From assembly GCA_025359125.1 (NCBI GenBank), contig JANYHI010000063.1, positions 124,001 through 188,000 on the forward strand: a DNA stretch of 64,000 nucleotides, given 5' to 3'. Below the pieces are notes generated by a model. It was not told the DNA's origin, made no database searches, and saw nothing but the letters and a program-made list of their open reading frames with translations. This DNA comes from Cytophagales bacterium (GTDB lineage Bacteria > Bacteroidota > Bacteroidia > Cytophagales > Cyclobacteriaceae). The translations under genes and the position numbers were made by a program. Of this stretch, positions 1 to 64,000 are shown in pieces (position 1 is the first letter of the stretch; every line of letters begins with the position of its first letter).

Positions 1-141
1 GCAAATGATGATAGAAATGGGGCGTGGAGCAACCGGAAACAAAACTCTTTTTTTAAGAAAAGCTATTAAGAACAACGCAATGTAAATCAACTGCACGGCT
101 ATTGCCGAGAAAAAAACAATATCAAGAACAGACAAGTGCAT
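1..141 (-). CDS. N-terminal part of a membrane-anchored family 2 glycosyltransferase (runs off the window)
   Basis: Reading the minus strand from an ATG at 141-139 gives 47 open codons to the window edge. The translation has one strong hydrophobic segment (about residues 5-30, ending in KKR). It is followed by APRPISIIIC, which is the usual beginning of the GT-A fold in membrane-anchored GT2 enzymes (VSVIIC... pattern). The likely role is transfer of a sugar from a nucleotide sugar at the cytoplasmic membrane; the acceptor cannot be told from this fragment. A TATCTTTG element (minus strand, 172-165) lies just upstream. The gene is divergent from tgt. The assignment rests only on this short N-terminus, so confidence is moderate. 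Confidence 0.6.
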   Translation of the reverse strand, partial: MHLSVLDIVFFSAIAVQLIYIALFLIAFLKKRVLFPVAPRPISIIIC

Positions 142-164
142 TAACTTTAAAAATAAAAACGTGG

Positions 165-172
165 CAAAGATA
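165..172 (-). promoter_or_regulatory. TAnnTTTG-type -7 element upstream of the glycosyltransferase
   Basis: The minus strand reads TATCTTTG, matching the Bacteroidota -7 consensus TAnnTTTG, 23 bases before the ATG. No convincing TTTG -33 box is found at the expected 19-base spacing, so this is a suggestion only. Confidence 0.35.
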
Positions 173-346
173 CAGGCTTACTTTGTACTACATAATAGAA
201 CTCTAACTGCGGGCAAAATATTGCTCGGATGGCCGATGGAGAGCCTCAAGAAATGAGCAGCTAACTCAAAAATAAAAGAGCCTAGCTAGCTCAATAAAAT
301 GGAGCTGCTCCTAACATTCAAATGGCAATTCGTAATGGGTTATCCT

Positions 347-354
347 TACCTTTG
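347..354 (+). promoter_or_regulatory. TAnnTTTG-type -7 element of tgt
   Basis: TACCTTTG ends 8 bases before the tgt ATG. If it is used, the transcript would have a leader of only a few bases. There is no good -33 TTTG at 19-base spacing. Confidence 0.4.
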
Positions 355-362
355 TCGCCAAT

Positions 363-1493
363 ATGAATTTTAAGGTAAGTAAGAAAGATATTCATTCTAA
401 AGCGCGAAGTGGATTGATATCTACCGATCACGGGGACATTCCCACTCCTATTTTTATGCCCGTAGGCACAGCTGGTTCTGTGAAAGCGGTGCACCAGCGC
501 GAATTAAAAGAAGATATTGACGCTAAAATAATTTTAGGAAATACCTACCATCTTTATTTAAGACCAGGGCTAGAGTTAATTGAAAAAGCTGGAGGGCTGC
601 ATGGCTTTAACGGATGGGATCGGCCTCTTTTAACTGACAGTGGTGGCTACCAAGTATACTCGCTTGGCGCGAACAGAAAAATTAATGAAGAGGGCGTGAT
701 TTTTAAATCGCATATAGACGGATCTAAGCACACTTTTACTCCCGAAAGTGTAATGGACATTGAACGAACCATTGGTGCAGACATCATCATGGCGTTTGAT
801 GAATGTACTCCATATCCATGCGAATATGAGTATGCAAAAAAATCGATGGCACTTACGCATCGCTGGCTAAAGCGATGTATAGAAAGAGTAGATTCTTCCG
901 AACCAAAATACGGATACACTCAAACGCTCTTTCCTATTGTGCAGGGGAGCGTGTATAAAGATTTGCGCCAACAATCAGCAGAATTCATTGCCAATCAAAA
1001 TCAGCATGGAAATGCTATTGGAGGATTATCTGTAGGCGAACCACATGAGGTGATGTATGAGATGACAGATTTAGTCTGTGGCATCTTGCCAGCAGATAAA
1101 CCTCGCTACCTGATGGGCGTAGGCACACCAGAAAATATTTTAGAATGTATTGCCCTTGGCATTGATATGTTTGATTGTGTAATGCCCACTCGAAATGCCC
1201 GAAATGGAATGCTGTTTACAACACAAGGTATCATCAACATCAGAAATGAAAAGTGGAAAAATGATTTAAGTGCTATTGATTTAGAATTAGGTGGCTACGT
1301 AAGCACGTTTTACTCAAAAGCTTATTTGAGACATCTAATTATATCTAAAGAAATTTTAGGCGCACAAATTGCATCTATCCACAACCTTGCATTCTATTTA
1401 TGGCTAGTTAAGCAAGCCAGACAAAAAATTGAAGAAGGTATTTTTGCGGAATGGAAAAATAAAATGGTTAAAATTGTTTCTACCCGATTGTAA
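363..1493 (+). CDS. tgt: Queuine tRNA-ribosyltransferase
   Basis: This enzyme exchanges guanine-34 of tRNAs with GUN anticodons for a queuine precursor. The 376-residue length is normal for bacterial Tgt. Clear motifs are TDSGGYQVYS (catalytic Asp about 92), AFDECTPYP (about 145-152), the base-binding GNAIGGLSVGE (about 216-226), MGVGTP, and FDCVMPTRNARNG with the nucleophilic Asp about 271. The zinc site is odd. Where most bacterial enzymes have CxCxxC before YSxAYLRHL, this one reads ELGGYVST (about 308-315), so all three Cys are absent while the His of RHL remains. I recall this loss as common in Bacteroidota homologues. The ATG start was chosen because it directly follows the promoter-like element. 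The gene is separated from the following LptF/G gene by 84 bases. Confidence 0.95.
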   Translation: MNFKVSKKDIHSKARSGLISTDHGDIPTPIFMPVGTAGSVKAVHQRELKEDIDAKIILGNTYHLYLRPGLELIEKAGGLHGFNGWDRPLLTDSGGYQVYSLGANRKINEEGVIFKSHIDGSKHTFTPESVMDIERTIGADIIMAFDECTPYPCEYEYAKKSMALTHRWLKRCIERVDSSEPKYGYTQTLFPIVQGSVYKDLRQQSAEFIANQNQHGNAIGGLSVGEPHEVMYEMTDLVCGILPADKPRYLMGVGTPENILECIALGIDMFDCVMPTRNARNGMLFTTQGIINIRNEKWKNDLSAIDLELGGYVSTFYSKAYLRHLIISKEILGAQIASIHNLAFYLWLVKQARQKIEEGIFAEWKNKMVKIVSTRL

Positions 1494-1577
1494 ATTAGTC
1501 AACGGCCAACAGTTCATAGTCGGTAGCAATATTGACCATGTAAAGTGGACTATCAACTATTCATCATCGACTAAATT

Positions 1578-2675
1578 ATGAAGCTGCTCGATAAATACAT
1601 TTTAAAAATGATCCTATCCACTTTCTTTTTTGTGGTGCTGATGTTGGAGGCTATCATTTGTATTATAGATCTAACTGAGAAGATTGATAAGTTCGTTGCT
1701 TTCAAATTAAACAAGATGGTAATTCTGGGTTACTACATGGATTTCATTCCATGGATTGCAGGATTTCTTTCACCGATCACTATTTTTATTGCCGTTATTT
1801 ATGTTACCTCGCGCTTAGCATCCCATACCGAAATTGTGGCCATACTCGGTAGTGGCATTAGCTTTCGCAGATTTTTATATCCCTATTTTTTAGCTGCTAC
1901 TTTTATTGCTGTAATGAGTTTCTTGCTAAACGGCTGGGTGATTCCAAAATCCAATCACGATCGCCTTCGGTTTGAGATGCAGTATTTTCAAAATAAATAT
2001 TATTTCGAAAAAAGAAATGTACATATGCAAGTAGCACCTAATGTGTATTTGTTTATCCAATCGTATGATGTCAACTCCAACACAGGTTACCAGTTTTCAT
2101 TAGAACGCTTCGACAAAGATCGTTTAATAGAAAAGTTCTCTGCCGATAATATTCAATGGGACACCGTTAAAAATAAATGGACCTTGCGCATTTGGAAACG
2201 CAAAAAAGTAGACAGTATTTTTCAAATACAAAAAACCGGATCGATTCCATTGGTAGAACGAGGCGATAGCATGGACACTACATTAGTGATTACACCAAAA
2301 GATTTTGAGAACGATAACAAAATGTATGGTGGGATGACCATACCCGAGTTGAATGAAAAAATTGAGACCTTAAAGTTTCGTGGTTCCACTGGTGTGGAAG
2401 CATATGAAACGGAAAGGCACATTCGATATTCATCTCCATTTTATATTTATGTGCTAGTATTTATGGGCGCGATTGTATCTGCCAGAAAAAGTAGAGGTGG
2501 AACGGGCTTTCAAATTGCACTTGGATTTTTGATGGCGTTCGTATTTATTTTATTCTTTACTATTGCCAGCACCTTTGCCCAAACAGGAGCATTGTCTCCA
2601 TGGCTGGCAGCTTGGTCGCCCAACATTGTTTTTGGTATTATTACTTTGCTCATGTATAAATTCGTTCCGCGTTGA
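1578..2675 (+). CDS. LptF/LptG family permease (YjgP/YjgQ)
   Basis: This is an inner-membrane permease subunit of the Lpt system, which extracts lipopolysaccharide from the inner membrane and passes it to the periplasmic bridge. The 365 residues show the family layout: an N-terminal MKLLDKYI..., three membrane segments in the first 120 residues, the conserved region ASHTEIVAILGSGISFRRFLYP split around residues 81-102, a periplasmic beta-rich domain (about 125-275), and three C-terminal membrane segments (about 285-365). LptF and LptG cannot be told apart safely. It is translationally coupled to the next transporter, whose TTG start overlaps the TGA stop. Confidence 0.9.
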   Translation: MKLLDKYILKMILSTFFFVVLMLEAIICIIDLTEKIDKFVAFKLNKMVILGYYMDFIPWIAGFLSPITIFIAVIYVTSRLASHTEIVAILGSGISFRRFLYPYFLAATFIAVMSFLLNGWVIPKSNHDRLRFEMQYFQNKYYFEKRNVHMQVAPNVYLFIQSYDVNSNTGYQFSLERFDKDRLIEKFSADNIQWDTVKNKWTLRIWKRKKVDSIFQIQKTGSIPLVERGDSMDTTLVITPKDFENDNKMYGGMTIPELNEKIETLKFRGSTGVEAYETERHIRYSSPFYIYVLVFMGAIVSARKSRGGTGFQIALGFLMAFVFILFFTIASTFAQTGALSPWLAAWSPNIVFGIITLLMYKFVPR

Positions 2676-3577
2676 TAGCCACTACCAAAGATTATTTAAA
2701 ACTCCACTTCATTGTTTTTTTGTTTGGCTTCACCGCTATTCTAGGAAAACTTGTTTCTATTCCATCTGTTGAAATGGTTTTTTATAGAACGATCGTAGCC
2801 GCAACAGGCATGGCCATTTTAATTTATTTGGTGAAAGGATCTTTTGTAGCTTCTAAATCTGATCTCATTAAAATTTTATTGACAGGCGTCATCGTGGCCA
2901 TTCACTGGCTTACTTTTTTTGGATCGGGCCGAGTTTCCAATCCATCAACTAGTTTAGTTGGATTTGCAACGTGTTCTTTTTGGGCAGCCTTTATCGAACC
3001 CATCGCCAAGAGAAAAAAAATTCAGACGTTAGAAGTAGTGCTGGGATTGATTGTATTGATTGGCCTGATCATCATATTCTCTTTTAACTTTCAATATGCT
3101 CTTGGATTATTTCTAGGAATAATCTCCGGACTCACCGCGGCAATCTTTAGCGTTATCAATTCCAACATTGCAAATAGAGTAAGTGCTTACACGATTACGC
3201 TTTACGAAATGATTGGCGCTTGCATTACCGTATTATTCTTTTTTCCTGTTTACAAAATTCTATTTGCCGAAAATCATGCGCTGCAATTAATACCGGCAAC
3301 AATGGATTGGGTGTACATCGGCACTATGGCCATTGCCTGTTCTGTTTATGCTTATTCGGTAATGATTGATCTCAGCAAAAAACTCTCTGTATTTTTTATT
3401 CAGCTCGCGCTGAACTTAGAACCCGTGTATGGAATTGTAATTGCTCTACTTGTATTTGGCCAGCAAGAGGTAATGGGCTGGAATTTTTATGTAGGCACTG
3501 CGATTATTTTGAGTGCAGTTGGATTATATCCTCTAATCAAAAGTTGGCCAGAGAAGAAGCGATTCAAAACTAAATAA
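2672..3577 (+). CDS. EamA/DMT family transporter
   Basis: A predicted drug/metabolite-type transporter of 301 residues with about ten hydrophobic segments in two halves (EamA repeats, about 10-140 and 150-290). The family exports or imports small metabolites; the substrate is unknown. It begins with TTG at 2672, overlapping the lptF/G stop (TTGA), a common coupling geometry, and no in-frame ATG is better placed. The last 34 bases before the stop region are duplicated in the downstream spacer (see the repeat entries at 3536 and 3631). Confidence 0.85.
   Translation: MIATTKDYLKLHFIVFLFGFTAILGKLVSIPSVEMVFYRTIVAATGMAILIYLVKGSFVASKSDLIKILLTGVIVAIHWLTFFGSGRVSNPSTSLVGFATCSFWAAFIEPIAKRKKIQTLEVVLGLIVLIGLIIIFSFNFQYALGLFLGIISGLTAAIFSVINSNIANRVSAYTITLYEMIGACITVLFFFPVYKILFAENHALQLIPATMDWVYIGTMAIACSVYAYSVMIDLSKKLSVFFIQLALNLEPVYGIVIALLVFGQQEVMGWNFYVGTAIILSAVGLYPLIKSWPEKKRFKTK
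3536..3569 (+). repeat. 34-bp direct repeat, copy 1 (3' end of the EamA gene)
   Basis: The segment from ATCAAAAGTTGGCC to GATTCAAAA is the coding end of the transporter. It recurs 95 bases downstream with one C-to-T change, which suggests a recent local duplication. Confidence 0.85.
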
Positions 3578-3630
3578 GACTGCATTTTAGAACTTCTGTA
3601 TTAAGTCTTTAATTTCCGATAGATCAGCCT

Positions 3631-3664
3631 ATCAAAAGTTGGCCAGAGAAGAAGTGATTCAAAA
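3631..3664 (+). repeat. 34-bp direct repeat, copy 2 (non-coding)
   Basis: This is the second copy of the end of the EamA gene, lying between that gene and the convergent ferredoxin gene. One mismatch separates the copies. Confidence 0.85.
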
Positions 3665-3676
3665 TTCAAAATTGGA

Positions 3677-3994
3677 TTACGGTGCTAGCCTCAATACCAT
3701 TCCATCAATTTCTTCAGTAATTCTAATCTGGCAACCAAGTCTACTGTTATCCCTTACGTGAAAAGCTTGATCTAACATAGCAAGTTCAGAATCATTTTGC
3801 TCGGGCAATTGCGTATCTGATTCTAAGTACACTTGGCACGAAGCACATAATGCCATGCCACCACACGTTCCTTCCACGGGCAACTCATAAGATTTACAAA
3901 TCTCCATGATGTTCATGTTCATATCGGTGGGCGCATCCAACAAATGCTCTTTGCCTTCGCGATCGATGATGGTGACTTGAATGGTGTCTTTCAT
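3677..3994 (-). CDS. 2Fe-2S ferredoxin (adrenodoxin type)
   Basis: A small soluble electron carrier of 105 residues. The cluster ligands are visible as CGGMALCASC (about residues 44-53, the Cx5Cx2C spacing) plus a fourth Cys in LGCQI near residue 88, the adrenodoxin/ISC-ferredoxin pattern. It lies 3 bases downstream of a flavoprotein reductase on the same strand, so the two probably form an NAD(P)H-reductase-ferredoxin chain. The final electron acceptor is not indicated by the neighbourhood. Confidence 0.9.
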   Translation of the reverse strand: MKDTIQVTIIDREGKEHLLDAPTDMNMNIMEICKSYELPVEGTCGGMALCASCQVYLESDTQLPEQNDSELAMLDQAFHVRDNSRLGCQIRITEEIDGMVLRLAP

Positions 3995-3997
3995 TTG

Positions 3998-5008
3998 CTA
4001 AAACCCATTTACTCCATTCACAGTAGTATACTTCAATACGTTTTTTTTGTTAGGGTAAATTCGCGCGAAAGCGGATTGAACCGCCAACGTACCCTCATGG
4101 AAGCCACACAAAATTAACTTCAATTTTCCTGGATAGGTATTAATATCTCCTATGGCATAAATGCCTTTTCTATTGGTAGAATAATCAAACGTATCAACCT
4201 TTACAGCATTTTTCTCTATCTCCAATCCCCAATTAGCAATCGGCCCCAAACTTGGCGTTAACCCAAACAACGGAACAAAATGATCGGTGGGTTTTTCAAT
4301 ATTCCCTAGCGTTGCATGATTAATTGTAACAGATTCGAGTTTTCCGTTTCCTGAAATGCCTGTTACTTCTGCATCGGTAATCAAATTAATTTTTCCCGCA
4401 GCAGCCATGTCCATCACTTTCTGTACAGAATCTAAATGCCCACGAAAAGAAGTTCTACGATGTACCAATGAAAGCTCACTCGCAATATTTTTCTCCACTA
4501 AATAAATCGACCAATCTAAAGCAGAATCTCCTCCACCCGAAACCACTATACGTTTGCCTTTGTAAAACTCGGGGTCGCGAATAATGTACTCAACCCCTTT
4601 GTCCTCGTACTGTTCTAAATTAGAAATAGGTGGCTTTCTTGGTTCAAACACTCCAAGCCCTCCGGCAATCATTACAATAGATGCTTTATGTTTAGTGCCT
4701 TTGATGGTTGTTACAATTAATTTTCCGTCTTCTGTTTCTTCCAAATCAGTAGCCGACTCGCCCAGCGTAAAACTAGGTTTAAAAACTTTGCACTGCTCCA
4801 TCAATTTATCTACCAGCTCTCCTGCATTCACGGTTGGATAACCAGGAATATCATAGATAGGCTTTTTAGGATATATTTCTATCAATTGGCCTCCTGGCTG
4901 AGGCAATGAATCAATCAGATGGCATCGCAATTTTAATAACCCTGCCTCAAACACAGTAAAAAGCCCTACTGGGCCTGCCCCAATAATAATAATGTCTGTT
5001 TCAATCAT
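3998..5008 (-). CDS. Thioredoxin-reductase-like ferredoxin-NAD(P)+ reductase
   Basis: A flavoprotein of 336 residues with an N-terminal FAD-binding GAGPVGLFTVFEAG (about 11-24), a central NAD(P)-binding VVSGGGDSALDW, and a C-terminal FAD motif YAIGDINTYPGK. It lacks the CxxC redox pair of true thioredoxin reductases, which fits the thioredoxin-reductase-like ferredoxin-NADP reductases of Firmicutes and Bacteroidota. The ferredoxin gene immediately downstream supports this. Its physiological role is not further specified. Confidence 0.88.
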   Translation of the reverse strand: MIETDIIIIGAGPVGLFTVFEAGLLKLRCHLIDSLPQPGGQLIEIYPKKPIYDIPGYPTVNAGELVDKLMEQCKVFKPSFTLGESATDLEETEDGKLIVTTIKGTKHKASIVMIAGGLGVFEPRKPPISNLEQYEDKGVEYIIRDPEFYKGKRIVVSGGGDSALDWSIYLVEKNIASELSLVHRRTSFRGHLDSVQKVMDMAAAGKINLITDAEVTGISGNGKLESVTINHATLGNIEKPTDHFVPLFGLTPSLGPIANWGLEIEKNAVKVDTFDYSTNRKGIYAIGDINTYPGKLKLILCGFHEGTLAVQSAFARIYPNKKNVLKYTTVNGVNGF

Positions 5009-5072
5009 AGCTAAAAATGGTCGGCAAAAATAGGAAATTATAATCCATAGTACATCAGCAAAAAAATCAGTT

Positions 5073-5178
5073 TGGGCGGCCGTTCGGGCTTTCGCTACTC
5101 GCCCTCCTACCCGCCATCCACTTCGGGCTCAAAACCACGCGAAGCGCGTGGCTCAATCCCGGGCCGAAGCTCCGCACA
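5073..5178 (+). repeat. GC-rich intergenic element, copy A
   Basis: This is a conspicuously GC-rich block in an AT-rich spacer. It carries, in order, GCGGCCGTTCGGGCTTTCGC, CACTTCGGGCT and ATCCCGGGCCG, plus a perfect 7-bp palindrome CCACGCG-aag-CGCGTGG (5135-5151). The same ordered words occur at 20819-20906, so it belongs to a dispersed repeat family. It contains no open reading frame that I would support. Confidence 0.65.
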
Positions 5179-5250
5179 AATTCATCTGGCAAACCAAAAA
5201 ATGCAAACGACCGTCCATTTAGTTTTTCTCTACTATTAAACTAATAAACC

Positions 5251-5258
5251 TAACTTTG
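5251..5258 (+). promoter_or_regulatory. TAnnTTTG-type -7 element of the purF-like gene
   Basis: TAACTTTG lies 14 bases before the ATG and matches the phylum's -7 consensus. No matching -33 TTTG is found at 19 bases. Confidence 0.4.
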
Positions 5259-5272
5259 TGTTTTGAAATTCT

Positions 5273-7156
5273 ATGAGCGATAACATCCTCCACGAGTGCG
5301 GCATAGCCCTCATCCGATTGCGAAAGCCCCTATCTTATTACATTGAAAAATATGGCTCTACCTATGCCATGAATAAGATGTACATTTTGATGGAAAAGCA
5401 GCACAATCGTGGGCAAGATGGCGCAGGTATCGCCAACATTAAAATAGATCAAAAGCCTGGGTTCCGTTTCTTCAGTAGGTATCGCTCAATAAAACCTCAG
5501 CCCGTAGCTCATCTCTTCAAGAAAATTGGAAAAAAATATAAAAAAGCTCAAAAGGACGGTAAAGAAAAATTTAAGAATGAAGATTGGCTAAAAGAAAATC
5601 TAGCTTTCTCTGGCGAGCTGTGGCTTGGTCATCTTCGCTATGGTACGCACGGAATCAACAGCATCGAAAATGTCCATCCATTTTTAAGACAAAATAACTG
5701 GCGCAGCCGTAACCTAGTAATGGCCGGTAACTTCAACATGACCAATGTAGAAGAGCTGTTCAATGTGTTAGTTGATTTAGGACAGCACCCAAAAGACAAA
5801 GTGGATACGGTGACGGTGATGGAAAAAATCGGCCACTTTTTAGATGAAGAAGTACAAGGTCTGTTTCAAAAATATAAAGATCAGTTTACCAACAAAGAAG
5901 TTTCAGATATCATTGAAACTGAATTGAATTTACAAAATGTGTTAAGGCGTGCTTGCAAAGATTTTGATGGCGGCTACACCATGGCCGGCATGACAGGCTC
6001 TGGTTCTGCTTTTGTGGTAAGAGACCCTTCCGGAATTCGCCCTGCGTATTTTTATGCTGACGATGAAATTGTGGTGGTTGCTTCCGAAAAGCCGGCCATC
6101 AAAACGGCATTCAATATTAATTACGAACAAATTCAAGAAGTAAAACCTGGACACGCGTTGGTTATCAATAAAGATGGGGCGTATGCGCAACATCAAGTGA
6201 TTGCGCCCCTCGAAAAAACATCTTGCAGCTTTGAGCGTATTTATTTTTCAAGAGGCACCGATCCGGAAATTTATCAAGAGCGCAAGCAACTAGGTCGATT
6301 GCTCGTTCCGCAAATTTTAAAGTCCATCAACTTCGATTTAAAAAATACCATCTTCTCTTATATTCCTAACACAGCCGAAACTGCTTTTTTGGGAATGATG
6401 GCAGGCATAGAAGATTACCTGATCAGTAAACAAAAAGATTTTATTTTAGATGGTAAGCCAACCGTAGATTCGCTGGAAGATATTTTATCATTTCGGCCAC
6501 GAATTGAAAAGATAGTAATCAAAGATGTGAAGCTCAGAACGTTTATTACTGATGACAATCACCGCGATGAATTGGTGGCTCACGTTTACGATACAACTTA
6601 CGAGGTAGTAAATAAAGGAAAAGACACACTTGTGGTTATTGATGATTCTATTGTGCGGGGCACCACGTTAGAGAAAAGTATTTTAAAAATGCTAGATCGT
6701 TTAGGGCCAAAAAAGATTGTGGTTGTTTCTTCAGCTCCTCAAATTCGTTTCCCCGATTGTTATGGAATTGATATGAGTAAGATGGGAGATTTCGTTGCCT
6801 TTCGCGCCATGATTAAACTACTAAAAGACCAAGGCAAAGATTATCTGTTAGGAGAAGTTTACGAACAATGCCAACAAGCAAAACTGGAAGACAATCCAAT
6901 CAATTATGTAAAGAGGTTATATAAAGAATTTACTCCGGAAGAAATTTCCGCAAAGATCACAGACATCGTTCGGCCAGAAGGAATGAAAGCCGAATTAGAA
7001 GTAGTTTATCAAACTATTGAAAATTTACACAAGGCCATTCCAAATCATTCTGGAGATTGGTACTTCACCGGAAATTTCCCCACGCCAGGAGGAATGAAAG
7101 TGGCCAATAAATCGTACTTGAATTATATGGATGGAAAGCTGGTGAGAGCTTATTGA
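5273..7156 (+). CDS. purF: Amidophosphoribosyltransferase (long PurF-type)
   Basis: This enzyme forms 5-phosphoribosylamine from PRPP and glutamine, the first step of purine synthesis. The N-terminal Ntn glutaminase domain starts with HECGIAL (nucleophile Cys9 after a short leader, instead of the usual near-terminal Cys). It continues with HNRGQDGAGIA (about 44-54) and HLRYGTHG (about 122-129). The C-terminal phosphoribosyltransferase domain has the PRPP loop VVIDDSIVRGTT (about 459-470). At 627 residues it is well over 100 longer than ordinary PurF. The extra material includes a Lys-rich insert about 85-105 and a C-terminal tail. It is a distinct long subgroup, and some divergence in role from the standard PurF is possible. 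Confidence 0.85.
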   Translation: MSDNILHECGIALIRLRKPLSYYIEKYGSTYAMNKMYILMEKQHNRGQDGAGIANIKIDQKPGFRFFSRYRSIKPQPVAHLFKKIGKKYKKAQKDGKEKFKNEDWLKENLAFSGELWLGHLRYGTHGINSIENVHPFLRQNNWRSRNLVMAGNFNMTNVEELFNVLVDLGQHPKDKVDTVTVMEKIGHFLDEEVQGLFQKYKDQFTNKEVSDIIETELNLQNVLRRACKDFDGGYTMAGMTGSGSAFVVRDPSGIRPAYFYADDEIVVVASEKPAIKTAFNINYEQIQEVKPGHALVINKDGAYAQHQVIAPLEKTSCSFERIYFSRGTDPEIYQERKQLGRLLVPQILKSINFDLKNTIFSYIPNTAETAFLGMMAGIEDYLISKQKDFILDGKPTVDSLEDILSFRPRIEKIVIKDVKLRTFITDDNHRDELVAHVYDTTYEVVNKGKDTLVVIDDSIVRGTTLEKSILKMLDRLGPKKIVVVSSAPQIRFPDCYGIDMSKMGDFVAFRAMIKLLKDQGKDYLLGEVYEQCQQAKLEDNPINYVKRLYKEFTPEEISAKITDIVRPEGMKAELEVVYQTIENLHKAIPNHSGDWYFTGNFPTPGGMKVANKSYLNYMDGKLVRAY

Positions 7157-7173
7157 AGTTGTTATTAGTTAAC

Positions 7174-7214
7174 CGAATAACAAGTAACGAATAACAAGTA
7201 ACGAACAACAAACA
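7174..7214. repeat. 14-bp tandem repeat, about 3 units
   Basis: Units of CGAATAACAAGTAA occur twice exactly and once in degenerate form between the convergent purF-like and phoH genes. It is a simple local repeat without known function. Confidence 0.7.
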
Positions 7215-7218
7215 ACCA

Positions 7219-8160
7219 TTAACTATTCTGCCCATACGCTTCAATAATATCGCGCACTAATTTATGGCGCACTACATCCTTTGCACTCAACTCCACAATA
7301 CCGATTCCCTTTATTTTATCTAATATTCTCACCGCCTCTTTCAAGCCCGAGCTTTGATTGCGAGGTAAATCAATTTGAGAACCATCGCCTGTTACAATCA
7401 TTTTTGATTCTGGCCCCATGCGTGTTAAAAACATTTTCATTTGCATGGGCGTAGTGTTCTGCGCTTCGTCCAATAAAATAAAAGCATTGTTCAATGTGCG
7501 CCCTCGCATATACGCCAGCGGGGCAATCTCAATAATCTCACGTTCCATGTAATACTTCAACTTCTCGAACGGAATCATATCGTTGAGCGAATCGTAAATG
7601 GGGCGTAAGTACGGATCAATTTTTTCCTTTAAATCGCCTGGCAAAAACCCGAGATTCTCGCCTGCTTCTACCGCAGGCCGGGTGATAATTATTTTCTTAA
7701 CTATTTTATTCTTCAATGCCCGCACTGCCAACGCCACCGAGATATAAGTCTTTCCTGTGCCCGCAGGGCCTAACACGAAAACTAAATCATTATCGCGTAC
7801 AGATTGAACCAGTTTTTGTTGATTAACCGATTTGGGTTTTATGGGTGTTCCTTTCGTACCATACAATATGATACCATCTACCGAATCATCATGAACACCA
7901 TCTTGTCTTTCTTGAGAGAGATATCCACGCACATTCTCTTCGGTAATTTTTCCGTATTGATGAAAATGATCTTGTAGCGAATTTAAAATATCGGTGATTT
8001 GCAAAATATCAGGAGTCTCTCCCTTCACTAAAATCTCGTTGCCACGTGAGATGATGCGACTTTTTGGGAATGCTTGAGCAAGCTCATTGATGTTCTTATT
8101 TTCTATTCCTAGAAAATCTATAAGCGGAATGCTATCGAGTGTGATGATTTTTTCTATCAA
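7219..8160 (-). CDS. phoH: PhoH family ATPase
   Basis: A cytoplasmic P-loop ATPase of the PhoH/YbeZ type, a family linked to RNA metabolism (often paired with the RNase YbeY). The 313 residues carry an N-terminal KH-like region, the Walker A motif LGPAGTGKTY (about 134-143) and the Walker B FILLDEAQNTTP (about 228-239). The start codon is TTG at 8160. A stop lies three codons upstream and there is no earlier ATG, so TTG is the best choice. It is convergent with the purF-like gene and divergent from the SAM-enzyme gene. Confidence 0.9.
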   Translation of the reverse strand: MIEKIITLDSIPLIDFLGIENKNINELAQAFPKSRIISRGNEILVKGETPDILQITDILNSLQDHFHQYGKITEENVRGYLSQERQDGVHDDSVDGIILYGTKGTPIKPKSVNQQKLVQSVRDNDLVFVLGPAGTGKTYISVALAVRALKNKIVKKIIITRPAVEAGENLGFLPGDLKEKIDPYLRPIYDSLNDMIPFEKLKYYMEREIIEIAPLAYMRGRTLNNAFILLDEAQNTTPMQMKMFLTRMGPESKMIVTGDGSQIDLPRNQSSGLKEAVRILDKIKGIGIVELSAKDVVRHKLVRDIIEAYGQNS

Positions 8161-8251
8161 ATGAATTTATGGTTGAAATGAAGTAATTTTAACACTGTAA
8201 ATTTATTAAATCCTGCTTTGTACAACGCAGGTCTTTATAGAAAGTTCAAAA

Positions 8252-9025
8252 ATGGCAATAGTTACTCTTCTTACAGATAGCGGTGATAGCGACCATTATG
8301 CAGCATCTATAAAGGCAAAGATTTTAAGCGTAAACCCAGGCCTCACCTTAGTAGATATTAGCCACCGCATTGCAGCATGCGACATAGCGCATGGAGCGTT
8401 TGTTTTGAAATCCGTTTTTAGAGATTTTCCGCAAGGCACTGTTCACTTAGTTGGCGTGGATGCCGCTGGAGCAAAAGAAGATTCGTTCATAGCGCTGCAA
8501 CTGGAAGATCATTTTTTTGTGGGAGTAGATAACGGGATGTTGGGGTTGATAAGCGAAAAAAGTCATCAGCAAGTGGTGCAGCTTAATTCAGCCAATCCAA
8601 TCCGAACAACCTTTCCGGAGAAAGATATTTTTGCGCCTGCAGCGGCTAAACTGGCAAGTGGTGTGGCCATCACAACATTGGGTAAGCCTTTGCCATCGTT
8701 TAAAAAAATGACAGATCGGTTTGTAAAAGCTAACAAGCGAATTATTGCAGGCAACGTAATTCGGGTAGATGGCTACGGTAACTTGATTACAAATATTCCG
8801 AAAGATGCTTTTGAAATCTTGAGTGCCGGAAAAACTTATACCATTCAATTTGGTGGCGAAAAATTTAGGAGAATTCATAAAAATTATTTTGAAGCAGAGC
8901 CGGGCGATTGTGCGTTGATTTTTAATAGCCTCGGCCTTTTAGAAATTGGAATGTATAAAGGCAACGCAAGTGAGCTTTTGGGTTTAAAGTATGATAGCCC
9001 TGTGAATATTACATTTGAAGAATGA
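8252..9025 (+). CDS. SAM hydroxide adenosyltransferase family protein (DUF62)
   Basis: A 257-residue protein of the family related to fluorinase/chlorinase, whose common member hydrolyses S-adenosylmethionine to adenosine and methionine. Recognisable family features are LLTDSGDSDHYAASIKA (about 6-22), VDISHRIAACDIAHGAF, FVGVDNGMLGLI and the C-terminal DGYGNLITNIP. The usual Asp-Arg-His catalytic set looks incomplete. The region normally VDPGVGTxR reads VDAAGAKED, and TFHGRDxFAP reads TFPEKDIFAP. I believe this variant is frequent in Bacteroidota. The fold is secure; the activity is not. Confidence 0.8.
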   Translation: MAIVTLLTDSGDSDHYAASIKAKILSVNPGLTLVDISHRIAACDIAHGAFVLKSVFRDFPQGTVHLVGVDAAGAKEDSFIALQLEDHFFVGVDNGMLGLISEKSHQQVVQLNSANPIRTTFPEKDIFAPAAAKLASGVAITTLGKPLPSFKKMTDRFVKANKRIIAGNVIRVDGYGNLITNIPKDAFEILSAGKTYTIQFGGEKFRRIHKNYFEAEPGDCALIFNSLGLLEIGMYKGNASELLGLKYDSPVNITFEE

Positions 9026-9087
9026 ATTCAGTTATCAGTCAATCGTTGTTAGTGAATTGTTCTTACGCTACTTAAATTAAAAAAAAG

Positions 9088-9390
9088 ATGCTGATCAGAA
9101 TTGTTCGAATGCATTTTAAAGAAGGCAACGAAAAGGAATTTTTAAAAATATTCGAACTCCATAAAATAAGTATTCGAAATTTTTCGGGTTGCACTCACCT
9201 TCAATTGTTAAAAGATTTAAATGATCCTCTTTGCCTCACCACACTTAGTTATTGGAAAAGAGAAGAAAATCTGGAAAACTATCGGCAATCAGAACTATTT
9301 GCTGCTGTCTGGAAAAAGGTGAAGCCGCTATTTTCCAAAAAAACAGAAGCCTTCTCGTTAGAAGAAGCAGAAACCATCTCCGGTAACTAA
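9088..9390 (+). CDS. Antibiotic biosynthesis monooxygenase (ABM) domain protein
   Basis: A 100-residue single-domain protein with the ABM ferredoxin-like fold signature: LIRIVRMHFKEGNEKEFLKIF at the start (about 2-22), a central GCTHLQLLKD, and SYWKREENLENYRQSELF (about 51-68). The family includes small cofactor-free oxygenases and haem-binding proteins, but many members have no known function. It follows the SAM-enzyme gene by 62 bases on the same strand and may be co-transcribed. No signal peptide is visible. Confidence 0.8.
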   Translation: MLIRIVRMHFKEGNEKEFLKIFELHKISIRNFSGCTHLQLLKDLNDPLCLTTLSYWKREENLENYRQSELFAAVWKKVKPLFSKKTEAFSLEEAETISGN

Positions 9391-9486
9391 TCAATCAAAT
9401 AATTATTAAACCATTGCTACAATTCCCCTAACTACCGCGAATTTTATTTCTATATTCGAGAATACCTTCCTTTACACGCTTACCTT

Positions 9487-11067
9487 ATGAAGAAATTACT
9501 TTTTCCCATCGTATTACTCACGAGCTTATTCACTGCTGCTCAGACCGTAATAAAAAAAGCTCCTGAAATAAAAGAAGGAGATGGCCCATATATACAGCTC
9601 ATTATCAGGGGCGCAATTATGATTGACGGAACCGGTGCACCACCCATTGGACCTGTAGATATTGTAGTGAAGCAAAATCGGATCGTTTCAATTCAAACTG
9701 TGGGTTACCCAGGAGTAGAGATCAACCCAGATCGCAGACCTAAACTAGAAGCAGGCGGAAAAGAAATGGATGCAACTGGCATGTACATTATGCCAGGCTT
9801 TATTGATATGCATGGGCATATTGGCGGGAACCAAGCACCAAATGCAGAATATGTTTTTAAACTTTGGATGGCACACGGCATCACCACTATACGAGATCCC
9901 TCGGCAGGTAATGGATTAGATTGGGTGCTAGATCAAAAAAATAAAAGCGAGAAAAATTTAATCACCGCTCCGCGCATTAAAGCCTATACTGCTTTTGGAA
10001 GCGGAAGTAAAGAACCCATTAGCACACCCGAAATGGCGAAGGCTTGGGTAAATGAAAATAAATTGAAAGGCGCTGATGGCGTTAAATTTTTTGGAGCCTC
10101 GCCCCAAATTATGGACGCTGCCCTGCGAGAAAATAAAAGATTGGGGCTGCGCTCGGCTTGCCACCATGCACAAATGGATGTGGCCCGTTGGAATGTTGTC
10201 AAATCTGCCGAAGCCGGATTAACCACTATGGAACATTGGTATGGATTGCCCGAGGCCATGTTAGAGGGCGAAACCATCCAAAACTTTAGGTTAGATTATA
10301 ATTACCAAAACGAACAGCATCGCTTTAGCGAAGCCGGAAAATTATGGAAGCAGGCCGCAGCCCCTTACTCTAAAAAATGGAATGACGTGATGGAGACTTT
10401 ATTGAAATTAGATTTCACCCTCGATCCTACCTTCAACATTTACGAGGCCAACCGCGATTTGCAACGCGCACGCAGAGCTGAGTGGCACGAAACCTATACA
10501 CTTCCTTCGCTGTGGGCGTTCTATCAGCCTAGCAAAATTTCGCATGGCTCCTACTGGCATTCATGGGGAACAGAAGAAGAAATTCTTTGGAAAGAAAACT
10601 ATCGGCTGTGGATGACTTTCATCAATGAATATAAAAATAGAGGTGGCAGAGTAACCGTTGGCACCGACTCGGGTTTTATTTTTCAACTCTATGGTTTTTC
10701 ATTTATCAGAGAAATGGAATTACTGCGCGAAGCAGGCTTTCATCCGCTAGAGGTGATTCGTTCGGCCACCTTGTACGGTGCACAAGCGTTGGGTGTTGAA
10801 AAAGATCAGGGCTCCATTGAAGTGGGTAAATTGGCAGATTTTGTTTTAACAGAAGTAAATCCACTCCAAAACTTGCAAGCATTGAATGGCATGGGAGCAA
10901 TAAAGTTGACCGAAGAAAATAAAGTAGTAAGAGTAGGTGGTATAAAGTATACTATTAAAGATGGCATCATCTACGATTCCAAAAAATTATTAGCGGATGT
11001 AAAAAAGATTGTAGACGAAGAAAAAACAAAAGCAGGTTTTGTATTGAAGCAGCCTGGGATGAATTAA
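9487..11067 (+). CDS. Secreted amidohydrolase family metal-dependent hydrolase
   Basis: A 526-residue exported hydrolase. An N-terminal signal peptide (about 1-19, ending FTAAQ) is followed by the beta-sandwich entry IIRGAIMIDGTG and the metal-binding MPGFIDMHGHIG (HxH about residues 109-111). Further metal or active-site candidates are SACHHAQ (about 224), TMEHW (about 249) and VGTDSG (Asp about 394). The C-terminal GSIEVGKLADFVL is typical of imidazolonepropionase/prolidase-like amidohydrolases. The substrate is unknown; related exported enzymes act on cyclic amides or dipeptides. It is a single gene, followed by the repeat-rich spacer. Confidence 0.85.
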   Translation: MKKLLFPIVLLTSLFTAAQTVIKKAPEIKEGDGPYIQLIIRGAIMIDGTGAPPIGPVDIVVKQNRIVSIQTVGYPGVEINPDRRPKLEAGGKEMDATGMYIMPGFIDMHGHIGGNQAPNAEYVFKLWMAHGITTIRDPSAGNGLDWVLDQKNKSEKNLITAPRIKAYTAFGSGSKEPISTPEMAKAWVNENKLKGADGVKFFGASPQIMDAALRENKRLGLRSACHHAQMDVARWNVVKSAEAGLTTMEHWYGLPEAMLEGETIQNFRLDYNYQNEQHRFSEAGKLWKQAAAPYSKKWNDVMETLLKLDFTLDPTFNIYEANRDLQRARRAEWHETYTLPSLWAFYQPSKISHGSYWHSWGTEEEILWKENYRLWMTFINEYKNRGGRVTVGTDSGFIFQLYGFSFIREMELLREAGFHPLEVIRSATLYGAQALGVEKDQGSIEVGKLADFVLTEVNPLQNLQALNGMGAIKLTEENKVVRVGGIKYTIKDGIIYDSKKLLADVKKIVDEEKTKAGFVLKQPGMN

Positions 11068-11130
11068 GAATCATCAAAAAAATGGTAGTTACTTTAAGTT
11101 TGTGAGAAAATAGTTATTTAATCCTTGACC

Positions 11131-11287
11131 CTCGCTGGTGTTCTTCACCAGTGAGAATGATGAAAGTAAATTGGTAAACGAAAGAGATTTAAGAAGCGAC
11201 AAACGCGTTGATAGCTGATATAGGTTTGATCAAGGGAAGAGAGTGGAACAAAGCGCAGAGTCCGAAGCGAGACTCTGCGAAGAATAA
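11131..11287 (+). repeat. Direct repeat copy 1 (130-bp core 11158-11287) with two hairpins
   Basis: The core from TGATGAAAGTAAATTGG to CTCTGCGAAGAATAA recurs at 11773-11902 with four substitutions and no gaps. A 27-base preceding segment is related but more diverged. The core ends in a perfect 9-bp stem, CGCAGAGTC-cgaagcga-GACTCTGCG (11255-11280). Ahead of it lies CTCGCTGGTG-ttctt-CACCAGTGAG, a 10-bp stem with one wobble. Its right edge abuts the start of the outer-membrane remnant. Confidence 0.85.
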
Positions 11288-11688
11288 GTACAGACTATAT
11301 TTTGAATGCCACTCATAGTATAATGTGGAACAATAGCGGAATGATTACCAATGTAGCTTATCGGATTAACACCACTAATTCACAAGGCTATCGATTTGGG
11401 AATCGTACCTATATTAATACCGCCTATTACTATGCATTTACACTAGCAGGTTTAAAACTAAAACCTAACATTGGAATTAACTACCAGAGTAATAAGATAA
11501 ATACTTACAACGGAGACGATGTGATTGATAGTAATGGCTATACATTAAATGCTACCACAGGAATAAATGTACTTCATAAAAAAGTAGGAGTAAACATGAT
11601 AGCATTCCTGCCGGTAAGTCAAAATAATTTTGATGGGCAAACAAAATTAGCTGCCGGATTTTTGGCAGGGATGACCTACTCTTTTTAA
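11281..11688 (+). pseudogene. C-terminal remnant of an outer-membrane beta-barrel protein
   Basis: About 130 open codons (a possible TTG start at 11302, but the frame is open back into the repeat) encode alternating beta-strand sequence rich in Asn, Tyr and Thr. It ends LAAGFLAGMTYSF, with the terminal Phe that marks barrel C-termini. There is no signal peptide, plug or N-terminal half. Upstream sequence is replaced by repeat copy 1, and a strong terminator follows 19 bases after the stop. I read it as the 3' end of a TonB-receptor-like or transporter-like barrel whose 5' part was lost. A functional short protein is unlikely. Confidence 0.6.
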
Positions 11689-11706
11689 CAGTAGTGAAAC
11701 CATAGT

Positions 11707-11741
11707 AAGAACGACCCAGTGCGTGGGTCGTTCTTTTTTTT
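11707..11741 (+). terminator. Strong intrinsic terminator after the outer-membrane remnant
   Basis: A perfect 12-bp stem, AAGAACGACCCA / TGGGTCGTTCTT, with a 5-base loop is followed directly by a run of T. It is the terminator expected at the end of the original, intact gene. Confidence 0.9.
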
Positions 11742-11745
11742 GGCT

Positions 11746-11902
11746 CTCGTTGATGATCTTCTGCAACGTATCTGATGAAAGTAAATTGGTAAACGAAAGA
11801 GATTTAAGAAGCGACAAACGCGTTGATAGCTGATATAGATTTGATAAAGGGAAGAGAATAGAACAAAGCGCAGAGTCCGAAGCGAGACTCTGCGAAGAAT
11901 AA
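11746..11902 (+). repeat. Direct repeat copy 2 (130-bp core 11773-11902)
   Basis: This is the second copy of the 130-bp element, 615 bases downstream of the first, with the same CGCAGAGTC/GACTCTGCG hairpin (11870-11895). The upstream flank keeps a weak CGTTG/CAACG hairpin where copy 1 has the CTGGTG/CACCAG one. Between here and 12096 I see no supported gene. Confidence 0.85.
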
Positions 11903-12096
11903 AAGCTAAATTACTTATATGGGTTTGCGAAGTCTTTATTCCAAAGCAAAATGAGCTGGCCTTCAATAATGGAGAAAATTTAACTCCAATTATCTTGACT
12001 ATGATTGATGGCAAAATAATTGATGGCCAGTTAAAGTAAACAGGATTTTGTTTGAAGGATCGAATAAGTTATCTTGGATGAATAAAATTCAATCAC

Positions 12097-12270
12097 ATGG
12101 GAAAAGAAGTATCTAAAATAGGGGACTATACTGATAATGAATTATTAAAGCGAATAGCGGTGAATACTAAAAAGTCGGCTGATGCTTTGACTTTTCTTAA
12201 AAACTTCTTTATCGGTACTGCAATAGTATCTATAATATTCGCCCTAATCATTTTGTCAAAATTAGGCTGA
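12097..12270 (+). CDS. Small single-pass membrane protein, unknown
   Basis: An ATG-initiated frame of 57 codons ends in TGA. The first half is hydrophilic (KEVSKIGDYTDNELLKRIAV), followed by KKSADALTFLKN. The second half is one clear membrane helix (about residues 38-54) ending in SKLG. The coding pattern (acidic/basic heptads, then a helix) looks real and resembles small one-helix proteins common in this phylum, but I recognise no family. It stands alone between the repeat region and the tRNA. A spurious frame is possible. Confidence 0.5.
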   Translation: MGKEVSKIGDYTDNELLKRIAVNTKKSADALTFLKNFFIGTAIVSIIFALIILSKLG

Positions 12271-12452
12271 TCTCACTTAAATTTTTTTTGGGTTAATTCT
12301 TAAATCTAATTCCCCGGTTACCTCTTTTCTCCCTCAAAGTTCCTAACCGCAAACGATAATTAATTAGGACTATAAAACTCGACCTATACCTCGACCATTA
12401 AAAGAAATAAATCTATTTTATTCTGATTATCAGTATTTTAAATAAAAAATAG

Positions 12453-12524
12453 TAGCCCCGACAGGAATCGAACCTGTATCAAAAGTTTAGGAAACTTCTA
12501 TTCTATCCATTGAACTACGGGGCC
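12453..12524 (-). tRNA. tRNA-Arg (anticodon CCU)
   Basis: On the minus strand a 72-base cloverleaf folds from GGCCCCG to CGGGGCT plus discriminator A. The D-stem is GTTC/GAAT. The anticodon arm is GAAGT-TTCCTAA-ACTTT, giving anticodon CCT. The T-arm is ACAGG-TTCGATT-CCTGT. CCA is not encoded. It reads AGG codons. Confidence 0.93.
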
Positions 12525-12665
12525 AATAAATAAGGCTACAAATGTATTAAAAATACGGCTGCGCTCAGGATGCCTCAACTACTGTCGCAAAAATTTTATT
12601 AACTAATTTTAGCCCTGCGGAAATAAAACCTCCCCCGCAACTGTCTAACCCTCACAAAAGTGTAA

Positions 12666-13202
12666 ATGGCTCAACAACCAGACGACATACTTATCAACCA
12701 AACCATTAAAGGAGACATGAATGCCTTTAAAGTGTTGGTACAAAGGCATGAGGGCAAAGTAGCGGGTGTAGTAAAGTCGATGGTTGGGAGTGTAGAAGAA
12801 GCCGCAGACATTGGACAAGAAGTTTTTATTCGGTTTTATGAATCGATAGCAAAGTTTAGAGGCGAATCTTCCGTAAGCACCTATGTGGTGAGAATAGCCA
12901 TTAACCTTTCGTTGAACGAATTAAAAAAGAGAAAAAGTAAAAATTCATTTTTTCAATTATCAAAGGAAGCTGAGATGATTCCGGCAAAAGAATCTAAACA
13001 TGATTTGAAAGAAATGTTAGATATAGAATTTAATAAATTGGAACCCGAATTTAAATCGGTGGCAACGCTGAGATTAGTAGAAGGTTATTCAACAGAAGAG
13101 ACTGCGACTCTATTACAAATTCCGTTGGGTACAGTTCTTTCCAGATTATCAAGAGCACAAAAAAAACTTCGTATTGGTTTAGAAAAACACCTGAAACCTT
13201 AG
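12666..13202 (+). CDS. ECF-type RNA polymerase sigma factor
   Basis: A 178-residue sigma-70 family factor with only regions 2 and 4. Region 2 (about 15-85) contains VEEAADIGQEVFIRFYESIAKF and the segment STYVVRIAINLSLNELKKRK. Region 4 (about 115-170) has the helix-turn-helix YSTEETATLLQIPLGTVLSRLSRAQKKL. It directs core polymerase to a stress or envelope regulon. It begins a tight operon: the next gene starts 3 bases after its stop, and its product carries one membrane helix and could be the anti-sigma. Confidence 0.92.
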   Translation: MAQQPDDILINQTIKGDMNAFKVLVQRHEGKVAGVVKSMVGSVEEAADIGQEVFIRFYESIAKFRGESSVSTYVVRIAINLSLNELKKRKSKNSFFQLSKEAEMIPAKESKHDLKEMLDIEFNKLEPEFKSVATLRLVEGYSTEETATLLQIPLGTVLSRLSRAQKKLRIGLEKHLKP

Positions 13203-13205
13203 CAA

Positions 13206-13619
13206 ATGGAAAATAAAAATATAGAAGACCTGCTGCTTAATTCTTTTGACAAAAAAATCACTCTTACTGAGGAAGAAGTGTTAAAGCAAGGGTTATCGAA
13301 CAATAGCGAGGCAAAAAAAATGAATAATCATTTTCTGCAGATAAGGGAACTGCTTGCGAATAAAGAAGAATCTACTTTCGGATTTTTCTTTGCAGAGCGG
13401 GTTATTAATAAAATAAAAGTTCTTCAAGATGATGTAGAGTATCAGCTTTTCAGTTTGGTAAAAAGATTTCGGCTGCTGGCGCTTGGGCTTATCATTGCGC
13501 TGTTGTCAATCAACATTGTTTTAGCAGACGGCCTTTCTGTAAAATCCATACTTGGATTAGAAGATGATACAATTACCGAATTAGTTCAAATAGATCTTTA
13601 TAAAGAAATAATCAAATAA
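13206..13619 (+). CDS. Putative anti-sigma/membrane protein of the ECF operon
   Basis: 137 residues, with an acidic soluble N-terminal part (about 1-88) and one membrane helix (about 92-108, LLALGLIIALLSINIVLA). A short extracytoplasmic tail carries SVKSILGLEDDTITELVQ. The position immediately behind an ECF sigma gene and the one-helix topology fit an anti-sigma factor. I see no zinc-binding HxxxCxxC, so the role is inferred only from context. Confidence 0.55.
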   Translation: MENKNIEDLLLNSFDKKITLTEEEVLKQGLSNNSEAKKMNNHFLQIRELLANKEESTFGFFFAERVINKIKVLQDDVEYQLFSLVKRFRLLALGLIIALLSINIVLADGLSVKSILGLEDDTITELVQIDLYKEIIK

Positions 13620-13623
13620 CCAT

Positions 13624-14025
13624 ATGACCTCAGAAAGAAAAAAAGCAATATTAATAGTAATCTTAACATTATTGATAGGCATTATCATAGGATCTCTTGC
13701 TACGGGCATGATGGCTCGCCAGCATTACCATGGCTCAAGAAACGAAAGGAGTAATAATCGTTCAGAAAACCAAATGGGGTTTCTAAAGAAGATTATAAAA
13801 GTTACCGATGCTGATAAAGAACAAGAGATTGCCATGAAGCCTATTCTGGAAAGAACTATTGGCCTTTTGGATTCTCTTCAAGAGAATTCAAACCAAAAAG
13901 TACAAGAACAAATGGATGCAATGTTGCAGAAACTAGAACCTATCTTAAGAAAAGATCAGTTAGAGAAACTTAAAGAGTTTGGCGACAAAATAAAATCTCA
14001 CGGTAGCCACCGAAATCGTAAATAA
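13624..14025 (+). CDS. Periplasmic CpxP/heavy-metal-resistance-like protein
   Basis: 133 residues with an N-terminal membrane anchor (about 9-30). The periplasmic part is helical and strongly charged, including ERTIGLLDSLQENSNQKVQE and QKLEPILRKDQLEKLKEF, the pattern of Spy/CpxP or heavy-metal-resistance periplasmic helical proteins. The C-terminus is His/Lys-rich (SHGSHRNRK), possibly metal-binding. It is the third gene of the ECF operon (4-base gap) and a plausible sensor or chaperone for the sigma/anti-sigma pair. The family assignment is tentative. Confidence 0.55.
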   Translation: MTSERKKAILIVILTLLIGIIIGSLATGMMARQHYHGSRNERSNNRSENQMGFLKKIIKVTDADKEQEIAMKPILERTIGLLDSLQENSNQKVQEQMDAMLQKLEPILRKDQLEKLKEFGDKIKSHGSHRNRK

Positions 14026-14142
14026 CCACTCGTGTAAATAAAGAAACTCAAACCTAGCACTTGCCGTATTCTTGCCGCCCCGTAGTTCAAACATTATTTT
14101 GGAAATAGGGTTTTAAGTGAGATTAATATATAAAAAATTTAA

Positions 14143-17037
14143 ATGACAAAGATTCTATCTGCCATTGCCCTACTATGCATTAGCCTCTTTGCCTTTGGCC
14201 AAGCAACAGAAGCACCGAAGGGAAATGGTAAAATTTCTGGCATTGTTCGCGACTCTACCAATACCCAACCCGTTGAATTTGCCAACGTAGCATTAATTGA
14301 TCCCACCACCAAAAAGCCAATCAATGGAGCTGTGGCAGATGAGAAGGGCAAATTTCAAATTATTAAAGTACCAATCGGAAATTACATTATTGAAATCTCT
14401 TTTATTGGATATTCTACTAAACAAATTCCGGTGAAAATATCGGAACGAAAAGGTGATATTGAATTAGGATTTATTTCCGTAAGCCCCAGCGACAAAGTGC
14501 TTAATGAAGTGGTTGTGCAAGGACAGAAGAATCTTATAGAAGAAAAAGTTGATAGAACTATCTATAATGCTGAAAATGATGCTACTGCTAAAGGTGGTGA
14601 TGCTACTGATGTTTTAAAGAGAGTACCAATGCTATCTGTAGATTTAGATGGTAATGTATCAATGCGTGGTAGCTCTAACATTAGAGTGTTGATTAACGGA
14701 AAGCCATCAACTATTTCTGCGAGTAGTGTAGCCGATGCGTTAAAGCAAATTCCAGCCGATCAAATTAAAACGGTGGAGGTAATCACTTCACCATCGGCCA
14801 AATACGATGCGGAAGGTTCTGGTGGTATCATCAACATCATTACCAAAAAAAATACGCTGCAAGGTTTAACTATGAATGTTGACGCAAGTGCAGGCTTACG
14901 CGGATCGAACCTTGGATTGAATGGAAACTATCGCACCCCAAAAATGGGATTTTCTCTTGGTGGTTTTGGCAGATCAAATTATAATCAGCCTGGAAGTTTT
15001 GAAAATATTCAAATCACCAATCCAAATTCAAACTCGCCTGTTTTAAATACCCAAACTGCCGACACGCGATTAACAAATCTTTTTGGCCGTTATACACTAG
15101 GCTGGGATTATGATATTGATTCTAAAAATTCATTAGCTGCCTCGCTTCAATATGGAGTAAGGAATAGTTCTAATTGGCAAGATAAATTAAGAACTGTAAA
15201 TAGCTCAGACATCACTCGCAATAAATTAAGCGATGTGGCAGTAGAAGATAATTCAGGGACGGTAGATGCAAGCTTAACTTACACCAAAACGTATGAGAAA
15301 CCTCAGAGAGAGTTTAGCTTGTTAACCTCGTACAGCAGCAACAATCGTAATAATGATTTCGTAAGTAACTATTTAGATTTTAATAGTTCTGCTTCACAAT
15401 CCTATCAAAAAAATAATAACAAGAGTACCAATACGGAAACTACTGTGCAGGCAGATTATCAAACGCCTGTGGGCAAAAAATCTATTTTAGAATTTGGGGG
15501 TAAAGAAATTATCAGAAAAGTAGAAAGCTCTTATGCCTACTATTTAGCAGGAGCCAATGGAAATTATATACCAGATCCTACAAAGGGATTGAGCAACGTA
15601 TTTAATTACAACCAATATGTTACGGCCGGGTATTCGGCTCTAACATTAAGTTTGCCAAAATCATATAGCGTAAAAGCAGGTGGCCGATATGAATACACCA
15701 CTATAGATGCTACGTACCAAATAGAAAAACCAGCACTTACACTTCCTTCGTACGGAGTGTTGGTGCCCAGCGTAAATATTTCTAAGCGACTTGCTAATGG
15801 AAGTGCTTTTAAAATAGCTTACAACAGAAGAATTCAACGGCCATCCATACAATTTTTAAATCCTAACATTCAAGCTTCCAATCCACTCAACATATCAGTG
15901 GGTAATCCTGAATTAAGTCCGGAGTATACCAATAATTACGAGTTATCATACAATACGTTTATAAAAGGAACTTCCCTCAACTTTTCAACATTTGCCAGAA
16001 ACACAACTGAATCAATTCAACGGGTGAGAACAGTAGAAGGCAACACCATCAGAACTACCTATCAAAATATTGGTCAGGAAGATGCCTATGGACTTAGTGT
16101 TTTTGCCAATGTAAATGCAGGCAAATTATCGTTGAATGGTGGTGTTGATACTTATTATTCTATTCTGAATAATAATAATCCTGATATTACCCTCGCTGCC
16201 AAAAACTCTGGTTTGGTATACAACGCCAGATTATTTGGTAGCTATAATTTAGTGAAGGGTTGGGGATTGCAATTTTTTACTTTTTACCGAGGCCAACAAG
16301 TGCAGCTACAAGGCACGCAAGGGGGATTTGGAATTTATAGTCTAAGTGTAAGAAAAGACTTAGCCGACAAAAGAGGAAGCATAGGCTTTGGGGCAGAGAA
16401 TTTCTTTTATCCATCCATTACAGTAAAAGGAGAGCAATCCTCCTATTATCTAAATCAAAAAACTACTAACGTAACTACTAACCTTAATTTCAAAATCACT
16501 TTCAGTTATCGCATTGGTAAGATGAGCATGGAGGCTCCGCGTAAGCGTAAAAAATCTATTAACAACGATGACTTGAAAGATGAAGGTGGTGGTGATGGTG
16601 GCCAGCAAGGAGGTGCGCCAACAGGAGCAGGCGGTGGCGGACGAGGCCAAGCGCCCGTTGTAATACCTGCCGCACAACCAACTAAAACAATTATTCCTGT
16701 TGCTGATGCACCCAAAGATACGGTAGCGTATGAAGTAGCGGGTACTTGGAGTTACTCGGTAGAATCGCCACAAGGGGGAGTAGGCACTATCAAAATAAAA
16801 AAAGAGAGAGATGGTTATTCCGGCACCATAGCCAATAATAGATCGAGCAGAGAAAATCCAATTAAAGATGTTGTTTTCAAAGACAATCAACTCAGCTTCA
16901 GTTATGAAGTTAACTTTGGAGGAAATAGCGCAGTAATAATTGTGAAGGGCTTAATCGTAAAAGATCAATTTAGCGGCTCGATGTCAGTAGGTCAGTTTGG
17001 TTCTTTCCCAATGAATGCTACCCGCAAAGTAGAGTAG
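14143..17037 (+). CDS. TonB-dependent receptor-like outer membrane protein with extra C-terminal domain
   Basis: 964 residues: a signal peptide (about 1-20, ending FGQA), a carboxypeptidase-regulatory-like domain (about 28-110, GKISGIVRDSTNTQPVEFAN), a plug domain (about 120-235, with LKRVPMLSVDLDGNVSMRGS), and a large barrel of the OMP_b-brl_3 type (about 240-793). The barrel ends ITFSYRIGKM. Receptors of this class normally stop there. Here a basic stretch (RKRKK), a Gly-rich linker and a Pro/Ala linker lead into about 100 more residues (about 862-964). These look like a small all-beta domain: GTWSYSV, DGYSGTI, QFSGSMSVGQFGSFP. By topology this tail would sit in the periplasm. The substrate is unknown. 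The ECF operon lies directly upstream. Confidence 0.85.
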   Translation: MTKILSAIALLCISLFAFGQATEAPKGNGKISGIVRDSTNTQPVEFANVALIDPTTKKPINGAVADEKGKFQIIKVPIGNYIIEISFIGYSTKQIPVKISERKGDIELGFISVSPSDKVLNEVVVQGQKNLIEEKVDRTIYNAENDATAKGGDATDVLKRVPMLSVDLDGNVSMRGSSNIRVLINGKPSTISASSVADALKQIPADQIKTVEVITSPSAKYDAEGSGGIINIITKKNTLQGLTMNVDASAGLRGSNLGLNGNYRTPKMGFSLGGFGRSNYNQPGSFENIQITNPNSNSPVLNTQTADTRLTNLFGRYTLGWDYDIDSKNSLAASLQYGVRNSSNWQDKLRTVNSSDITRNKLSDVAVEDNSGTVDASLTYTKTYEKPQREFSLLTSYSSNNRNNDFVSNYLDFNSSASQSYQKNNNKSTNTETTVQADYQTPVGKKSILEFGGKEIIRKVESSYAYYLAGANGNYIPDPTKGLSNVFNYNQYVTAGYSALTLSLPKSYSVKAGGRYEYTTIDATYQIEKPALTLPSYGVLVPSVNISKRLANGSAFKIAYNRRIQRPSIQFLNPNIQASNPLNISVGNPELSPEYTNNYELSYNTFIKGTSLNFSTFARNTTESIQRVRTVEGNTIRTTYQNIGQEDAYGLSVFANVNAGKLSLNGGVDTYYSILNNNNPDITLAAKNSGLVYNARLFGSYNLVKGWGLQFFTFYRGQQVQLQGTQGGFGIYSLSVRKDLADKRGSIGFGAENFFYPSITVKGEQSSYYLNQKTTNVTTNLNFKITFSYRIGKMSMEAPRKRKKSINNDDLKDEGGGDGGQQGGAPTGAGGGGRGQAPVVIPAAQPTKTIIPVADAPKDTVAYEVAGTWSYSVESPQGGVGTIKIKKERDGYSGTIANNRSSRENPIKDVVFKDNQLSFSYEVNFGGNSAVIIVKGLIVKDQFSGSMSVGQFGSFPMNATRKVE

Positions 17038-17056
17038 AGAGCAAAATAGAAACAGG

Positions 17057-18721
17057 TTATTCCTTTTTTGGTATGATGCCCGGCCCAACTACTAAGCGGC
17101 CGGGTTTTTTATTGGTATGTTCACCATTTTTTAAGACTTGCTGTCCATTCACAAACACATGTTGCACTCCGGTAGCATATTGATGTGGATCATCAAACGT
17201 AGCATGATCTTGAATAGTAGCAGGATCGAAAATAACAATATCAGCAAAGTTGCCGGGCTTTAATAAACCTCGCTTTTGAATTTTTAGATTAAAAGCAGGG
17301 AGAGACGTCATTTTACGAATTGCCTCCTCAATAGAAAATAATTTATCCTCTCGGGTATATTTTGAAAGCATCCGTGCAAAACTTCCGTACGCACGCGGGT
17401 GAGTACCCTCTTCATTGAAGGGTGGTTCATCAGCGATGGACCCTGCATCTGAACTAACGCTTACATAAGGAAGCGGCAACATCCGCTTTATATTTTCTTC
17501 AGAAATCAAAAAGAAAATACAAGGAATACTTGATTTATCATCTAACAGCAAATCTAAAATTGTCTCATTCGCATTTTTACCGCGCAGTTTAGCAATTTCA
17601 TTTAGTCGTTTGCCGCGGTATTTTTTATTTAGAGAGTCGGTACGAAAGCCCATGACCATTACATCCTTCGGATCAGAATTTCTGCTAGGTATACCTAGTT
17701 CCATTTCGCTAAGTACTCTTTTACGAAGAGTTGGATTTCTTAAACGCTTGCGCATTTCTTGAGCACCACCTTCTTGCACCCATGTTGGTAAACGTGCCGT
17801 AATGCTGGTGCCACTCGCATTATAGGTATACATATCTGCCGTAATTTTCAATCCGGATTTTTGTGCGCTATCAATTTTAGAAAGCACTGCATCAATCTTA
17901 TTCCAATTCCACGTATTGTTAATTTTTAAATGATAGATCTCGGCCGGTACTTTAGCTTCTTTTGCTATTCTGAATACTTCATTCATGGCAGATAAAATTT
18001 TATCGCTTTCGCTGCGCATATGAGTAATGTACATACCACCATATTCCGAAACTACCTTGCTCAACTCAATCAACTCTTCTGTGGAAGCATAATCCGCAGG
18101 AGCGTAAATCAACGAAGAGCCTAAGCCCATCGCTCCTTCTTTCATCGCTACCCGTACCAACTCCTTCATTTCATTGAGCTCAGTCGGTATAGGTTTTCTA
18201 TTTTCATAACCCAAAACGTAATTGCGCACAGAGGTTGCTCCAACAAATGAAGAGTAATTTACACTCACTCCCCTTTTCTTCAGAACTTCAAAATATTCTC
18301 CTAATGTATTCCAGAGTGTGTCCTTACTATTTTTTCTTTTGCGAGGGCCAGGGCTCCAACCTTCACCAAAAATTTCGAGCGTAACGCCTTGCTTAATATC
18401 ACTCATTGAGCGACCATCTTTTAATAAAGAGCCATCAGCCCAACTCAGCATATTTATAAAACCAGGCGACACGGCAAGTCCGTTAGCATTTACTTCTTCT
18501 ATACCTATTGCATGTTTTAATTCACCAATAAATGCAATCGTATCTGCACTGATAGCTAAGTCACTTCGATAAGGCTTATTTCCTGAGCCATCATAGATCA
18601 ATCCATTGCGAATGACGAGATCAAATTGTTGCTTGGATTGTTGGGCGCAAGAAGAAAAAAATATAGCCTGAAAGAGTAAGCTGTATTTAAAAAGATTTTT
18701 AGCTGTATGAAAATGCTCCAT
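17057..18721 (-). CDS. D-aminoacylase/N-acyl-D-amino-acid deacylase family lipoprotein (paralogue 1)
   Basis: The family hydrolyses N-acyl-D-amino acids or related amides. The start was placed at MEHFHTAKN because it gives a lipoprotein signal (hydrophobic LLFQAIFF, lipobox FSSC). The open frame extends 22 codons further upstream. Family features are IRNGLIYDGSG, AVSPGFIN-like entry, HMRSESD (His about 257), IYHLKI, VSSDAGS and KPGNFADIVIFDP. The metal-binding HxH that normally follows PGFID is replaced by NMLSWAD, and the usual Cys ligand position (GVTLEIFGEG) is Glu. A second gene of the same subgroup lies at 30059. It faces the TonB receptor and probably acts extracytoplasmically. The substrate is uncertain. 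Confidence 0.85.
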   Translation of the reverse strand: MEHFHTAKNLFKYSLLFQAIFFSSCAQQSKQQFDLVIRNGLIYDGSGNKPYRSDLAISADTIAFIGELKHAIGIEEVNANGLAVSPGFINMLSWADGSLLKDGRSMSDIKQGVTLEIFGEGWSPGPRKRKNSKDTLWNTLGEYFEVLKKRGVSVNYSSFVGATSVRNYVLGYENRKPIPTELNEMKELVRVAMKEGAMGLGSSLIYAPADYASTEELIELSKVVSEYGGMYITHMRSESDKILSAMNEVFRIAKEAKVPAEIYHLKINNTWNWNKIDAVLSKIDSAQKSGLKITADMYTYNASGTSITARLPTWVQEGGAQEMRKRLRNPTLRKRVLSEMELGIPSRNSDPKDVMVMGFRTDSLNKKYRGKRLNEIAKLRGKNANETILDLLLDDKSSIPCIFFLISEENIKRMLPLPYVSVSSDAGSIADEPPFNEEGTHPRAYGSFARMLSKYTREDKLFSIEEAIRKMTSLPAFNLKIQKRGLLKPGNFADIVIFDPATIQDHATFDDPHQYATGVQHVFVNGQQVLKNGEHTNKKPGRLVVGPGIIPKKE

Positions 18722-18882
18722 AACCTTCTTGTCAACTAAATTTTCTTTTGATTCATTTCTTCCCATTAATGAATTCATTGCTCTCAACTCCTACAGAGCC
18801 ATTCAAAATAAATTTAGAGTATTCTATAAACAGTTAGCTCCTGCAAAGCGATTTTTCAATAACTAAGCTTTAACAAAAAAAA

Positions 18883-19614
18883 CTACCTACACTGTACCCC
18901 ATCTACATAATTCTCAATCACATTAATCTTCTTTGCCACTTCACTTCCTTTAAAATCTTTAATATCTGCATAGCCAATTTTGCTTTTATATTCTTTCAAC
19001 AGCTCTTTCGATATGGGCAAATACGACCAATGCCACTTCTCTTCTTCATATCCAGTTCGTCTGGTTGTTTTAGAAGTATACGGCTGACAAAATCCAAACT
19101 TTGCCGCGTGTGTTTGCAACCATTGATAAATTTTTAATCCATTTCCAGCAGAAAAATAAGAATTATCAAGAGCGTTCAAATCCATATCAGTTCCCCAATG
19201 ATGGCGCGATGTGCCCGGCATAGAACTGTAAAGTAAAATTAGTAGGGCTCTTATTTTATGATCGGCAACAGCAGTAAGATCTTTACCTTCCACCAGCGTT
19301 CTTCCCTCCCATTTATTTTCCCAAATAGTTTTCTGAGCTGCAAAATTTCTAGTGGCAGATATAATGAATAAAAAAACACTATCTTTTTTAGCCGCCACGG
19401 CCATCTTCACAAATGCCTCATACGTTTCTTTTCTAAGAAATTTTCCCACTGCACTTCCATGCGCATACTCATCGCTCAATTTAACAAAATAATTATCTTT
19501 GGTTTCATCAAATTGACCGAGCAGGTATTTTTTATCAACCTCTTGAGCAGATGAAACTGTAAGATTGAATACCCCCAGCATTAGTGCTATTAAATATTTA
19601 AAATTGAATTGCAT
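18883..19614 (-). CDS. M15 family D-Ala-D-Ala carboxypeptidase-like protein
   Basis: A 243-residue exported protein with a signal peptide (about 1-23, ending VSSAQ). The VanY/DacB zinc motif appears as SRHHWGTDMDL (about 154-164, His and Asp ligands). A second motif, EKWHWSY (about 201-207), supplies the third ligand. Such enzymes trim D-alanine from peptidoglycan stem peptides. Its place next to a D-aminoacylase-like lipoprotein gene is compatible with a shared role in D-amino-acid or wall-fragment recycling, but this is inference. Confidence 0.85.
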   Translation of the reverse strand: MQFNFKYLIALMLGVFNLTVSSAQEVDKKYLLGQFDETKDNYFVKLSDEYAHGSAVGKFLRKETYEAFVKMAVAAKKDSVFLFIISATRNFAAQKTIWENKWEGRTLVEGKDLTAVADHKIRALLILLYSSMPGTSRHHWGTDMDLNALDNSYFSAGNGLKIYQWLQTHAAKFGFCQPYTSKTTRRTGYEEEKWHWSYLPISKELLKEYKSKIGYADIKDFKGSEVAKKINVIENYVDGVQCR

Positions 19615-19658
19615 CGAAGGTCAATATCTAAAATCACAAATCTAACATCTCAAATCAT

Positions 19659-20768
19659 TCAAACTTTGGCTTCTACTTCATTCATCACCTTCGTTTGCAC
19701 CTGAATCGACTCGTGATGTACCAGTCTCAGCAAGTCGCGCATAAATCCTTCTTCCAAGCCCATTGCCTTACCTAGCGTAACGCGTGTTTTAATAATTTCT
19801 TCCCAGCGATTTACCTGAAGAATTGTTACGTTATTATCTTTTTTATACTGACCAATTTTTTCAGAAATTCTCATTCGCCCAGCCATCTTCTGCATAATCT
19901 CATCGTCTAACTGATCAATCTGTTCGCGCAACAAGCTCAATGTATCTTTAAAAGTTTTATTCTCACTAGATGCAGTTCTGACTACTAGATCATTCAAAAT
20001 TTTTCCAAGCACCGCAGGTGTTACTTGTTGCTTGGCATCGCTCCACGCAGCATCCGGATTGATATGACTTTCAATCATCAACCCAGACATATCTAAATCA
20101 AGCGCCTTTTGCGAAACAAAAGCAATCAAATCACGATTACCTGAAATATGACTTGGATCGCAAATCATCTCCAAATCCGGAAAACGAGTTTTTAATTCAA
20201 TCGCCAAATCCCACATAGGTAAATTGCGGAAAGGTCCTTTTTCAAAAGAAGAAAATCCACGGTGGATAGCCGCCATTTTTTTAATGCCCGCTTTATTCAA
20301 TCGCTCCAATGCGCCAATCCATAATTCCAAATCAGGATTCACCGGGTTCTTCACCATCACAGGTATATCCACACCCTTCAGTGAGTCAGCAATTTCCTGA
20401 ACAGAAAACGGATTAACGGTAGTACGTGCGCCCACCCACAAAATATCTACCCCTGCCTTCAAGCAAGCCTCCACATGCGCAGCGTTTGCCACTTCGGTAG
20501 TAACGGGCAAACCTGTTTCCTTCTTAGCCGTCATTAACCAATTCAACCCAACATCACCCGCACCTTCATATTGCCCAGGGCGCGTGCGCGGTTTCCAAAT
20601 TCCGGCACGCAACGCATGCACTTTTCCGGTAGCAGCAATTTGTTTGGCGGTAGCTACCATCTGCTCTTCTGTTTCGGCACTACAAGGTCCACTAATAATA
20701 ATTGGCTTCTTTACATTCAACCAATTCGCAATCGACTCCAGTTCTAATCCTTTTTTCATGTTGTTCAC
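19659..20768 (-). CDS. Bifunctional DAHP synthase / chorismate mutase
   Basis: This protein combines the first step of the shikimate pathway (PEP plus erythrose-4-phosphate to DAHP) with chorismate-to-prephenate conversion. The DAHP-synthase domain (about 1-270, KDO8P-synthase-like type) shows IISGPCSAET, LRAGIWKPRTRPG, WVGARTT and MICDPSHISG. The C-terminal AroQ-type chorismate mutase (about 275-369) has LREQIDQLDDEIMQKMAGRM and KKDNNV. An in-frame ATG three codons later (20759) is an alternative start. It is the last gene of the pheA operon; a 166-base spacer with a GC-rich element separates it from the fusion gene upstream. Confidence 0.93.
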   Translation of the reverse strand: MNNMKKGLELESIANWLNVKKPIIISGPCSAETEEQMVATAKQIAATGKVHALRAGIWKPRTRPGQYEGAGDVGLNWLMTAKKETGLPVTTEVANAAHVEACLKAGVDILWVGARTTVNPFSVQEIADSLKGVDIPVMVKNPVNPDLELWIGALERLNKAGIKKMAAIHRGFSSFEKGPFRNLPMWDLAIELKTRFPDLEMICDPSHISGNRDLIAFVSQKALDLDMSGLMIESHINPDAAWSDAKQQVTPAVLGKILNDLVVRTASSENKTFKDTLSLLREQIDQLDDEIMQKMAGRMRISEKIGQYKKDNNVTILQVNRWEEIIKTRVTLGKAMGLEEGFMRDLLRLVHHESIQVQTKVMNEVEAKV

Positions 20769-20818
20769 TATTAAGATTCAAGTTTTAAAATTCAATTCAA
20801 AATTCCTATTCTTTTTTT

Positions 20819-20906
20819 TGGCGGCTGTCGGGCTATTCGCTGCAAGTCCGGCAAACACACTTACTCCACACTTCGGGCTTTCCACTCCTATCCCGGCCGC
20901 GCGGTA
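20819..20906 (+). repeat. GC-rich intergenic element, copy B
   Basis: GCGGCTGTCGGGCTATTCGC, CACTTCGGGCT and ATCCCGGCCG occur in the same order and orientation as in copy A at 5073. It lies inside the aromatic operon, between the aminotransferase-dehydrogenase fusion and the DAHP synthase gene, so it is probably transcribed. Confidence 0.65.
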
Positions 20907-20934
20907 TCTACTTCATGTTGCCTAATTTCATAGT

Positions 20935-22944
20935 TTACTTCTTATCTAATATTCTTCTGATGTCATTCGCATTCGTCAGTGTTTTCACTAATTCTTTTGT
21001 ATCGTGCTTCAACAAATGATAATGAAATTTCTGTAGGTGCATGATATATTCTAACAATGCGTTACTCAAATGTTCTGCATTCTGTTCAAAAATAGGAGCC
21101 CACATAGCAGGAGAACTTTTTGCCAAGCGCACAGTAGAAGCAAAACCACTACCCGCTAAATCAAAAATATTCTTTTCGTCTTTTTCAATATCAAGAACCG
21201 TTTGCCCTAACAAGAACGCGCTCACATGTGATAAGTGCGAAACATACGCCACGTGCTTATCATGTTCATCTGCCTCCATAAAAATGGTCTTCAAGCCCAC
21301 CGCATCAAAAATTTGCTTCGCTATTTTCAATGTGTGCTCCGATGATTTACTCTCTTCACAAATAATATTTGTTTTACCTTCAAACAATCCTTCGAGCGCA
21401 GCAGTAGGTCCAGAGTTTTCCGTTCCTGAAATAGGATGAGCCGCCACAAATTGATTCCTCTTCGGGTGCGTGCTCACCGATTTACAAATCATACTTTTAG
21501 TAGAACCCGTATCAATCACCACCGTATTTTTTCCAATACCATCTAAGATAGAAGGGAGTAATGCGCCAATAGCGTTTACAGGTATTGCCAACAATATCAC
21601 ATCCGATTGAGCCAAGGCTTTATCTTCAGAAAGAATGGTATCAACTAAACCAAGTTCTATTGCTTTCTCTGCATGACTTTGATTGAAATCAACACCGATC
21701 AATTCTGAAATAATTTTCTTTTTACGTAAGTCCAACGCAAACGAACCGCCAATCAAACCCAAACCTATAACTGTAACTTTCATTAAAAATTTAAAATTTA
21801 AAATTCTAGTATATGCTTCATTCAACTTCTCTTCAGTCGCGCAAAGCGAAATACGAATGTGCTTTCTTCCTGCTTCACCAAAAATAAAACCAGGGGTAAT
21901 AAACACGTGAGTGCCATACAAGATTTCATCAACCCATTTTTCAACATCTTTAATCTTCTCAGGTGCTTTTGCCCACACAAATAATCCTGATTGCTTTTTA
22001 GAATATTCACAGTTCAACACATCTAAAATTTTACAAGCAGCATCTTTTCGTTTTTGATAAACTAGGTTCAATTGTGCAAACCATTCTTCGCCACTTTGCA
22101 ATGCCTCCACAGCGGCATGTTGCAAGCCCAAAAACATTCCAGAATCCATATTACTTTTTACGCGCAACACTGCATCAATGTATTGAGCGTTACCTGCAAC
22201 CCACCCAATTCGCCAGCCAGCCATGTTATGAGACTTACTTAATGAGTTAAGCTCTAGTGCCACCTCACTTGCGCCTTCAATACTTAAAATAGAAAGAGGT
22301 TGATCATTTAATATCAGTGAGTATGGATTATCATTTACAATCAAGAAATTATTTTTTCTAGCAAGGTCAATCAATTCTTTCAATTCATCGCGCGAGGCAA
22401 TTCTTCCAGTAGGCATGTGCGGAAAATTCACCCACATAATTTTCACTTTCGATAGATCGCGCTGACGCAATGCACTCATATCAATTCCCCAGTCCGATTC
22501 TTCTTTCAATTTGTAAGTAATCGTTTTAGCTCCTACCAACTTGGCAACTGATGCGTAGGTAGGGTAACCTGGATCAGGAATTAATACTTCATCGCCTTCA
22601 TTCACAAACGCCATCATAATATGCATGATGCCTTCTTTCGATCCCATCAATGGCAAAATTTCCATCTCTGTACTTAAAGAAACTGCATAAGTCTTCATAT
22701 AAAAATCAGCAATAGCTTTGCGCAATTGTGGAATCCCTTTATAATTCTGATACCCATGATTAGCTGGATTCTTTGCAGAAGAAATCAACGCATCGATCGC
22801 TGAGGTGGCCGGCATTTGATCCGGACTTCCAATACCTAAATTAATCACACGCCATTCAGGCGTATCAATACTTCGTACTTCCGCCAGCTTTTTACTGAAG
22901 TAATACTCTTCTACATTTTTTATTCGATCTGCTGCCTTAATCAT
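20935..22944 (-). CDS. Aminotransferase fused to prephenate dehydrogenase
   Basis: A continuous 669-codon frame carries two enzymes. Residues 1-387 are a PLP-dependent class I/II aminotransferase (NLGIGSPDQMP, PDPGYPTY, NDNPYSL, and the lysine motif SLSKSHNMAGWRIG). Residues 388-669 are prephenate dehydrogenase (VTVIGLGLIGGSFA NAD-binding loop, DTGSTKS, AAHPISGTENSG). Together they would convert prephenate to 4-hydroxyphenylpyruvate and transaminate it (and phenylpyruvate) to Tyr/Phe. The junction is only ILNFKFLM, encoded by an AT-rich stretch (21784-21805) that looks like a former spacer, and the dehydrogenase keeps its own Met codon at 21783. This suggests fusion by loss of a stop codon, with internal re-initiation possible. 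Confidence 0.9.
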   Translation of the reverse strand: MIKAADRIKNVEEYYFSKKLAEVRSIDTPEWRVINLGIGSPDQMPATSAIDALISSAKNPANHGYQNYKGIPQLRKAIADFYMKTYAVSLSTEMEILPLMGSKEGIMHIMMAFVNEGDEVLIPDPGYPTYASVAKLVGAKTITYKLKEESDWGIDMSALRQRDLSKVKIMWVNFPHMPTGRIASRDELKELIDLARKNNFLIVNDNPYSLILNDQPLSILSIEGASEVALELNSLSKSHNMAGWRIGWVAGNAQYIDAVLRVKSNMDSGMFLGLQHAAVEALQSGEEWFAQLNLVYQKRKDAACKILDVLNCEYSKKQSGLFVWAKAPEKIKDVEKWVDEILYGTHVFITPGFIFGEAGRKHIRISLCATEEKLNEAYTRILNFKFLMKVTVIGLGLIGGSFALDLRKKKIISELIGVDFNQSHAEKAIELGLVDTILSEDKALAQSDVILLAIPVNAIGALLPSILDGIGKNTVVIDTGSTKSMICKSVSTHPKRNQFVAAHPISGTENSGPTAALEGLFEGKTNIICEESKSSEHTLKIAKQIFDAVGLKTIFMEADEHDKHVAYVSHLSHVSAFLLGQTVLDIEKDEKNIFDLAGSGFASTVRLAKSSPAMWAPIFEQNAEHLSNALLEYIMHLQKFHYHLLKHDTKELVKTLTNANDIRRILDKK

Positions 22945-22983
22945 TATGCTTATGTTATCAGTTAATTGTTACAAATCAAATTC

Positions 22984-23826
22984 TCACTGATATTCAATTT
23001 TCGCCTTCTTATATTCTCCCAACACATTCAAATTTCTTACTTGCCTAAGTACTTGCTTGATTGCATCATCATAATTTTTTCTACGCTTCCATTCTACATC
23101 TATGTGAATGGAATATTCGCTAGGCTTACCTACAATTGGAATGGATTGAATTTTAGAAAGATTAATTTGGTTGCTCTTTAGCGTCATCAATGCTTCGGCC
23201 AAACTTCCTACTTCATTAGCTACTTCAAAACAAAGAGAGGCTTTATTACTTTCCTTAATTACTTGTCTGCCTTTGGTAAGAATTAAAAAGCGGGTAAAAT
23301 TATTTTTGTGCGTTTCAATACGTTTTTCTAAAATTTGTAAACCGAATTTTTTGGCTGCGTATTCATTTGCTATAGCCGCTGTATCCTTTAGCTTTTTCTC
23401 TTTTACTTTTTTGGCAGATACTGCTGTATCATCACTTTCTCTTATCTCAACATTTTTTAGTCGAAATAAAAAATCATTGCATTGACGAATGGCCATTGGA
23501 TGAGACTCGATGCTTCTTATATCACTAAGTTTTACACCTGGTAAGGTTAGTAGATGCATGTGAATGGGCAAGTACACTTCACCAATAATAGAGAAGTGAT
23601 ACTCCTGTAAAAGAAAATAATTTGGCAAAATGCTGCCCGCAATAGAATTCTCGATTGCCATCACTGCAAAATTCGATTCACCAGTTTTCAACGACTCGCA
23701 CAAGGTATGAAACGACAAACATTCCACCGTTTCAATCGGCTCTTGAAAATACGTCATCGCAGCCACTTCGTGAAAGCTGGTGGCAATGCCCTGTATGGCT
23801 ACTTTGGTTTTTAATTTTTTGCTCAT
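22984..23826 (-). CDS. pheA: Prephenate dehydratase with ACT domain
   Basis: This enzyme converts prephenate to phenylpyruvate. Residues 1-180 form the periplasmic-binding-protein-like catalytic domain, with ENSIAGS (about 60-66), IRSIESHPMAIRQC and the catalytic NNFTRFLIL (about 175-183). Residues about 195-275 are the ACT regulatory domain. The motifs that bind phenylalanine in classical PheA (GALV and ESRP) read GSLA and QSIP here, so allosteric control may differ. It is the first gene of the aromatic operon and is preceded by a terminator and leader peptide described separately. The fusion gene follows after 39 bases. Confidence 0.93.
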   Translation of the reverse strand: MSKKLKTKVAIQGIATSFHEVAAMTYFQEPIETVECLSFHTLCESLKTGESNFAVMAIENSIAGSILPNYFLLQEYHFSIIGEVYLPIHMHLLTLPGVKLSDIRSIESHPMAIRQCNDFLFRLKNVEIRESDDTAVSAKKVKEKKLKDTAAIANEYAAKKFGLQILEKRIETHKNNFTRFLILTKGRQVIKESNKASLCFEVANEVGSLAEALMTLKSNQINLSKIQSIPIVGKPSEYSIHIDVEWKRRKNYDDAIKQVLRQVRNLNVLGEYKKAKIEYQ

Positions 23827-23835
23827 TCAATCGGT

Positions 23836-23871
23836 ATAAAATAAAAAGTCCCGGCTTTCACCGGGACTTTT
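23836..23871 (-). terminator. Attenuator terminator in front of pheA
   Basis: On the minus strand a perfect 11-bp stem, AAAAGTCCCGG / CCGGGACTTTT, with a TGAAAG loop is followed by TTATTTTAT. It lies between the leader peptide stop (23895) and the pheA ATG (23826), so it would stop transcription before the operon. Confidence 0.9.
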
Positions 23872-23894
23872 CTGAGTTTCTTTTGTTTTATGTT

Positions 23895-23972
23895 TCAACA
23901 AAGCGATTCTCTATCTAGTCCCAGTTGGGCTGGATAAAAATAAAAGCTAAAATAAAATCGTTTGCTGCTCAT
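23895..23972 (-). CDS. Phe/Tyr-rich leader peptide of the pheA operon
   Basis: A 25-codon frame, ATG at 23972-23970 and TGA at 23897-23895. It starts MSSKR, then has FYFSFYFY (seven aromatic residues in eight codons), then PAQLGLDRESLC. The codon run is followed at once by alternative RNA structures and an intrinsic terminator. This is the layout of classical ribosome-mediated attenuation: stalling at scarce Phe-/Tyr-tRNA would leave CTGGGACT free to disrupt the terminator. Since the operon makes precisely Phe and Tyr, the match of leader and product is strong evidence. No promoter could be placed with confidence. Confidence 0.85.
   Translation of the reverse strand: MSSKRFYFSFYFYPAQLGLDRESLC
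23917..23924 (-). promoter_or_regulatory. Antiterminator segment of the pheA attenuator
   Basis: The minus-strand CTGGGACT can pair over 8 bases (one G-U) with AGTCCCGG, the 5' arm of the terminator stem (minus strand 23868-23861). It can alternatively pair with CCAG just upstream (CCAG-cccaa-CTGG), within the leader peptide codons directly after the Phe/Tyr run. Confidence 0.75.
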
Positions 23973-24130
23973 GTATTGTATTCGGCATGTAAGGAAAACA
24001 AAAATCTGGAATGATCAAAAGAAGGATTCAAATTTTTATGAAAAAAAATGGATTCCTAACCTTTGTTAGTTAGTAGGTGTTCAGCTATTTCCATAAAACC
24101 ACTACCTTTAACTACCAATTACGAACCTAT

Positions 24131-24580
24131 ATGAAAACAATTTACTCTTTTATAGCACTGTCCCTGATTACACTTTCATCCTGTAATCAATCTGGTAAGC
24201 ACGAACATAATGATAATAAAGCTGCTAATACAGATAATCCAAATCAGGCATTGTATGATCAGGTAATGGACATTCATGATGAGATCATGCCCAAGGTGGA
24301 AGATGTTTATCAACTAAAGAAGCAGCTGCAAGAGAAGATGACCAGCGCAACAGATCTTGCTACCGACAAAAAACAAGAGCTAGAATTAATGGTAATTCAC
24401 CTTGATTCGGCTGATCATTTAATGATGGATTGGATGCACAAGTTTAGTCCTCTTCCTGATTCTGCCGATCAGGAGAAAGCACGTGCTTACCTAGAATCAG
24501 AAATGGAAAAAATCAAAAGGGTGAAAGAACTCATGAACGAGTCTATAGAAAAGGCAAAGTTAGAAATTGCTAAAAAATAA
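24131..24580 (+). CDS. Small helical lipoprotein, unknown function
   Basis: 149 residues from the ATG at 24131, chosen because MKTIYSFIALSLITLSSC is a clean lipoprotein signal with lipobox LSSC. The frame is open 18 codons upstream without a signal. The mature part begins with a His/Asn-rich linker (GKHEHNDNKA), then helical, acidic sequence including YDQVMDIHDEIMPKVEDVYQ and MMDWMHKFSPLPDS. Small lipoproteins of this type (HDEIMP...WM) recur in Bacteroidota without an assigned role. The stop abuts the stop of the convergent SET-domain gene. Confidence 0.7.
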   Translation: MKTIYSFIALSLITLSSCNQSGKHEHNDNKAANTDNPNQALYDQVMDIHDEIMPKVEDVYQLKKQLQEKMTSATDLATDKKQELELMVIHLDSADHLMMDWMHKFSPLPDSADQEKARAYLESEMEKIKRVKELMNESIEKAKLEIAKK

Positions 24581-25081
24581 TTACTTTTTTTTAACTCGCT
24601 TATTTACTTTGTGGTGAGGCAACTCCTTGCCAGTTGCTAACTTTCCTTCTTCAGCTCTATTCTTTTGCTCTAACTTTATATTGTAACGAATTACTTGCCA
24701 GTACTCGGCACCATACCCAACTAAGATCTCTGCTCCTTTAGGTATGTCTTTTGAAGCTTCAATATAGCAACGCCTCTTTTCAGTCACATATTCTGAATTA
24801 TTTCGCACGCCCTCAACTCGTGCAATGCCCATGGCGTCATTGGCGAAGTGAGCAACTGATTTTTTTGTTTGCCATGCATCGATGCAATTCTTGCTGTTAA
24901 AGAAAAAGACATAGCCGTTTCTATCATCAGCCATTTTCTCTACTTCCTTCCAAGTAACCAATTTGCCTTTATACTCAACTATGCGAGTGCCTTTAGCTAT
25001 GGCTACTTTTGTAAATAAACCTCTACCTGCGCCTGGTAAAGTAGATTTTTTTACACTCAACGATTTTTCGAGTAATGCCAT
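24581..25081 (-). CDS. SET domain-containing protein
   Basis: 166 residues forming a single bacterial SET domain. The motifs are GAGRGLFTKVAIAKG (about 17-31), VEYKGKLVT, then NCIDAW, the pseudoknot strand HFANDA (about 78-83), and YGAEYW (about 135-140) before a Lys-rich tail. SET proteins methylate lysines using SAM. In bacteria their targets are usually unknown, and ribosomal or DNA-binding proteins are possible. It lies downstream of the ribosomal str operon but behind a strong terminator, so co-transcription is doubtful. Confidence 0.85.
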   Translation of the reverse strand: MALLEKSLSVKKSTLPGAGRGLFTKVAIAKGTRIVEYKGKLVTWKEVEKMADDRNGYVFFFNSKNCIDAWQTKKSVAHFANDAMGIARVEGVRNNSEYVTEKRRCYIEASKDIPKGAEILVGYGAEYWQVIRYNIKLEQKNRAEEGKLATGKELPHHKVNKRVKKK

Positions 25082-25143
25082 TTTAAAGTATAAAGTTCAA
25101 AGTTTTTAGTTGAGAGTCTACTGGCTCGGGGTCACTATAAAAC

Positions 25144-25178
25144 AAAACATCCTGATCAATTAATGACCAGGATGTTTT
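25144..25178 (-). terminator. Intrinsic terminator after rpsJ
   Basis: AAAACATCCTG / CAGGATGTTTT (11 bp, further inner pairing after one mismatch) with a T-rich tail in the minus direction closes the str operon 18 bases after the rpsJ stop. Confidence 0.88.
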
Positions 25179-25196
25179 GAATATGTTTATTCTAAA

Positions 25197-25499
25197 TTAT
25201 TTAATAATTACGTCTACGCCAGAAGGTAATTCAAGCTTCATTAAAGCATCAATGGTTTTAGTGCTGCTTGAGTAGATATCAACCACACGCTTATAAGTGC
25301 AAAGTTGAAATTGCTCACGCGCTTTTTTGTTTACGTGTGGCGAGCGAAGTACGGTGAATATTTCTTTTTCAGTAGGAAGAGGAATTGGCCCGCTTACTAC
25401 AGCACCTGTTGCTTTTACAGCACGCACAATTTTCTCAGATGACTTGTCTACCAAGTTGTGATCGTACGATTTTAATTTGATTCTAATTTTTTGGCTCAT
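25197..25499 (-). CDS. rpsJ: 30S ribosomal protein S10
   Basis: 100 residues of standard length with [18 protein letters not shown] at the start, the loop [19 protein letters not shown], and [13 protein letters not shown] at the end. It is part of the 30S head. It is the last gene of the str segment here, 22 bases after fusA. The S10/spc genes usually found after rpsJ do not follow. Confidence 0.98.
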
Positions 25500-25521
25500 G
25501 ATCTAAACGTCTTTTAGATAT

Positions 25522-27633
25522 TTATTTGGCAACAGCGCCTTTTACTTGTTCAATTACTTTATCAGCTAAGTTCCGTGGCACGGGTGAGTAGTGCGCAAAT
25601 GTTAGTGTGGCTGAGGCACGACCCGAGGTCAATGTTCTTAAGTCAGTGATGTATCCAAAAAGTTCTGACAAAGGCACATCGGCCTTAATCACTTGTGCTC
25701 CTCCTCGTGTATCCATTCCCTTCATGATACCTCTTCTTCTATTCAAATCACCTGTTACAGAACCAGTGTACTCATCTGGAGAAATAACTTCCACACCCAT
25801 GATTGGCTCTAACAATTGAGGAGCACATTTACGCGCGGCCTCTTTGAATCCAATTCTAGCTGCTAACTCAAATGATAAAGAGTCAGAGTCAACATCGTGG
25901 AAAGATCCGTGGAACAATCTCACTTTCATATTATCAATTGGGTAGCCAGCTAACGGGCCATTAACCATTGATTGCTCAAATCCTTTTTGGATAGCAGGAA
26001 TAAATTCGCGTGGAATAACACCACCCACAATATCATTTTCAAATTCAAGACCTGGTTTATCTCCTTCCTCTAACGTACGCGGTCCAATTTCGAATACGAT
26101 ATCGGCAAACTTACCGCGACCACCAGTCTGTTTCTTGTAGACCTCTTTGTGTTCAACAGACTTGGTAAGCGATTCTTTGTAAGCCACCTGAGGTGCACCT
26201 TGGTTAATCTCTACTTTAAATTCTCGCTTTAATCGATCGATGATAATCTCTAAGTGAAGTTCTCCCATTCCGCGAAGAATAACTTGTCCCGTTTCGTGAT
26301 CAGTGTTGACACGAAGCGTTGGATCTTCCTCCACCAACTTGGCGATAGCCATACCCAACTTATCGGCATCTACCTGTTTCTTAGGTTCGATAGCATAACC
26401 GATAACTGGCTCAGGGAATACCATTGACTCAAGAACTACTTTGCGCTTTTCATCACAAAGCGTATCGCCAGTCTTAATATCTTTGAAACCAACTACCGCA
26501 CCAATATCTCCTACTGGCAGTCGGTCTATTTGATTTTGCTTATTGGCGTGCATTTGAAATACACGAGAAATTCTTTCTTTCGATTCTGTTCTTGTGTTGT
26601 ACACATAAGAACCTGACTCTAACACACCCGAGTAAGCACGAATAAAACACAAACGACCTACGAATGGATCAGTTGCAATTTTAAACGCCAATGCTACGAA
26701 CGGTTCTTTTTCGTCAGGGCGAATTTCAACAGGCTCGTCAGTATCTGGATTTGTGCCAACAATAATATCTTTATCTAACGGTGAAGGAAGTAACTCCATC
26801 ACATAGTCCAACATGGTTTGTACTCCTTTGTTTTTGAAAGAAGAGCCGCATACCATCGGAACAATTTTCATGTCGATAGTTGCTTTACGCAATGCCGTCA
26901 GAATTTCCTGTTCTGTTATTGAATTAGGATCGTTAAAGAATTTTTCAATTAGCGTTTCGTCATATTCAGCCACAGCCTCCAACAACTTCTCGCGGTACTC
27001 ATGGGCTTCTTCCACCATGTCTGCCGGGATAGGAACTTCCTTGAAAGTCATTCCTTTGTCATCCTCATTCCAGATTATACCACGGTTGTTAATAAGGTCA
27101 ATAACACCCTTAAATTGATCTTCTGCACCAATCGGCAATTGAAGTGCCACGGCTTTGCTACCCAGCTTCTCCTTCACTTGCTTACACACGCCTAGGAAGT
27201 CTGCACCCGACCGATCCATTTTATTAACGAAACCGATACGTGCTACTTTATAATTATCGGCAAGGCGCCAGTTTGTTTCTGACTGCGGCTCAACACCATC
27301 AACTGCACTAAACAAGAACACTAGGCCATCTAATACACGTAATGAACGATTTACTTCAACGGTAAAATCTACGTGACCGGGAGTATCGATAATATTAACG
27401 TGATAATCGTTCTTTCTATATTTCCAATAAACCGTGGTAGCAGCAGAAGTAATAGTGATACCACGCTCTTGCTCTTGCGCCATCCAGTCCATTGTAGCGG
27501 CACCATCATGCACCTCTCCAATTTTGTGGTTAACACCAGCGTAGTATAAAATACGCTCTGTGGTAGTTGTTTTACCAGCGTCAATGTGCGCAGCAATACC
27601 AATATTTCTTGTATACTTTAAATCCCTTGCCAT
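25522..27633 (-). CDS. fusA: Translation elongation factor G
   Basis: A 703-residue GTPase that drives translocation on the ribosome. The G1 loop [27 protein letters not shown], the switch I segment [12 protein letters not shown] and the C-terminal domains IV-V ([19 protein letters not shown]) are all present. It lies between rpsG and rpsJ, as expected in the str operon. No sign of duplication or truncation. Confidence 0.98.
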
Positions 27634-27667
27634 TCCTTAATTTTTGATTTGTGGGTTATGATTGGGA

Positions 27668-28138
27668 TTAGAATCTGAAATGAGAGAATGCTTTGTTTGC
27701 TTCTGCCATGCGGTGAGTATCATCTTTCTTCTTAATAGCAGCACCTTCACCTTTAGAAGCGGCCAGAATTTCTCCTGCTAATTTATCCATCATAGTTTTT
27801 TCACCACGCGCACGCGCATAGTCAATCAACCATTTAATGCTCAAGTTGATTTTGCGCTCTGGGCGAATTTCAACCGGAACCTGAAAAGTTGCCCCTCCTA
27901 CTCTACGGCTTTTCACTTCTACACCAGGCATTACATTATTCATCGCGCGTTTCCACACTTCTAAACCATTTTCGCCTCCTGCTTTTTTCTCTACTTGCTC
28001 AATAGCATCATAAAAAATGTTATAAGCAATGCTCTTCTTGCCATCGTTCATCATATAATTAACGAACTTAGTTACTAGCGTATCGCTGAATTTAGGATCA
28101 GGAAGAAGATATCTCTTTTTAGGTTTTGACTTTCTCAT
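27668..28138 (-). CDS. rpsG: 30S ribosomal protein S7
   Basis: 156 residues of normal length. It starts [19 protein letters not shown] and contains [15 protein letters not shown] and the C-terminal [20 protein letters not shown]. It nucleates assembly of the 30S head by binding 16S rRNA. Second gene of the str operon. Confidence 0.98.
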
Positions 28139-28158
28139 GGATAACTATTTTGAATGCT

Positions 28159-28593
28159 TTATTTCTTTTTTGCGGGCGCTCCTTTTGCTGGCGCTCCTTT
28201 CGCAGCAGCGGCTGCCGCACCTGCTTTTGGACGTTTTGCGCCATATTTCGAACGACTTTGCTTACGACCGCTAACACCTGCAGTGTCTAATGCACCACGA
28301 ACGATATGATAACGAACCCCAGGCAAATCTTTAACACGACCACCCCGCACCAATACGATGGAGTGTTCTTGTAGATTATGTCCCTCGCCCATGATATAAG
28401 CGTTCACCTCTTTCTGGTTGGTAAGGCGCACACGGGCAACCTTTCTCATTGCAGAATTTGGCTTTTTAGGGGTTGTAGTGTACACACGTGTACAAACGCC
28501 CCTGCGCTGAGGCGATGAATCAAGGGCTGGAGACTTTGACTTAAAAGTCAGTTTCACCCTTCCTTTTCTTACAAGTTGCTGAATGGTAGGCAT
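28159..28593 (-). CDS. rpsL: 30S ribosomal protein S12
   Basis: A 144-residue decoding-centre protein. The conserved TTPKKPNSA and [15 protein letters not shown] segments carry the lysines associated with streptomycin sensitivity in wild-type form. The C-terminus is extended by about 20 residues of Ala/Gly/Lys repeats ([18 protein letters not shown]) compared with the usual 124-residue protein. First gene of the str operon, behind a well-matched Bacteroidota promoter. Confidence 0.98.
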
Positions 28594-28631
28594 TTATATT
28601 TTCTTTTTAAACCTTTTAAAAATAAGGACTG

Positions 28632-28662
28632 CAAAGGTATTTAAAAACCTCAATCATGCAAA
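28632..28662 (-). promoter_or_regulatory. str operon promoter (TTTG-N19-TACCTTTG)
   Basis: On the minus strand a -33 box TTTG (28662-28659), exactly 19 bases of spacer and a -7 box TACCTTTG (28639-28632) lie about 39 bases ahead of the rpsL ATG. This is a full match to the consensus known for the primary sigma factor of Bacteroides and Flavobacterium. Confidence 0.85.
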
Positions 28663-28776
28663 AGGTAGAGCAAATCAATTTTTTGAGATAACCTCGTTGA
28701 AATATTATATAATAATGTGAAGTCAGACTTATTTGGATTAGAAAAGTAATGGAATACTTATGTAACCAATAAAATT

Positions 28777-30042
28777 CTAAAGCCCATCGATATGGTATTT
28801 GAGGATTATAATATCTTGAAGCTGTTCGCTTGGTTTTATCTTAGAATTCTGATCATAACCGCCCCATTGGCTATTGGCTATATAATAAAAGTTTTTCCCT
28901 ACTATTACTCCAAGAGTAGGCTCATTAAATGCGACATGAGCCCTATCAATAATTTTATAACTGGTTATTGCATCTTGTTTTGAATTTAAATAATAACGAG
29001 TTGAGCGCAAGGGCACCACTCCATTTTGAATGGCTAGTAGAGATTCCTTATAAAAATATATCCCGTCAATCCCCTTTAACGACACTTCCTCACTTGCCCC
29101 TACTGAAATCAACTGCTTTCGGGCAACATCGAGTTTAAAGACGCCTTTAATATAATCTGAAATAAAAAGCTGGCTTTCACTTTCGTTGAAGGCAATGCCT
29201 TGAATATTCCAGAACTCTTTTGATGTATAAAAAATCTCGAGTTGATCTGTTTTAAGATTCAAAGTCCAGACAATGTTATTCTTGCTATCTGAGATGTAAG
29301 GCTTACCATTCTTATCTAAGATCAAATCTCCAAAAACAGATGTTTTGTATGGATGCGGCAATTCATATTTTTTAAGAACCTTACCGGAAGATAAATCAAA
29401 CTTGAAAACAGCCGAGCGGGTTAGTGTATCATAATTCTTCATCTCTGGCATAGGCGAAGAAGATGCCCACAAAACATTTTGCTTTACATCGACTTTAATC
29501 CCTAGCGTACTTGTAAGACCATCTACTCCCGACTGGCAAAAATCTGTTACAACCCCTTCTTTTACTTTTATGATTTTGCGTTTATGGATGCTGCCCAGAT
29601 AAAAAATCTTTTCTCGCGGATCATAATCAATTCCCTCAGCATGAAGCTGCCTATCTTTTATTACGAATGCTTCTTTAGAATGAACAACAGCTTGCTTCCA
29701 CTTTTTTTGGAGCTCTAGTAGTCGACTCCATTCTTTATTTTTGGTTAACGATTGCAAATCCGGCACGCCTTCCAATTTAAAATCCGCATTGATTAAAATT
29801 GCTTTTTTCAAACACACAATTGCTTCCTTCTCTTTGTTGTTCAACGCTGCGGCTACTCCTAATTGATACCATAACCCCTGATGATAAGGATGCAGATGAT
29901 TGGCTTCCTTCATCTTTGCATAAAAATGCGGATAATCTTTTTGCTTGTAGGCTTCCTCTGCTTCTTTAAATGGGCGAATCCACTCTTGAGCAAACGAAAA
30001 ATTAAATCCAATTAAAAGCAGTAACAGGAAATAAGTTTTCAT
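28777..30042 (-). CDS. Exported TPR plus beta-propeller (SMP-30/NHL-like) protein
   Basis: 421 residues with a signal peptide (about 1-18, ending FSFAQ). A short TPR-like helical part (about 22-110) contains AYKQKDYPHFYAKMKEANHL and GVAAALNNKEKEAIVCLKKAI. Then comes a six-bladed-propeller-like region (about 135-400) with repeats such as GDLILDKNGKPYISDSKNN, IQGIAFNESESQLFISDY and GIDGIYFYKESLLAIQNG. The arrangement resembles SMP-30/gluconolactonase-type propellers, but I cannot assign a substrate. It sits 16 bases downstream of the second D-aminoacylase gene on the same strand. Confidence 0.7.
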   Translation of the reverse strand: MKTYFLLLLLIGFNFSFAQEWIRPFKEAEEAYKQKDYPHFYAKMKEANHLHPYHQGLWYQLGVAAALNNKEKEAIVCLKKAILINADFKLEGVPDLQSLTKNKEWSRLLELQKKWKQAVVHSKEAFVIKDRQLHAEGIDYDPREKIFYLGSIHKRKIIKVKEGVVTDFCQSGVDGLTSTLGIKVDVKQNVLWASSSPMPEMKNYDTLTRSAVFKFDLSSGKVLKKYELPHPYKTSVFGDLILDKNGKPYISDSKNNIVWTLNLKTDQLEIFYTSKEFWNIQGIAFNESESQLFISDYIKGVFKLDVARKQLISVGASEEVSLKGIDGIYFYKESLLAIQNGVVPLRSTRYYLNSKQDAITSYKIIDRAHVAFNEPTLGVIVGKNFYYIANSQWGGYDQNSKIKPSEQLQDIIILKYHIDGL

Positions 30043-30058
30043 GCCTTCTAAATATAAA

Positions 30059-31735
30059 TTATTTCTTCCATCCTGGCCCTCTTACCACTCTCCCAGGCTT
30101 TGCATTGGTGTGCTCTCCATTCTCTAATACCTGCGTTCCGTTTACAAATACGTGAACCATGCCCGTGCTGTATTGATGTGGATTTTCAAAAGTGGCGTGA
30201 TCGGCAATTTTATATGGATCGAAAATGGCAAGGTCAGCAAAATAGCCAGCTACTACAGAACCACGCTTTTTAATTTTTAAATTCGATGCCGGCAGTGAGG
30301 TTAATCTGCGGATGGCTTCTTCTAACGGAATTACTTTTTCGTCTCTCACATATTTTCCTAAGAGGCGAGAGAAATTTCCATAGGCACGCGGATGTGTTGG
30401 AGTCTTCAAAAAATTACCAGATGCAGTTGAAGATTCCGCATCTGAACCAAAGCTGACGTATGGAAGTTGGATTTGCCTTTTCACATTTTCTTCTGTCATT
30501 AAGAAATAGGCGGTACCCACTCGTGTTCCATCGGTTATCACCAAATCCATGGCGGTTTCTTCAGGAGATTTTCCATAAATTCTAGAAACCTCGGCAAGCG
30601 TTTTGCCAGTAAAATTCTTGCGCAAAGAATCGTTCGTAAAACCCATCAACAACACTTTATCAAAACTTCCTGCAAGCATCATCAGATTTTCCCATTTATT
30701 AGTAAGTGTTCTCATTTCTTGTAATGCTTTCTTTCTCATCACAGGGTTTTGCATTCGCTTAATCCATTCTTTAATGCCGCCTTCTTGCAACCAAGGTGGC
30801 ATGGCCGCATCCAAACCTGTGGCGCCTGCCGTGTAGGTGTACATGTCTGCTGTAATTTTTAATCCGTTTTTGTTAGCCTTGTCAATCATTGCAGTAACTG
30901 AATCAAATTTATTCCAGTTGTCTTTACCACTAAACTTTAAATGATAAATCTCGGCTGGTAGATTTGCTTCGCGCGCAATGCGAATCGTTTCATCTACTGC
31001 TTCCAAAATAGAATTGCCCTCGCTGCGAATATGAGCAATGTACATTCCTCCGTAAGAGGATGCCACTTTACTCAACTCAATTAACTCTTCCGTGCTTGCA
31101 TAATTAGCAGGGGCATAAATCAATGCAGAAGTTACGCCCATTGCGCCTTCTTCCATCGCTTGCTTTACTAACGCCTTCATCCGCTCAAGCTCTTCTGCCG
31201 AAGGTGCACGATTAGCATAACCCAATTCGTGAACTCTTACTGTGATGGCACTTACAAAAGAAGCTACATTCGGACTGATTCCCTTTTTTTCTAACCCACT
31301 TAAATATTCTCCGAGTGTAGTCCAATCAATCTTATACTCCCAATCTGGGTCATGCTTCATGGCTTCTTCATCATCGCGTTTCATTTGTTCATTCATCGGG
31401 CCCATCGATCCTTCGCCCAATACCTCAAGTGTAACACCTTGCCTAATATCACTCTGTGAATTCCCATCGAACAAAAGAGAAACCTCGCAATGACTTAACA
31501 TATTGATAAAGCCAGGAGCAACTGCCAATCCTTTTGCATCAATCTCTTTCTTGCCTACAGCATTAGATAAATCTCCTATTATGGCAACCGTATCTTTGTT
31601 AATTCCAACATCAGAAATAACACCAGGTTTTCCAGAACCATCATAAACTGTTCCGCCTCGGATAACTACATCATATTCTTGCTTTTTACAAGATATTATT
31701 AGTAGTAATACAACCAAAAAGAGTGATGTTTTCAT
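30059..31735 (-). CDS. D-aminoacylase/N-acyl-D-amino-acid deacylase family lipoprotein (paralogue 2)
   Basis: The start was placed at MKTSLFLVVLLLIISC, a lipoprotein signal with lipobox IISC; the frame is open 18 codons further. It is similar along its length to the gene at 17057: VIRGGTVYDGSGKPG, VAPGFINML, HIRSEGNS, IYHLKF, SFGSDAESS, KPGRVVRGPGW. Where canonical members have an HxH, this copy has NMLSHCE, so one His is retained compared with none in paralogue 1. The Cys position is again Glu (LEVLGEG). It probably acts on N-acyl-D-amino acids or cell-wall-derived amides outside the cytoplasm; the specificity is unknown. It is divergent from the acyl-CoA oxidase-like gene. Confidence 0.85.
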   Translation of the reverse strand: MKTSLFLVVLLLIISCKKQEYDVVIRGGTVYDGSGKPGVISDVGINKDTVAIIGDLSNAVGKKEIDAKGLAVAPGFINMLSHCEVSLLFDGNSQSDIRQGVTLEVLGEGSMGPMNEQMKRDDEEAMKHDPDWEYKIDWTTLGEYLSGLEKKGISPNVASFVSAITVRVHELGYANRAPSAEELERMKALVKQAMEEGAMGVTSALIYAPANYASTEELIELSKVASSYGGMYIAHIRSEGNSILEAVDETIRIAREANLPAEIYHLKFSGKDNWNKFDSVTAMIDKANKNGLKITADMYTYTAGATGLDAAMPPWLQEGGIKEWIKRMQNPVMRKKALQEMRTLTNKWENLMMLAGSFDKVLLMGFTNDSLRKNFTGKTLAEVSRIYGKSPEETAMDLVITDGTRVGTAYFLMTEENVKRQIQLPYVSFGSDAESSTASGNFLKTPTHPRAYGNFSRLLGKYVRDEKVIPLEEAIRRLTSLPASNLKIKKRGSVVAGYFADLAIFDPYKIADHATFENPHQYSTGMVHVFVNGTQVLENGEHTNAKPGRVVRGPGWKK

Positions 31736-31831
31736 GTGATCAAAATTTATTTTGAATAGTAATGTATTCATTTTAGCTTCATTGATCAAGGGAAACTATT
31801 CGCTAATTTTAAAAAATTAATCTCTCCTGCT

Positions 31832-34144
31832 ATGCTTACTTCAGAATTCGTAAAATCAAATCCTACGCTTCATATTTTCTTACCCATCATTTATATGGTA
31901 TGGAGTGATGCCGTGTTAACACCGAGCGAAATTAAAACGATTAAGGAATTAGTAGATAAACAGCAGTGGTTAACCGATCAGGAGAAAACATTTCTTCTCA
32001 AACAAATTAATCCAGCCTTACCGCCTTCTCCAGATGAGTATAGAGATTGGTTAACGGAAATCAGGCGAGCATTGGATACGATACCTACCTCTTCTAACCC
32101 TAAGTTGGTAGATATTGGTATTGCATTAGCTCAACTACATTCTTCGAAAATTTTAAACGGAGAACTAACAACCGTAAAACAATCTCTTTCATCTATTGAC
32201 GAAACGTTAGGTTTAATTGAAGGTGAAGTAGTATATCAATTCTATCCTGAAAAGAGATCAACTCTCACCGAGCAACATAGCACGCAATCAACTTTTAATG
32301 TTGAGGCTCTCTCAAAAATTTTAGAAGGCAATCAATCAGATATTATCAAAAAAGTTAAAGCGGTAATTGCTGATCCTGAATTCAAATATCTGGAAACGGA
32401 TAACCTTACTGCTTATCGCGAAAAGATTTTGCAATGGTGTAAACAATTAGCCGAGCAAGGTTTTGGTGCCATGGCCTATCCAAAAGAATATGGCGGACAA
32501 GCCGATATGGAAAAATATTTCACCATCATGGAAACATTAAGTTATCATGACTTGAGTTTGGTGGTAAAGTTTGGCGTGCAGTTCGGGCTATTTGGAATGA
32601 GTGTTTATTTTTTAGGAACAGAAAAACATCACAAAAAATATTTAAAGCAAATTGGCACATTAGAATTGCCTGGATGTTTTGCTATGACTGAAACGGGGCA
32701 TGGCTCGAATGTAAAGGGAATTGAAACAACAGCTTCCTATAATCACGCAACAAAAAGCCTTGTGATACAAACACCACACGAAGCGGCTAAAAAGGAATAC
32801 ATCGGCAATGCCGCTTTGCACGGACAAATGGCAACCACATTTGTTAAGCTTATCATTGATGGAAAAGATTATGGAGTAAGTGCCGTGCTTGTTCCCATTC
32901 GTGATAAAAGCGGAAAGACGTTGCAAGGTGTAACCATTGAAGATTGCGGACACAAAATGGGATTGAATGGAGTGGATAATGGAAAGATTCACTTTAATCA
33001 AGTAATAGTGCCAGCAGAAAATTTACTAGACCGCTTTGCATGCATCAATGCTGAAGGGAAATTTGAAAGTTCTATATCCAGCGACAATCGTAGGTTCTTT
33101 ACTATGTTAGGTACCCTAGTGGGTGGGCGAATTGGAATTCCTCGTTCTGGATTGAGTGCTTCCAAATCGGGTTTGACTATTGCAATTCGTTATAGTGATA
33201 AGCGAAAACAATTTGGGCCAGAAGGAGGCTCGGAAATTCCAATCTTAAATTATAGAACACACCAACGGAGGCTCATGCCTTTGCTGGCAAATGCATACGC
33301 TCTTCACTTCTCGTTGCAATATTTAACACATCGGTTTATAAACAGAAAAGAAGAAGACATGCAAGAGATTGAAGCGCTTGCTGCCGGACTGAAAGCATTC
33401 GCAACGTGGAATACAACAGCTACCTTGCAAGAATGCCGCGAGTGCTGTGGGGGAAAAGGATACCTCTCTGAAAACAGAATCGAGAGACTAAAAAATGACA
33501 CTGATATTTACACCACTTTTGAGGGCGACAATACAGTGCTGCTTCAACTAGTCGCAAAAAGTAGGTTAACAGAATTCAAACAAGAATTTAGCAACATGGG
33601 TATGTTCGGCATTCTTAACTTTGTTGCAGAGCAGGCATCTTCGTCACTAACAGAATTAAATCCATTCTTCACGCGCAATACAGATGAAGAACATCTATTA
33701 AATTTTGAGTTTCAATTGGAAGCTTTTAAACATCGTGAGCGAGATATTTTGGTTTCGGCTGCCCAACGATTAAAAAAACATATCGGTAGCGGCATGGATT
33801 CATTTGATGCCTTTAACGTAAGCCAACACCACTTAGTGCAAGTGGGTCTTGCTCATGTAGAACGTGTAATTCTTGAAAAATTTATTGAGCAAATTCATGA
33901 AACAAAAGATGCCGGATGTAAAACCGTTTTAACAAAACTCTGTCAATTGTTCGCGCTTTCGCAGATAGAAAAAAATAAAGGTTGGTATTTGGAAAGTGGA
34001 TACATGGAAGGCTCGAAGACAAAAGCCATTCGCAAATTGGTAAATCAATTGTGTTGGGATATCAGGCAAGAGGCAGTTCCGTTGTGCGATGCTTTTAAAA
34101 TTCCTGAGAGTTGCTTGGCTGCGCCTATTGCTGTAAAACGTTAA
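31832..34144 (+). CDS. Acyl-CoA oxidase/dehydrogenase with an N-terminal TerB-like extension
   Basis: A 770-residue flavoenzyme for alpha,beta-dehydrogenation of acyl-CoA. The catalytic part (about 165-600) shows GFGAMAYPKEYGGQ, CFAMTETGHGSNVKG, GLNGVDNGKIHF, the Arg-containing YSDKRKQFGP, ECCGGKGYLSENRI and TTFEGDNTVLLQ. The last is the usual form in acyl-CoA oxidases. A C-terminal helical region (about 610-770) also fits ACOX. Residues about 10-100 precede the known fold: an all-helical block (IIYMVWSDAVLTPSEIKTIK, then Pro-rich NPALPPSPDEYRDW) like TerB-type domains. This extension is not part of standard enzymes. Whether electrons go to oxygen or to an electron-transfer flavoprotein cannot be told. 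Confidence 0.85.
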   Translation: MLTSEFVKSNPTLHIFLPIIYMVWSDAVLTPSEIKTIKELVDKQQWLTDQEKTFLLKQINPALPPSPDEYRDWLTEIRRALDTIPTSSNPKLVDIGIALAQLHSSKILNGELTTVKQSLSSIDETLGLIEGEVVYQFYPEKRSTLTEQHSTQSTFNVEALSKILEGNQSDIIKKVKAVIADPEFKYLETDNLTAYREKILQWCKQLAEQGFGAMAYPKEYGGQADMEKYFTIMETLSYHDLSLVVKFGVQFGLFGMSVYFLGTEKHHKKYLKQIGTLELPGCFAMTETGHGSNVKGIETTASYNHATKSLVIQTPHEAAKKEYIGNAALHGQMATTFVKLIIDGKDYGVSAVLVPIRDKSGKTLQGVTIEDCGHKMGLNGVDNGKIHFNQVIVPAENLLDRFACINAEGKFESSISSDNRRFFTMLGTLVGGRIGIPRSGLSASKSGLTIAIRYSDKRKQFGPEGGSEIPILNYRTHQRRLMPLLANAYALHFSLQYLTHRFINRKEEDMQEIEALAAGLKAFATWNTTATLQECRECCGGKGYLSENRIERLKNDTDIYTTFEGDNTVLLQLVAKSRLTEFKQEFSNMGMFGILNFVAEQASSSLTELNPFFTRNTDEEHLLNFEFQLEAFKHRERDILVSAAQRLKKHIGSGMDSFDAFNVSQHHLVQVGLAHVERVILEKFIEQIHETKDAGCKTVLTKLCQLFALSQIEKNKGWYLESGYMEGSKTKAIRKLVNQLCWDIRQEAVPLCDAFKIPESCLAAPIAVKR

Positions 34145-34755
34145 TACGAGAATTGAAATAAACAACTGTGAATAAAGCCGCTATAAAATCTCTGACATTT
34201 AACTTGCCGTAAACTTATTTTAGCAAGTTGCTCTTTCCAATCAGGAAGTGTTTGTGTAGTTAAGCCCGCAAAAAAATAAAAGAACAAATACATTACCCGT
34301 AGAAATACCTTATGCCACAGCTTTTCACTAACGAAATCTGCTATTAGCCATAAAGAGTCCTTCTCCGTTTTTATCTTAATTTGATTTAGAATCAAGGAAA
34401 GAGATTCATTTGAAAATAGATCCATGTAGTTGTACAATATTACTGCATCATACTTTTCGCTTTGTGGAATCTCATCAACTGATCCTCTAATAAAAATAAT
34501 GTGATCATCTTTTATCTTCTGCTGCGCCAACTTCAACATAACTGTCGATTGGTCAATAAACACGATTCTGGAATTGGGATTAAGAGATCGTAGGTCACTG
34601 AGCCACCAACCTGTGCCGCCACCTAACACTAAAATAGTTTTGCAATCCTTTAGGTTAGAAAGAAAGCAGATCTGCGATTGAACGATAGAAGATCCAAAAA
34701 TAAATCGGGCGAGTGAATCATAGATAGGCGCTATCCGATCAAACCCCTTACTCAT
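34141..34755 (-). CDS. Class I SAM-dependent methyltransferase
   Basis: 204 residues from the ATG at 34755, one base after the stop of the UbiA-like gene; the frame is open 12 codons further upstream into that gene. SAM-binding motif I is ILVLGGGTGWWLSDL, followed by the acidic end of strand 2 (IVFIDQS) and DAVILYNYMDLF. The C-terminal half has hydrophobic helices, suggesting a membrane-bound or lipid-like substrate. It overlaps the stop of the convergent acyl-CoA oxidase gene by 4 bases. With the UbiA-like partner it could modify a prenylated lipid or quinone-like compound (inference). Confidence 0.8.
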   Translation of the reverse strand: MSKGFDRIAPIYDSLARFIFGSSIVQSQICFLSNLKDCKTILVLGGGTGWWLSDLRSLNPNSRIVFIDQSTVMLKLAQQKIKDDHIIFIRGSVDEIPQSEKYDAVILYNYMDLFSNESLSLILNQIKIKTEKDSLWLIADFVSEKLWHKVFLRVMYLFFYFFAGLTTQTLPDWKEQLAKISLRQVKCQRFYSGFIHSCLFQFSY

Positions 34756-34756
34756 G

Positions 34757-35563
34757 TCACAAGAATAAAATTGGAAAAAAGAAAATCGCATCTCCTAAAA
34801 ACCGATACTTGGCTTGTTTCTTAAAATATTTTGGAAATAAAAACAGCATCAACAAGACAAGTACCATCAACAAGTACATCAAGCCGAGACGTGGCACCAC
34901 AAAAAAAGTATAGCTGGTTAGACTAAAGATCAATAAAAACAAAATCTTCAAAATCATCCCCGCACCTTCCTTTCCAATTTGTAGGGCCAAAGAAGTGTGA
35001 CGATCATTTTTATCTTGATGGTAATCCATCCATGAAAAGAGGATTAGGTTAATAAACACAATCAAAAAAAATTGAACAACCACAATCCAGTCAAAAATAA
35101 GAAAGTGTTTTTGTTGAAAAGTAAAAGTTGGCAAAAAGATGCCCGTGCAGTATAGCAAGGCACCGGCTAATTCTTTCACATATAAAAACCAGCGATTAAA
35201 TAAAATGTAAATAAATGTTAGCAAGCCAACTACAAGGCCTGCGAAAAATAATTTTTCTCTAATAAAAAATAAGAGAATAAATTCTGCCCAGGCAGCGATT
35301 GCGACTACCACTGAAAGTGATATAAAATATTTTTGATGAAATTGATGACGAAACATGGATGCGGTATGCGTTACTCTTTTCGCATCCGCTAAATGGTCTA
35401 CTGTATAAATAATCCAAACCGTTAGACCCAATATTGCTATTCCTTGCGGCAAAATAGTTATCATAAAATGCTTTGCGAAAAAACAAGCACATATCATGGC
35501 GCCCAATGCCACATCTAAACTAAGCGCATTGATTGTTTTATAAAATGAAAAAATAAATTTCAT
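34757..35563 (-). CDS. UbiA-like prenyltransferase family membrane protein
   Basis: A membrane protein with about eight hydrophobic segments. The two Asp-rich motifs of UbiA enzymes are present in reduced form: VDHLADAKR (about residue 60) where NDxxDxxxD is typical, and MDYHQDKNDRHTSLA (about residue 185), the second DxxxD-type motif with the following TLA-like segment. The family joins a prenyl chain to an aromatic or other acceptor. The start was taken at the second Met (MKFIFSFYK); six more codons are open upstream. It is coupled to a methyltransferase gene one base downstream. The degenerate first motif makes the activity uncertain. Confidence 0.65.
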   Translation of the reverse strand: MKFIFSFYKTINALSLDVALGAMICACFFAKHFMITILPQGIAILGLTVWIIYTVDHLADAKRVTHTASMFRHQFHQKYFISLSVVVAIAAWAEFILLFFIREKLFFAGLVVGLLTFIYILFNRWFLYVKELAGALLYCTGIFLPTFTFQQKHFLIFDWIVVVQFFLIVFINLILFSWMDYHQDKNDRHTSLALQIGKEGAGMILKILFLLIFSLTSYTFFVVPRLGLMYLLMVLVLLMLFLFPKYFKKQAKYRFLGDAIFFFPILFL

Positions 35564-35762
35564 CTGGTGAGTGATCCACAATGATCGCGGATTTCCTGAA
35601 AAGTGCCAAGTTTATTTTTCTACAATTCCCATAGGCGAGAAATGAGGAAATCTAACTTTCATTTGTTGAATGTGTAACCGTTGCCTTCTTAAAATGTTTG
35701 TACCGAAGATGTGGTGAAATAAATATTTGCTCTGCTAATCCATAAAATCCAGAAGTAAGTAA

Positions 35763-38700
35763 TCAAGACAAGGGAATGTCTCCTGGCTTTTCGCCAATTA
35801 CTTCTACTCTCGGTGGCAATAATTTATACATCACTGGGGTAACCAACCGAGATAATAATGTAGAGCTGATCAATCCGCCAATAATTACCAGCGCAAGCGG
35901 AGAATACAATGGGTTGCCTTCAATGGCTAATGGAATCAATCCTCCAATAGCAGTTAATGAAGTTAGTACAATTGGCACGAAGCGAATCTCTCCAGCTTTC
36001 TCGATGGCTTCATTTAATTCCACACCACGCTCGCGAAGTTGGTGCGTAAAATCAACTAGTAAAATCGAATTCTTCACTTCAATTCCCGCTAAGGCAATTA
36101 AGCCAACGACTGCAACAAATGATAGCGGATTGCCCGTTAAAAATAACATGGTAACTGCGCCAATCACGCCCAGAGGAATTACGGATAATACGATTAGGGT
36201 GCTTTTAAAATTTCCAAACTCTAATACCAGCACAGCAATAAAACCAAAAACGGTAATCAAAATAATGGTTGTTAACCCACCAAAAGATTCTTGCTTATTT
36301 TCTACTTCGCCTGCGGCCATATAGTAATATCCTTTCGGGAAGGGAAATGCGTTCAGTTTCTTAATAACATCACTCGTCACGACTTCATACAAGAAACCAC
36401 TTTTTACAAATGAAGTAACGGTTGCATATCGCGATTTGTTATAATGACGAATCAGGTTCGGTCCTGTTTCAAATTCTACTGTTGCTAATTGCCGCAATGG
36501 AATGGCATTACCAGTAACCGAGTTTATCTGTATTGTGTTGAAAACATCGAAGCCGGCAAAATTATTTTTTGGCAGCGTAACGTTGATGTTGATTTCATCT
36601 TCTCCCTCGCCCGGAGTAAATTTACCAACATTCAATCCTGCAATTCCTAAACGAATAGCTCTATCAATATCACTAATCTGCACACCCAACTGCCCCGCCT
36701 TCTCTTTGTTAATTTTTACACGTAAATCAGTTTGCTGATTGGCCAAAGGATTGTTCACATAAATTGTTCCACTAGTTTTTTTAATGATGTCTTCTACCTG
36801 CATCGAAATAGCTCGCAACGAATCGAGGTTCTCGCCAAACACACGAATGGCAATAGGCGCTTCTAGTGGTGGGCCTTGCTCAAAATCTTTTACTTCTATT
36901 TTAGCATTTGGGTAAAAGAAGAATTTTTCTCGCAACTTATCAATCAGTTTTGTTTTCTTCTGGGGCGATATTTCTTTCGTCTGCACAAAAAATTGTGAGA
37001 AGTTACTAGACTCATTTCGCTGAATCACATTGTAATAAATTCTAGGGTTTCCTTTTCCCACGTTGGTGGTGATGTAAACAATGTCGCTTTCCTTTTTTAA
37101 CTCTTCCTCCACATAGCGTGCAATGCGATCAGTTTCATCAATGCTGGTACTATTGGGTGTTTCGATGTTTACTAAAAATTGAGGCTTCTCTGAGCGCGGA
37201 AATAAACTAAAGCCTACCACCTTAAATAATCCTAAACTGCCAATGAAAAGAACCAAGGTAATGGCTAAAGTTGCCCATGTGTGGCGGAGTGACCAGTGTA
37301 GCACTTTTGTATAGGTGCCGCTGATTATTTTCTTTAATGCACGCAAGAAAATATTTCCTTCTGGCGATGAATGTGTTTTTAACAAGCGACTTGCCAAGAA
37401 GGGAACGATGGTTAACGATACGAACAAAGAAGCGAGCACCGTTAAAATTACCGCCATCGGTAGACTGCGAATAAAATCTCCTGCTGCCTCAGGTAAAAAT
37501 ACTAAAGGTAGAAATGCTAAAATCAACGTAGCAGTACAACCTAAAACGGCTAAACCAATTTGCTTGGTAGCTTCAATGGATGCTTCCATTCTTGATTTAC
37601 CAGCCCTCAAGTATCTTTCAATATTCTCAACTACTACAATAGAGTCGTCTACTAAAATTCCCAAGGCGACAATCAGCCCGACAATACTTAATTGATTAAT
37701 TGTAAAGCCTACTAAGTCTAACAAGAATAACCCCGTGAAAATGGAAAGCGGAATGGAAATCATTACTACTAAGGCAGCACGCGTACCCAACGGCAACAAT
37801 GTGATTGACACTAACAAAATTGCTATGATAAAATCCTTTGCAAACCGTGTTAATCTTTTTTGAACACTCTTAGCCTGATCAAAATTTTTAACCATCTTAA
37901 TATGCGAAGGAAGTTCCTTTTCAAATTTCTCTAACACCGGAGATACCTGATCGTCTACACTAAAAATATTTTGGCCATCCTTCTGGCTTGCGTTTAGTAA
38001 GATAGCTCTGTAACCGTTCAGTCGAACAATATGCGTTTGCGTTTCGTAAGTACTTTGCACATCGGCTATGTCTTTCAGGTAAACAATTTTTCCCTGTCCA
38101 TCCGATAGGCGAGCGTTGGCAGAATAAACAATTGTATTTTTAATTTCATCTAAGCTTTTATACTCGCCACTCGTTTTAATATTAAAAGTGCGGGTATTCA
38201 TTTGAATTTTACCCCCGGGAATATTTACGTTCTCACTTTGTAAAGCTGCCAGCACGGCATTAACCGAAATTTTATTCTGCGCCATCTTTTCGATATTCAA
38301 AGACACACGCACTTGTTCTTCAGGAGAGCCGGAGATTTCAATTCTTTTTAAACTCTTAATTTTTTCTAATTGACCTTCTAATACTTCGGCCTTATCCTGC
38401 AACTCGCGAAAAGATGCGGTCTCTGAAATAAAAGCTAATTGCAAAATGCTTACATCAGTAGACGAGAAACGCTGTAGCGTGATGGAGTAAATATCTTGAG
38501 GCAACTCTGCCCGCAAAGAATTTATCTCTCGCACAATTTCTTGATATTTCTCATCAATATCAGATTCAAATTTATAGTCCACACGGAAAACAGCCAGCCC
38601 ATCATTCACATTTGATGTCAACCGCTTGATATCATCCAATTCGTTAATTCTCTTTTCAACCGGATCGACAATGAGTTTTTCCATGTCTTCGGGGCTTGTA

Positions 38701-38858
38701 CCCGGATAGACCACTACGATAGAATAACTCGGAGATTCCGACTCAGGATCTTCGCCTCGCGGCATATTGATGAGTGAATTTAAACCCATTACCAATAGCA
38801 GCGCAAAAATGATAAGCGTAAACTGGTAGTTTTTAACTGAAAATTCTGCTATCCGCAT
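35763..38858 (-). CDS. RND efflux permease (AcrB/HAE1-like)
   Basis: A 1031-residue inner-membrane proton-driven pump. It has twelve membrane segments in two halves with large periplasmic loops. Clear signatures are GEDPESESPSYSIVVVYPG near the start, GILVDDSIVVVENIERYL in segment 4 (proton-relay Asp pair), and GLIALAGIEVKNSILLVDF in the second half. It functions with the adaptor and TolC-type channel encoded upstream in the same operon. The 6-base gap to the adaptor gene shows tight coupling. The substrate range is not predictable from sequence. Confidence 0.95.
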   Translation of the reverse strand: MRIAEFSVKNYQFTLIIFALLLVMGLNSLINMPRGEDPESESPSYSIVVVYPGTSPEDMEKLIVDPVEKRINELDDIKRLTSNVNDGLAVFRVDYKFESDIDEKYQEIVREINSLRAELPQDIYSITLQRFSSTDVSILQLAFISETASFRELQDKAEVLEGQLEKIKSLKRIEISGSPEEQVRVSLNIEKMAQNKISVNAVLAALQSENVNIPGGKIQMNTRTFNIKTSGEYKSLDEIKNTIVYSANARLSDGQGKIVYLKDIADVQSTYETQTHIVRLNGYRAILLNASQKDGQNIFSVDDQVSPVLEKFEKELPSHIKMVKNFDQAKSVQKRLTRFAKDFIIAILLVSITLLPLGTRAALVVMISIPLSIFTGLFLLDLVGFTINQLSIVGLIVALGILVDDSIVVVENIERYLRAGKSRMEASIEATKQIGLAVLGCTATLILAFLPLVFLPEAAGDFIRSLPMAVILTVLASLFVSLTIVPFLASRLLKTHSSPEGNIFLRALKKIISGTYTKVLHWSLRHTWATLAITLVLFIGSLGLFKVVGFSLFPRSEKPQFLVNIETPNSTSIDETDRIARYVEEELKKESDIVYITTNVGKGNPRIYYNVIQRNESSNFSQFFVQTKEISPQKKTKLIDKLREKFFFYPNAKIEVKDFEQGPPLEAPIAIRVFGENLDSLRAISMQVEDIIKKTSGTIYVNNPLANQQTDLRVKINKEKAGQLGVQISDIDRAIRLGIAGLNVGKFTPGEGEDEININVTLPKNNFAGFDVFNTIQINSVTGNAIPLRQLATVEFETGPNLIRHYNKSRYATVTSFVKSGFLYEVVTSDVIKKLNAFPFPKGYYYMAAGEVENKQESFGGLTTIILITVFGFIAVLVLEFGNFKSTLIVLSVIPLGVIGAVTMLFLTGNPLSFVAVVGLIALAGIEVKNSILLVDFTHQLRERGVELNEAIEKAGEIRFVPIVLTSLTAIGGLIPLAIEGNPLYSPLALVIIGGLISSTLLSRLVTPVMYKLLPPRVEVIGEKPGDIPLS

Positions 38859-38864
38859 AACTAA

Positions 38865-39926
38865 TTATTTTTGAGTAACCGTAACAGTTGAATTTTCCGT
38901 AAGAAATGCAGAGCCCGCTGTAATTACTTCTTTTACATCTTCTAGCCCCTTAGTGATAAATGCTTTTTTATTTTCGAGATAGGCTACCTCTACTTTAATT
39001 TTTTTAACTTTTTTTTGATTCTCACTCAACACAAACACATGAGCCATTTTCCCTTGCCCTTCTACGATTGATTCAATGGGCACACTCCAAAACTTAGAAG
39101 CACCTGTTGGTGTGATAGTAACTTTTGCAAATAAACCAGAGGCTAGCTTTCGGTTACCCGGATTCACTTTTATTTCAACCTGATAGAGACCCGTCACTAA
39201 TTCCGCACCTTCATTAACTGCAATAACAACTCCACTTAATTCAACTTCTGAATATGCGTCTGTCGTAATTTTCACCTTATCATTTTTTCTAACTCGCACC
39301 CAATCCACATCGGGCAAACCCACCTTTACAATCCAATCGTTTTGCAAAGCCGTGTTAACAATTAAAATAGGAGAACCCGCTGAAGCCAACTCTCCTTCAT
39401 TTGCAAATTTCTTGATCACCCTGCCGGAGGAAAGTGCGTGAATAGTTGAAAACTGTTTATTGAAAGAGGCAATCCGGTAACTTTCTTGCGCTACATTATA
39501 GGTCGTTTGCAAATTTTGAAATTGTTCGAGCGTAGCTGCAGAATCTTTTAGCAATCGCTGACTGCGATCTACATCGCGCTTCGATTTGTCTAAACTATTT
39601 TTTGCCTGACTAACCTGTGCATCTATCTCCGTTAAATCCAATGATGCCAAAAGTTGTCCTTTCATGATGGCATCACCTTCTTTCACAAAAATTCTGGTGA
39701 TAATACCCGGCACTTTAAAAGAAAGTCGTGATTCTGTTTCGGTGCTGATCAATCCGGAACTTGCTATAGGCAAATTATAATCTCCTACCTCTACGGCAGT
39801 AAGTTTAATAGCAATTGCTGATTCGTCAATAAAAGTTTTAGTAGTGCTCGCTGTTTCTTTTTTTCCACAGGAAGAAACCAACCCAATTGTTAGCATGAGA
39901 AAGAAAAATATAAAAGACTTTTTCAT
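38865..39926 (-). CDS. RND efflux periplasmic adaptor (membrane fusion) lipoprotein
   Basis: 353 residues from MKKSFIFFFLMLTIGLVSSC (lipobox VSSC). The longer frame upstream has no signal and reads through the spacer hairpin. It shows the adaptor layout: a lipoyl-like half (GIITRIFVKEGDAIMKGQLL), a short helical hairpin (about 95-150, AQVSQAKNSLDKSKRDVDRS), the second lipoyl half, and a beta-barrel (TPTGASKFWSVPIESIVEGQ). It bridges the RND pump and the TolC-like channel. Confidence 0.93.
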   Translation of the reverse strand: MKKSFIFFFLMLTIGLVSSCGKKETASTTKTFIDESAIAIKLTAVEVGDYNLPIASSGLISTETESRLSFKVPGIITRIFVKEGDAIMKGQLLASLDLTEIDAQVSQAKNSLDKSKRDVDRSQRLLKDSAATLEQFQNLQTTYNVAQESYRIASFNKQFSTIHALSSGRVIKKFANEGELASAGSPILIVNTALQNDWIVKVGLPDVDWVRVRKNDKVKITTDAYSEVELSGVVIAVNEGAELVTGLYQVEIKVNPGNRKLASGLFAKVTITPTGASKFWSVPIESIVEGQGKMAHVFVLSENQKKVKKIKVEVAYLENKKAFITKGLEDVKEVITAGSAFLTENSTVTVTQK

Positions 39927-39970
39927 ATAGGTTTTTTTAAATTTATAGATTAACGGTTCTCTAAAAACTT

Positions 39971-40011
39971 CTCTCATCCTTCTCTTTTAGAGAAGGGAAG
40001 GATTGAGGTTA
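39971..40011 (-). repeat. Short dispersed palindromic repeat (TTCTCT...AGAGAA type)
   Basis: CTCTCATCCTTCTC / AGAGAAGGGAAGGATTGAGG surrounds a perfect 8-bp stem, CCTTCTCT-ttt-AGAGAAGG. A related but less perfect copy lies at 50881-50914. Copies of this kind are frequent spacers in this phylum. Here it separates the ACP-like gene from the adaptor gene. Confidence 0.55.
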
Positions 40012-40263
40012 TGAGAATGGGTTTTTAGAAGTGTCCTTAGTTGAGTCTTCAATCGTAGTGATCAATTCTTTTACAGTGAAATCTACCTGAGTGTTAGAGA
40101 TATTCACCTGATATTTCTCCTCCACAAAATAGAGAAGTACATTTAGTTCGAAAGTAGATAAGCCCAAGTCAGATGTAAATCTTTGCGCTGACTTGATCTT
40201 CTTGACTGGTACTAATAATTCTTTTTGTAAGATATGCTGTACAGTTCGGTAGGTGCTGCTCAT
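40009..40263 (-). CDS. Acyl-carrier-protein-like protein lacking the phosphopantetheine Ser
   Basis: 84 residues with the four-helix ACP pattern. It has VQHILQKELLVPVKKIKSAQ (helix 1), then FTSDLGLSTFELNVLLYFVE (helix 2), EKYQVNIS and the final VKELITTIE. In functional carriers the helix-2 entry reads LGLDSL, and Ser carries phosphopantetheine. Here it reads LGLSTF, so Thr stands at the attachment position. The gene lies inside an efflux operon: 9 bases after tolC and 82 bases before the adaptor. A structural or regulatory role, or an altered attachment via the neighbouring Ser, is conceivable. The fold assignment is moderately firm. Confidence 0.65.
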   Translation of the reverse strand: MSSTYRTVQHILQKELLVPVKKIKSAQRFTSDLGLSTFELNVLLYFVEEKYQVNISNTQVDFTVKELITTIEDSTKDTSKNPFS

Positions 40264-40272
40264 AAATATTTT

Positions 40273-41637
40273 TTAAAGAGTTGCTATCGTTTTTTGAAGA
40301 GAAGCTTCTTTACGAAGCAGCTCATAGTAATTGATCGATTGCGTTAAGCGCGAAGTAGTTAACTTATTTTGTGCATCGAGGTATTCTAATAAAATCGCCT
40401 GGCCTTCAGCATATTTTGATTGTATGATTTGGAATGATCGCTCCGTGCTTTTCACTCCGCTTTGAGATGCTTGCAACGCAATGCGTGCAGTTTCTAATTC
40501 ATAATGCGCTTGAATTACTTGCAGTTCAATTTGTTTTTTTAATTGATCCATTCTGTTTTCCATCACCTGCTGGTCAATTCGCGCTTGCTGAATTTTTGTG
40601 CGCTTCTCTCCTCCTTTAAAGAGATCCCAACTCAAACCAAATTGTACTAAATAAAATTGTTGAGGGTTATCAAACTTGTATTGAAAGCCTTGGTAGCCAA
40701 TATCGCCTACTGCGTTAAGCTTGGGTAAAAAAGCGTTTCCTTTTTGCAAACCAACCAGTTGCTCATTCGCGCGAATGCCACCTTCTAATTGTTTTAACTC
40801 TTGCCGTTGTTGCAAAGCTTGAGAAGTAAGTTGGTTGATCGACAGCTCGTGAGAGGTTGTTGATGAAAGAATAGTAGAGTCGCGAATTATTTCTTGGCTT
40901 AAATCGCGATTCAATAAAAAATTAAAATAGGCTTTTGCTACCTGATTATTCTTTGCATTCTCTGCAATCTGCTGATCGATTTTGCTGAGTTCGTATTCGG
41001 TGTTGAGTACAACATCTTTTGTAGCTTTTGCATTCGCCACCAGGTGTTGATTTATTTTTAAGATTTCATTCAATACTATTTTTGTCTTTTTTAAAATGAT
41101 GCCACCTTCTTCACTTTGCAAATATTGATAGTAGGCAGAGCTAATGTTAAACTTTAATTCGTTTTCATACGCCTTCTTCTGTGCTTGCTGCACGGTAGTT
41201 AATTCCTTTTGAGCTTTGTAGGCAAAATAAATATCGGGGTTAAAAATATTTTGAATAACGCGCACTTTTGTTTCGTGAAAATCATTTGGCAAAAATTGAA
41301 TATCAACATTGGAGATAGACCTGAAGTTGTTGGTGTTGGTAAGTTGGTTGAGCGTTGAGTAAACCGGATTCAATAAATCGCCAACAGGAAATTGAATTTT
41401 ACGACCACCACCTGCTAGTGTATAGTTTCCAATAGCAGAAACCTGCGGCAGAAAGAGCGCTCGCGAAAGCTGCAGACTTTGCTCGCTCCTTTCAAAATTA
41501 AGTTGCTCTTGTTTTAATTGAAGATTGCTCTTCAATCCTTCCTGAATATAATTTTCTAAAATCGGAGATTGTGCCATTGTGCTATTAGAGAACAGGGCAA
41601 TCGGAAATAGAAACAGAATGACAATTTTAATATTCAT
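40273..41637 (-). CDS. TolC family outer membrane efflux channel
   Basis: 454 residues with a signal peptide (about 1-22, ending TMAQ) and two halves of long amphipathic helices typical of OEP/TolC. The N-terminal half has QLKQEQLNFERSEQSLQLSR; the C-terminal half has LVQFGLSWDLFKGGEKRTKI and FQIIQSKYAEGQAILLEYLD. It forms the outer-membrane duct of the RND system encoded downstream. It follows tetR by 42 bases, and an operator-like palindrome lies in that gap, so the operon may have a second start here. Confidence 0.93.
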   Translation of the reverse strand: MNIKIVILFLFPIALFSNSTMAQSPILENYIQEGLKSNLQLKQEQLNFERSEQSLQLSRALFLPQVSAIGNYTLAGGGRKIQFPVGDLLNPVYSTLNQLTNTNNFRSISNVDIQFLPNDFHETKVRVIQNIFNPDIYFAYKAQKELTTVQQAQKKAYENELKFNISSAYYQYLQSEEGGIILKKTKIVLNEILKINQHLVANAKATKDVVLNTEYELSKIDQQIAENAKNNQVAKAYFNFLLNRDLSQEIIRDSTILSSTTSHELSINQLTSQALQQRQELKQLEGGIRANEQLVGLQKGNAFLPKLNAVGDIGYQGFQYKFDNPQQFYLVQFGLSWDLFKGGEKRTKIQQARIDQQVMENRMDQLKKQIELQVIQAHYELETARIALQASQSGVKSTERSFQIIQSKYAEGQAILLEYLDAQNKLTTSRLTQSINYYELLRKEASLQKTIATL

Positions 41638-41648
41638 CGTTAATTCAA

Positions 41649-41661
41649 TTAACAGTGTTTA
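41649..41661. promoter_or_regulatory. Operator-like palindrome upstream of tolC
   Basis: TTAACAGTGTTTA, a near-perfect inverted repeat 12 bases before the tolC ATG, matches the sequence TAAACAGTGTTCA in front of tetR at 11 of 13 positions. It is a likely binding site for the adjacent TetR regulator. Confidence 0.6.
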
Positions 41662-41679
41662 GTGTTGGATCAAATTTTT

Positions 41680-42318
41680 TTAATCCTTTAGTTTTTCCAA
41701 TACAGATTGAAATGTTGAAAAAGTATCGGCCATAATTGCATCTACTACCAATTGATTATCGCGCGCTTCTTTTACGTGAGCAATGTGCTTGCTAATGCCG
41801 AGTGCACACAAGCCATGAATAAAACTCCAAATCATCATAGCCATATTTTGAGGATCAAGTCCTTTAAAATATCCATGCTGCTGGCATTCAGTAACGGTGT
41901 GGATGAGTACATCGAATGCGCGATCTCCTTCCATCCATTGATCATTCATGCAGGAAGCAAGGTGTTCCATTGGTTCGGAACGAATAAAAAGCAATTCATA
42001 AATATCAGGATTGGTGGTGGCAAATTGAATGTAAGCACTGCCCATTTTATTTAATCTTTCGAAAGGATCTGCAATCTGTGCAAGTGGCTGAAAATGTTGA
42101 TTTAAAATTCCAAAACCTTGTTGATGAAGGGCATGAAAAATTTCATTCTTGTCTTTAAAATAGAGATAAATGGTAGCGGGACTGTACTCAACCGCCTCGG
42201 CAATATTGCGTATGCTAATGCGATCAAAACCTTTTTCTAAAAAAAGCTTGTGGGCAGACTGCAGGATTTTATCCCTCATCTCAACCTTGTCTCGCTCTTT
42301 TCTTTCTTTTACGCCCAT
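41680..42318 (-). CDS. TetR/AcrR family transcriptional regulator
   Basis: 212 residues. The N-terminal DNA-binding domain (about 10-58) reads RDKILQSAHKLFLEKGFDRI, then SIRNIAEAVEYSPATIYLYF, the classical TetR helix-turn-helix. The all-helical C-terminal ligand domain is divergent. It is the first gene of the efflux operon and probably represses it. Near-palindromic sites overlap its own promoter region and precede tolC, in keeping with autoregulation. Confidence 0.92.
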   Translation of the reverse strand: MGVKERKERDKVEMRDKILQSAHKLFLEKGFDRISIRNIAEAVEYSPATIYLYFKDKNEIFHALHQQGFGILNQHFQPLAQIADPFERLNKMGSAYIQFATTNPDIYELLFIRSEPMEHLASCMNDQWMEGDRAFDVLIHTVTECQQHGYFKGLDPQNMAMMIWSFIHGLCALGISKHIAHVKEARDNQLVVDAIMADTFSTFQSVLEKLKD

Positions 42319-42338
42319 AATTAACCGTCTTATACGGG

Positions 42339-42378
42339 CAAAAATAATAAACAGTGTTCATTTTTAAATCAATGTTTA
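42339..42378 (-). promoter_or_regulatory. tetR promoter element and overlapping operator-like sites
   Basis: On the minus strand TATTTTTG (42346-42339) fits the TAnnTTTG -7 box. Directly upstream lie two AACA-type near-palindromes: TAAACAGTGTTCA (plus strand 42348-42360) and TAAATCAATGTTTA (42365-42378). A repressor bound there would cover the promoter. Confidence 0.55.
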
Positions 42379-42530
42379 GTAAAAGTCTGTAAACAATTGA
42401 TTATCAGTTATAAAAGTTTACATATGGGCATCTTTAGAATTAAAAATTAGAGCTTCAGAAGCCAATAGCAATCCTTTTCTTTATTGAGTGTCTATTTTTT
42501 CGAGGATGAATCCACGCACCTAAGTTTTTG

Positions 42531-42538
42531 TAATTTTG
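42531..42538 (+). promoter_or_regulatory. TAnnTTTG-type element abutting the metallo-hydrolase start
   Basis: TAATTTTG ends only 4 bases before the ATG at 42543. If it is used, the mRNA would be nearly leaderless. No matching -33 box is seen. Confidence 0.3.
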
Positions 42539-42542
42539 AAAA

Positions 42543-43196
42543 ATGCTTTCGATTCAAACCTTTACATTCAATGCCTTTGCCGAAAATACATACGTGGCAT
42601 TTGACGAAACCGGAGAAGCGGTAATTATTGATCCGGGTTGCTACAGCTCTCAAGAGTGCGCGGAGCTAACCGAGTTCATCAGCGAACAAAAGTTGATGGT
42701 GAAATACTTACTCAACACCCATTGCCACATCGATCACGTACTCGGAAATCATTTTGTAAAAGAAAAATACAAAGTACCTTTTCTGATTCACGCGCTAGAA
42801 GAAAAAGTTTTGCGTGCGGTAAAATCGTATGCACCTAACTATGGATTTCCAAATTATAGCGAAGTGTTGCCTGATGCTTTTTTAGCAGAGGGCGAAAAGT
42901 TAAAATTCGGAAATGTTGCTTGGGATATTCTCTTTTTACCCGGCCATGCACCTGGCCACATAGGCTTCTATGATAAACCTGAAAGGAAACTATTTAGTGG
43001 AGATGTTCTTTTTGAAGAGAGCATTGGCAGAACCGATTTGCCAGGTGGAAATTTTCAAACCCTGATAGAAAGTATTCATCAAAAACTTTTTACCCTTCCA
43101 GATGATATTACGGTGTATCCCGGCCACGGAGCAACCACCACCATTGGGCACGAAAAAATCCATAATCCGTTTTGTGCCATTGGTTTGAAAAAATAA
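42543..43196 (+). CDS. MBL-fold metallo-hydrolase (glyoxalase II-like)
   Basis: A 217-residue cytoplasmic hydrolase. The zinc motif THCHIDHVLGN (HxHxDH, about 59-69) is followed by further ligands in PGHAPGHIGFY (about 138-148), SGDVLFEESIGRTDLPGG (about 156-173) and the C-terminal VYPGHGATTTIGHE. This matches the glyoxalase II-like/YcbL group, which hydrolyses thioesters or related compounds. It lies 24 bases before pssA on the same strand, so they may be co-transcribed without an obvious functional link. Confidence 0.9.
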   Translation: MLSIQTFTFNAFAENTYVAFDETGEAVIIDPGCYSSQECAELTEFISEQKLMVKYLLNTHCHIDHVLGNHFVKEKYKVPFLIHALEEKVLRAVKSYAPNYGFPNYSEVLPDAFLAEGEKLKFGNVAWDILFLPGHAPGHIGFYDKPERKLFSGDVLFEESIGRTDLPGGNFQTLIESIHQKLFTLPDDITVYPGHGATTTIGHEKIHNPFCAIGLKK

Positions 43197-43220
43197 ATTC
43201 TATCAGCAAATAATTAAACT

Positions 43221-43913
43221 GTGAGTATTAAAAAACACATTCCCAATTTTCTTACCAGTTGTAATTTAGTTTGCGGTTGTTTTGGAATAGTTTATTGCCT
43301 AGAAGGTAGGGCGGTGCCTGCTGCCTATTTTGTTTGGGCCGCAGCCGTTTTTGATTTTTTCGATGGCTTTGCTGCCCGTTGGCTAAAAGTAAATTCACCT
43401 ATTGGCAAAGAGCTAGATTCGCTAGCAGACATGGTAAGTTTTGGTTTACTACCAGCAATGGTAATGTACAAAATGTTAGTTCCGGTATCTCCGGTAGATT
43501 GGCTGCCGTATGTAGGATTTTTAATTGCAGTTTGTGCAGCTCTGCGTCTGGCTACTTTTAATGTAGATGAAACCCAATCAGACTCGTTTAAAGGATTAAA
43601 CACACCCTCCAACACTTTATTTATTACGTCCTTGCCTTTGTTAACAGGCACGGCCAGTGTTTGGCTCCACCAAAGTTGGCTATTGATTTTTATCACCATC
43701 ATTTTCTCGTGGCTTATGGTGTCTCCCATTCGGTTTTTTGCATTCAAATTCAAAAACTTCAGTTGGGCAGATAATAAGATACGGTTTACCTTTATTGCTT
43801 TATCCGTATTGTTAGTAGCCATATTTCGGGTAGGTGCTATTCCATTGATTATACTACTTTACATATTGGCTTCGTTAGTAAATAAAGCTGTTGATCCCGA
43901 ATCGAAATCATAA
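43221..43913 (+). CDS. pssA: CDP-diacylglycerol--serine O-phosphatidyltransferase
   Basis: A 230-residue integral membrane enzyme that makes phosphatidylserine, precursor of phosphatidylethanolamine. The CDP-alcohol phosphotransferase motif is complete: DFFDGFAARW followed by GKELDSLAD (about 45-69, DxxDGxxAR...GxxxDxxxD). Six to eight hydrophobic segments follow. The start codon is GTG at 43221; there is no suitable ATG nearby. porU starts 3 bases after its stop, which couples it to the type IX secretion genes. Confidence 0.92.
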   Translation: MSIKKHIPNFLTSCNLVCGCFGIVYCLEGRAVPAAYFVWAAAVFDFFDGFAARWLKVNSPIGKELDSLADMVSFGLLPAMVMYKMLVPVSPVDWLPYVGFLIAVCAALRLATFNVDETQSDSFKGLNTPSNTLFITSLPLLTGTASVWLHQSWLLIFITIIFSWLMVSPIRFFAFKFKNFSWADNKIRFTFIALSVLLVAIFRVGAIPLIILLYILASLVNKAVDPESKS

Positions 43914-43916
43914 TTC

Positions 43917-46900
43917 TTGATACTAAAAATTAAAATAGTTGTTTGGGTACTTTGCCTAGGGTTTATTCCTTTGGCAAATGCGCAGACCAACTCTGTTCTG
44001 GCTTCAGGCGATTGGTATAAATTCTCTGTAGAAACAGATGGAATTTATAAAATCAATGCCGATTTATTAAGAAAGGCAGGCATTAATCCAGACCAAATAG
44101 ATCCACGAAACATTCGAATTTACACGGGCTCAACCGGCATGTTGCCGCAGGCAAACAGTCAACCCCGCATTCAAGATTTACAAGAGATTTCCATTTCGGT
44201 ATCAGGAGAGGGTGATGGTAAATTTAATAGCGAAGACTTTATTCTTTTTTTTGGCCAAGGAGCCGATAAATTTAACTTCGATTTGCAACGACAAGTATTT
44301 AAATACGAGAACAATTTATTTACCGACAAGAATTATTACTTTTTGACTATTGCAACTTCCGCTGGCAAAAGAATTGGAACTAACCAAAATATAGCAGGTT
44401 CGTTTCCGCTTATTCAAGAGTATGATGATTTTGCGTTTTACGAAACTGAGAAATACAATTTATTAAAATCTGGACGCCAATGGTTTGGCGAACAGTTTGA
44501 TGTTACTACAGAAGCCACAATTCGGTTTGATATTTCTGGAATTGTGGCCAACTCTCCGCTTAAATTTACAAGTCATGTGATGGCACAATCCATCAGCGAT
44601 TGTGCGTTTAAAGTTTTTTTTAACAGTAATCAAATTCTTGACCAACCCGTGTTGGCTATTCCTAATTATAAATACGGAATAAAAGGTCAAATACGAATTG
44701 ACACCGTTTCATTAAATTCTACCACTGTAGGCGCGGCTGCACAAAGCAATCAAGATATTAAATATCAATTTAGCAGAGGTACTACTGCTGGGCTTTCCGT
44801 TGGGTACTTAGATTATTTTCTTTTCTCTTTCAAAAGAAAGTTGGCACAATATGGGTCGCAAACTGCCTTTACCTCTTCTAACAGTTTATCCAACAATACT
44901 TCATCTTTTGAAATATCGTCTGCTACATCAAAAAGTAATGTGTGGAATATTACAGACGTTGCCAATGCAAATGCACAAACAACAGTATTGAATGGAGATA
45001 AACTTACATTCTCGCTAACAACAGATATACTCAAAAAATTTGTTGTGTTCAATCCAGATAATGTTACGCTCCCCACTTTTGAAAAGAAAATTTCTAATCA
45101 GAATGTACATGCACTCACGCCTCCCCAATTGATTATTATTTCGCATCCTGCTTTTGAAAAAGAGGCAGAGCGGTTAGCTGCTCATCGTCAAAGTAAATCA
45201 GGAATTACAACAGCAGTGGTAACTACCGATGAAATTTATCATGAATATGCAAGTGGAAAACCTGACTTTACTGCAATACGTGATTTTGTCCGAGATCTTT
45301 ATAAAAAATCTGGATCGCAACTAAAAAATATACTGCTGTTTGGCAGAGGCTCTTACGATTATAAAGACAGAGTATTCAACAATACCAATTTTGTGCCGAT
45401 ATACGAATCTGTCAATTCACTTAGCCCATTAGAAACATATTCATCTGATGATTATTATGCATTGTTAGAAGACAATGAGGGAGATTGGAATGAAAATCCT
45501 GCGGCTAACTCATCCATGGATGTTGGCGTAGGCAGGTTGCCCGTAAAAACAAGTGATGAAGCCAAAGCAGTTGTCGATAAATTAATTGCCTATGATATCG
45601 AGCCAAAAGGTGCAGGTGCTTGGAGAAAAAATATTTTGTTTGTTGCCGATGATGGTGATGGAAGTTTACATCAAGATCAATCTAATCAGCTTGCTAAAAC
45701 GATCGATCAGCTCAATCCTGAATTTGATGCCAACAGACTTTTTCTTGGTTCGTATAAACAAATTACTTTAAACACAGGTCAGTATAGTCCTGATGCATCA
45801 AAGACATTAGATCTTGCCATTCGTAAAGGGCAATCTATAGTTAACTACACCGGACACGGATCTGAAAAAGTGTGGATGCAAGAACAGATCATTTCTGAAA
45901 CATCTGTTCTTAATTTAAAAAATACAAATCGATATCCTTTGTTTGTAACGGCAACATGCGAATTTGGTCGCAACGATGATCCATTCATTATTTCGAGTGC
46001 AGAGCATTTGTTATTTCAACCGAAAGGTGGTGGAATTGGGTTGGTGACTACCGCACGCCCAGTTAATTCTAGCACCAACTTTACTCTGAACAAAGCATTT
46101 TATACTTCCTTATTCACTCAACAAAATAATAGCTATCGAGATATTGGCTCTGTATTCAGAGAGACTAAAAATAATAGTATCAGCGGAACCGCTAATCGCA
46201 ATTTTTCACTCTTGTGCGATCCTTCTCTAAAATTAAATTGGTCAACCAATCAGGTGGTTGCAACAAATATTACTACAGCTTCTGGTTCATCTACACTTAA
46301 ATCTCTTTCAAAAGTTACCATTCAAGGAGAGATAAGAACCAATGGAGCGAAACGATTAGATTATAATGGAACTGTAACAGTAATTGTTTTTGATAAAGTG
46401 CAGAATTTAAGCACACTAAATGATGCAGATGAAGTAGTTAATCCGCCCTCTCCTCCTTACAACTACACTCAACGAACAAATAAATTATTTGAAGGAAGTG
46501 CGAGCGTTGTAAATGGTACATTCCAACTCGACTTAGTACTGCCGCAAAATATTATTGCTGGGGTAGACAAAGGAAAAATAAGTTACTACGCGCATGCTGC
46601 TACCGGAGAAGATGCTTTTGGATATACGAACGATATACAAATAGGAGGAACCGAACCTTCTCCTGTGGCCGATACCACACCGCCTCAAATAAAATTATTC
46701 TTGGGAGATACTACCTTTATATCTGGTGGGCTTGCCGCATCGAATACAAAAATGATTGCGCTGCTTTCTGATGAAAGTGGTATCTCCACCTCGTCTATCA
46801 ATCCGCAAAATAATATCATTGCCAAAATAGATGGAACTAAAACCTTTATCGTCAACGATTATTACGAGGCAAATCAAGATAACTTTAAAAAAGGAACTGT

Positions 46901-47330
46901 TATTTTTCCGCTTGATACCTTACGAAAAGGCAAGCACACACTTACGCTTACTGCTTCTGATACTTATAATAATAGTAAAACATCATCAGTAGATTTTGTG
47001 GTTACTGAAGGAAACGGAATCTCTATCGAGCAATTCACTAATTTTCCCAACCCGGTGGTAACAGGCACTAAGTTTTGGTTCACTCACAATAGGCCAGGCG
47101 AAGATCTACAGGCAACTTTATTAATTTATAATTTAGCTGGTCAGCTGGTGCTTGAGAAAGATTATACCATTACCGAAAGTTCGTATCAGGTAATTCTACC
47201 CGAATGGAATATAGAAGAAGCCAACGGAGGAAAATTAGGGCATGGTTTATACGTGGCAAGGCTGTTTGTTCGTTCTCTGCTAGATGGCTCAAATAATGAA
47301 AAAAATGCCAAGTTTATTTTACTGAATTAA
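43917..47330 (+). CDS. porU: Type IX secretion system sortase PorU
   Basis: This cell-surface C25-family (gingipain-like) protease removes the C-terminal signal of type IX cargo and attaches it to the surface. It has 1137 residues with a signal peptide (about 1-23, ending LANAQ). The His/Cys pair of C25 peptidases is visible in NYTGHGSEKVW (His about 648) and VTATCEFGRND (Cys about 681). An Ig-like region follows, and a C-terminal sorting-domain-like beta-sandwich from NFPNPVVTGTKF (about 1042). The start is TTG at 43917, three bases after pssA; no earlier start exists. porV follows after 25 bases, as in other Bacteroidota. Confidence 0.95.
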   Translation: MILKIKIVVWVLCLGFIPLANAQTNSVLASGDWYKFSVETDGIYKINADLLRKAGINPDQIDPRNIRIYTGSTGMLPQANSQPRIQDLQEISISVSGEGDGKFNSEDFILFFGQGADKFNFDLQRQVFKYENNLFTDKNYYFLTIATSAGKRIGTNQNIAGSFPLIQEYDDFAFYETEKYNLLKSGRQWFGEQFDVTTEATIRFDISGIVANSPLKFTSHVMAQSISDCAFKVFFNSNQILDQPVLAIPNYKYGIKGQIRIDTVSLNSTTVGAAAQSNQDIKYQFSRGTTAGLSVGYLDYFLFSFKRKLAQYGSQTAFTSSNSLSNNTSSFEISSATSKSNVWNITDVANANAQTTVLNGDKLTFSLTTDILKKFVVFNPDNVTLPTFEKKISNQNVHALTPPQLIIISHPAFEKEAERLAAHRQSKSGITTAVVTTDEIYHEYASGKPDFTAIRDFVRDLYKKSGSQLKNILLFGRGSYDYKDRVFNNTNFVPIYESVNSLSPLETYSSDDYYALLEDNEGDWNENPAANSSMDVGVGRLPVKTSDEAKAVVDKLIAYDIEPKGAGAWRKNILFVADDGDGSLHQDQSNQLAKTIDQLNPEFDANRLFLGSYKQITLNTGQYSPDASKTLDLAIRKGQSIVNYTGHGSEKVWMQEQIISETSVLNLKNTNRYPLFVTATCEFGRNDDPFIISSAEHLLFQPKGGGIGLVTTARPVNSSTNFTLNKAFYTSLFTQQNNSYRDIGSVFRETKNNSISGTANRNFSLLCDPSLKLNWSTNQVVATNITTASGSSTLKSLSKVTIQGEIRTNGAKRLDYNGTVTVIVFDKVQNLSTLNDADEVVNPPSPPYNYTQRTNKLFEGSASVVNGTFQLDLVLPQNIIAGVDKGKISYYAHAATGEDAFGYTNDIQIGGTEPSPVADTTPPQIKLFLGDTTFISGGLAASNTKMIALLSDESGISTSSINPQNNIIAKIDGTKTFIVNDYYEANQDNFKKGTVIFPLDTLRKGKHTLTLTASDTYNNSKTSSVDFVVTEGNGISIEQFTNFPNPVVTGTKFWFTHNRPGEDLQATLLIYNLAGQLVLEKDYTITESSYQVILPEWNIEEANGGKLGHGLYVARLFVRSLLDGSNNEKNAKFILLN

Positions 47331-47355
47331 TTACCTTTAAACCGAGAATCTTTGT

Positions 47356-48504
47356 ATGAATAAATCTAGTTGGTTATTAATCTCATTAATAAGCTCGGGC
47401 GTGTTGGTCTACGGCCAAAACGGTGGAGTTATAATTGGCCAAGACCCTAACAACAAAAACATCACCACAGCCGTACCTTTTTTAACGATCACTCCCGATG
47501 CTCGCGCTGCTGGTATGGGAGATGTTGGTGTCGCAACTTCACCCGATGCCAACTCCGCTTATTGGAATGCCGGTAAGTTAGCCTTTATTGATAAAGGATA
47601 CGGTGCATCTCTTTCTTATACTCCCTGGCTGGGCAAGATCATCAACGATATGAAACTCGTGCACCTATCGGGTTTCTATAAAATTAATCGCGAGCAGACT
47701 GTTGCTGCTTCGCTTAAGTATTTTGATTTAGGCGATATTCAATTGCGAGATGGAAATAATGTTTCGTTAGGAAATTATAACCCACGCGAAATGGCTCTTG
47801 ATGTAACTTACTCACAGTTACTGACCGATCATTTTAGCATAGGCGGTACGCTAAGGTACATTTACTCAAACCTAACCGGTGCGCTTTCAAATAACAACGA
47901 TGCTACCTCCGCACATTCGGTGGCTGCAGATATAGGTGTTTACTATACCAAACCATTTGAATCGAAGAACGCAACGCTTTCATTAGGTGCTTCCATTTCT
48001 AATATCGGAGCAAAAATTAATTATACAAACTCCAGTAATGCAGATTTTATTCCCACCAACCTGCGCTTAGGTGGTGCCTATAAAATGGAATTAGATCCCA
48101 TGAATACGTTAACTTTTGCGCTTGACTTTAATAAGCTAATGGTGCCCACCACCGTACCGGGCAGCAGAAATAAACCCTTGTTGAATGGAATCTTCGGATC
48201 ATTTTCGGATGCACCGGGAGGTTGGCAAGAAGAACTTTCTGAAATTACTATTTCAGGTGGAGTCGAGTATTGGTACAACAATACTTTTGCAGGAAGAATT
48301 GGATATTTTTATGAAGACCAAACTAAAGGCAATCGTAAATATTTATCGGCTGGTGTCGGTTTCAAATACGATAATTTTGTGATTGATATGGCGTATTTAG
48401 TTCCTACCAATAAGCGCGAAAATGCGTTGGCCGAAACCATTCGCTTCACCATCATGTACGTTCTTCCCACTAAAGCCAAGGAAGAAGAATCTGTAACCGA
48501 CTAA
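47356..48504 (+). CDS. porV: Type IX secretion outer-membrane shuttle protein PorV (LptO)
   Basis: A 382-residue FadL-like 14-stranded barrel that carries cargo from the SprA translocon to PorU. It has a signal peptide (about 1-21, ending VYGQ). The conserved N-terminal segment is FLTITPDARAAGMGDVGVAT, then SPDANSAYWNAGKLAF, typical of PorV/PorQ. Barrel strands run to the end (IRFTIMYVLP), followed by a short charged tail. It lies directly after porU; its stop codon overlaps the start of the M16 homologue by one base. Confidence 0.94.
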   Translation: MNKSSWLLISLISSGVLVYGQNGGVIIGQDPNNKNITTAVPFLTITPDARAAGMGDVGVATSPDANSAYWNAGKLAFIDKGYGASLSYTPWLGKIINDMKLVHLSGFYKINREQTVAASLKYFDLGDIQLRDGNNVSLGNYNPREMALDVTYSQLLTDHFSIGGTLRYIYSNLTGALSNNNDATSAHSVAADIGVYYTKPFESKNATLSLGASISNIGAKINYTNSSNADFIPTNLRLGGAYKMELDPMNTLTFALDFNKLMVPTTVPGSRNKPLLNGIFGSFSDAPGGWQEELSEITISGGVEYWYNNTFAGRIGYFYEDQTKGNRKYLSAGVGFKYDNFVIDMAYLVPTNKRENALAETIRFTIMYVLPTKAKEEESVTD

Positions 48505-49763
48505 TGGTGCTAGACAGAAAAATTCCTCCTGCTTTTGAGAAGCAGTTTTCTTTTACCCTTCCCCAATCTGAGATACTTTCATTAAGTAACCAACTTAATC
48601 TTGTTTGGGTAAAGGGCGCACAAGATATTATTAAGCTTGACTTTATTTACAAAGCAGGCAAATGGCTTGAGCCAAAAGCAGGTGTAGCCTACTTTACTGC
48701 TCAAATGTTGGAGAAGGGTAGCGAAAGATATACAGCACAACAAATTGCAGAAATACTAGACTATCACGGGGCACAGCTCGAAATATCCGCAGGTTCAGAT
48801 TTTACATCTGTTGCCATTTATACGTTGTCTAAAAATATTCCTAAGGTATTGCCTGTTATTTTAGACCTCATTCAGCACCCAATATTTCCACAAGAAGAGC
48901 TCTCATTATTAGTTGATATCTTTAAACAGAATCTTAAAGTCAATAGTGAAAAAAATAGTTTTTTAGCTTCTAAATATTTTCACAAAAATATATTTGGAAG
49001 CGCACATCCCTATGGTCGCTCGGTTGAAGAAGCAGATGTAAACGCAATCACTCCGGCAGACCTTTCTTTATTTTTTAAAAATTTCTTCAGTCCGCACGAG
49101 GTTTACCTTACGGGAAATTTGTCTTCGAGTGAATTCGATCTAATAACTTCTTCTCTATCGAAATTAAAAAAGAAGAATACCCCGGTTGCTACCAATGCCA
49201 ATTCAGCCTCGGGGCTTCAGATAGAAAAAATCGAAAAGAAGGAAAGTATTCAGGCATCTATTCGTATGGGGCGAAAATTATTCACAAGGGCGCACCCTGA
49301 TTATCCTGCATTTCTCCTGTTGAATCATTTGTTAGGTGGCTTCTTTGGCTCGCGCCTGATGAAAAATATCCGCGAAGAAAAGGGTCTCACATACGGAATT
49401 TACTCTTCACTCACTCCACACCTGCAAGATGGTTTGTTTGTGGTTGGCACAGATGTAAACAATGAGAAAGCCTCATTGACCATCGAAGAAATACTAAAAG
49501 AATTGAAAAATCTTCAGGAAACTCTGGTTCCATTATCTGAATTAGAACTTTCAAAAAATCATTTGTTAGGAAGTTTGCAACTCGAGATTAGCAATCCGTT
49601 TTCGATAACCGAAAAAATAAAAACAACCCGGCTCCATCAACTATCATCAGATCATTACACCAATCTCTTTAAGATTATTAGCAGCACCCAGCCAACCGAT
49701 CTACAGCAACTAGCCAAACACTATTGGCAAGAATCTGATTTGTTTATTTGTCAGGTTGGCTAA
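48504..49763 (+). CDS. M16 (insulinase-like) peptidase family protein, probably non-catalytic
   Basis: 419 residues with the two-domain M16 fold: an N-terminal half about 25-215 and a C-terminal half with LLNHLLGGFFGSRLMKNIRE and GLTYGIYSSL (about 272-305). The inverted zinc motif HxxEH at the expected place is missing; the segment reads AYFTAQMLEKGSERYTA. It therefore resembles the inactive partner subunits of M16 pairs. No catalytic partner is encoded nearby. There is no signal peptide. Its ATG overlaps the porV stop (TAATG), so it is translated with the type IX genes, though no link to the system is known to me. Confidence 0.85.
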   Translation: MVLDRKIPPAFEKQFSFTLPQSEILSLSNQLNLVWVKGAQDIIKLDFIYKAGKWLEPKAGVAYFTAQMLEKGSERYTAQQIAEILDYHGAQLEISAGSDFTSVAIYTLSKNIPKVLPVILDLIQHPIFPQEELSLLVDIFKQNLKVNSEKNSFLASKYFHKNIFGSAHPYGRSVEEADVNAITPADLSLFFKNFFSPHEVYLTGNLSSSEFDLITSSLSKLKKKNTPVATNANSASGLQIEKIEKKESIQASIRMGRKLFTRAHPDYPAFLLLNHLLGGFFGSRLMKNIREEKGLTYGIYSSLTPHLQDGLFVVGTDVNNEKASLTIEEILKELKNLQETLVPLSELELSKNHLLGSLQLEISNPFSITEKIKTTRLHQLSSDHYTNLFKIISSTQPTDLQQLAKHYWQESDLFICQVG

Positions 49764-49866
49764 CTACTCATTTCGGCCTACACACAAAATGTGAAAATCC
49801 AAAAAAATGAACTATTTTGGTTAGGTAATTTATCATCAATAAATAATCACCCTAAACCTACAAGCA

Positions 49867-50871
49867 ATGAAAAAGATAGGCATACTACACGGCATGGAAC
49901 GCTCCTTCCCCGAAGCATTTGTCGAGCATATCAATAAAATGGGATTAAAAGATATAAAGGCCGAATCAGTTTTAATTGATATGGTTGAGCAAGGTGTGGG
50001 TGATGATTACGCGGTGATTATCGATCGCATATCGCAAGATGTTCCGTTCTATCGCGCCTACCTGAAGAATGCCGCCATTACTGGAACGGCTGTCATCAAC
50101 AATCCGTTTTGGTGGAGTGCCGATGAAAAGTTTTTTAACAATGCACTGGCGATAAAAATCGGAGTTCCTGTTCCCAAAACCGTTATCCTTCCTTCGCATG
50201 AGCGCCCAACCGACACGAGTGATTCTTCTTTCAGTAATTTAAAATTTCCATTGAGTTGGGAGAAAATATTCGAACATATCGGTTTTCCTGCTTACATGAA
50301 GCCACACGCTGGTGGAGGTTGGAAAAGTGTTTACAAACTAAACAACATGGATGATTTTTTCAGATCGTACAGCGAGACGGGACAACTGGTAATGATGCTA
50401 CAGGAAGAAATTATTTTTGAAGACTACTTCCGCTGCTATTGCCTTGGCGGAAAATACGTGCGCATTATGCAATATGAGCCGCGTAACCCACACCACTTGC
50501 GTTATCATAGTAACAATGGCCCTGCGTCCGCTAAGTTATTAAAAGAAGTAAATGATTATGTGTTGCAGTTGTGCCATGCGCTGGGATATGATTTCAACAC
50601 AGTAGAAATGGCCGTGCGTAATGGAGTGCCGTATGCAATTGATTTTTGTAATCCTGCTCCTGATGCAGATTTAAAATCTGTGGGACAAGAAAATTTTGAT
50701 TGGGTGGTAGAACACGCTTCCAAAATGGCGATTGAGCGAGCACAATCTCAAAAATTCGGCAAAGACAATCTCACTTGGGGAACATTTATTAAAAACTCTG
50801 TTGGTATAGAAGTAGCTTCTTTAAAACCAATAAAAGAAGCTACTTCAAAAAAATCGAAGTCTAAAACTTAA
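49867..50871 (+). CDS. ATP-grasp domain protein (amidoligase cluster, gene 1)
   Basis: 334 residues of ATP-grasp type. A pre-ATP-grasp part (about 1-95) includes DDYAVIIDRISQDVPFYRAY and NNPFWWSADEKFF. The nucleotide-binding core (about 96-290) contains FPAYMKPHAGGGWKSVYKL (Lys and Gly-rich loop), MLQEEIIFEDYFRCYCLGGK, and the metal-binding AVRNGVPYAIDFCNPAPDADL. Such enzymes activate a carboxylate as acyl phosphate and join it to an amine. The C-terminus is Lys/Ser-rich. It is the first of four amide-bond enzymes in a row. The substrate is unknown. Confidence 0.8.
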   Translation: MKKIGILHGMERSFPEAFVEHINKMGLKDIKAESVLIDMVEQGVGDDYAVIIDRISQDVPFYRAYLKNAAITGTAVINNPFWWSADEKFFNNALAIKIGVPVPKTVILPSHERPTDTSDSSFSNLKFPLSWEKIFEHIGFPAYMKPHAGGGWKSVYKLNNMDDFFRSYSETGQLVMMLQEEIIFEDYFRCYCLGGKYVRIMQYEPRNPHHLRYHSNNGPASAKLLKEVNDYVLQLCHALGYDFNTVEMAVRNGVPYAIDFCNPAPDADLKSVGQENFDWVVEHASKMAIERAQSQKFGKDNLTWGTFIKNSVGIEVASLKPIKEATSKKSKSKT

Positions 50872-50880
50872 ATTAAAACT

Positions 50881-50914
50881 CCTTCTCTTTGGAGAATGGG
50901 TATGAGGGATGAGG
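50881..50914. repeat. Short dispersed palindromic repeat, second copy
   Basis: CCTTCTCTTTGGAGAATGGG followed by TATGAGGGATGAGG is an imperfect version of the element at 39971-40011. It fills the spacer before the carboxylate-amine ligase gene and reaches to within three bases of its start codon. Confidence 0.5.
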
Positions 50915-50917
50915 TCT

Positions 50918-52015
50918 ATGGAAAAATTTACACTAGGGGTAGAAGAAGAGTACATGGTGATTGATCCAATTACTCGTGAATTGAAATCGCATGATCAAAA
51001 AATTGTAGAGCTCTCTTCCAAAACATTTGGCGATGAAGTGAAGGCAGAGATGCACCAAGCCGTGGTAGAAGTAGGAACGGGTATCTGCCAAAATGTGGAT
51101 GAAGCCCGCGTTGAAATAAAAAAATTGCGCAGGCATGTTGCCCAAGTTGCGGCAGGCTTAAATTTAAAAATTGGCGCTGCCGGCACTCATCCATTTTCGC
51201 ATTGGAGTACCCAATTAATTACACCCAACCCACGCTATGATGCTATTGTAAATGAAATGCAAGAGGCGGCTCGCTCCAATCTCATTTTTGGATTACATGT
51301 TCATGTGGGCATCAAAGACAAAGACATGGCCATTCACATCATGAATACCGTGCGCTATTTTCTTCCACACGTATATGCATTGTCTTCCAATTCACCTTTT
51401 TGGGAAGGTAGAAATACAGGGTTCAAATCATTTCGCACAAAAGTGTTTGACAAGTTTCCCCGCACGGGCATCCCCGATCAGTTTACCAGTTGGGATGATT
51501 TTAAAAACTATGTCAATCTACTGATCAAAACAAATTGCATCGACAACGCAAAAAAAATATGGTGGGATGTGCGCGTTCATCCCTTCTTCGATACAATCGA
51601 GTTTCGCATTTGCGATGTGCCCATGTTAGTTGAAGAAACAATTGCCATCACCGCTATTTTTCAAGCATTGGTAGCAAAGCTTTTTAAACTGCGAATGCAG
51701 AATATGAGCTTTATCATGTACAATCGTGCGCTTATAAACGAGAACAAATGGCGCGCTTCGCGCTATGGCCTCGATGGCAAACTCATCGATTTCGGCATTC
51801 AACAAGAAAAAGATACACGCGCATTAATAGTAGAACTGCTAGAGTTTGTAGATGATGTAGTGGACGAACTAGGCAGCCGGCAGGCCTTACAATATGTTTA
51901 TCAAATACTAAAAGAAGGAAGTGGTGCCGATAGGCAATTAGAAGTGTTTAGGCAGACAGGTAGTTTGGAACGGGTAGTGGATTATATTACCGATGAGACC
52001 GTGAGGGGGGTTTAG
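50918..52015 (+). CDS. GCS2-type carboxylate-amine ligase (YbdK-like; amidoligase cluster, gene 2)
   Basis: 365 residues from MEKFTLGVEEEYMVIDP; an ATG three codons earlier lies inside the repeat and is less likely. GVEEEYMVID is the hallmark of the glutamate-cysteine ligase 2/YbdK family. Further signatures are VELSSKTFGDEVKAEMHQAV, FGLHVHVGIKD (about 129-139, metal-binding His), WWDVRVHPFFDTIEFRICD and the C-terminal LGSRQALQYV. The family forms gamma-glutamyl or related amide bonds with ATP. The family also supplies ligases in ergothioneine and other thiol pathways, but the flanking ATP-grasp and amidotransferase genes point to a separate, unknown product. Confidence 0.88.
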   Translation: MEKFTLGVEEEYMVIDPITRELKSHDQKIVELSSKTFGDEVKAEMHQAVVEVGTGICQNVDEARVEIKKLRRHVAQVAAGLNLKIGAAGTHPFSHWSTQLITPNPRYDAIVNEMQEAARSNLIFGLHVHVGIKDKDMAIHIMNTVRYFLPHVYALSSNSPFWEGRNTGFKSFRTKVFDKFPRTGIPDQFTSWDDFKNYVNLLIKTNCIDNAKKIWWDVRVHPFFDTIEFRICDVPMLVEETIAITAIFQALVAKLFKLRMQNMSFIMYNRALINENKWRASRYGLDGKLIDFGIQQEKDTRALIVELLEFVDDVVDELGSRQALQYVYQILKEGSGADRQLEVFRQTGSLERVVDYITDETVRGV

Positions 52016-52300
52016 GATTTATCTGCTTCAACTTCATTTGCGCAAAATAAGGGTGTTCAGGGTTTACTATCAGTTCTTGTCTTTGTGGATGTATTGATAC
52101 ATCCCATAATTATATTTTTTCTGGCATTCTCGAGATCATACCGCTGATTATCTCAATATCAGCACATACTAAAACCATTGCTATTTTTAAGATTATAAAA
52201 ATATAAACGAAGGCAGCTTCCAGGTTTAAAAGCTCAACAAACAGCGAGGCAGATTATTAGCTTATCACTACCTTTACTTGCCCTATCAAAAACCTAAATT
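52016..52300. other. 285-base spacer inside the amidoligase cluster
   Basis: An AT-rich stretch between the GCS2 ligase and the glutamine amidotransferase genes. I find no frame, hairpin-plus-T-run or repeat that I would support. A promoter for the second pair of genes may lie here but could not be recognised. Confidence 0.4.
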
Positions 52301-53140
52301 TTGAAATATCCATCTGAATTTAAAATAGCCGTATTAGACCTTTATAATGGCGAAGCGAACGAAGGCATGCGTTGCATTAAAGAATTGCTTGATCAACTTA
52401 AAATCGAAATACCGTTTGCTGTAAGTTATCAAGTTTTTGATGTGCGGCTAAAAGAAGAAATTGCTAACGCAGATTTCGATGCTTTCATCTCTTCGGGCGG
52501 GCCGGGTAGTCCCATCACCAGCGCAGGCTCTAAGTGGGAGCAAAATTATTTTGGTTTGATGGATTCCATTTTCAAACACAACAGCACTCATCCCGATCAA
52601 AAAAAATTTGTGCTTCTAATTTGCCATTCTATGCAAATCTTTTGTCGTTACTATAATTACGCAAAAATTACCAAGCGCAAGAGCACAGCCTTTGGCATAA
52701 TGCCCATTCACAAAACAAAAGAAGGAAGGAAAGAAACACTATTTAGCAATCTAACTGATCCATTTTACGCAGTCGATTCTCGCGATTACCAAATTACAGA
52801 ACCCAACGAAGCAAAAATTTGGTCGGGTGGTGGCAATGTTCTTTGTTTAGAAAAATTTAGACCGCTCGTTCCACTAGAGCGTGCCGTTATGGCGATTCGT
52901 TTTAATGACGAAATCATTGGCACACAATTTCATCCAGAGGCAGACAGCGATGGAATGCATCGTTATTTTTTGCGCGAGGATAAACGAAAAATGATTGTAG
53001 ACAAATACGGAGAAAAAAAGTATTTTGAAATGATGCAAATGTTAAATGAGCCTGATAAAATAAAACATCTTTATAGGCAAGTTTTACCCGGCTTTATGAG
53101 GCAGGCTATAAATAGTAAAGTGAATACTATAAATGTATGA
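52301..53140 (+). CDS. Class I glutamine amidotransferase (amidoligase cluster, gene 3)
   Basis: 279 residues with the GATase-1 fold. The oxyanion strand DAFISSGGPGSP (about 61-72), the nucleophile elbow FVLLICHSMQIF (Cys about 108) and the His-Glu pair GTQFHPEAD (about 206-214) complete a Cys-His-Glu triad. The elbow lacks the usual GxCxG spacing of carbamoyl-phosphate or GMP synthetases. The enzyme would release ammonia from glutamine or act as a gamma-glutamyl hydrolase. The start is TTG at 52301; no ATG is closer. Its stop overlaps the next gene's ATG by 4 bases, a strong sign of joint function. Confidence 0.85.
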   Translation: MKYPSEFKIAVLDLYNGEANEGMRCIKELLDQLKIEIPFAVSYQVFDVRLKEEIANADFDAFISSGGPGSPITSAGSKWEQNYFGLMDSIFKHNSTHPDQKKFVLLICHSMQIFCRYYNYAKITKRKSTAFGIMPIHKTKEGRKETLFSNLTDPFYAVDSRDYQITEPNEAKIWSGGGNVLCLEKFRPLVPLERAVMAIRFNDEIIGTQFHPEADSDGMHRYFLREDKRKMIVDKYGEKKYFEMMQMLNEPDKIKHLYRQVLPGFMRQAINSKVNTINV

Positions 53141-54330
53141 TTACCTCTGCCCGTCAATCTTTTAATAAACAATTTACTTCAGCCAAATATCAATTTCTTC
53201 TAGCTGATTTGAATTCATCGTATAACTATAAAATTCCATTTCGTGTAGCCGAAACCCCTCTCTTCATTGCCAGAGATTTTAAAAACAAATTATTGAAAGG
53301 TGCTGAAGAGATCATTGATTTTATCGTTCAGCCAAACTTTTGCAGCTTAATGAAAGATGCCATTCCTCAACATCTTTCAGTACCGAACGAAACACCTCAC
53401 ACACTTTTTTTAGCTCTTGACTTTGCCGTATGTTCAAATGCTAAAGGCGAAATTGTTCCTCAGCTAATAGAAATGCAGGGCTTTCCTTCCCTATTTGGGT
53501 ATCAAGATTTTTTAGGAAATAAATTTAAAGCGCATTATCAAATTGATGATGCGTGGCTATTTCATTTCAACAAAACATCTAATCAATACTGGGCCGAATT
53601 GAAAAAATGTGTTGTGGGTAATCATGCACCAGAAGAAGTGGTGTTGCTAGAGATCAATCCATATCAGCAAAATACAACAATCGACTTTCTAATTACCCAA
53701 GAAAAACTAGGAATTCATCTGCTACATATCGGAGATGTAATCATTCGCGAGCGAAATCTTTTTTATCTCAACAACGGAAAAGAAATTCAAATTAAGAGAA
53801 TTTATAACCGGGTTATTTTTGATGAACTGCTGCAACAAAAAGATTTACAAACTCCATTTCATCTAACAGAAGAAGTTGATGTAGAATGGGCTGGCCATCC
53901 AAATTGGTTTTTTAAAATCAGCAAATACACCATGCCCTTTCTTAAAGGCAGTGCCGTGCCCGAATCAAGATTTTTAAATCAAATTGAAACCATTCCTGTC
54001 GACCTAGAAAATTATGTATTGAAACCTCTCTTTTCCTTTTCGGGAAGCGGAGTGATTTTTAATGTTAAGAAAGAAGACATTGAAAATATTCCGATAGCTG
54101 AGCGAAAGAACTTTTTACTCCAACAAAAAGTTCATTACGAGCCCATCATTCAAGCACCTGATGGATTGGTAAAAGCAGAGATCAGACTTCTTTATTTATG
54201 GCCTGATGAAAAGACACGCCCAGAATTGATCACCAATTTGGCAAGGTTAAGCAGAGGTGAGATGATTGGCGTGAAGTATAATAAAGACAAAACGTGGGTG
54301 GGCGGTACGATTTGCTTTTTCGAAAATTAA
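53137..54330 (+). CDS. ATP-grasp-like protein (amidoligase cluster, gene 4)
   Basis: 397 residues, unknown. The C-terminal third resembles an ATP-grasp core: NYVLKPLFSFSGSGVIF (about 288-304, Lys plus Gly loop), FLLQQKVHYEP, KAEIRLLYLWPD, and the ending GEMIGVKYNKDKTWVGG. The N-terminal two thirds contain FIARDFKNKLLKGAEEIIDF and VPQLIEMQGFPSLFGYQDF. The latter resembles the acceptor-binding region of glutathionylspermidine-synthase-like ligases, but I cannot prove this. It is translationally coupled (ATGA) to the glutamine amidotransferase. I infer a synthetase working with the amidotransferase on the same metabolite. Confidence 0.6.
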   Translation: MITSARQSFNKQFTSAKYQFLLADLNSSYNYKIPFRVAETPLFIARDFKNKLLKGAEEIIDFIVQPNFCSLMKDAIPQHLSVPNETPHTLFLALDFAVCSNAKGEIVPQLIEMQGFPSLFGYQDFLGNKFKAHYQIDDAWLFHFNKTSNQYWAELKKCVVGNHAPEEVVLLEINPYQQNTTIDFLITQEKLGIHLLHIGDVIIRERNLFYLNNGKEIQIKRIYNRVIFDELLQQKDLQTPFHLTEEVDVEWAGHPNWFFKISKYTMPFLKGSAVPESRFLNQIETIPVDLENYVLKPLFSFSGSGVIFNVKKEDIENIPIAERKNFLLQQKVHYEPIIQAPDGLVKAEIRLLYLWPDEKTRPELITNLARLSRGEMIGVKYNKDKTWVGGTICFFEN

Positions 54331-54445
54331 ATCTGGAGTAGCCACAGATTTCTGGCTAAATAGTTTTGGCTAAAACCAAAAGCAAATAAGCGTTAAAAAT
54401 CATAAGTCACATTCTAAAATCTCAATTCTAAAATCATAAATCCCA

Positions 54446-55027
54446 GTGTCATCGCATCACTTTGTAAAAGAAGATCAAGAGCCAGCTCTTCTAATAATTG
54501 ATCCACATGCTATTTCTTTTGAAAAGATACAAGAACTATTAGAATGGAGCCCGACAGTTATTGTTTTAGAAGAAGCACTTGCAATTGTTCTTGGCTGGGA
54601 AATAAAAATTGATTTTGTACTTTGTATTGCTGAACATATAGAAGTATTACAAAAAGAATTACTTTCACAAGCACCCATTCAATTTATTTCAATTAGTAAG
54701 CAAAACGAAAGTCTTGATGCTGCACTTCACTATTTAGTCGATGCAAAATATAAAGCTGTAAATATTTTAGTATCCAATAAAGAATCCTTTGAAACCGCAA
54801 CAAAAATTTCAAAGATTTATTCGGAGCTATATTTCGAAAATAAAAAATGGTCGCTGGTTAAGTCGGGGCATTTTCAAAAATGGGTGCCTACGCAAACTCA
54901 ACTGTCCATCAGTCCAAAAAAGTTGTATGTGCTCAAGGGGCTTTCAAATGAACTTGAAAGTTTGGTGGACGGACAAATTACCATTGAATCCGACAGCTCC
55001 TTTTGGATTGGCGAAGAACTAAATTAA
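54446..55027 (+). CDS. Degenerate thiamine-pyrophosphokinase-like protein
   Basis: 193 residues starting with GTG (MSSHHFVKEDQEPALLI). The order LLEWSPTVIVLEEALAIVL then IKIDFVL, followed by LDAALHYLVDAKYKAVNILV, parallels the catalytic domain of Bacteroidota thiamine pyrophosphokinases as I remember them. The catalytic motifs are lost: the GDFDS position reads CIAEH, the T-D pair reads ESLD, and the DH motif reads SFETA. It is shorter than the real enzyme. It may be a decayed or repurposed paralogue. The 3' end overlaps the convergent prmC by 9 bases. The assignment is from memory of the family, hence moderate. Confidence 0.5.
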   Translation: MSSHHFVKEDQEPALLIIDPHAISFEKIQELLEWSPTVIVLEEALAIVLGWEIKIDFVLCIAEHIEVLQKELLSQAPIQFISISKQNESLDAALHYLVDAKYKAVNILVSNKESFETATKISKIYSELYFENKKWSLVKSGHFQKWVPTQTQLSISPKKLYVLKGLSNELESLVDGQITIESDSSFWIGEELN

Positions 55028-55855
55028 CTGAGCACTTACAATTCTATCTTTACCATTTAGGTCAGTAACAACAGTGGTACTATAACCTGTGTGCTCAAAC
55101 AATTCTTTAACTTCTTTCCCAAATTTCTCATTAATCTCTACTACCACTCTGCCACCTATTTTTAATAGCTGCCTTCCCTTATTGGCAATTTCTCGATAAA
55201 AAATTAAGGGGTCGTGGTCGGGCACAAATAAAGCCTGCGCAGGTTCAAAGTCTAAGACATTAGAATTCATTGTCATTTTTTCGTTTTCCATCACGTAAGG
55301 AGGATTGCTGACAATGAGATCAAAATCCTGCTGCGCAGGACTTTCATTTAAAATATCTAATTGAAAAAAGGTAACGCGTGCCAATAGCCGAATGGCATTT
55401 TCATTGGCTACAGCTAACGCTTTTTCGCTAATGTCAATGGCGTACACTTGTGCCGAAGGAATTTCAAGGGCTAAGGAAACAGCAAGACATCCACTACCGG
55501 TACCAATATCTAAGATTTGAGGGGTAATGAATTGAAATTCTTTCGCTATCGAAATAATCAATTCTGTTTCTGGGCGAGGTATCAATACATTTCTATTTAC
55601 CAAAAACGTTCGTCCAAAAAAATAAGCCTCTTCTAAAATATATTGAACAGGTTCATTCGCATTGATGCGTTTAATAATTTCATTCAATCGCTCGTCTGAT
55701 CCAGCCAGCAGTTGTTTCTCTGCAATAATATCTGTTGAATTAAATCCAAATTCCTTTTCGAAAACCGAATGCAAAATGCTTTTGATCTCATCCGCTGTCT
55801 CACTAAGCGTGATGTTATTTAGTAACTGATGAAAGAGTGTTTTTGAATTTATCAT
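55019..55855 (-). CDS. prmC: Release factor glutamine methyltransferase
   Basis: This enzyme methylates the Gln of the GGQ motif in peptide chain release factors. 278 residues with an N-terminal helical domain (about 1-80) and a Rossmann methyltransferase domain. Motif I is ILDIGTGSGCLAVSLA (about 115-130) and the diagnostic NPPYV (about 184-188) is present. PVQYILEEAYFFGRTFLVNRNVLIPRPETE (split around 75-104) is the PrmC signature region. It is divergent from ribD and convergent with the preceding gene. Confidence 0.95.
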   Translation of the reverse strand: MINSKTLFHQLLNNITLSETADEIKSILHSVFEKEFGFNSTDIIAEKQLLAGSDERLNEIIKRINANEPVQYILEEAYFFGRTFLVNRNVLIPRPETELIISIAKEFQFITPQILDIGTGSGCLAVSLALEIPSAQVYAIDISEKALAVANENAIRLLARVTFFQLDILNESPAQQDFDLIVSNPPYVMENEKMTMNSNVLDFEPAQALFVPDHDPLIFYREIANKGRQLLKIGGRVVVEINEKFGKEVKELFEHTGYSTTVVTDLNGKDRIVSAQLI

Positions 55856-55875
55856 GTCAATCTACCACAGATAAT

Positions 55876-55883
55876 TACCTTTG
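55876..55883 (+). promoter_or_regulatory. TAnnTTTG-type -7 element of ribD
   Basis: TACCTTTG lies 18 bases before the ATG. No TTTG -33 box at 19 bases. Confidence 0.4.
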
Positions 55884-55901
55884 TAAGGTAAACAAAAACT
55901 G

Positions 55902-56930
55902 ATGACACTAGACGAACTTTTCATGCAACGCACTTTTGAGCTTGCGCTGAATGGAGTGGGAAGCGTAAGCCCCAATCCGGCAGTTGGGTGTGTGATTGTT
56001 TATGATAACAAAATAATTGGCGAAGGCTGGCACAAAAAATACGGACATGCACATGCCGAAGTGAATGCGGTAGAATCAGTTCAAGATAAATCTCTTCTAA
56101 CAAAAAGTACGGTATATGTCAATTTAGAACCATGCGCGCACACTGGCAAGACACCGCCTTGCGCAGATGTGCTGATCAGGTACGGAGTAAAAAAAATTAT
56201 TATTTCAAATGTAGATACCAACCCGCTGGTTGGTGGAAAGGGAATTCAAAAATTGAAAGATGCAGGCATAGAAGTAGTGACAGGAGTTTTAGAAAAAGAA
56301 GGAAGGGCGTTGAATAAACGCTTCTTCACTTTCGTGGAAAAGAAAAGGCCTTATATAATCTTAAAATGGGCGCAAACAAAAGATGGTTTTATTGCACGCA
56401 AAAATTTTGATTCGAAGTGGATTAGCAATGAACATTCTAGGCAATTAGTACATCAATGGCGGAGTAAAGAAGATGCTGTACTGGTTGGCAAGACAACTGT
56501 GCTTAAAGATAACCCTTCTTTAACAGTAAGAGATTGGTCGGGGAAAAACCCAGTAAGAATTGTCATTGATCGTAAGCTAGAATTACCCCAAACGTTGAAT
56601 TTATTTGATCACAATCAAAAGACCATTTGCTACAACTTATTGAAAGATGAGGAGCAAAAAAATATCTCATTTATTCGTTTAGAGGAAAACAATTTTATTT
56701 CTCACTTGGTAGATGATTTATATAAACAGGAAATACAATCGATAATTATTGAAGGTGGTTCCCAAACTATCAAACTATTTATTGACTTAGGCTTGTGGAA
56801 TGAGGCGCGAATATTTACTTCCATGCAAACTTTCAAAGAGGGAATTTCGGCACCTGAAATAAAAGGTGAGACTCAATTAGTGCAATCTGTTTTAGGAGAT
56901 GAACTAGTTTGGGTAAGTAGAAAAGGCTAA
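55902..56930 (+). CDS. ribD: Bifunctional riboflavin biosynthesis deaminase/reductase
   Basis: This enzyme performs the second and third steps of riboflavin synthesis. The N-terminal cytidine-deaminase-like domain (about 1-145) carries the zinc motif HAEVNAV (about 49-55) and LEPCAHTGKTPPCAD (about 72-86). The C-terminal reductase (about 147-342) contains LKWAQTKDGFIA, KEDAVLVGKTTVLKDNPSL and IIEGGSQTIK. Full length at 342 residues. No other rib genes and no FMN riboswitch are visible around it. Confidence 0.96.
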   Translation: MTLDELFMQRTFELALNGVGSVSPNPAVGCVIVYDNKIIGEGWHKKYGHAHAEVNAVESVQDKSLLTKSTVYVNLEPCAHTGKTPPCADVLIRYGVKKIIISNVDTNPLVGGKGIQKLKDAGIEVVTGVLEKEGRALNKRFFTFVEKKRPYIILKWAQTKDGFIARKNFDSKWISNEHSRQLVHQWRSKEDAVLVGKTTVLKDNPSLTVRDWSGKNPVRIVIDRKLELPQTLNLFDHNQKTICYNLLKDEEQKNISFIRLEENNFISHLVDDLYKQEIQSIIIEGGSQTIKLFIDLGLWNEARIFTSMQTFKEGISAPEIKGETQLVQSVLGDELVWVSRKG

Positions 56931-56933
56931 GTA

Positions 56934-58094
56934 CTATCTCTTCTTCGTCCTGTAATTACTTTTCTTTTTCTTCTTGTTAAAGCTGGTTTTCTTACTCTTT
57001 GTGTAAGTAGGCTTACGGGTAGAGGTCTTTTTGCCCATCGAAAGTTTCTTCGTGTTTTGATACCTCGAATTTGGTGAGAAAGCAGAAACTCTTTTCTGCG
57101 CGCGCGCTAATTGCTTTGGCGTGTGGCCACCCGGCTTTCTTACACCCGAAGCATTAAGTGTTTTTCTTCTGTACGAAATAGATTGCTTGTAGTCTTGTCT
57201 AAATTTCTTCTGGTAACCCTGGTCGTTGAAATCATAGCGCAGAGTGAACTCGTTTGATGTGCCTACAAAGCCACCTACATTTCCGGTAATCATTTCATTA
57301 GAGTAACCCACTAATAAATATTTACTTAAACGATACGCAAGCGTGAAGTTGAGTACGTTGCCAGCACGAGTTGCCGCACCAGCTGTGATTTTATTATCGT
57401 AGGTATAAAACAAACCAACATCATAGGTGTCGTTTGTTTCAGAAAATTTGCGAAATGCAAAATAAGGTTCTAATAAATCTTGTCCTCCGCGAATAGGAAT
57501 CATTCCTTGCACAAAACCTGTATAATAATTTGATAATACTTTTTTGTTCACGGGCTCCAGCCAAGCAGTGGCTAAACGATTGGCAGCTGCTCCTACTTTT
57601 ACAAATCTATTTTGGTACATCATCCCAAAAGAAAAATCGGGCTTGCCAGCAGCCGCATTATAGCGCTGAAAGGTTACATCATTAGTAATATAAGGGTCGG
57701 TTGCTGCATTGTATTCAATTCGAAGCTGATTGAACTCGGCACCCACACCCATAGAAAGAGTGCTGAATTTATTAAACTGAAGGTGATATGCAAAGGCGCC
57801 TGCGTAATAAGTGTTCTTCAAAATGGATACTTCTTCCTGATAGATATTCGCGCCCGCACCAAACCTGTGGTTGGCAAAAGGTGTGTGCATGCTGATAAAA
57901 TAATTTTTAGGAGCGCCTGCTACACCAGAATAATTAGAACGGTAAGATGCGGTTACAGACCCAAATGTATGCCCAGCCAAAGCAGGATTATACATGAATG
58001 AGTTGGTAAGCTTTTGACTAAACAATGGAATGTCTTGTGCAACCGATGCGATGGCAAGAAAATTCAAAAACAAGCTCAGTAAAAGTATCCTCAT
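56934..58094 (-). CDS. PorP/SprF family type IX secretion membrane protein with basic tail
   Basis: 386 residues with a signal peptide (about 1-19, ending SVAQ). The PorP/SprF signature is clear: DIPLFSQKLTNSFMYNPALA, then SVTASYRSNYSGVAGAPKNY. A barrel follows to about residue 300. SprF-like proteins help secrete large cargo with type B C-terminal domains; two putative exported proteins are encoded directly upstream on the same strand. Residues about 310-386 are unusual: a low-complexity tail dominated by Lys, Arg, Ser and Thr (RKPTYTKSKKTSFNKKKKKS). It ends the three-gene surface module. Confidence 0.9.
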   Translation of the reverse strand: MRILLLSLFLNFLAIASVAQDIPLFSQKLTNSFMYNPALAGHTFGSVTASYRSNYSGVAGAPKNYFISMHTPFANHRFGAGANIYQEEVSILKNTYYAGAFAYHLQFNKFSTLSMGVGAEFNQLRIEYNAATDPYITNDVTFQRYNAAAGKPDFSFGMMYQNRFVKVGAAANRLATAWLEPVNKKVLSNYYTGFVQGMIPIRGGQDLLEPYFAFRKFSETNDTYDVGLFYTYDNKITAGAATRAGNVLNFTLAYRLSKYLLVGYSNEMITGNVGGFVGTSNEFTLRYDFNDQGYQKKFRQDYKQSISYRRKTLNASGVRKPGGHTPKQLARAQKRVSAFSPNSRYQNTKKLSMGKKTSTRKPTYTKSKKTSFNKKKKKSNYRTKKR

Positions 58095-58103
58095 GCGTTT
58101 CTT

Positions 58104-59246
58104 TTACTTTAAAACAGAGATCATTTGTTTAATACTTTTTTGCACACCCTTATCTGTGTACCTCACTACACAAATATAATTGCCTATTCCTAACTTAGAA
58201 AAATCGACATCCTGAGAACTGCCCGCGGGTTGCACGTAGTTTACAAATCCTTTCCAGGTTTTAAATGGAACACCCCACCTATCGAGCAGCGTAACTTCAT
58301 TATCTGCAAAAGCATCAATTCCATCAATTACCAATACATCGTTCACTTTATCATCATCGGGCGTAATTAGTTTATGCACTTTAACTGTTACAACGTCACT
58401 CTTTGCCAATGCATAAGTCTTACCTGTTGATGAAACCCCAAGTGAACTTGTAATAAAAGTGTTGTTACCAATTCCGCCCAATTCATTTTGTTTAGTTGCG
58501 TCTTTTTCCAATACAACAATATCTCCAACGGTAGTAAAAAACGAACTAGTCCCTGCCTCACTTAGTGAGATGGGCGACTTACCTGAAAATGAACCGCTGC
58601 CGATGGTTAACTCCCAAAAGTGATCTGTAAAAATTTCTTTGATAGGTGCAGCAACTGTGAATGGATTATTGGTGCCCGAAATTACCTCCATTCCAATTGG
58701 GGTATCTTTATCTGCCACCTCTATTTCTGTTAATTGTGCAGGAAAATATCCTTTAGCATTACCAATAGGAAATGTGCGCAAGGGCTCACCAGAACCAAAA
58801 ATAAAGAGGCGGCCATTGATATACGAACTATCACTTCCAACTAAATCGGCAGATCCTTTATAGCCCAATTTGCCAGAAATTGCTTTATCAGCATTTAACT
58901 TTCCTTTTGTGAAGATCAAATCATTCAACACTAGCCATTCGCCTCCAATTCCATAGGTAGAGGTACTATTAATTGTTAGACCATTCAAAGAAATAGGTTG
59001 GGCAGTATTATTAACTATTAAAGCAGGCGTTTTTGTGGGGGTAAGCAGTATTATATTTAAGTTGGTAAAATCATTTTTAGTGCCGTTGTTAATAATATTA
59101 ACAGATGTTGCTAATATACTGCCCGGTAGAGCCGCCATTTCCGTTTTATCCCCAATAACCATTTGCCCAAAACTTATGCAAGGCATAAGAACCGCCAACC
59201 AGATAAAAAAAATTGTTATTCGAATCATAGTTTTATCCTTTTCCAT
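58104..59246 (-). CDS. Exported protein with gliding-motility-type (CHU_C/type B) C-terminal domain
   Basis: 380 residues. A signal peptide is best read from the second Met (59228), MIRITIFFIWLAVLMPCISF. The middle (about 30-280) is beta-rich with no family I recognise. The last 90 residues match the gliding motility-associated C-terminal domain: KLITPDDDKVNDVLVIDGID, LLDRWGVPFKTW, GIGNYICVVRY and a final IKQMISVLK. This domain is a secretion signal for the type IX system that depends on PorP/SprF partners, and such a gene starts 10 bases downstream. Confidence 0.85.
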   Translation of the reverse strand: MEKDKTMIRITIFFIWLAVLMPCISFGQMVIGDKTEMAALPGSILATSVNIINNGTKNDFTNLNIILLTPTKTPALIVNNTAQPISLNGLTINSTSTYGIGGEWLVLNDLIFTKGKLNADKAISGKLGYKGSADLVGSDSSYINGRLFIFGSGEPLRTFPIGNAKGYFPAQLTEIEVADKDTPIGMEVISGTNNPFTVAAPIKEIFTDHFWELTIGSGSFSGKSPISLSEAGTSSFFTTVGDIVVLEKDATKQNELGGIGNNTFITSSLGVSSTGKTYALAKSDVVTVKVHKLITPDDDKVNDVLVIDGIDAFADNEVTLLDRWGVPFKTWKGFVNYVQPAGSSQDVDFSKLGIGNYICVVRYTDKGVQKSIKQMISVLK

Positions 59247-59503
59247 CTCCTTTATACCTGCGCAGTAAAAAAGGTTCTTTTACTGAATCACAAATCTGAC
59301 TTAACCACTAAAATTACAAATTTAAGAGTGAATGTTACTTCTTTTCCTTAGAAGTGCTTTGGCAGTAACATTCCAATTAAGTCCGTGTTTTATTCATTTA
59401 ATTTCTTTCTTAAAGTTCCGAGTCTTTGATTTCCATATTCTTCACCAACTATTTATCTCTCGGTGGTGAGTTCATCAAATGATGGAAACAAAGTATCATA
59501 TTT

Positions 59504-62500
59504 TCAATTATTTTCTTTTATAGGTTTATCGTACAAACCTTTATTTACTGGTAATCCATATGCTTCCGGATGTAGATATTTTCCTTTCTCCGCTCCCGTT
59601 TTATTAACTTCCGGAATGATGCGATTTTTTTCTGCAAAGGGGTCTTTACGAATACCCGTAACCTGCCAACTTACTTCTATGTTGGGTTTATCAGTTTTAA
59701 TAATAAATACATTCCCTTCAACTTTTTTGAATATTATGGCCTGAGCAAACTCTCCAAGAACAGTAAGTTGGTAGCGGAAATCTTTATTGAGGGACTCAAA
59801 GTAATTGGGTAAGGAAACGACTGCTAATCCTTCGCTATTAGTACTGATATTGCCGTTATAGACGTTCATCATATCGGGGCTTTCTACAAAGCTGTGGTAG
59901 AGATATTTATTTTCAGGATCTTGAGGATGGTCTATTTTAAATGTCCCAGCACCTTTTGAGAGAGTCCCTGTTACTGTCACCTTACCATTAAAATAACCAG
60001 CAAAGCCCGACAAGCTATATCCTTCCACTGCGTGGGCATTCACTCCATCGGCTTGACCATAAACACCTCTGTTAAGAGTACCGCCTGTATTACCATTATA
60101 ACCATATACTGCTGCTGTGGTACTACCCGAGGATTGACCGAATATTGCTGTGCCCGCTGACTGAACTTCCAATTTATTAGAAGGGGAAGTTGTTCCTATG
60201 CCCACATTGCCATTTTCAGATATGTGCATCCTTATCTGCGGATTATCAGATCCTTGCGCGCTGGCATTAGTCAGAAATTGAAGATAGGTATCCCATGATG
60301 ATCCACGATAGCTGCGGATGCGGGACGATCCTGCGCTGGAAAAACTAAAACTTATATCCTGTGCGCTATTGGCGTCTACGGGAGAGTTGGGACCGCGTAT
60401 GATTAAGCCGATGTTATTAACGGCAGCGCTCCCAATTAAGGCGTTGCCATTTACATCAAGTGCTTGAGTAGGAGATGTTGTGCCAATACCCACATTTACA
60501 GCATCCACCCCTGTGCCACCCAAGATAAGAGCATTGGATGCATCAACTCTGGCATTGTAGCCAATGGCTGTTGAGCCACTAACCTGCGCACCAGCTGATA
60601 AGCCAGTATTCGTTCCAACAAAAGTATTGTTTGAACCTGTTGTATTTGAATTGGCGACAGAAGCCAATGGATAACCAGCTTGATATCCCAAAAATACGTT
60701 GTTAGTACCAGAGCTATTGAATGCTGCAGCTTGTGCTCCTATAGCAGTATTGCTATTGCCCGTGGCAAATTGCATAACCGATAGCCCGATTGCTGTATTG
60801 TAGTTTGCTAAAAGCTGATTAGCTAGAGCCTGACTACCAACAGCTGTATTGCCAGTTCCAGTAGTATTTGTTTGCATGGCAGCATAGCCCAATGAGGTAT
60901 TTTGCCCACCGCTAGTTGCTTTCATAGCTTGATACCCAATCGCTGTGTTGGAGGCACTGGTGAAGGATTGTAAAGCCTGATATCCTACAGCTACATTACC
61001 TTGAGCCACTCCGTTGTTTAAGCCTGCCTCGAATCCAAAAAAAGTGCCGAATGGCGTTGCTGGTTCTATCCTTCCAGCTTTCTGGTTATTGACTATAAGA
61101 TTCAACGGCACATTATCTTTTGTTCCGATATAATTAGTACCTGTGCCAACTGCTCCATCTATCGTTCCTGTATTGCCACCAGGTATCCAGCCGCTGCCCC
61201 CACTTTGCCACGTTGCGTTTCCAGTAGCATCAGATGTAAGGACTTTGCCTGCACCTAGTGTTCCACCTGTTATTTGCAGACTGCCAGCAACCAATTTGGC
61301 GGTAGTGCCTGTGCCCACATTTACGGTAGTAACATTCAAATCACCTAGCTGAATTATATTGCTACCTGTAACTAAGGCGTTAGCGCCAATGGCAGTAGCG
61401 TTTGTAAAGGCAGCAGAGGAAACATCAGCCTTGTAACCAAGAGCTGTATTGAAATTACTAGTCGTATTTGTCTGGAGAGCATTTAAGCCAACGGCTGTAT
61501 TATTAGAACCAGTAGTATTGTTTATGAGAGAGGCGGAGCCTAAAGCAGAGTTGGATGCACCTATAGTATTAAATGAAAGGGACTGAGTACCCACTGCAAC
61601 ATTGTCGCTTGCCGTTGTGTTCGATGTCAACGCAGAATTACCGACAGCCGTATTAGTAGAACCCGTATTGTTAGCAAGAGCGCTAGTGCCGAAGGCAGCG
61701 TTAGCGCCCCCAGTTGTGTTTAATGAGAGAGCATTCTGACCGGCTCCAGTATTACCATTGCCTGTTGTATTATTCAATAATGCATGATAGCCAAATGCCG
61801 CATTTCGTTGGCCAGCAGTATTATTTTGCATGGCTTGGTAACCAACTGCTGCGTTTTGAATTCCTGTGTTAACACTTCCGGCTTGGTAGCCGAACAGCGT
61901 ATTGGCTGTGCCTGCCGCTGATTCAATTCTTCCTGCGGATAGATTATTCACTACAAAATTCAATGGTACATTATCTTTTGTACCAATGTAGTTTGTACCT
62001 GTTCCAACTACTCCATCTACTGTTCCTGTGTTTCCACCTAATGCCCAGCCAGAGCCTCCTGCTTGCCAAGTGGCCAAACCCGCAGCATCCGATGTAAGTA
62101 CTTTGCCCACGCCTAATGTACCTCCAGTAATTTGTAAACCACCCGCTACGAGTTTTGCTGTTGTGCCTGTTCCAATATTTACGGTAGTAACTAAAGCATC
62201 GCCTAGTTGAATAGTATTGCTAGTAGTGGCTGATGCATTGGCACCTATTGCCGTGGCATTGGTAACCGTAGCGGCTACATCGGCTTTATATCCTACGGCA
62301 GTATTATTACTTCCTGTGGTGTTGGTGAATAGTGCCTGCCTTCCCAAAGCAGTATTATTTGCTCCTGTATTATTGAAAGCGGCATCGATGCCCACTATGG
62401 TGTTGAAGCCAGAAGAGATATTCCCAAAATTTGCATTATAACCAATTGCCGTATTACCCGAACCAGTAGTGTTGTTGTTGTTCGATTGAACACCTATAGC

Positions 62501-63979
62501 AATATTGTTGCCTCCTGTGGTATTGCTGGTCATAGCAATGGCACCCACGGCCACATTATAATTTCCTGTTGTGTTGTTGTTGAGTGACAACTGGCCGAAG
62601 GCTGCATTTGATCCACCGCCAACATTTTTCTCCAATGCCTGTGAGCCAAACCCTGCATTTTGGCCTCCCGTATTAAGGCTACCTGCCACCGAGCCAAAGA
62701 AGGTGCTGGCGTTTACGTTATCAATCCTGCCAGCCCTTTGATTATTCATTAAAAAATTCAACGGCACGTTGTCTTTTGTTCCAATGTAATTTGTGCCTGT
62801 GCCTATCGCACCGTCAACAGTGCCTATGTTACCACCTAGAGCCCAGCCACTGACACCAGCGGACCACACTGGCAGGCCTGCATTCACAGTCAAAACTTGG
62901 TTGGCCGCGCCAATAGGTAATTTACTTAATATATTTGAAGCAGAGGCGTAAAGAATATCACCTGTTGCATAGGTAATTTGGTTAGTACCGCCAAAGGCTT
63001 CGCTCACTTTTGTTCCGTTCCAAACTCCGGAAGTGATGGTGCCAACGGTGTTGATATCTGTACCTATTAATTTACTTGCCGCAATGCTCCCTGCTAACTT
63101 CACATTCGTAACTGCATTACTAGCAATTGTAAATGTGCCTGTCGTTCCGGTCACTGATAAAGTCAAATCTCCTGCTGCCGTAATCCCCACGTTGCTCCCG
63201 TTGTTTGATAAAAGTTGGCTGGCCGATAATAAGGGAAGTACATTTGCATCTACATAGGCTTTGTTGGCTGCATCGGTCGGTACAGTTGGAGTGGCTAGAT
63301 TGGTAATCTTATTATTCCCCAATGAAACTGGGGCTGTGGCCGCTCCAAAATTAGAAAATGGAAAGGTGCTGGGTGCAGTGGCGGTGGCCACATTGCTCGC
63401 ATTACCCACAAAAAATTGACCATTGGGTAAGGGCGTTGAGCTTACGGCACTTGGTGCTTTTGGCTCCCATGTATTAGTGGTGCCATTCCAAGTTAACACC
63501 ATTCCATTTGTTGCGGTTGGAGTATTAGCTGTGGCTTCCCATCTTGAATTAGTTTGATTCCACATTAATAGCTGACCATTTTGATTAGCCGCTGGACCCG
63601 CTGAGGAGGCCAATGGAAAAGAAGATACAGGTGATCCGCTTAATTGAATCAGGTTTCCATTGATAGAAATAGATTGAGACCCTCCAGAGCCTCCTCCTAC
63701 TTGATTCCACGCTGTACCATCAAAAAAGTAAACTTTCTTATCGCTGTCATCAAATACCACCATGCCCTTTTCAGTAGCCGTTGCATTTACTGAGCCTTTA
63801 CTATTGACAATCGGTATAATGAATCCTTGGTTTGCTCCCGTTAAAAGCAACACGGCTTTCGGATTGGGAGTCGGAGACGTACCTGTAGTGCCTATCGCTA
63901 CTTGGGCTTGTAAAGCGTAGGAAGTGGTAAGAAAAACTAAAAAAAATAGTGAATTGACGAAGTTGAACAATCGACTCAT
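59504..63979 (-). CDS. Giant repeat surface protein with YadA-head-like 17-residue repeats
   Basis: 1491 residues with a signal peptide (about 1-26, ending ALQAQ). An N-terminal region contains EKGMVVFDDSDKKVYFFDGT. Three long blocks follow, each opening with SGW-x-x-GGN-x-GT-x-DG and GTGTNYIGTKDNVPLN (around DNA 62840, 62050 and 61180). Each continues with arrays of a 17-residue unit, roughly NTTGxxNTAVGxxALxx. This unit resembles the left-handed-helix head repeats of trimeric adhesins. The C-terminal 150 residues (GAGTFKIDHPQDPENKYLYH ... VSWQVTGIRKDP) form a conserved non-repetitive domain found on many such bacterial proteins. No type IX sorting domain is obvious at its end. It starts the surface module. 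A likely adhesin or stalk; binding target unknown. Confidence 0.8.
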   Translation of the reverse strand: MSRLFNFVNSLFFLVFLTTSYALQAQVAIGTTGTSPTPNPKAVLLLTGANQGFIIPIVNSKGSVNATATEKGMVVFDDSDKKVYFFDGTAWNQVGGGSGGSQSISINGNLIQLSGSPVSSFPLASSAGPAANQNGQLLMWNQTNSRWEATANTPTATNGMVLTWNGTTNTWEPKAPSAVSSTPLPNGQFFVGNASNVATATAPSTFPFSNFGAATAPVSLGNNKITNLATPTVPTDAANKAYVDANVLPLLSASQLLSNNGSNVGITAAGDLTLSVTGTTGTFTIASNAVTNVKLAGSIAASKLIGTDINTVGTITSGVWNGTKVSEAFGGTNQITYATGDILYASASNILSKLPIGAANQVLTVNAGLPVWSAGVSGWALGGNIGTVDGAIGTGTNYIGTKDNVPLNFLMNNQRAGRIDNVNASTFFGSVAGSLNTGGQNAGFGSQALEKNVGGGSNAAFGQLSLNNNTTGNYNVAVGAIAMTSNTTGGNNIAIGVQSNNNNTTGSGNTAIGYNANFGNISSGFNTIVGIDAAFNNTGANNTALGRQALFTNTTGSNNTAVGYKADVAATVTNATAIGANASATTSNTIQLGDALVTTVNIGTGTTAKLVAGGLQITGGTLGVGKVLTSDAAGLATWQAGGSGWALGGNTGTVDGVVGTGTNYIGTKDNVPLNFVVNNLSAGRIESAAGTANTLFGYQAGSVNTGIQNAAVGYQAMQNNTAGQRNAAFGYHALLNNTTGNGNTGAGQNALSLNTTGGANAAFGTSALANNTGSTNTAVGNSALTSNTTASDNVAVGTQSLSFNTIGASNSALGSASLINNTTGSNNTAVGLNALQTNTTSNFNTALGYKADVSSAAFTNATAIGANALVTGSNIIQLGDLNVTTVNVGTGTTAKLVAGSLQITGGTLGAGKVLTSDATGNATWQSGGSGWIPGGNTGTIDGAVGTGTNYIGTKDNVPLNLIVNNQKAGRIEPATPFGTFFGFEAGLNNGVAQGNVAVGYQALQSFTSASNTAIGYQAMKATSGGQNTSLGYAAMQTNTTGTGNTAVGSQALANQLLANYNTAIGLSVMQFATGNSNTAIGAQAAAFNSSGTNNVFLGYQAGYPLASVANSNTTGSNNTFVGTNTGLSAGAQVSGSTAIGYNARVDASNALILGGTGVDAVNVGIGTTSPTQALDVNGNALIGSAAVNNIGLIIRGPNSPVDANSAQDISFSFSSAGSSRIRSYRGSSWDTYLQFLTNASAQGSDNPQIRMHISENGNVGIGTTSPSNKLEVQSAGTAIFGQSSGSTTAAVYGYNGNTGGTLNRGVYGQADGVNAHAVEGYSLSGFAGYFNGKVTVTGTLSKGAGTFKIDHPQDPENKYLYHSFVESPDMMNVYNGNISTNSEGLAVVSLPNYFESLNKDFRYQLTVLGEFAQAIIFKKVEGNVFIIKTDKPNIEVSWQVTGIRKDPFAEKNRIIPEVNKTGAEKGKYLHPEAYGLPVNKGLYDKPIKENN

Positions 63980-64000
63980 GAGATAGGCATGATTTAAATT

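Follow-up and report, generated by a model that had tools for sequence, protein, structure and literature searches.

A candidate Phe/Tyr transcription attenuator ahead of pheA and DAHP synthase genes in Bacteroidota

The attenuators of pheA and pheST in gamma-proteobacteria are collected in the family Phe_leader (RF01859), and the multivalent leaders of ilvGMEDA and thrABC in enterobacteria show that one leader can sense several of the amino acids produced by its operon. The best-documented cases of ribosome-mediated attenuation are those of Proteobacteria and Actinobacteria. The consulted part of PMC4833913 gives the same picture. The initial annotation of the locus studied here had called attenuation in Bacteroidota far less documented, which is fair, but earlier work exists. 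In 2005, a putative attenuator was listed for the Bacteroides thetaiotaomicron operon pheA>hisHb>aroAIb-aroQ>tyrA (PMC1173090, Table 7, from Merino's database). Like our leader it lies ahead of pheA, in the same phylum and with the same gene set, and its entry in that table is a listing that describes no leader peptide or amino acid code. In 2021, structured 5' elements before pheA and hisG, together with leader-peptide clues at amino acid operons, were reported for Flavobacterium psychrophilum (PMC9723704). The pheA element of this member of the Flavobacteriaceae also stands ahead of pheA and had no Rfam hit, and it is probably the same element as the one described here; the excerpts of PMC9723704 state no Phe/Tyr code, no covariation and no breadth beyond the family.

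We analysed a stretch of 64,000 nucleotides of Cytophagales DNA, referred to as the window, with a leader ahead of pheA on its minus strand. This leader resembles RF01859 in having a leader ORF, a long stem around the codon run and a terminator, and it matched that family from end to end with 37.2 bits (E 9e-5 in one search and 3.8e-5 in another), below the gathering score of 55. None of 18 related loci reached the gathering score of RF01859 or of any other leader family. The run in RF01859 has no Tyr codon in the printed part of the consensus, whereas the run in the window mixes Tyr and Phe, and unlike RF01859 the window leader precedes a combined Phe and Tyr gene set with DAHP synthase. With ilvGMEDA and thrABC it would share the sensing of more than one amino acid, although the amino acids and the operons are different. 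Among the matches listed in the literature searched, and in the parts of those texts consulted, we found no description of a Phe + Tyr leader in Bacteroidota. The mechanism is classical, and its kind has been glimpsed before in Bacteroidota, where the consulted parts of the reports do not describe it as a Phe + Tyr code. As far as searched, what appears to be new is this code, how widely it occurs and that it is tied to DAHP synthase.

The pheA locus and its leader

The genes that follow the leader were identified as listed here.

22984..23826, minus strand: pheA, prephenate dehydratase with ACT region, ATG at 23826 (Pfam PDT, 188.7 bits)
20935..22944, minus strand: aminotransferase class I/II fused to prephenate dehydrogenase (tyrA), by family search
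19659..20768, minus strand: DAHP synthase fused to chorismate mutase, by family search

The order after the leader is pheA, aminotransferase/tyrA, DAHP synthase/chorismate mutase. From the identities of the three genes, the products of the set are Phe and Tyr, in agreement with the leader composition as initially annotated. Their spacing and common strand suggest that the three may be cotranscribed as one operon. The aminotransferase-prephenate dehydrogenase fusion is a single protein of 669 amino acids adjoining the DAHP synthase-chorismate mutase fusion. The next ORF upstream of the leader (24077..24580) is on the plus strand; the region is thus divergent, without an upstream gene to terminate, and the terminator is therefore part of the leader of pheA itself. 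Further away, a bacterial SET-domain protein (24581-25081, minus strand) adjoins ribosomal protein S10, and a terminator-like hairpin of 16 pairs (25179-25143) lies between these two genes.

The elements of the leader, with the evidence on which each was placed, are as follows.

23999..24032, minus strand: weak candidate for a Bacteroidota-type promoter, TTTG (24032-24029), 22 nt, GATTTTTG (24006-23999)
23895..23972, minus strand: leader peptide ORF, ATG start, 25 amino acids MSSKRFYFSFYFYPAQLGLDRESLC, stop TGA
23954..23967, minus strand: outer (protector) stem, 5' arm, leader codons 2-7 (pairs better with its own partner than with swapped ones)
23934..23957, minus strand: Phe/Tyr codon run FYFSFYFY, codons 6-13 (coordinates computed)
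23920..23929, minus strand: small hairpin CCC-aact-GGG (regions 1:2), immediately 3' of the run (conserved C-G pairs)
23917..23925, minus strand: region 2, ACTGGGACT, 5' arm of the antiterminator (partner-swap test and coordinates)
23909..23911, minus strand: GAG, antiterminator extension, pairing with CTC at 23876-23874 (duplex structures)
23896..23910, minus strand: outer (protector) stem, 3' arm, end of the leader ORF (same partner-swap test as the 5' arm)
23874..23876, minus strand: CTC, partner of GAG (duplex structures)
23860..23868, minus strand: region 3, AGTCCCGGT, common to antiterminator and terminator (partner-swap test)
23843..23872, minus strand: intrinsic terminator hairpin, 13 bp with a loop of 4, followed by ATTTTATACC, the T-rich tail reaching to about 23836

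The 25-codon leader with FYFSFYFY, the terminator with its T-rich tail and the pheA ATG were all present on the minus strand as first read, the hairpin having 13 pairs rather than the 11 bp given. The proposed pairing of CTGGGACT (23924-23917) with AGTCCCGG of the terminator was also recovered, as the 9-bp helix ACTGGGACT:AGTCCCGGT. The CCAG:CTGG stem of the initial annotation does occur in the window and in a few of its kin, but most relatives, compared without L067 and duplicates, have CCC...GGG instead, so that CCAG:CTGG is a local version of CCC:GGG. The set of stems was incomplete, as the long outer stem from leader start to leader end had been missed. The fold energy of the 137-nt leader was -41.5 kcal/mol (z = -6.0), and none of 200 shuffles was as good. 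The promoter candidate of the window scored 9 of 10, and boxes of the TAnnTTTG type were over-represented in the 40 nt that precede the leader ATG (a score of at least 9 in 44 of 97 loci, compared to 3.8% of mononucleotide shuffles), which points to a transcription start before the leader.

Distribution and covariation among relatives

A Phe/Tyr run (at least 6 of 8 F/Y codons, in frame) was found upstream of pheA in 47 of the 48 loci obtained by protein search, the titles of which are mostly Cytophagales or unspecified Bacteroidetes. The sole exception (L077) is a contig that starts inside pheA. In one of the 47 (L067, isolate SSA6 chromosome, CP058703.1) the leader frame is broken by one base in a T-rich stretch, reflecting either a real loss or a sequencing error. 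Sampling for prephenate dehydratase gave the gene in 164 of 188 phylum genomes and 37 of 129 class genomes, and 98 of the phylum and class loci were fetched after thinning by hand by genus; 20 of 26 distant loci from the family of the window were added, and 20 family loci were extended to longer stretches. The other 92 of the 129 class genomes had no prephenate dehydratase match at E <= 0.001, which suggests Phe auxotrophy or an alternative route.

With the strict run criterion a leader was present at 93 of 189 pheA loci on the sense strand, and the identical search of the reverse strand, used as a control, gave 1 of 189 upstream regions. Interrupted runs (e.g. RFYFSNNFYFFF) were accepted by eye at 7 more loci. 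The 189 loci are counted without the short duplicates L003-L005, the RNA-match loci L079-L086 and L007-L030; 20 of the latter 24 were replaced by longer stretches, and the four left unreplaced (L014, L017, L024 and L029) gave no run at pheA, L014 being without enough upstream DNA. Counted on aligned PheA proteins, the leader was found at pheA in 98 of 183 loci, 7 of them with interrupted runs; this alignment omits L067 (broken frame), L077 (contig beginning inside pheA), L224 (leader present, PheA cut) and L202-L204 (no ACT column, no leader). At L097, L181 and L182 DAHP synthase lies downstream, yet no clear leader was found. Upstream of pheA in L097 there is a weak possible leader with scattered F/Y/C/W codons, and complementarity of regions 2 and 3 can be seen by eye.

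A covariance model built on 46 sequences matched 13 of 296 class genomes, once each and always ahead of pheA; two of the 13, the genome of the window itself and G017, belonged to the training set. The model is specific, but it is insensitive beyond near kin, as G224 and G266 carry leaders (L122 and L102, respectively) yet gave no match.

Close and distant relatives alike keep the frame of the leader and its alternative pairings, the latter through compensatory changes, which bears out the original reading. The comparison covered 108 distinct attenuators, located before either pheA or DAHP synthase. A terminator was detected in 103, and the automatic rule found none in the remaining five (L099, L105, L106, L108 and L114). 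Region 2:3 pairing was found in all 103 attenuators with a terminator, with a mean of -18.8 kcal/mol and a weakest value of -11.2 kcal/mol. When the partners were swapped between species the pairing was -13.4 +/- 0.30 kcal/mol, and none of 5000 permutations reached the mean of the own partners (n = 103). As many as 65 different antiterminator helix-core pairs were observed, many of them variants of GGGACT:AGTCCC; AGGATTGTG:TACAATCCT and GTGAGACTCT:GGAGTCTCAC are examples of those that bear no relation to it. The core of region 2 starts 6-14 nt past the run in 98 of the 103. These comparisons are strong evidence that an antiterminator mutually exclusive with the terminator has been maintained by compensatory change.

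The outer stem encloses the run, the first codons of the leader pairing with the leader end (e.g. ACCGATT:AATCGGT, AGCGATT:AATCGCT and AACAACAC:GTGTTGTT). Its own pairing was -12.1 kcal/mol, compared to -8.7 +/- 0.38 kcal/mol for permuted partners (0 of 5000, n = 53), and it was weak (above -6.2 kcal/mol) in 7 of the 53 (L006, L010, L066, L069, L075, L076 and L078). Directly 3' of the run, CCC forms a helix with GGG of region 2, each pair being C-G in 37-43 of 46 sequences. In alignment A1, MAFFT places the terminator and the start of the leader differently from clade to clade; RNAalifold therefore recovered no more than CCC:GGG and the core of the terminator, and the partner-swap tests were used instead.

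By a tally from the tables, the leaders span 18 family codes of the sampled genomes. They make up a covariation-supported attenuator family of that breadth, with no Rfam match at curated scores in the window and 18 relatives.

Proposed mechanism and alternative explanations

The element is, with high probability, a ribosome-mediated transcription attenuator with a bivalent Phe/Tyr code, most likely relieved by shortage of Phe or of Tyr. Transcription would start just upstream of the leader ORF. When both Phe-tRNA and Tyr-tRNA are plentiful, the ribosome would cross the aromatic run and cover region 2, region 3 would pair with region 4, and RNA polymerase would stop before pheA. A shortage of either of the two charged tRNAs would make the ribosome stall in the run and disrupt both the small hairpin and the outer stem; region 3 could then pair with region 2 and its GAG extension, no terminator would form, and the pheA-aminotransferase/tyrA-DAHP synthase/chorismate mutase genes would be transcribed.

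With an assumed ribosome footprint (11 nt past the A-site), a ribosome on the run left region 2 accessible for an average of 99.6% of run codons, and the window RNA up to the end of region 3 adopted the antiterminator fold with a ribosome on the run (-19.2 to -20.6 kcal/mol). A ribosome on the leader stop codon would, with the assumed footprint, mask region 2 in 54 of the 103 attenuators. In 48 of the 103, including the window, the stop codon lies beyond region 2 (in the window 28 nt from where region 2 starts), and therefore a ribosome paused there would not mask region 2 directly. In these 48 it would sit inside the antiterminator loop and might block 2:3 pairing in that way. Without a ribosome, the antiterminator is already the minimum-energy fold of RNA that extends to the end of region 3, so that the default state would be set by folding kinetics together with the leader ribosome.

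In the runs of 93 distinct leaders, Phe was counted 416 times, Tyr 302 times and other residues 67 times, with not a single Leu, and each leader has at least one Tyr and two Phe. Tyr makes up 42% of the F + Y residues in the runs of the relatives and 3 of 7 in that of the window. An attenuator responding to Phe only (or to Tyr only), with the other aromatic codon as neutral filler, could explain why F is the commonest residue and always occurs at least twice; a single base separates F and Y codons, and the Rfam Phe_leader consensus, as far as printed, has a Phe-coded run. We nevertheless consider it unlikely. Tyr accounts for 302 of the 369 run residues other than F, and the mix of F and Y is under-dispersed across genera, the Y count giving 0.45 relative to the binomial expectation (P 0.001; n = 42, one leader per genus or lineage, relatedness ignored). 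With 416 Phe, 302 Tyr and no Leu in the runs, Tyr is therefore selected rather than filler. In addition, the leader accompanies DAHP synthase/chorismate mutase, which feeds Phe and Tyr alike. A tie of the Tyr codons to tyrA was considered and rejected, as Tyr codons persist in the leaders of loci where pheA and DAHP synthase/chorismate mutase were the only genes detected; Tyr thus goes with the shared enzyme and not with tyrA. A code for two amino acids, with sensing of both, can be tested.

The strong structure of the leader RNA would also fit a structured 5' UTR that acts without a translating ribosome, as a riboswitch, a target of an RNA-binding protein or a T-box-like tRNA sensor, the ORF being incidental. 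This is highly improbable given that the run is under codon-level selection, without Leu codons, and that the stem sequences vary while the pairing persists. Moreover, no Rfam regulatory family reached its gathering score in the window, where RF01692 (Bacteroid-trp) and the T-box families were among those compared and only a tRNA reached one, or in 18 sampled relatives, which gave only one unrelated tmRNA. The least probable explanation, with hardly any weight left, is an ordinary intergenic terminator next to a chance Phe/Tyr-rich ORF in an AT-rich region where TTT and TAT are common words; it is refuted by the conservation data, as the run search gave 1 of 189 on the reverse-strand controls and no leader at 58 loci with an ES-type PheA (see below), the helices covary, and the divergent region offers no upstream gene to terminate.

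The family BTnc231 (RF04180) was tried as a hidden phe leader and rejected. It scored 31.3 bits in the window, below its gathering score of 80.4, and gave weak matches in 7 of 198 phylum genomes (E <= 0.001), none above the cut-off, which we attribute to chance; of 8 matching loci only that of the window itself adjoins a PheA gene. The cut-off was exceeded in one control genome, Bacteroides ihuae. If the attenuator reading is right, short terminated transcripts before pheA in Bacteroidota would be attenuated leaders and not trans-acting small RNAs.

The ACT motif of PheA and the leader at DAHP synthase

ESRP is a ligand-binding motif of the PheA ACT domain, according to the consulted part of PMC10845154. 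At the position of ESRP in Phe-binding PheAs, aligned to 2qmx, the PheA of the window has QSIP, and every aligned PheA with a leader has QSxP. In the 183 aligned proteins a leader at pheA was found for 98 of 123 of the QS type, none of 58 of the ES type and neither of 2 others. The phylum and class sample of 98 loci gave 37 strict leaders, 7 interrupted ones and 11 without among 55 QS-type loci, and no leader among 41 ES-type loci and 2 others. The initial annotation had described the ACT motifs of this PheA as non-classical, and the pattern agrees with that, but the ES/QS contrast rests on about 3 evolutionary changes and was not significant in the independent-pairs test (3 starred pairs). 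A link between the leader and QS-type PheA is thus suggestive. L209 at first appeared to be an ESRP locus with a leader; the regular expression had matched elsewhere in the protein, and the aligned ACT column reads QSVP. At L181 and L182, which have DAHP synthase downstream and no leader, PheA has QSRP, between both motif types.

In 13 members of the family of the window, pheA lacks a leader and is followed by aminotransferase-tyrA, and DAHP synthase was not detected further downstream. An equivalent leader (e.g. MLIAAFAYFTFFYFYFRLQGRIGAAYCLVKE) heads the DAHP synthase/chorismate mutase gene in all 13 (L245 read by eye). This count covers the searched genomes, three more such genomes (G021, G050 and G034) being outside it. 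In 11 of the 13, the leader-headed gene shares the strand of pheA and is located 2.4-3.5 kb upstream of it, and in G039 and G043 it is on a different contig from pheA. In G040 at least two more ORFs, two of which we take from sequence to be aroB and aroA, come after the DAHP synthase gene, and about 700 nt separate them from pheA. Of the 11 QS-type loci of the phylum and class sample that have no leader at pheA, four (L094, L095, L100 and L112, family f49) had none at DAHP synthase either; L107 (f52) had none at pheA, and the DNA upstream of its DAHP synthase was too short to judge. At L001, L002, L006, L052, L071 and L078 a leader is present without a DAHP synthase match, in at least some cases because the locus stretch is short. 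The independent-contrast test of the linkage between leader and DAHP synthase was underpowered, with 7 starred pairs. In 20 family genomes searched for DAHP synthase, a leader was found at 1 of 30 loci (L265); PheA type was read in 16 of the 20, all 16 being of the ES type, with G004, G005, G007 and G032 outside the reading.

We tentatively propose, as a possibility well short of an even chance, that in one large branch of the Bacteroidota the control of Phe and Tyr synthesis may have moved from allostery to attenuation. The ACT domain would have lost the Phe-binding ESRP, now QSxP, and the bivalent attenuator would do the sensing and follow DAHP synthase/chorismate mutase, the shared entry enzyme, when the genes are rearranged. 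The hypothesis offered is that enzyme feedback and attenuation may replace each other within one pathway.

Two observations at DAHP synthase genes stand by themselves. L265 (G048) has a Phe/Tyr leader and a terminator before DAHP synthase despite an ES-type PheA, which breaks the exclusivity of the pattern. Genomes of family f1 have two neighbouring DAHP synthase/chorismate mutase genes (L235/L243, L236/L244, L237/L246 and L238/L247), and the leader is found only on the copy nearer to pheA.
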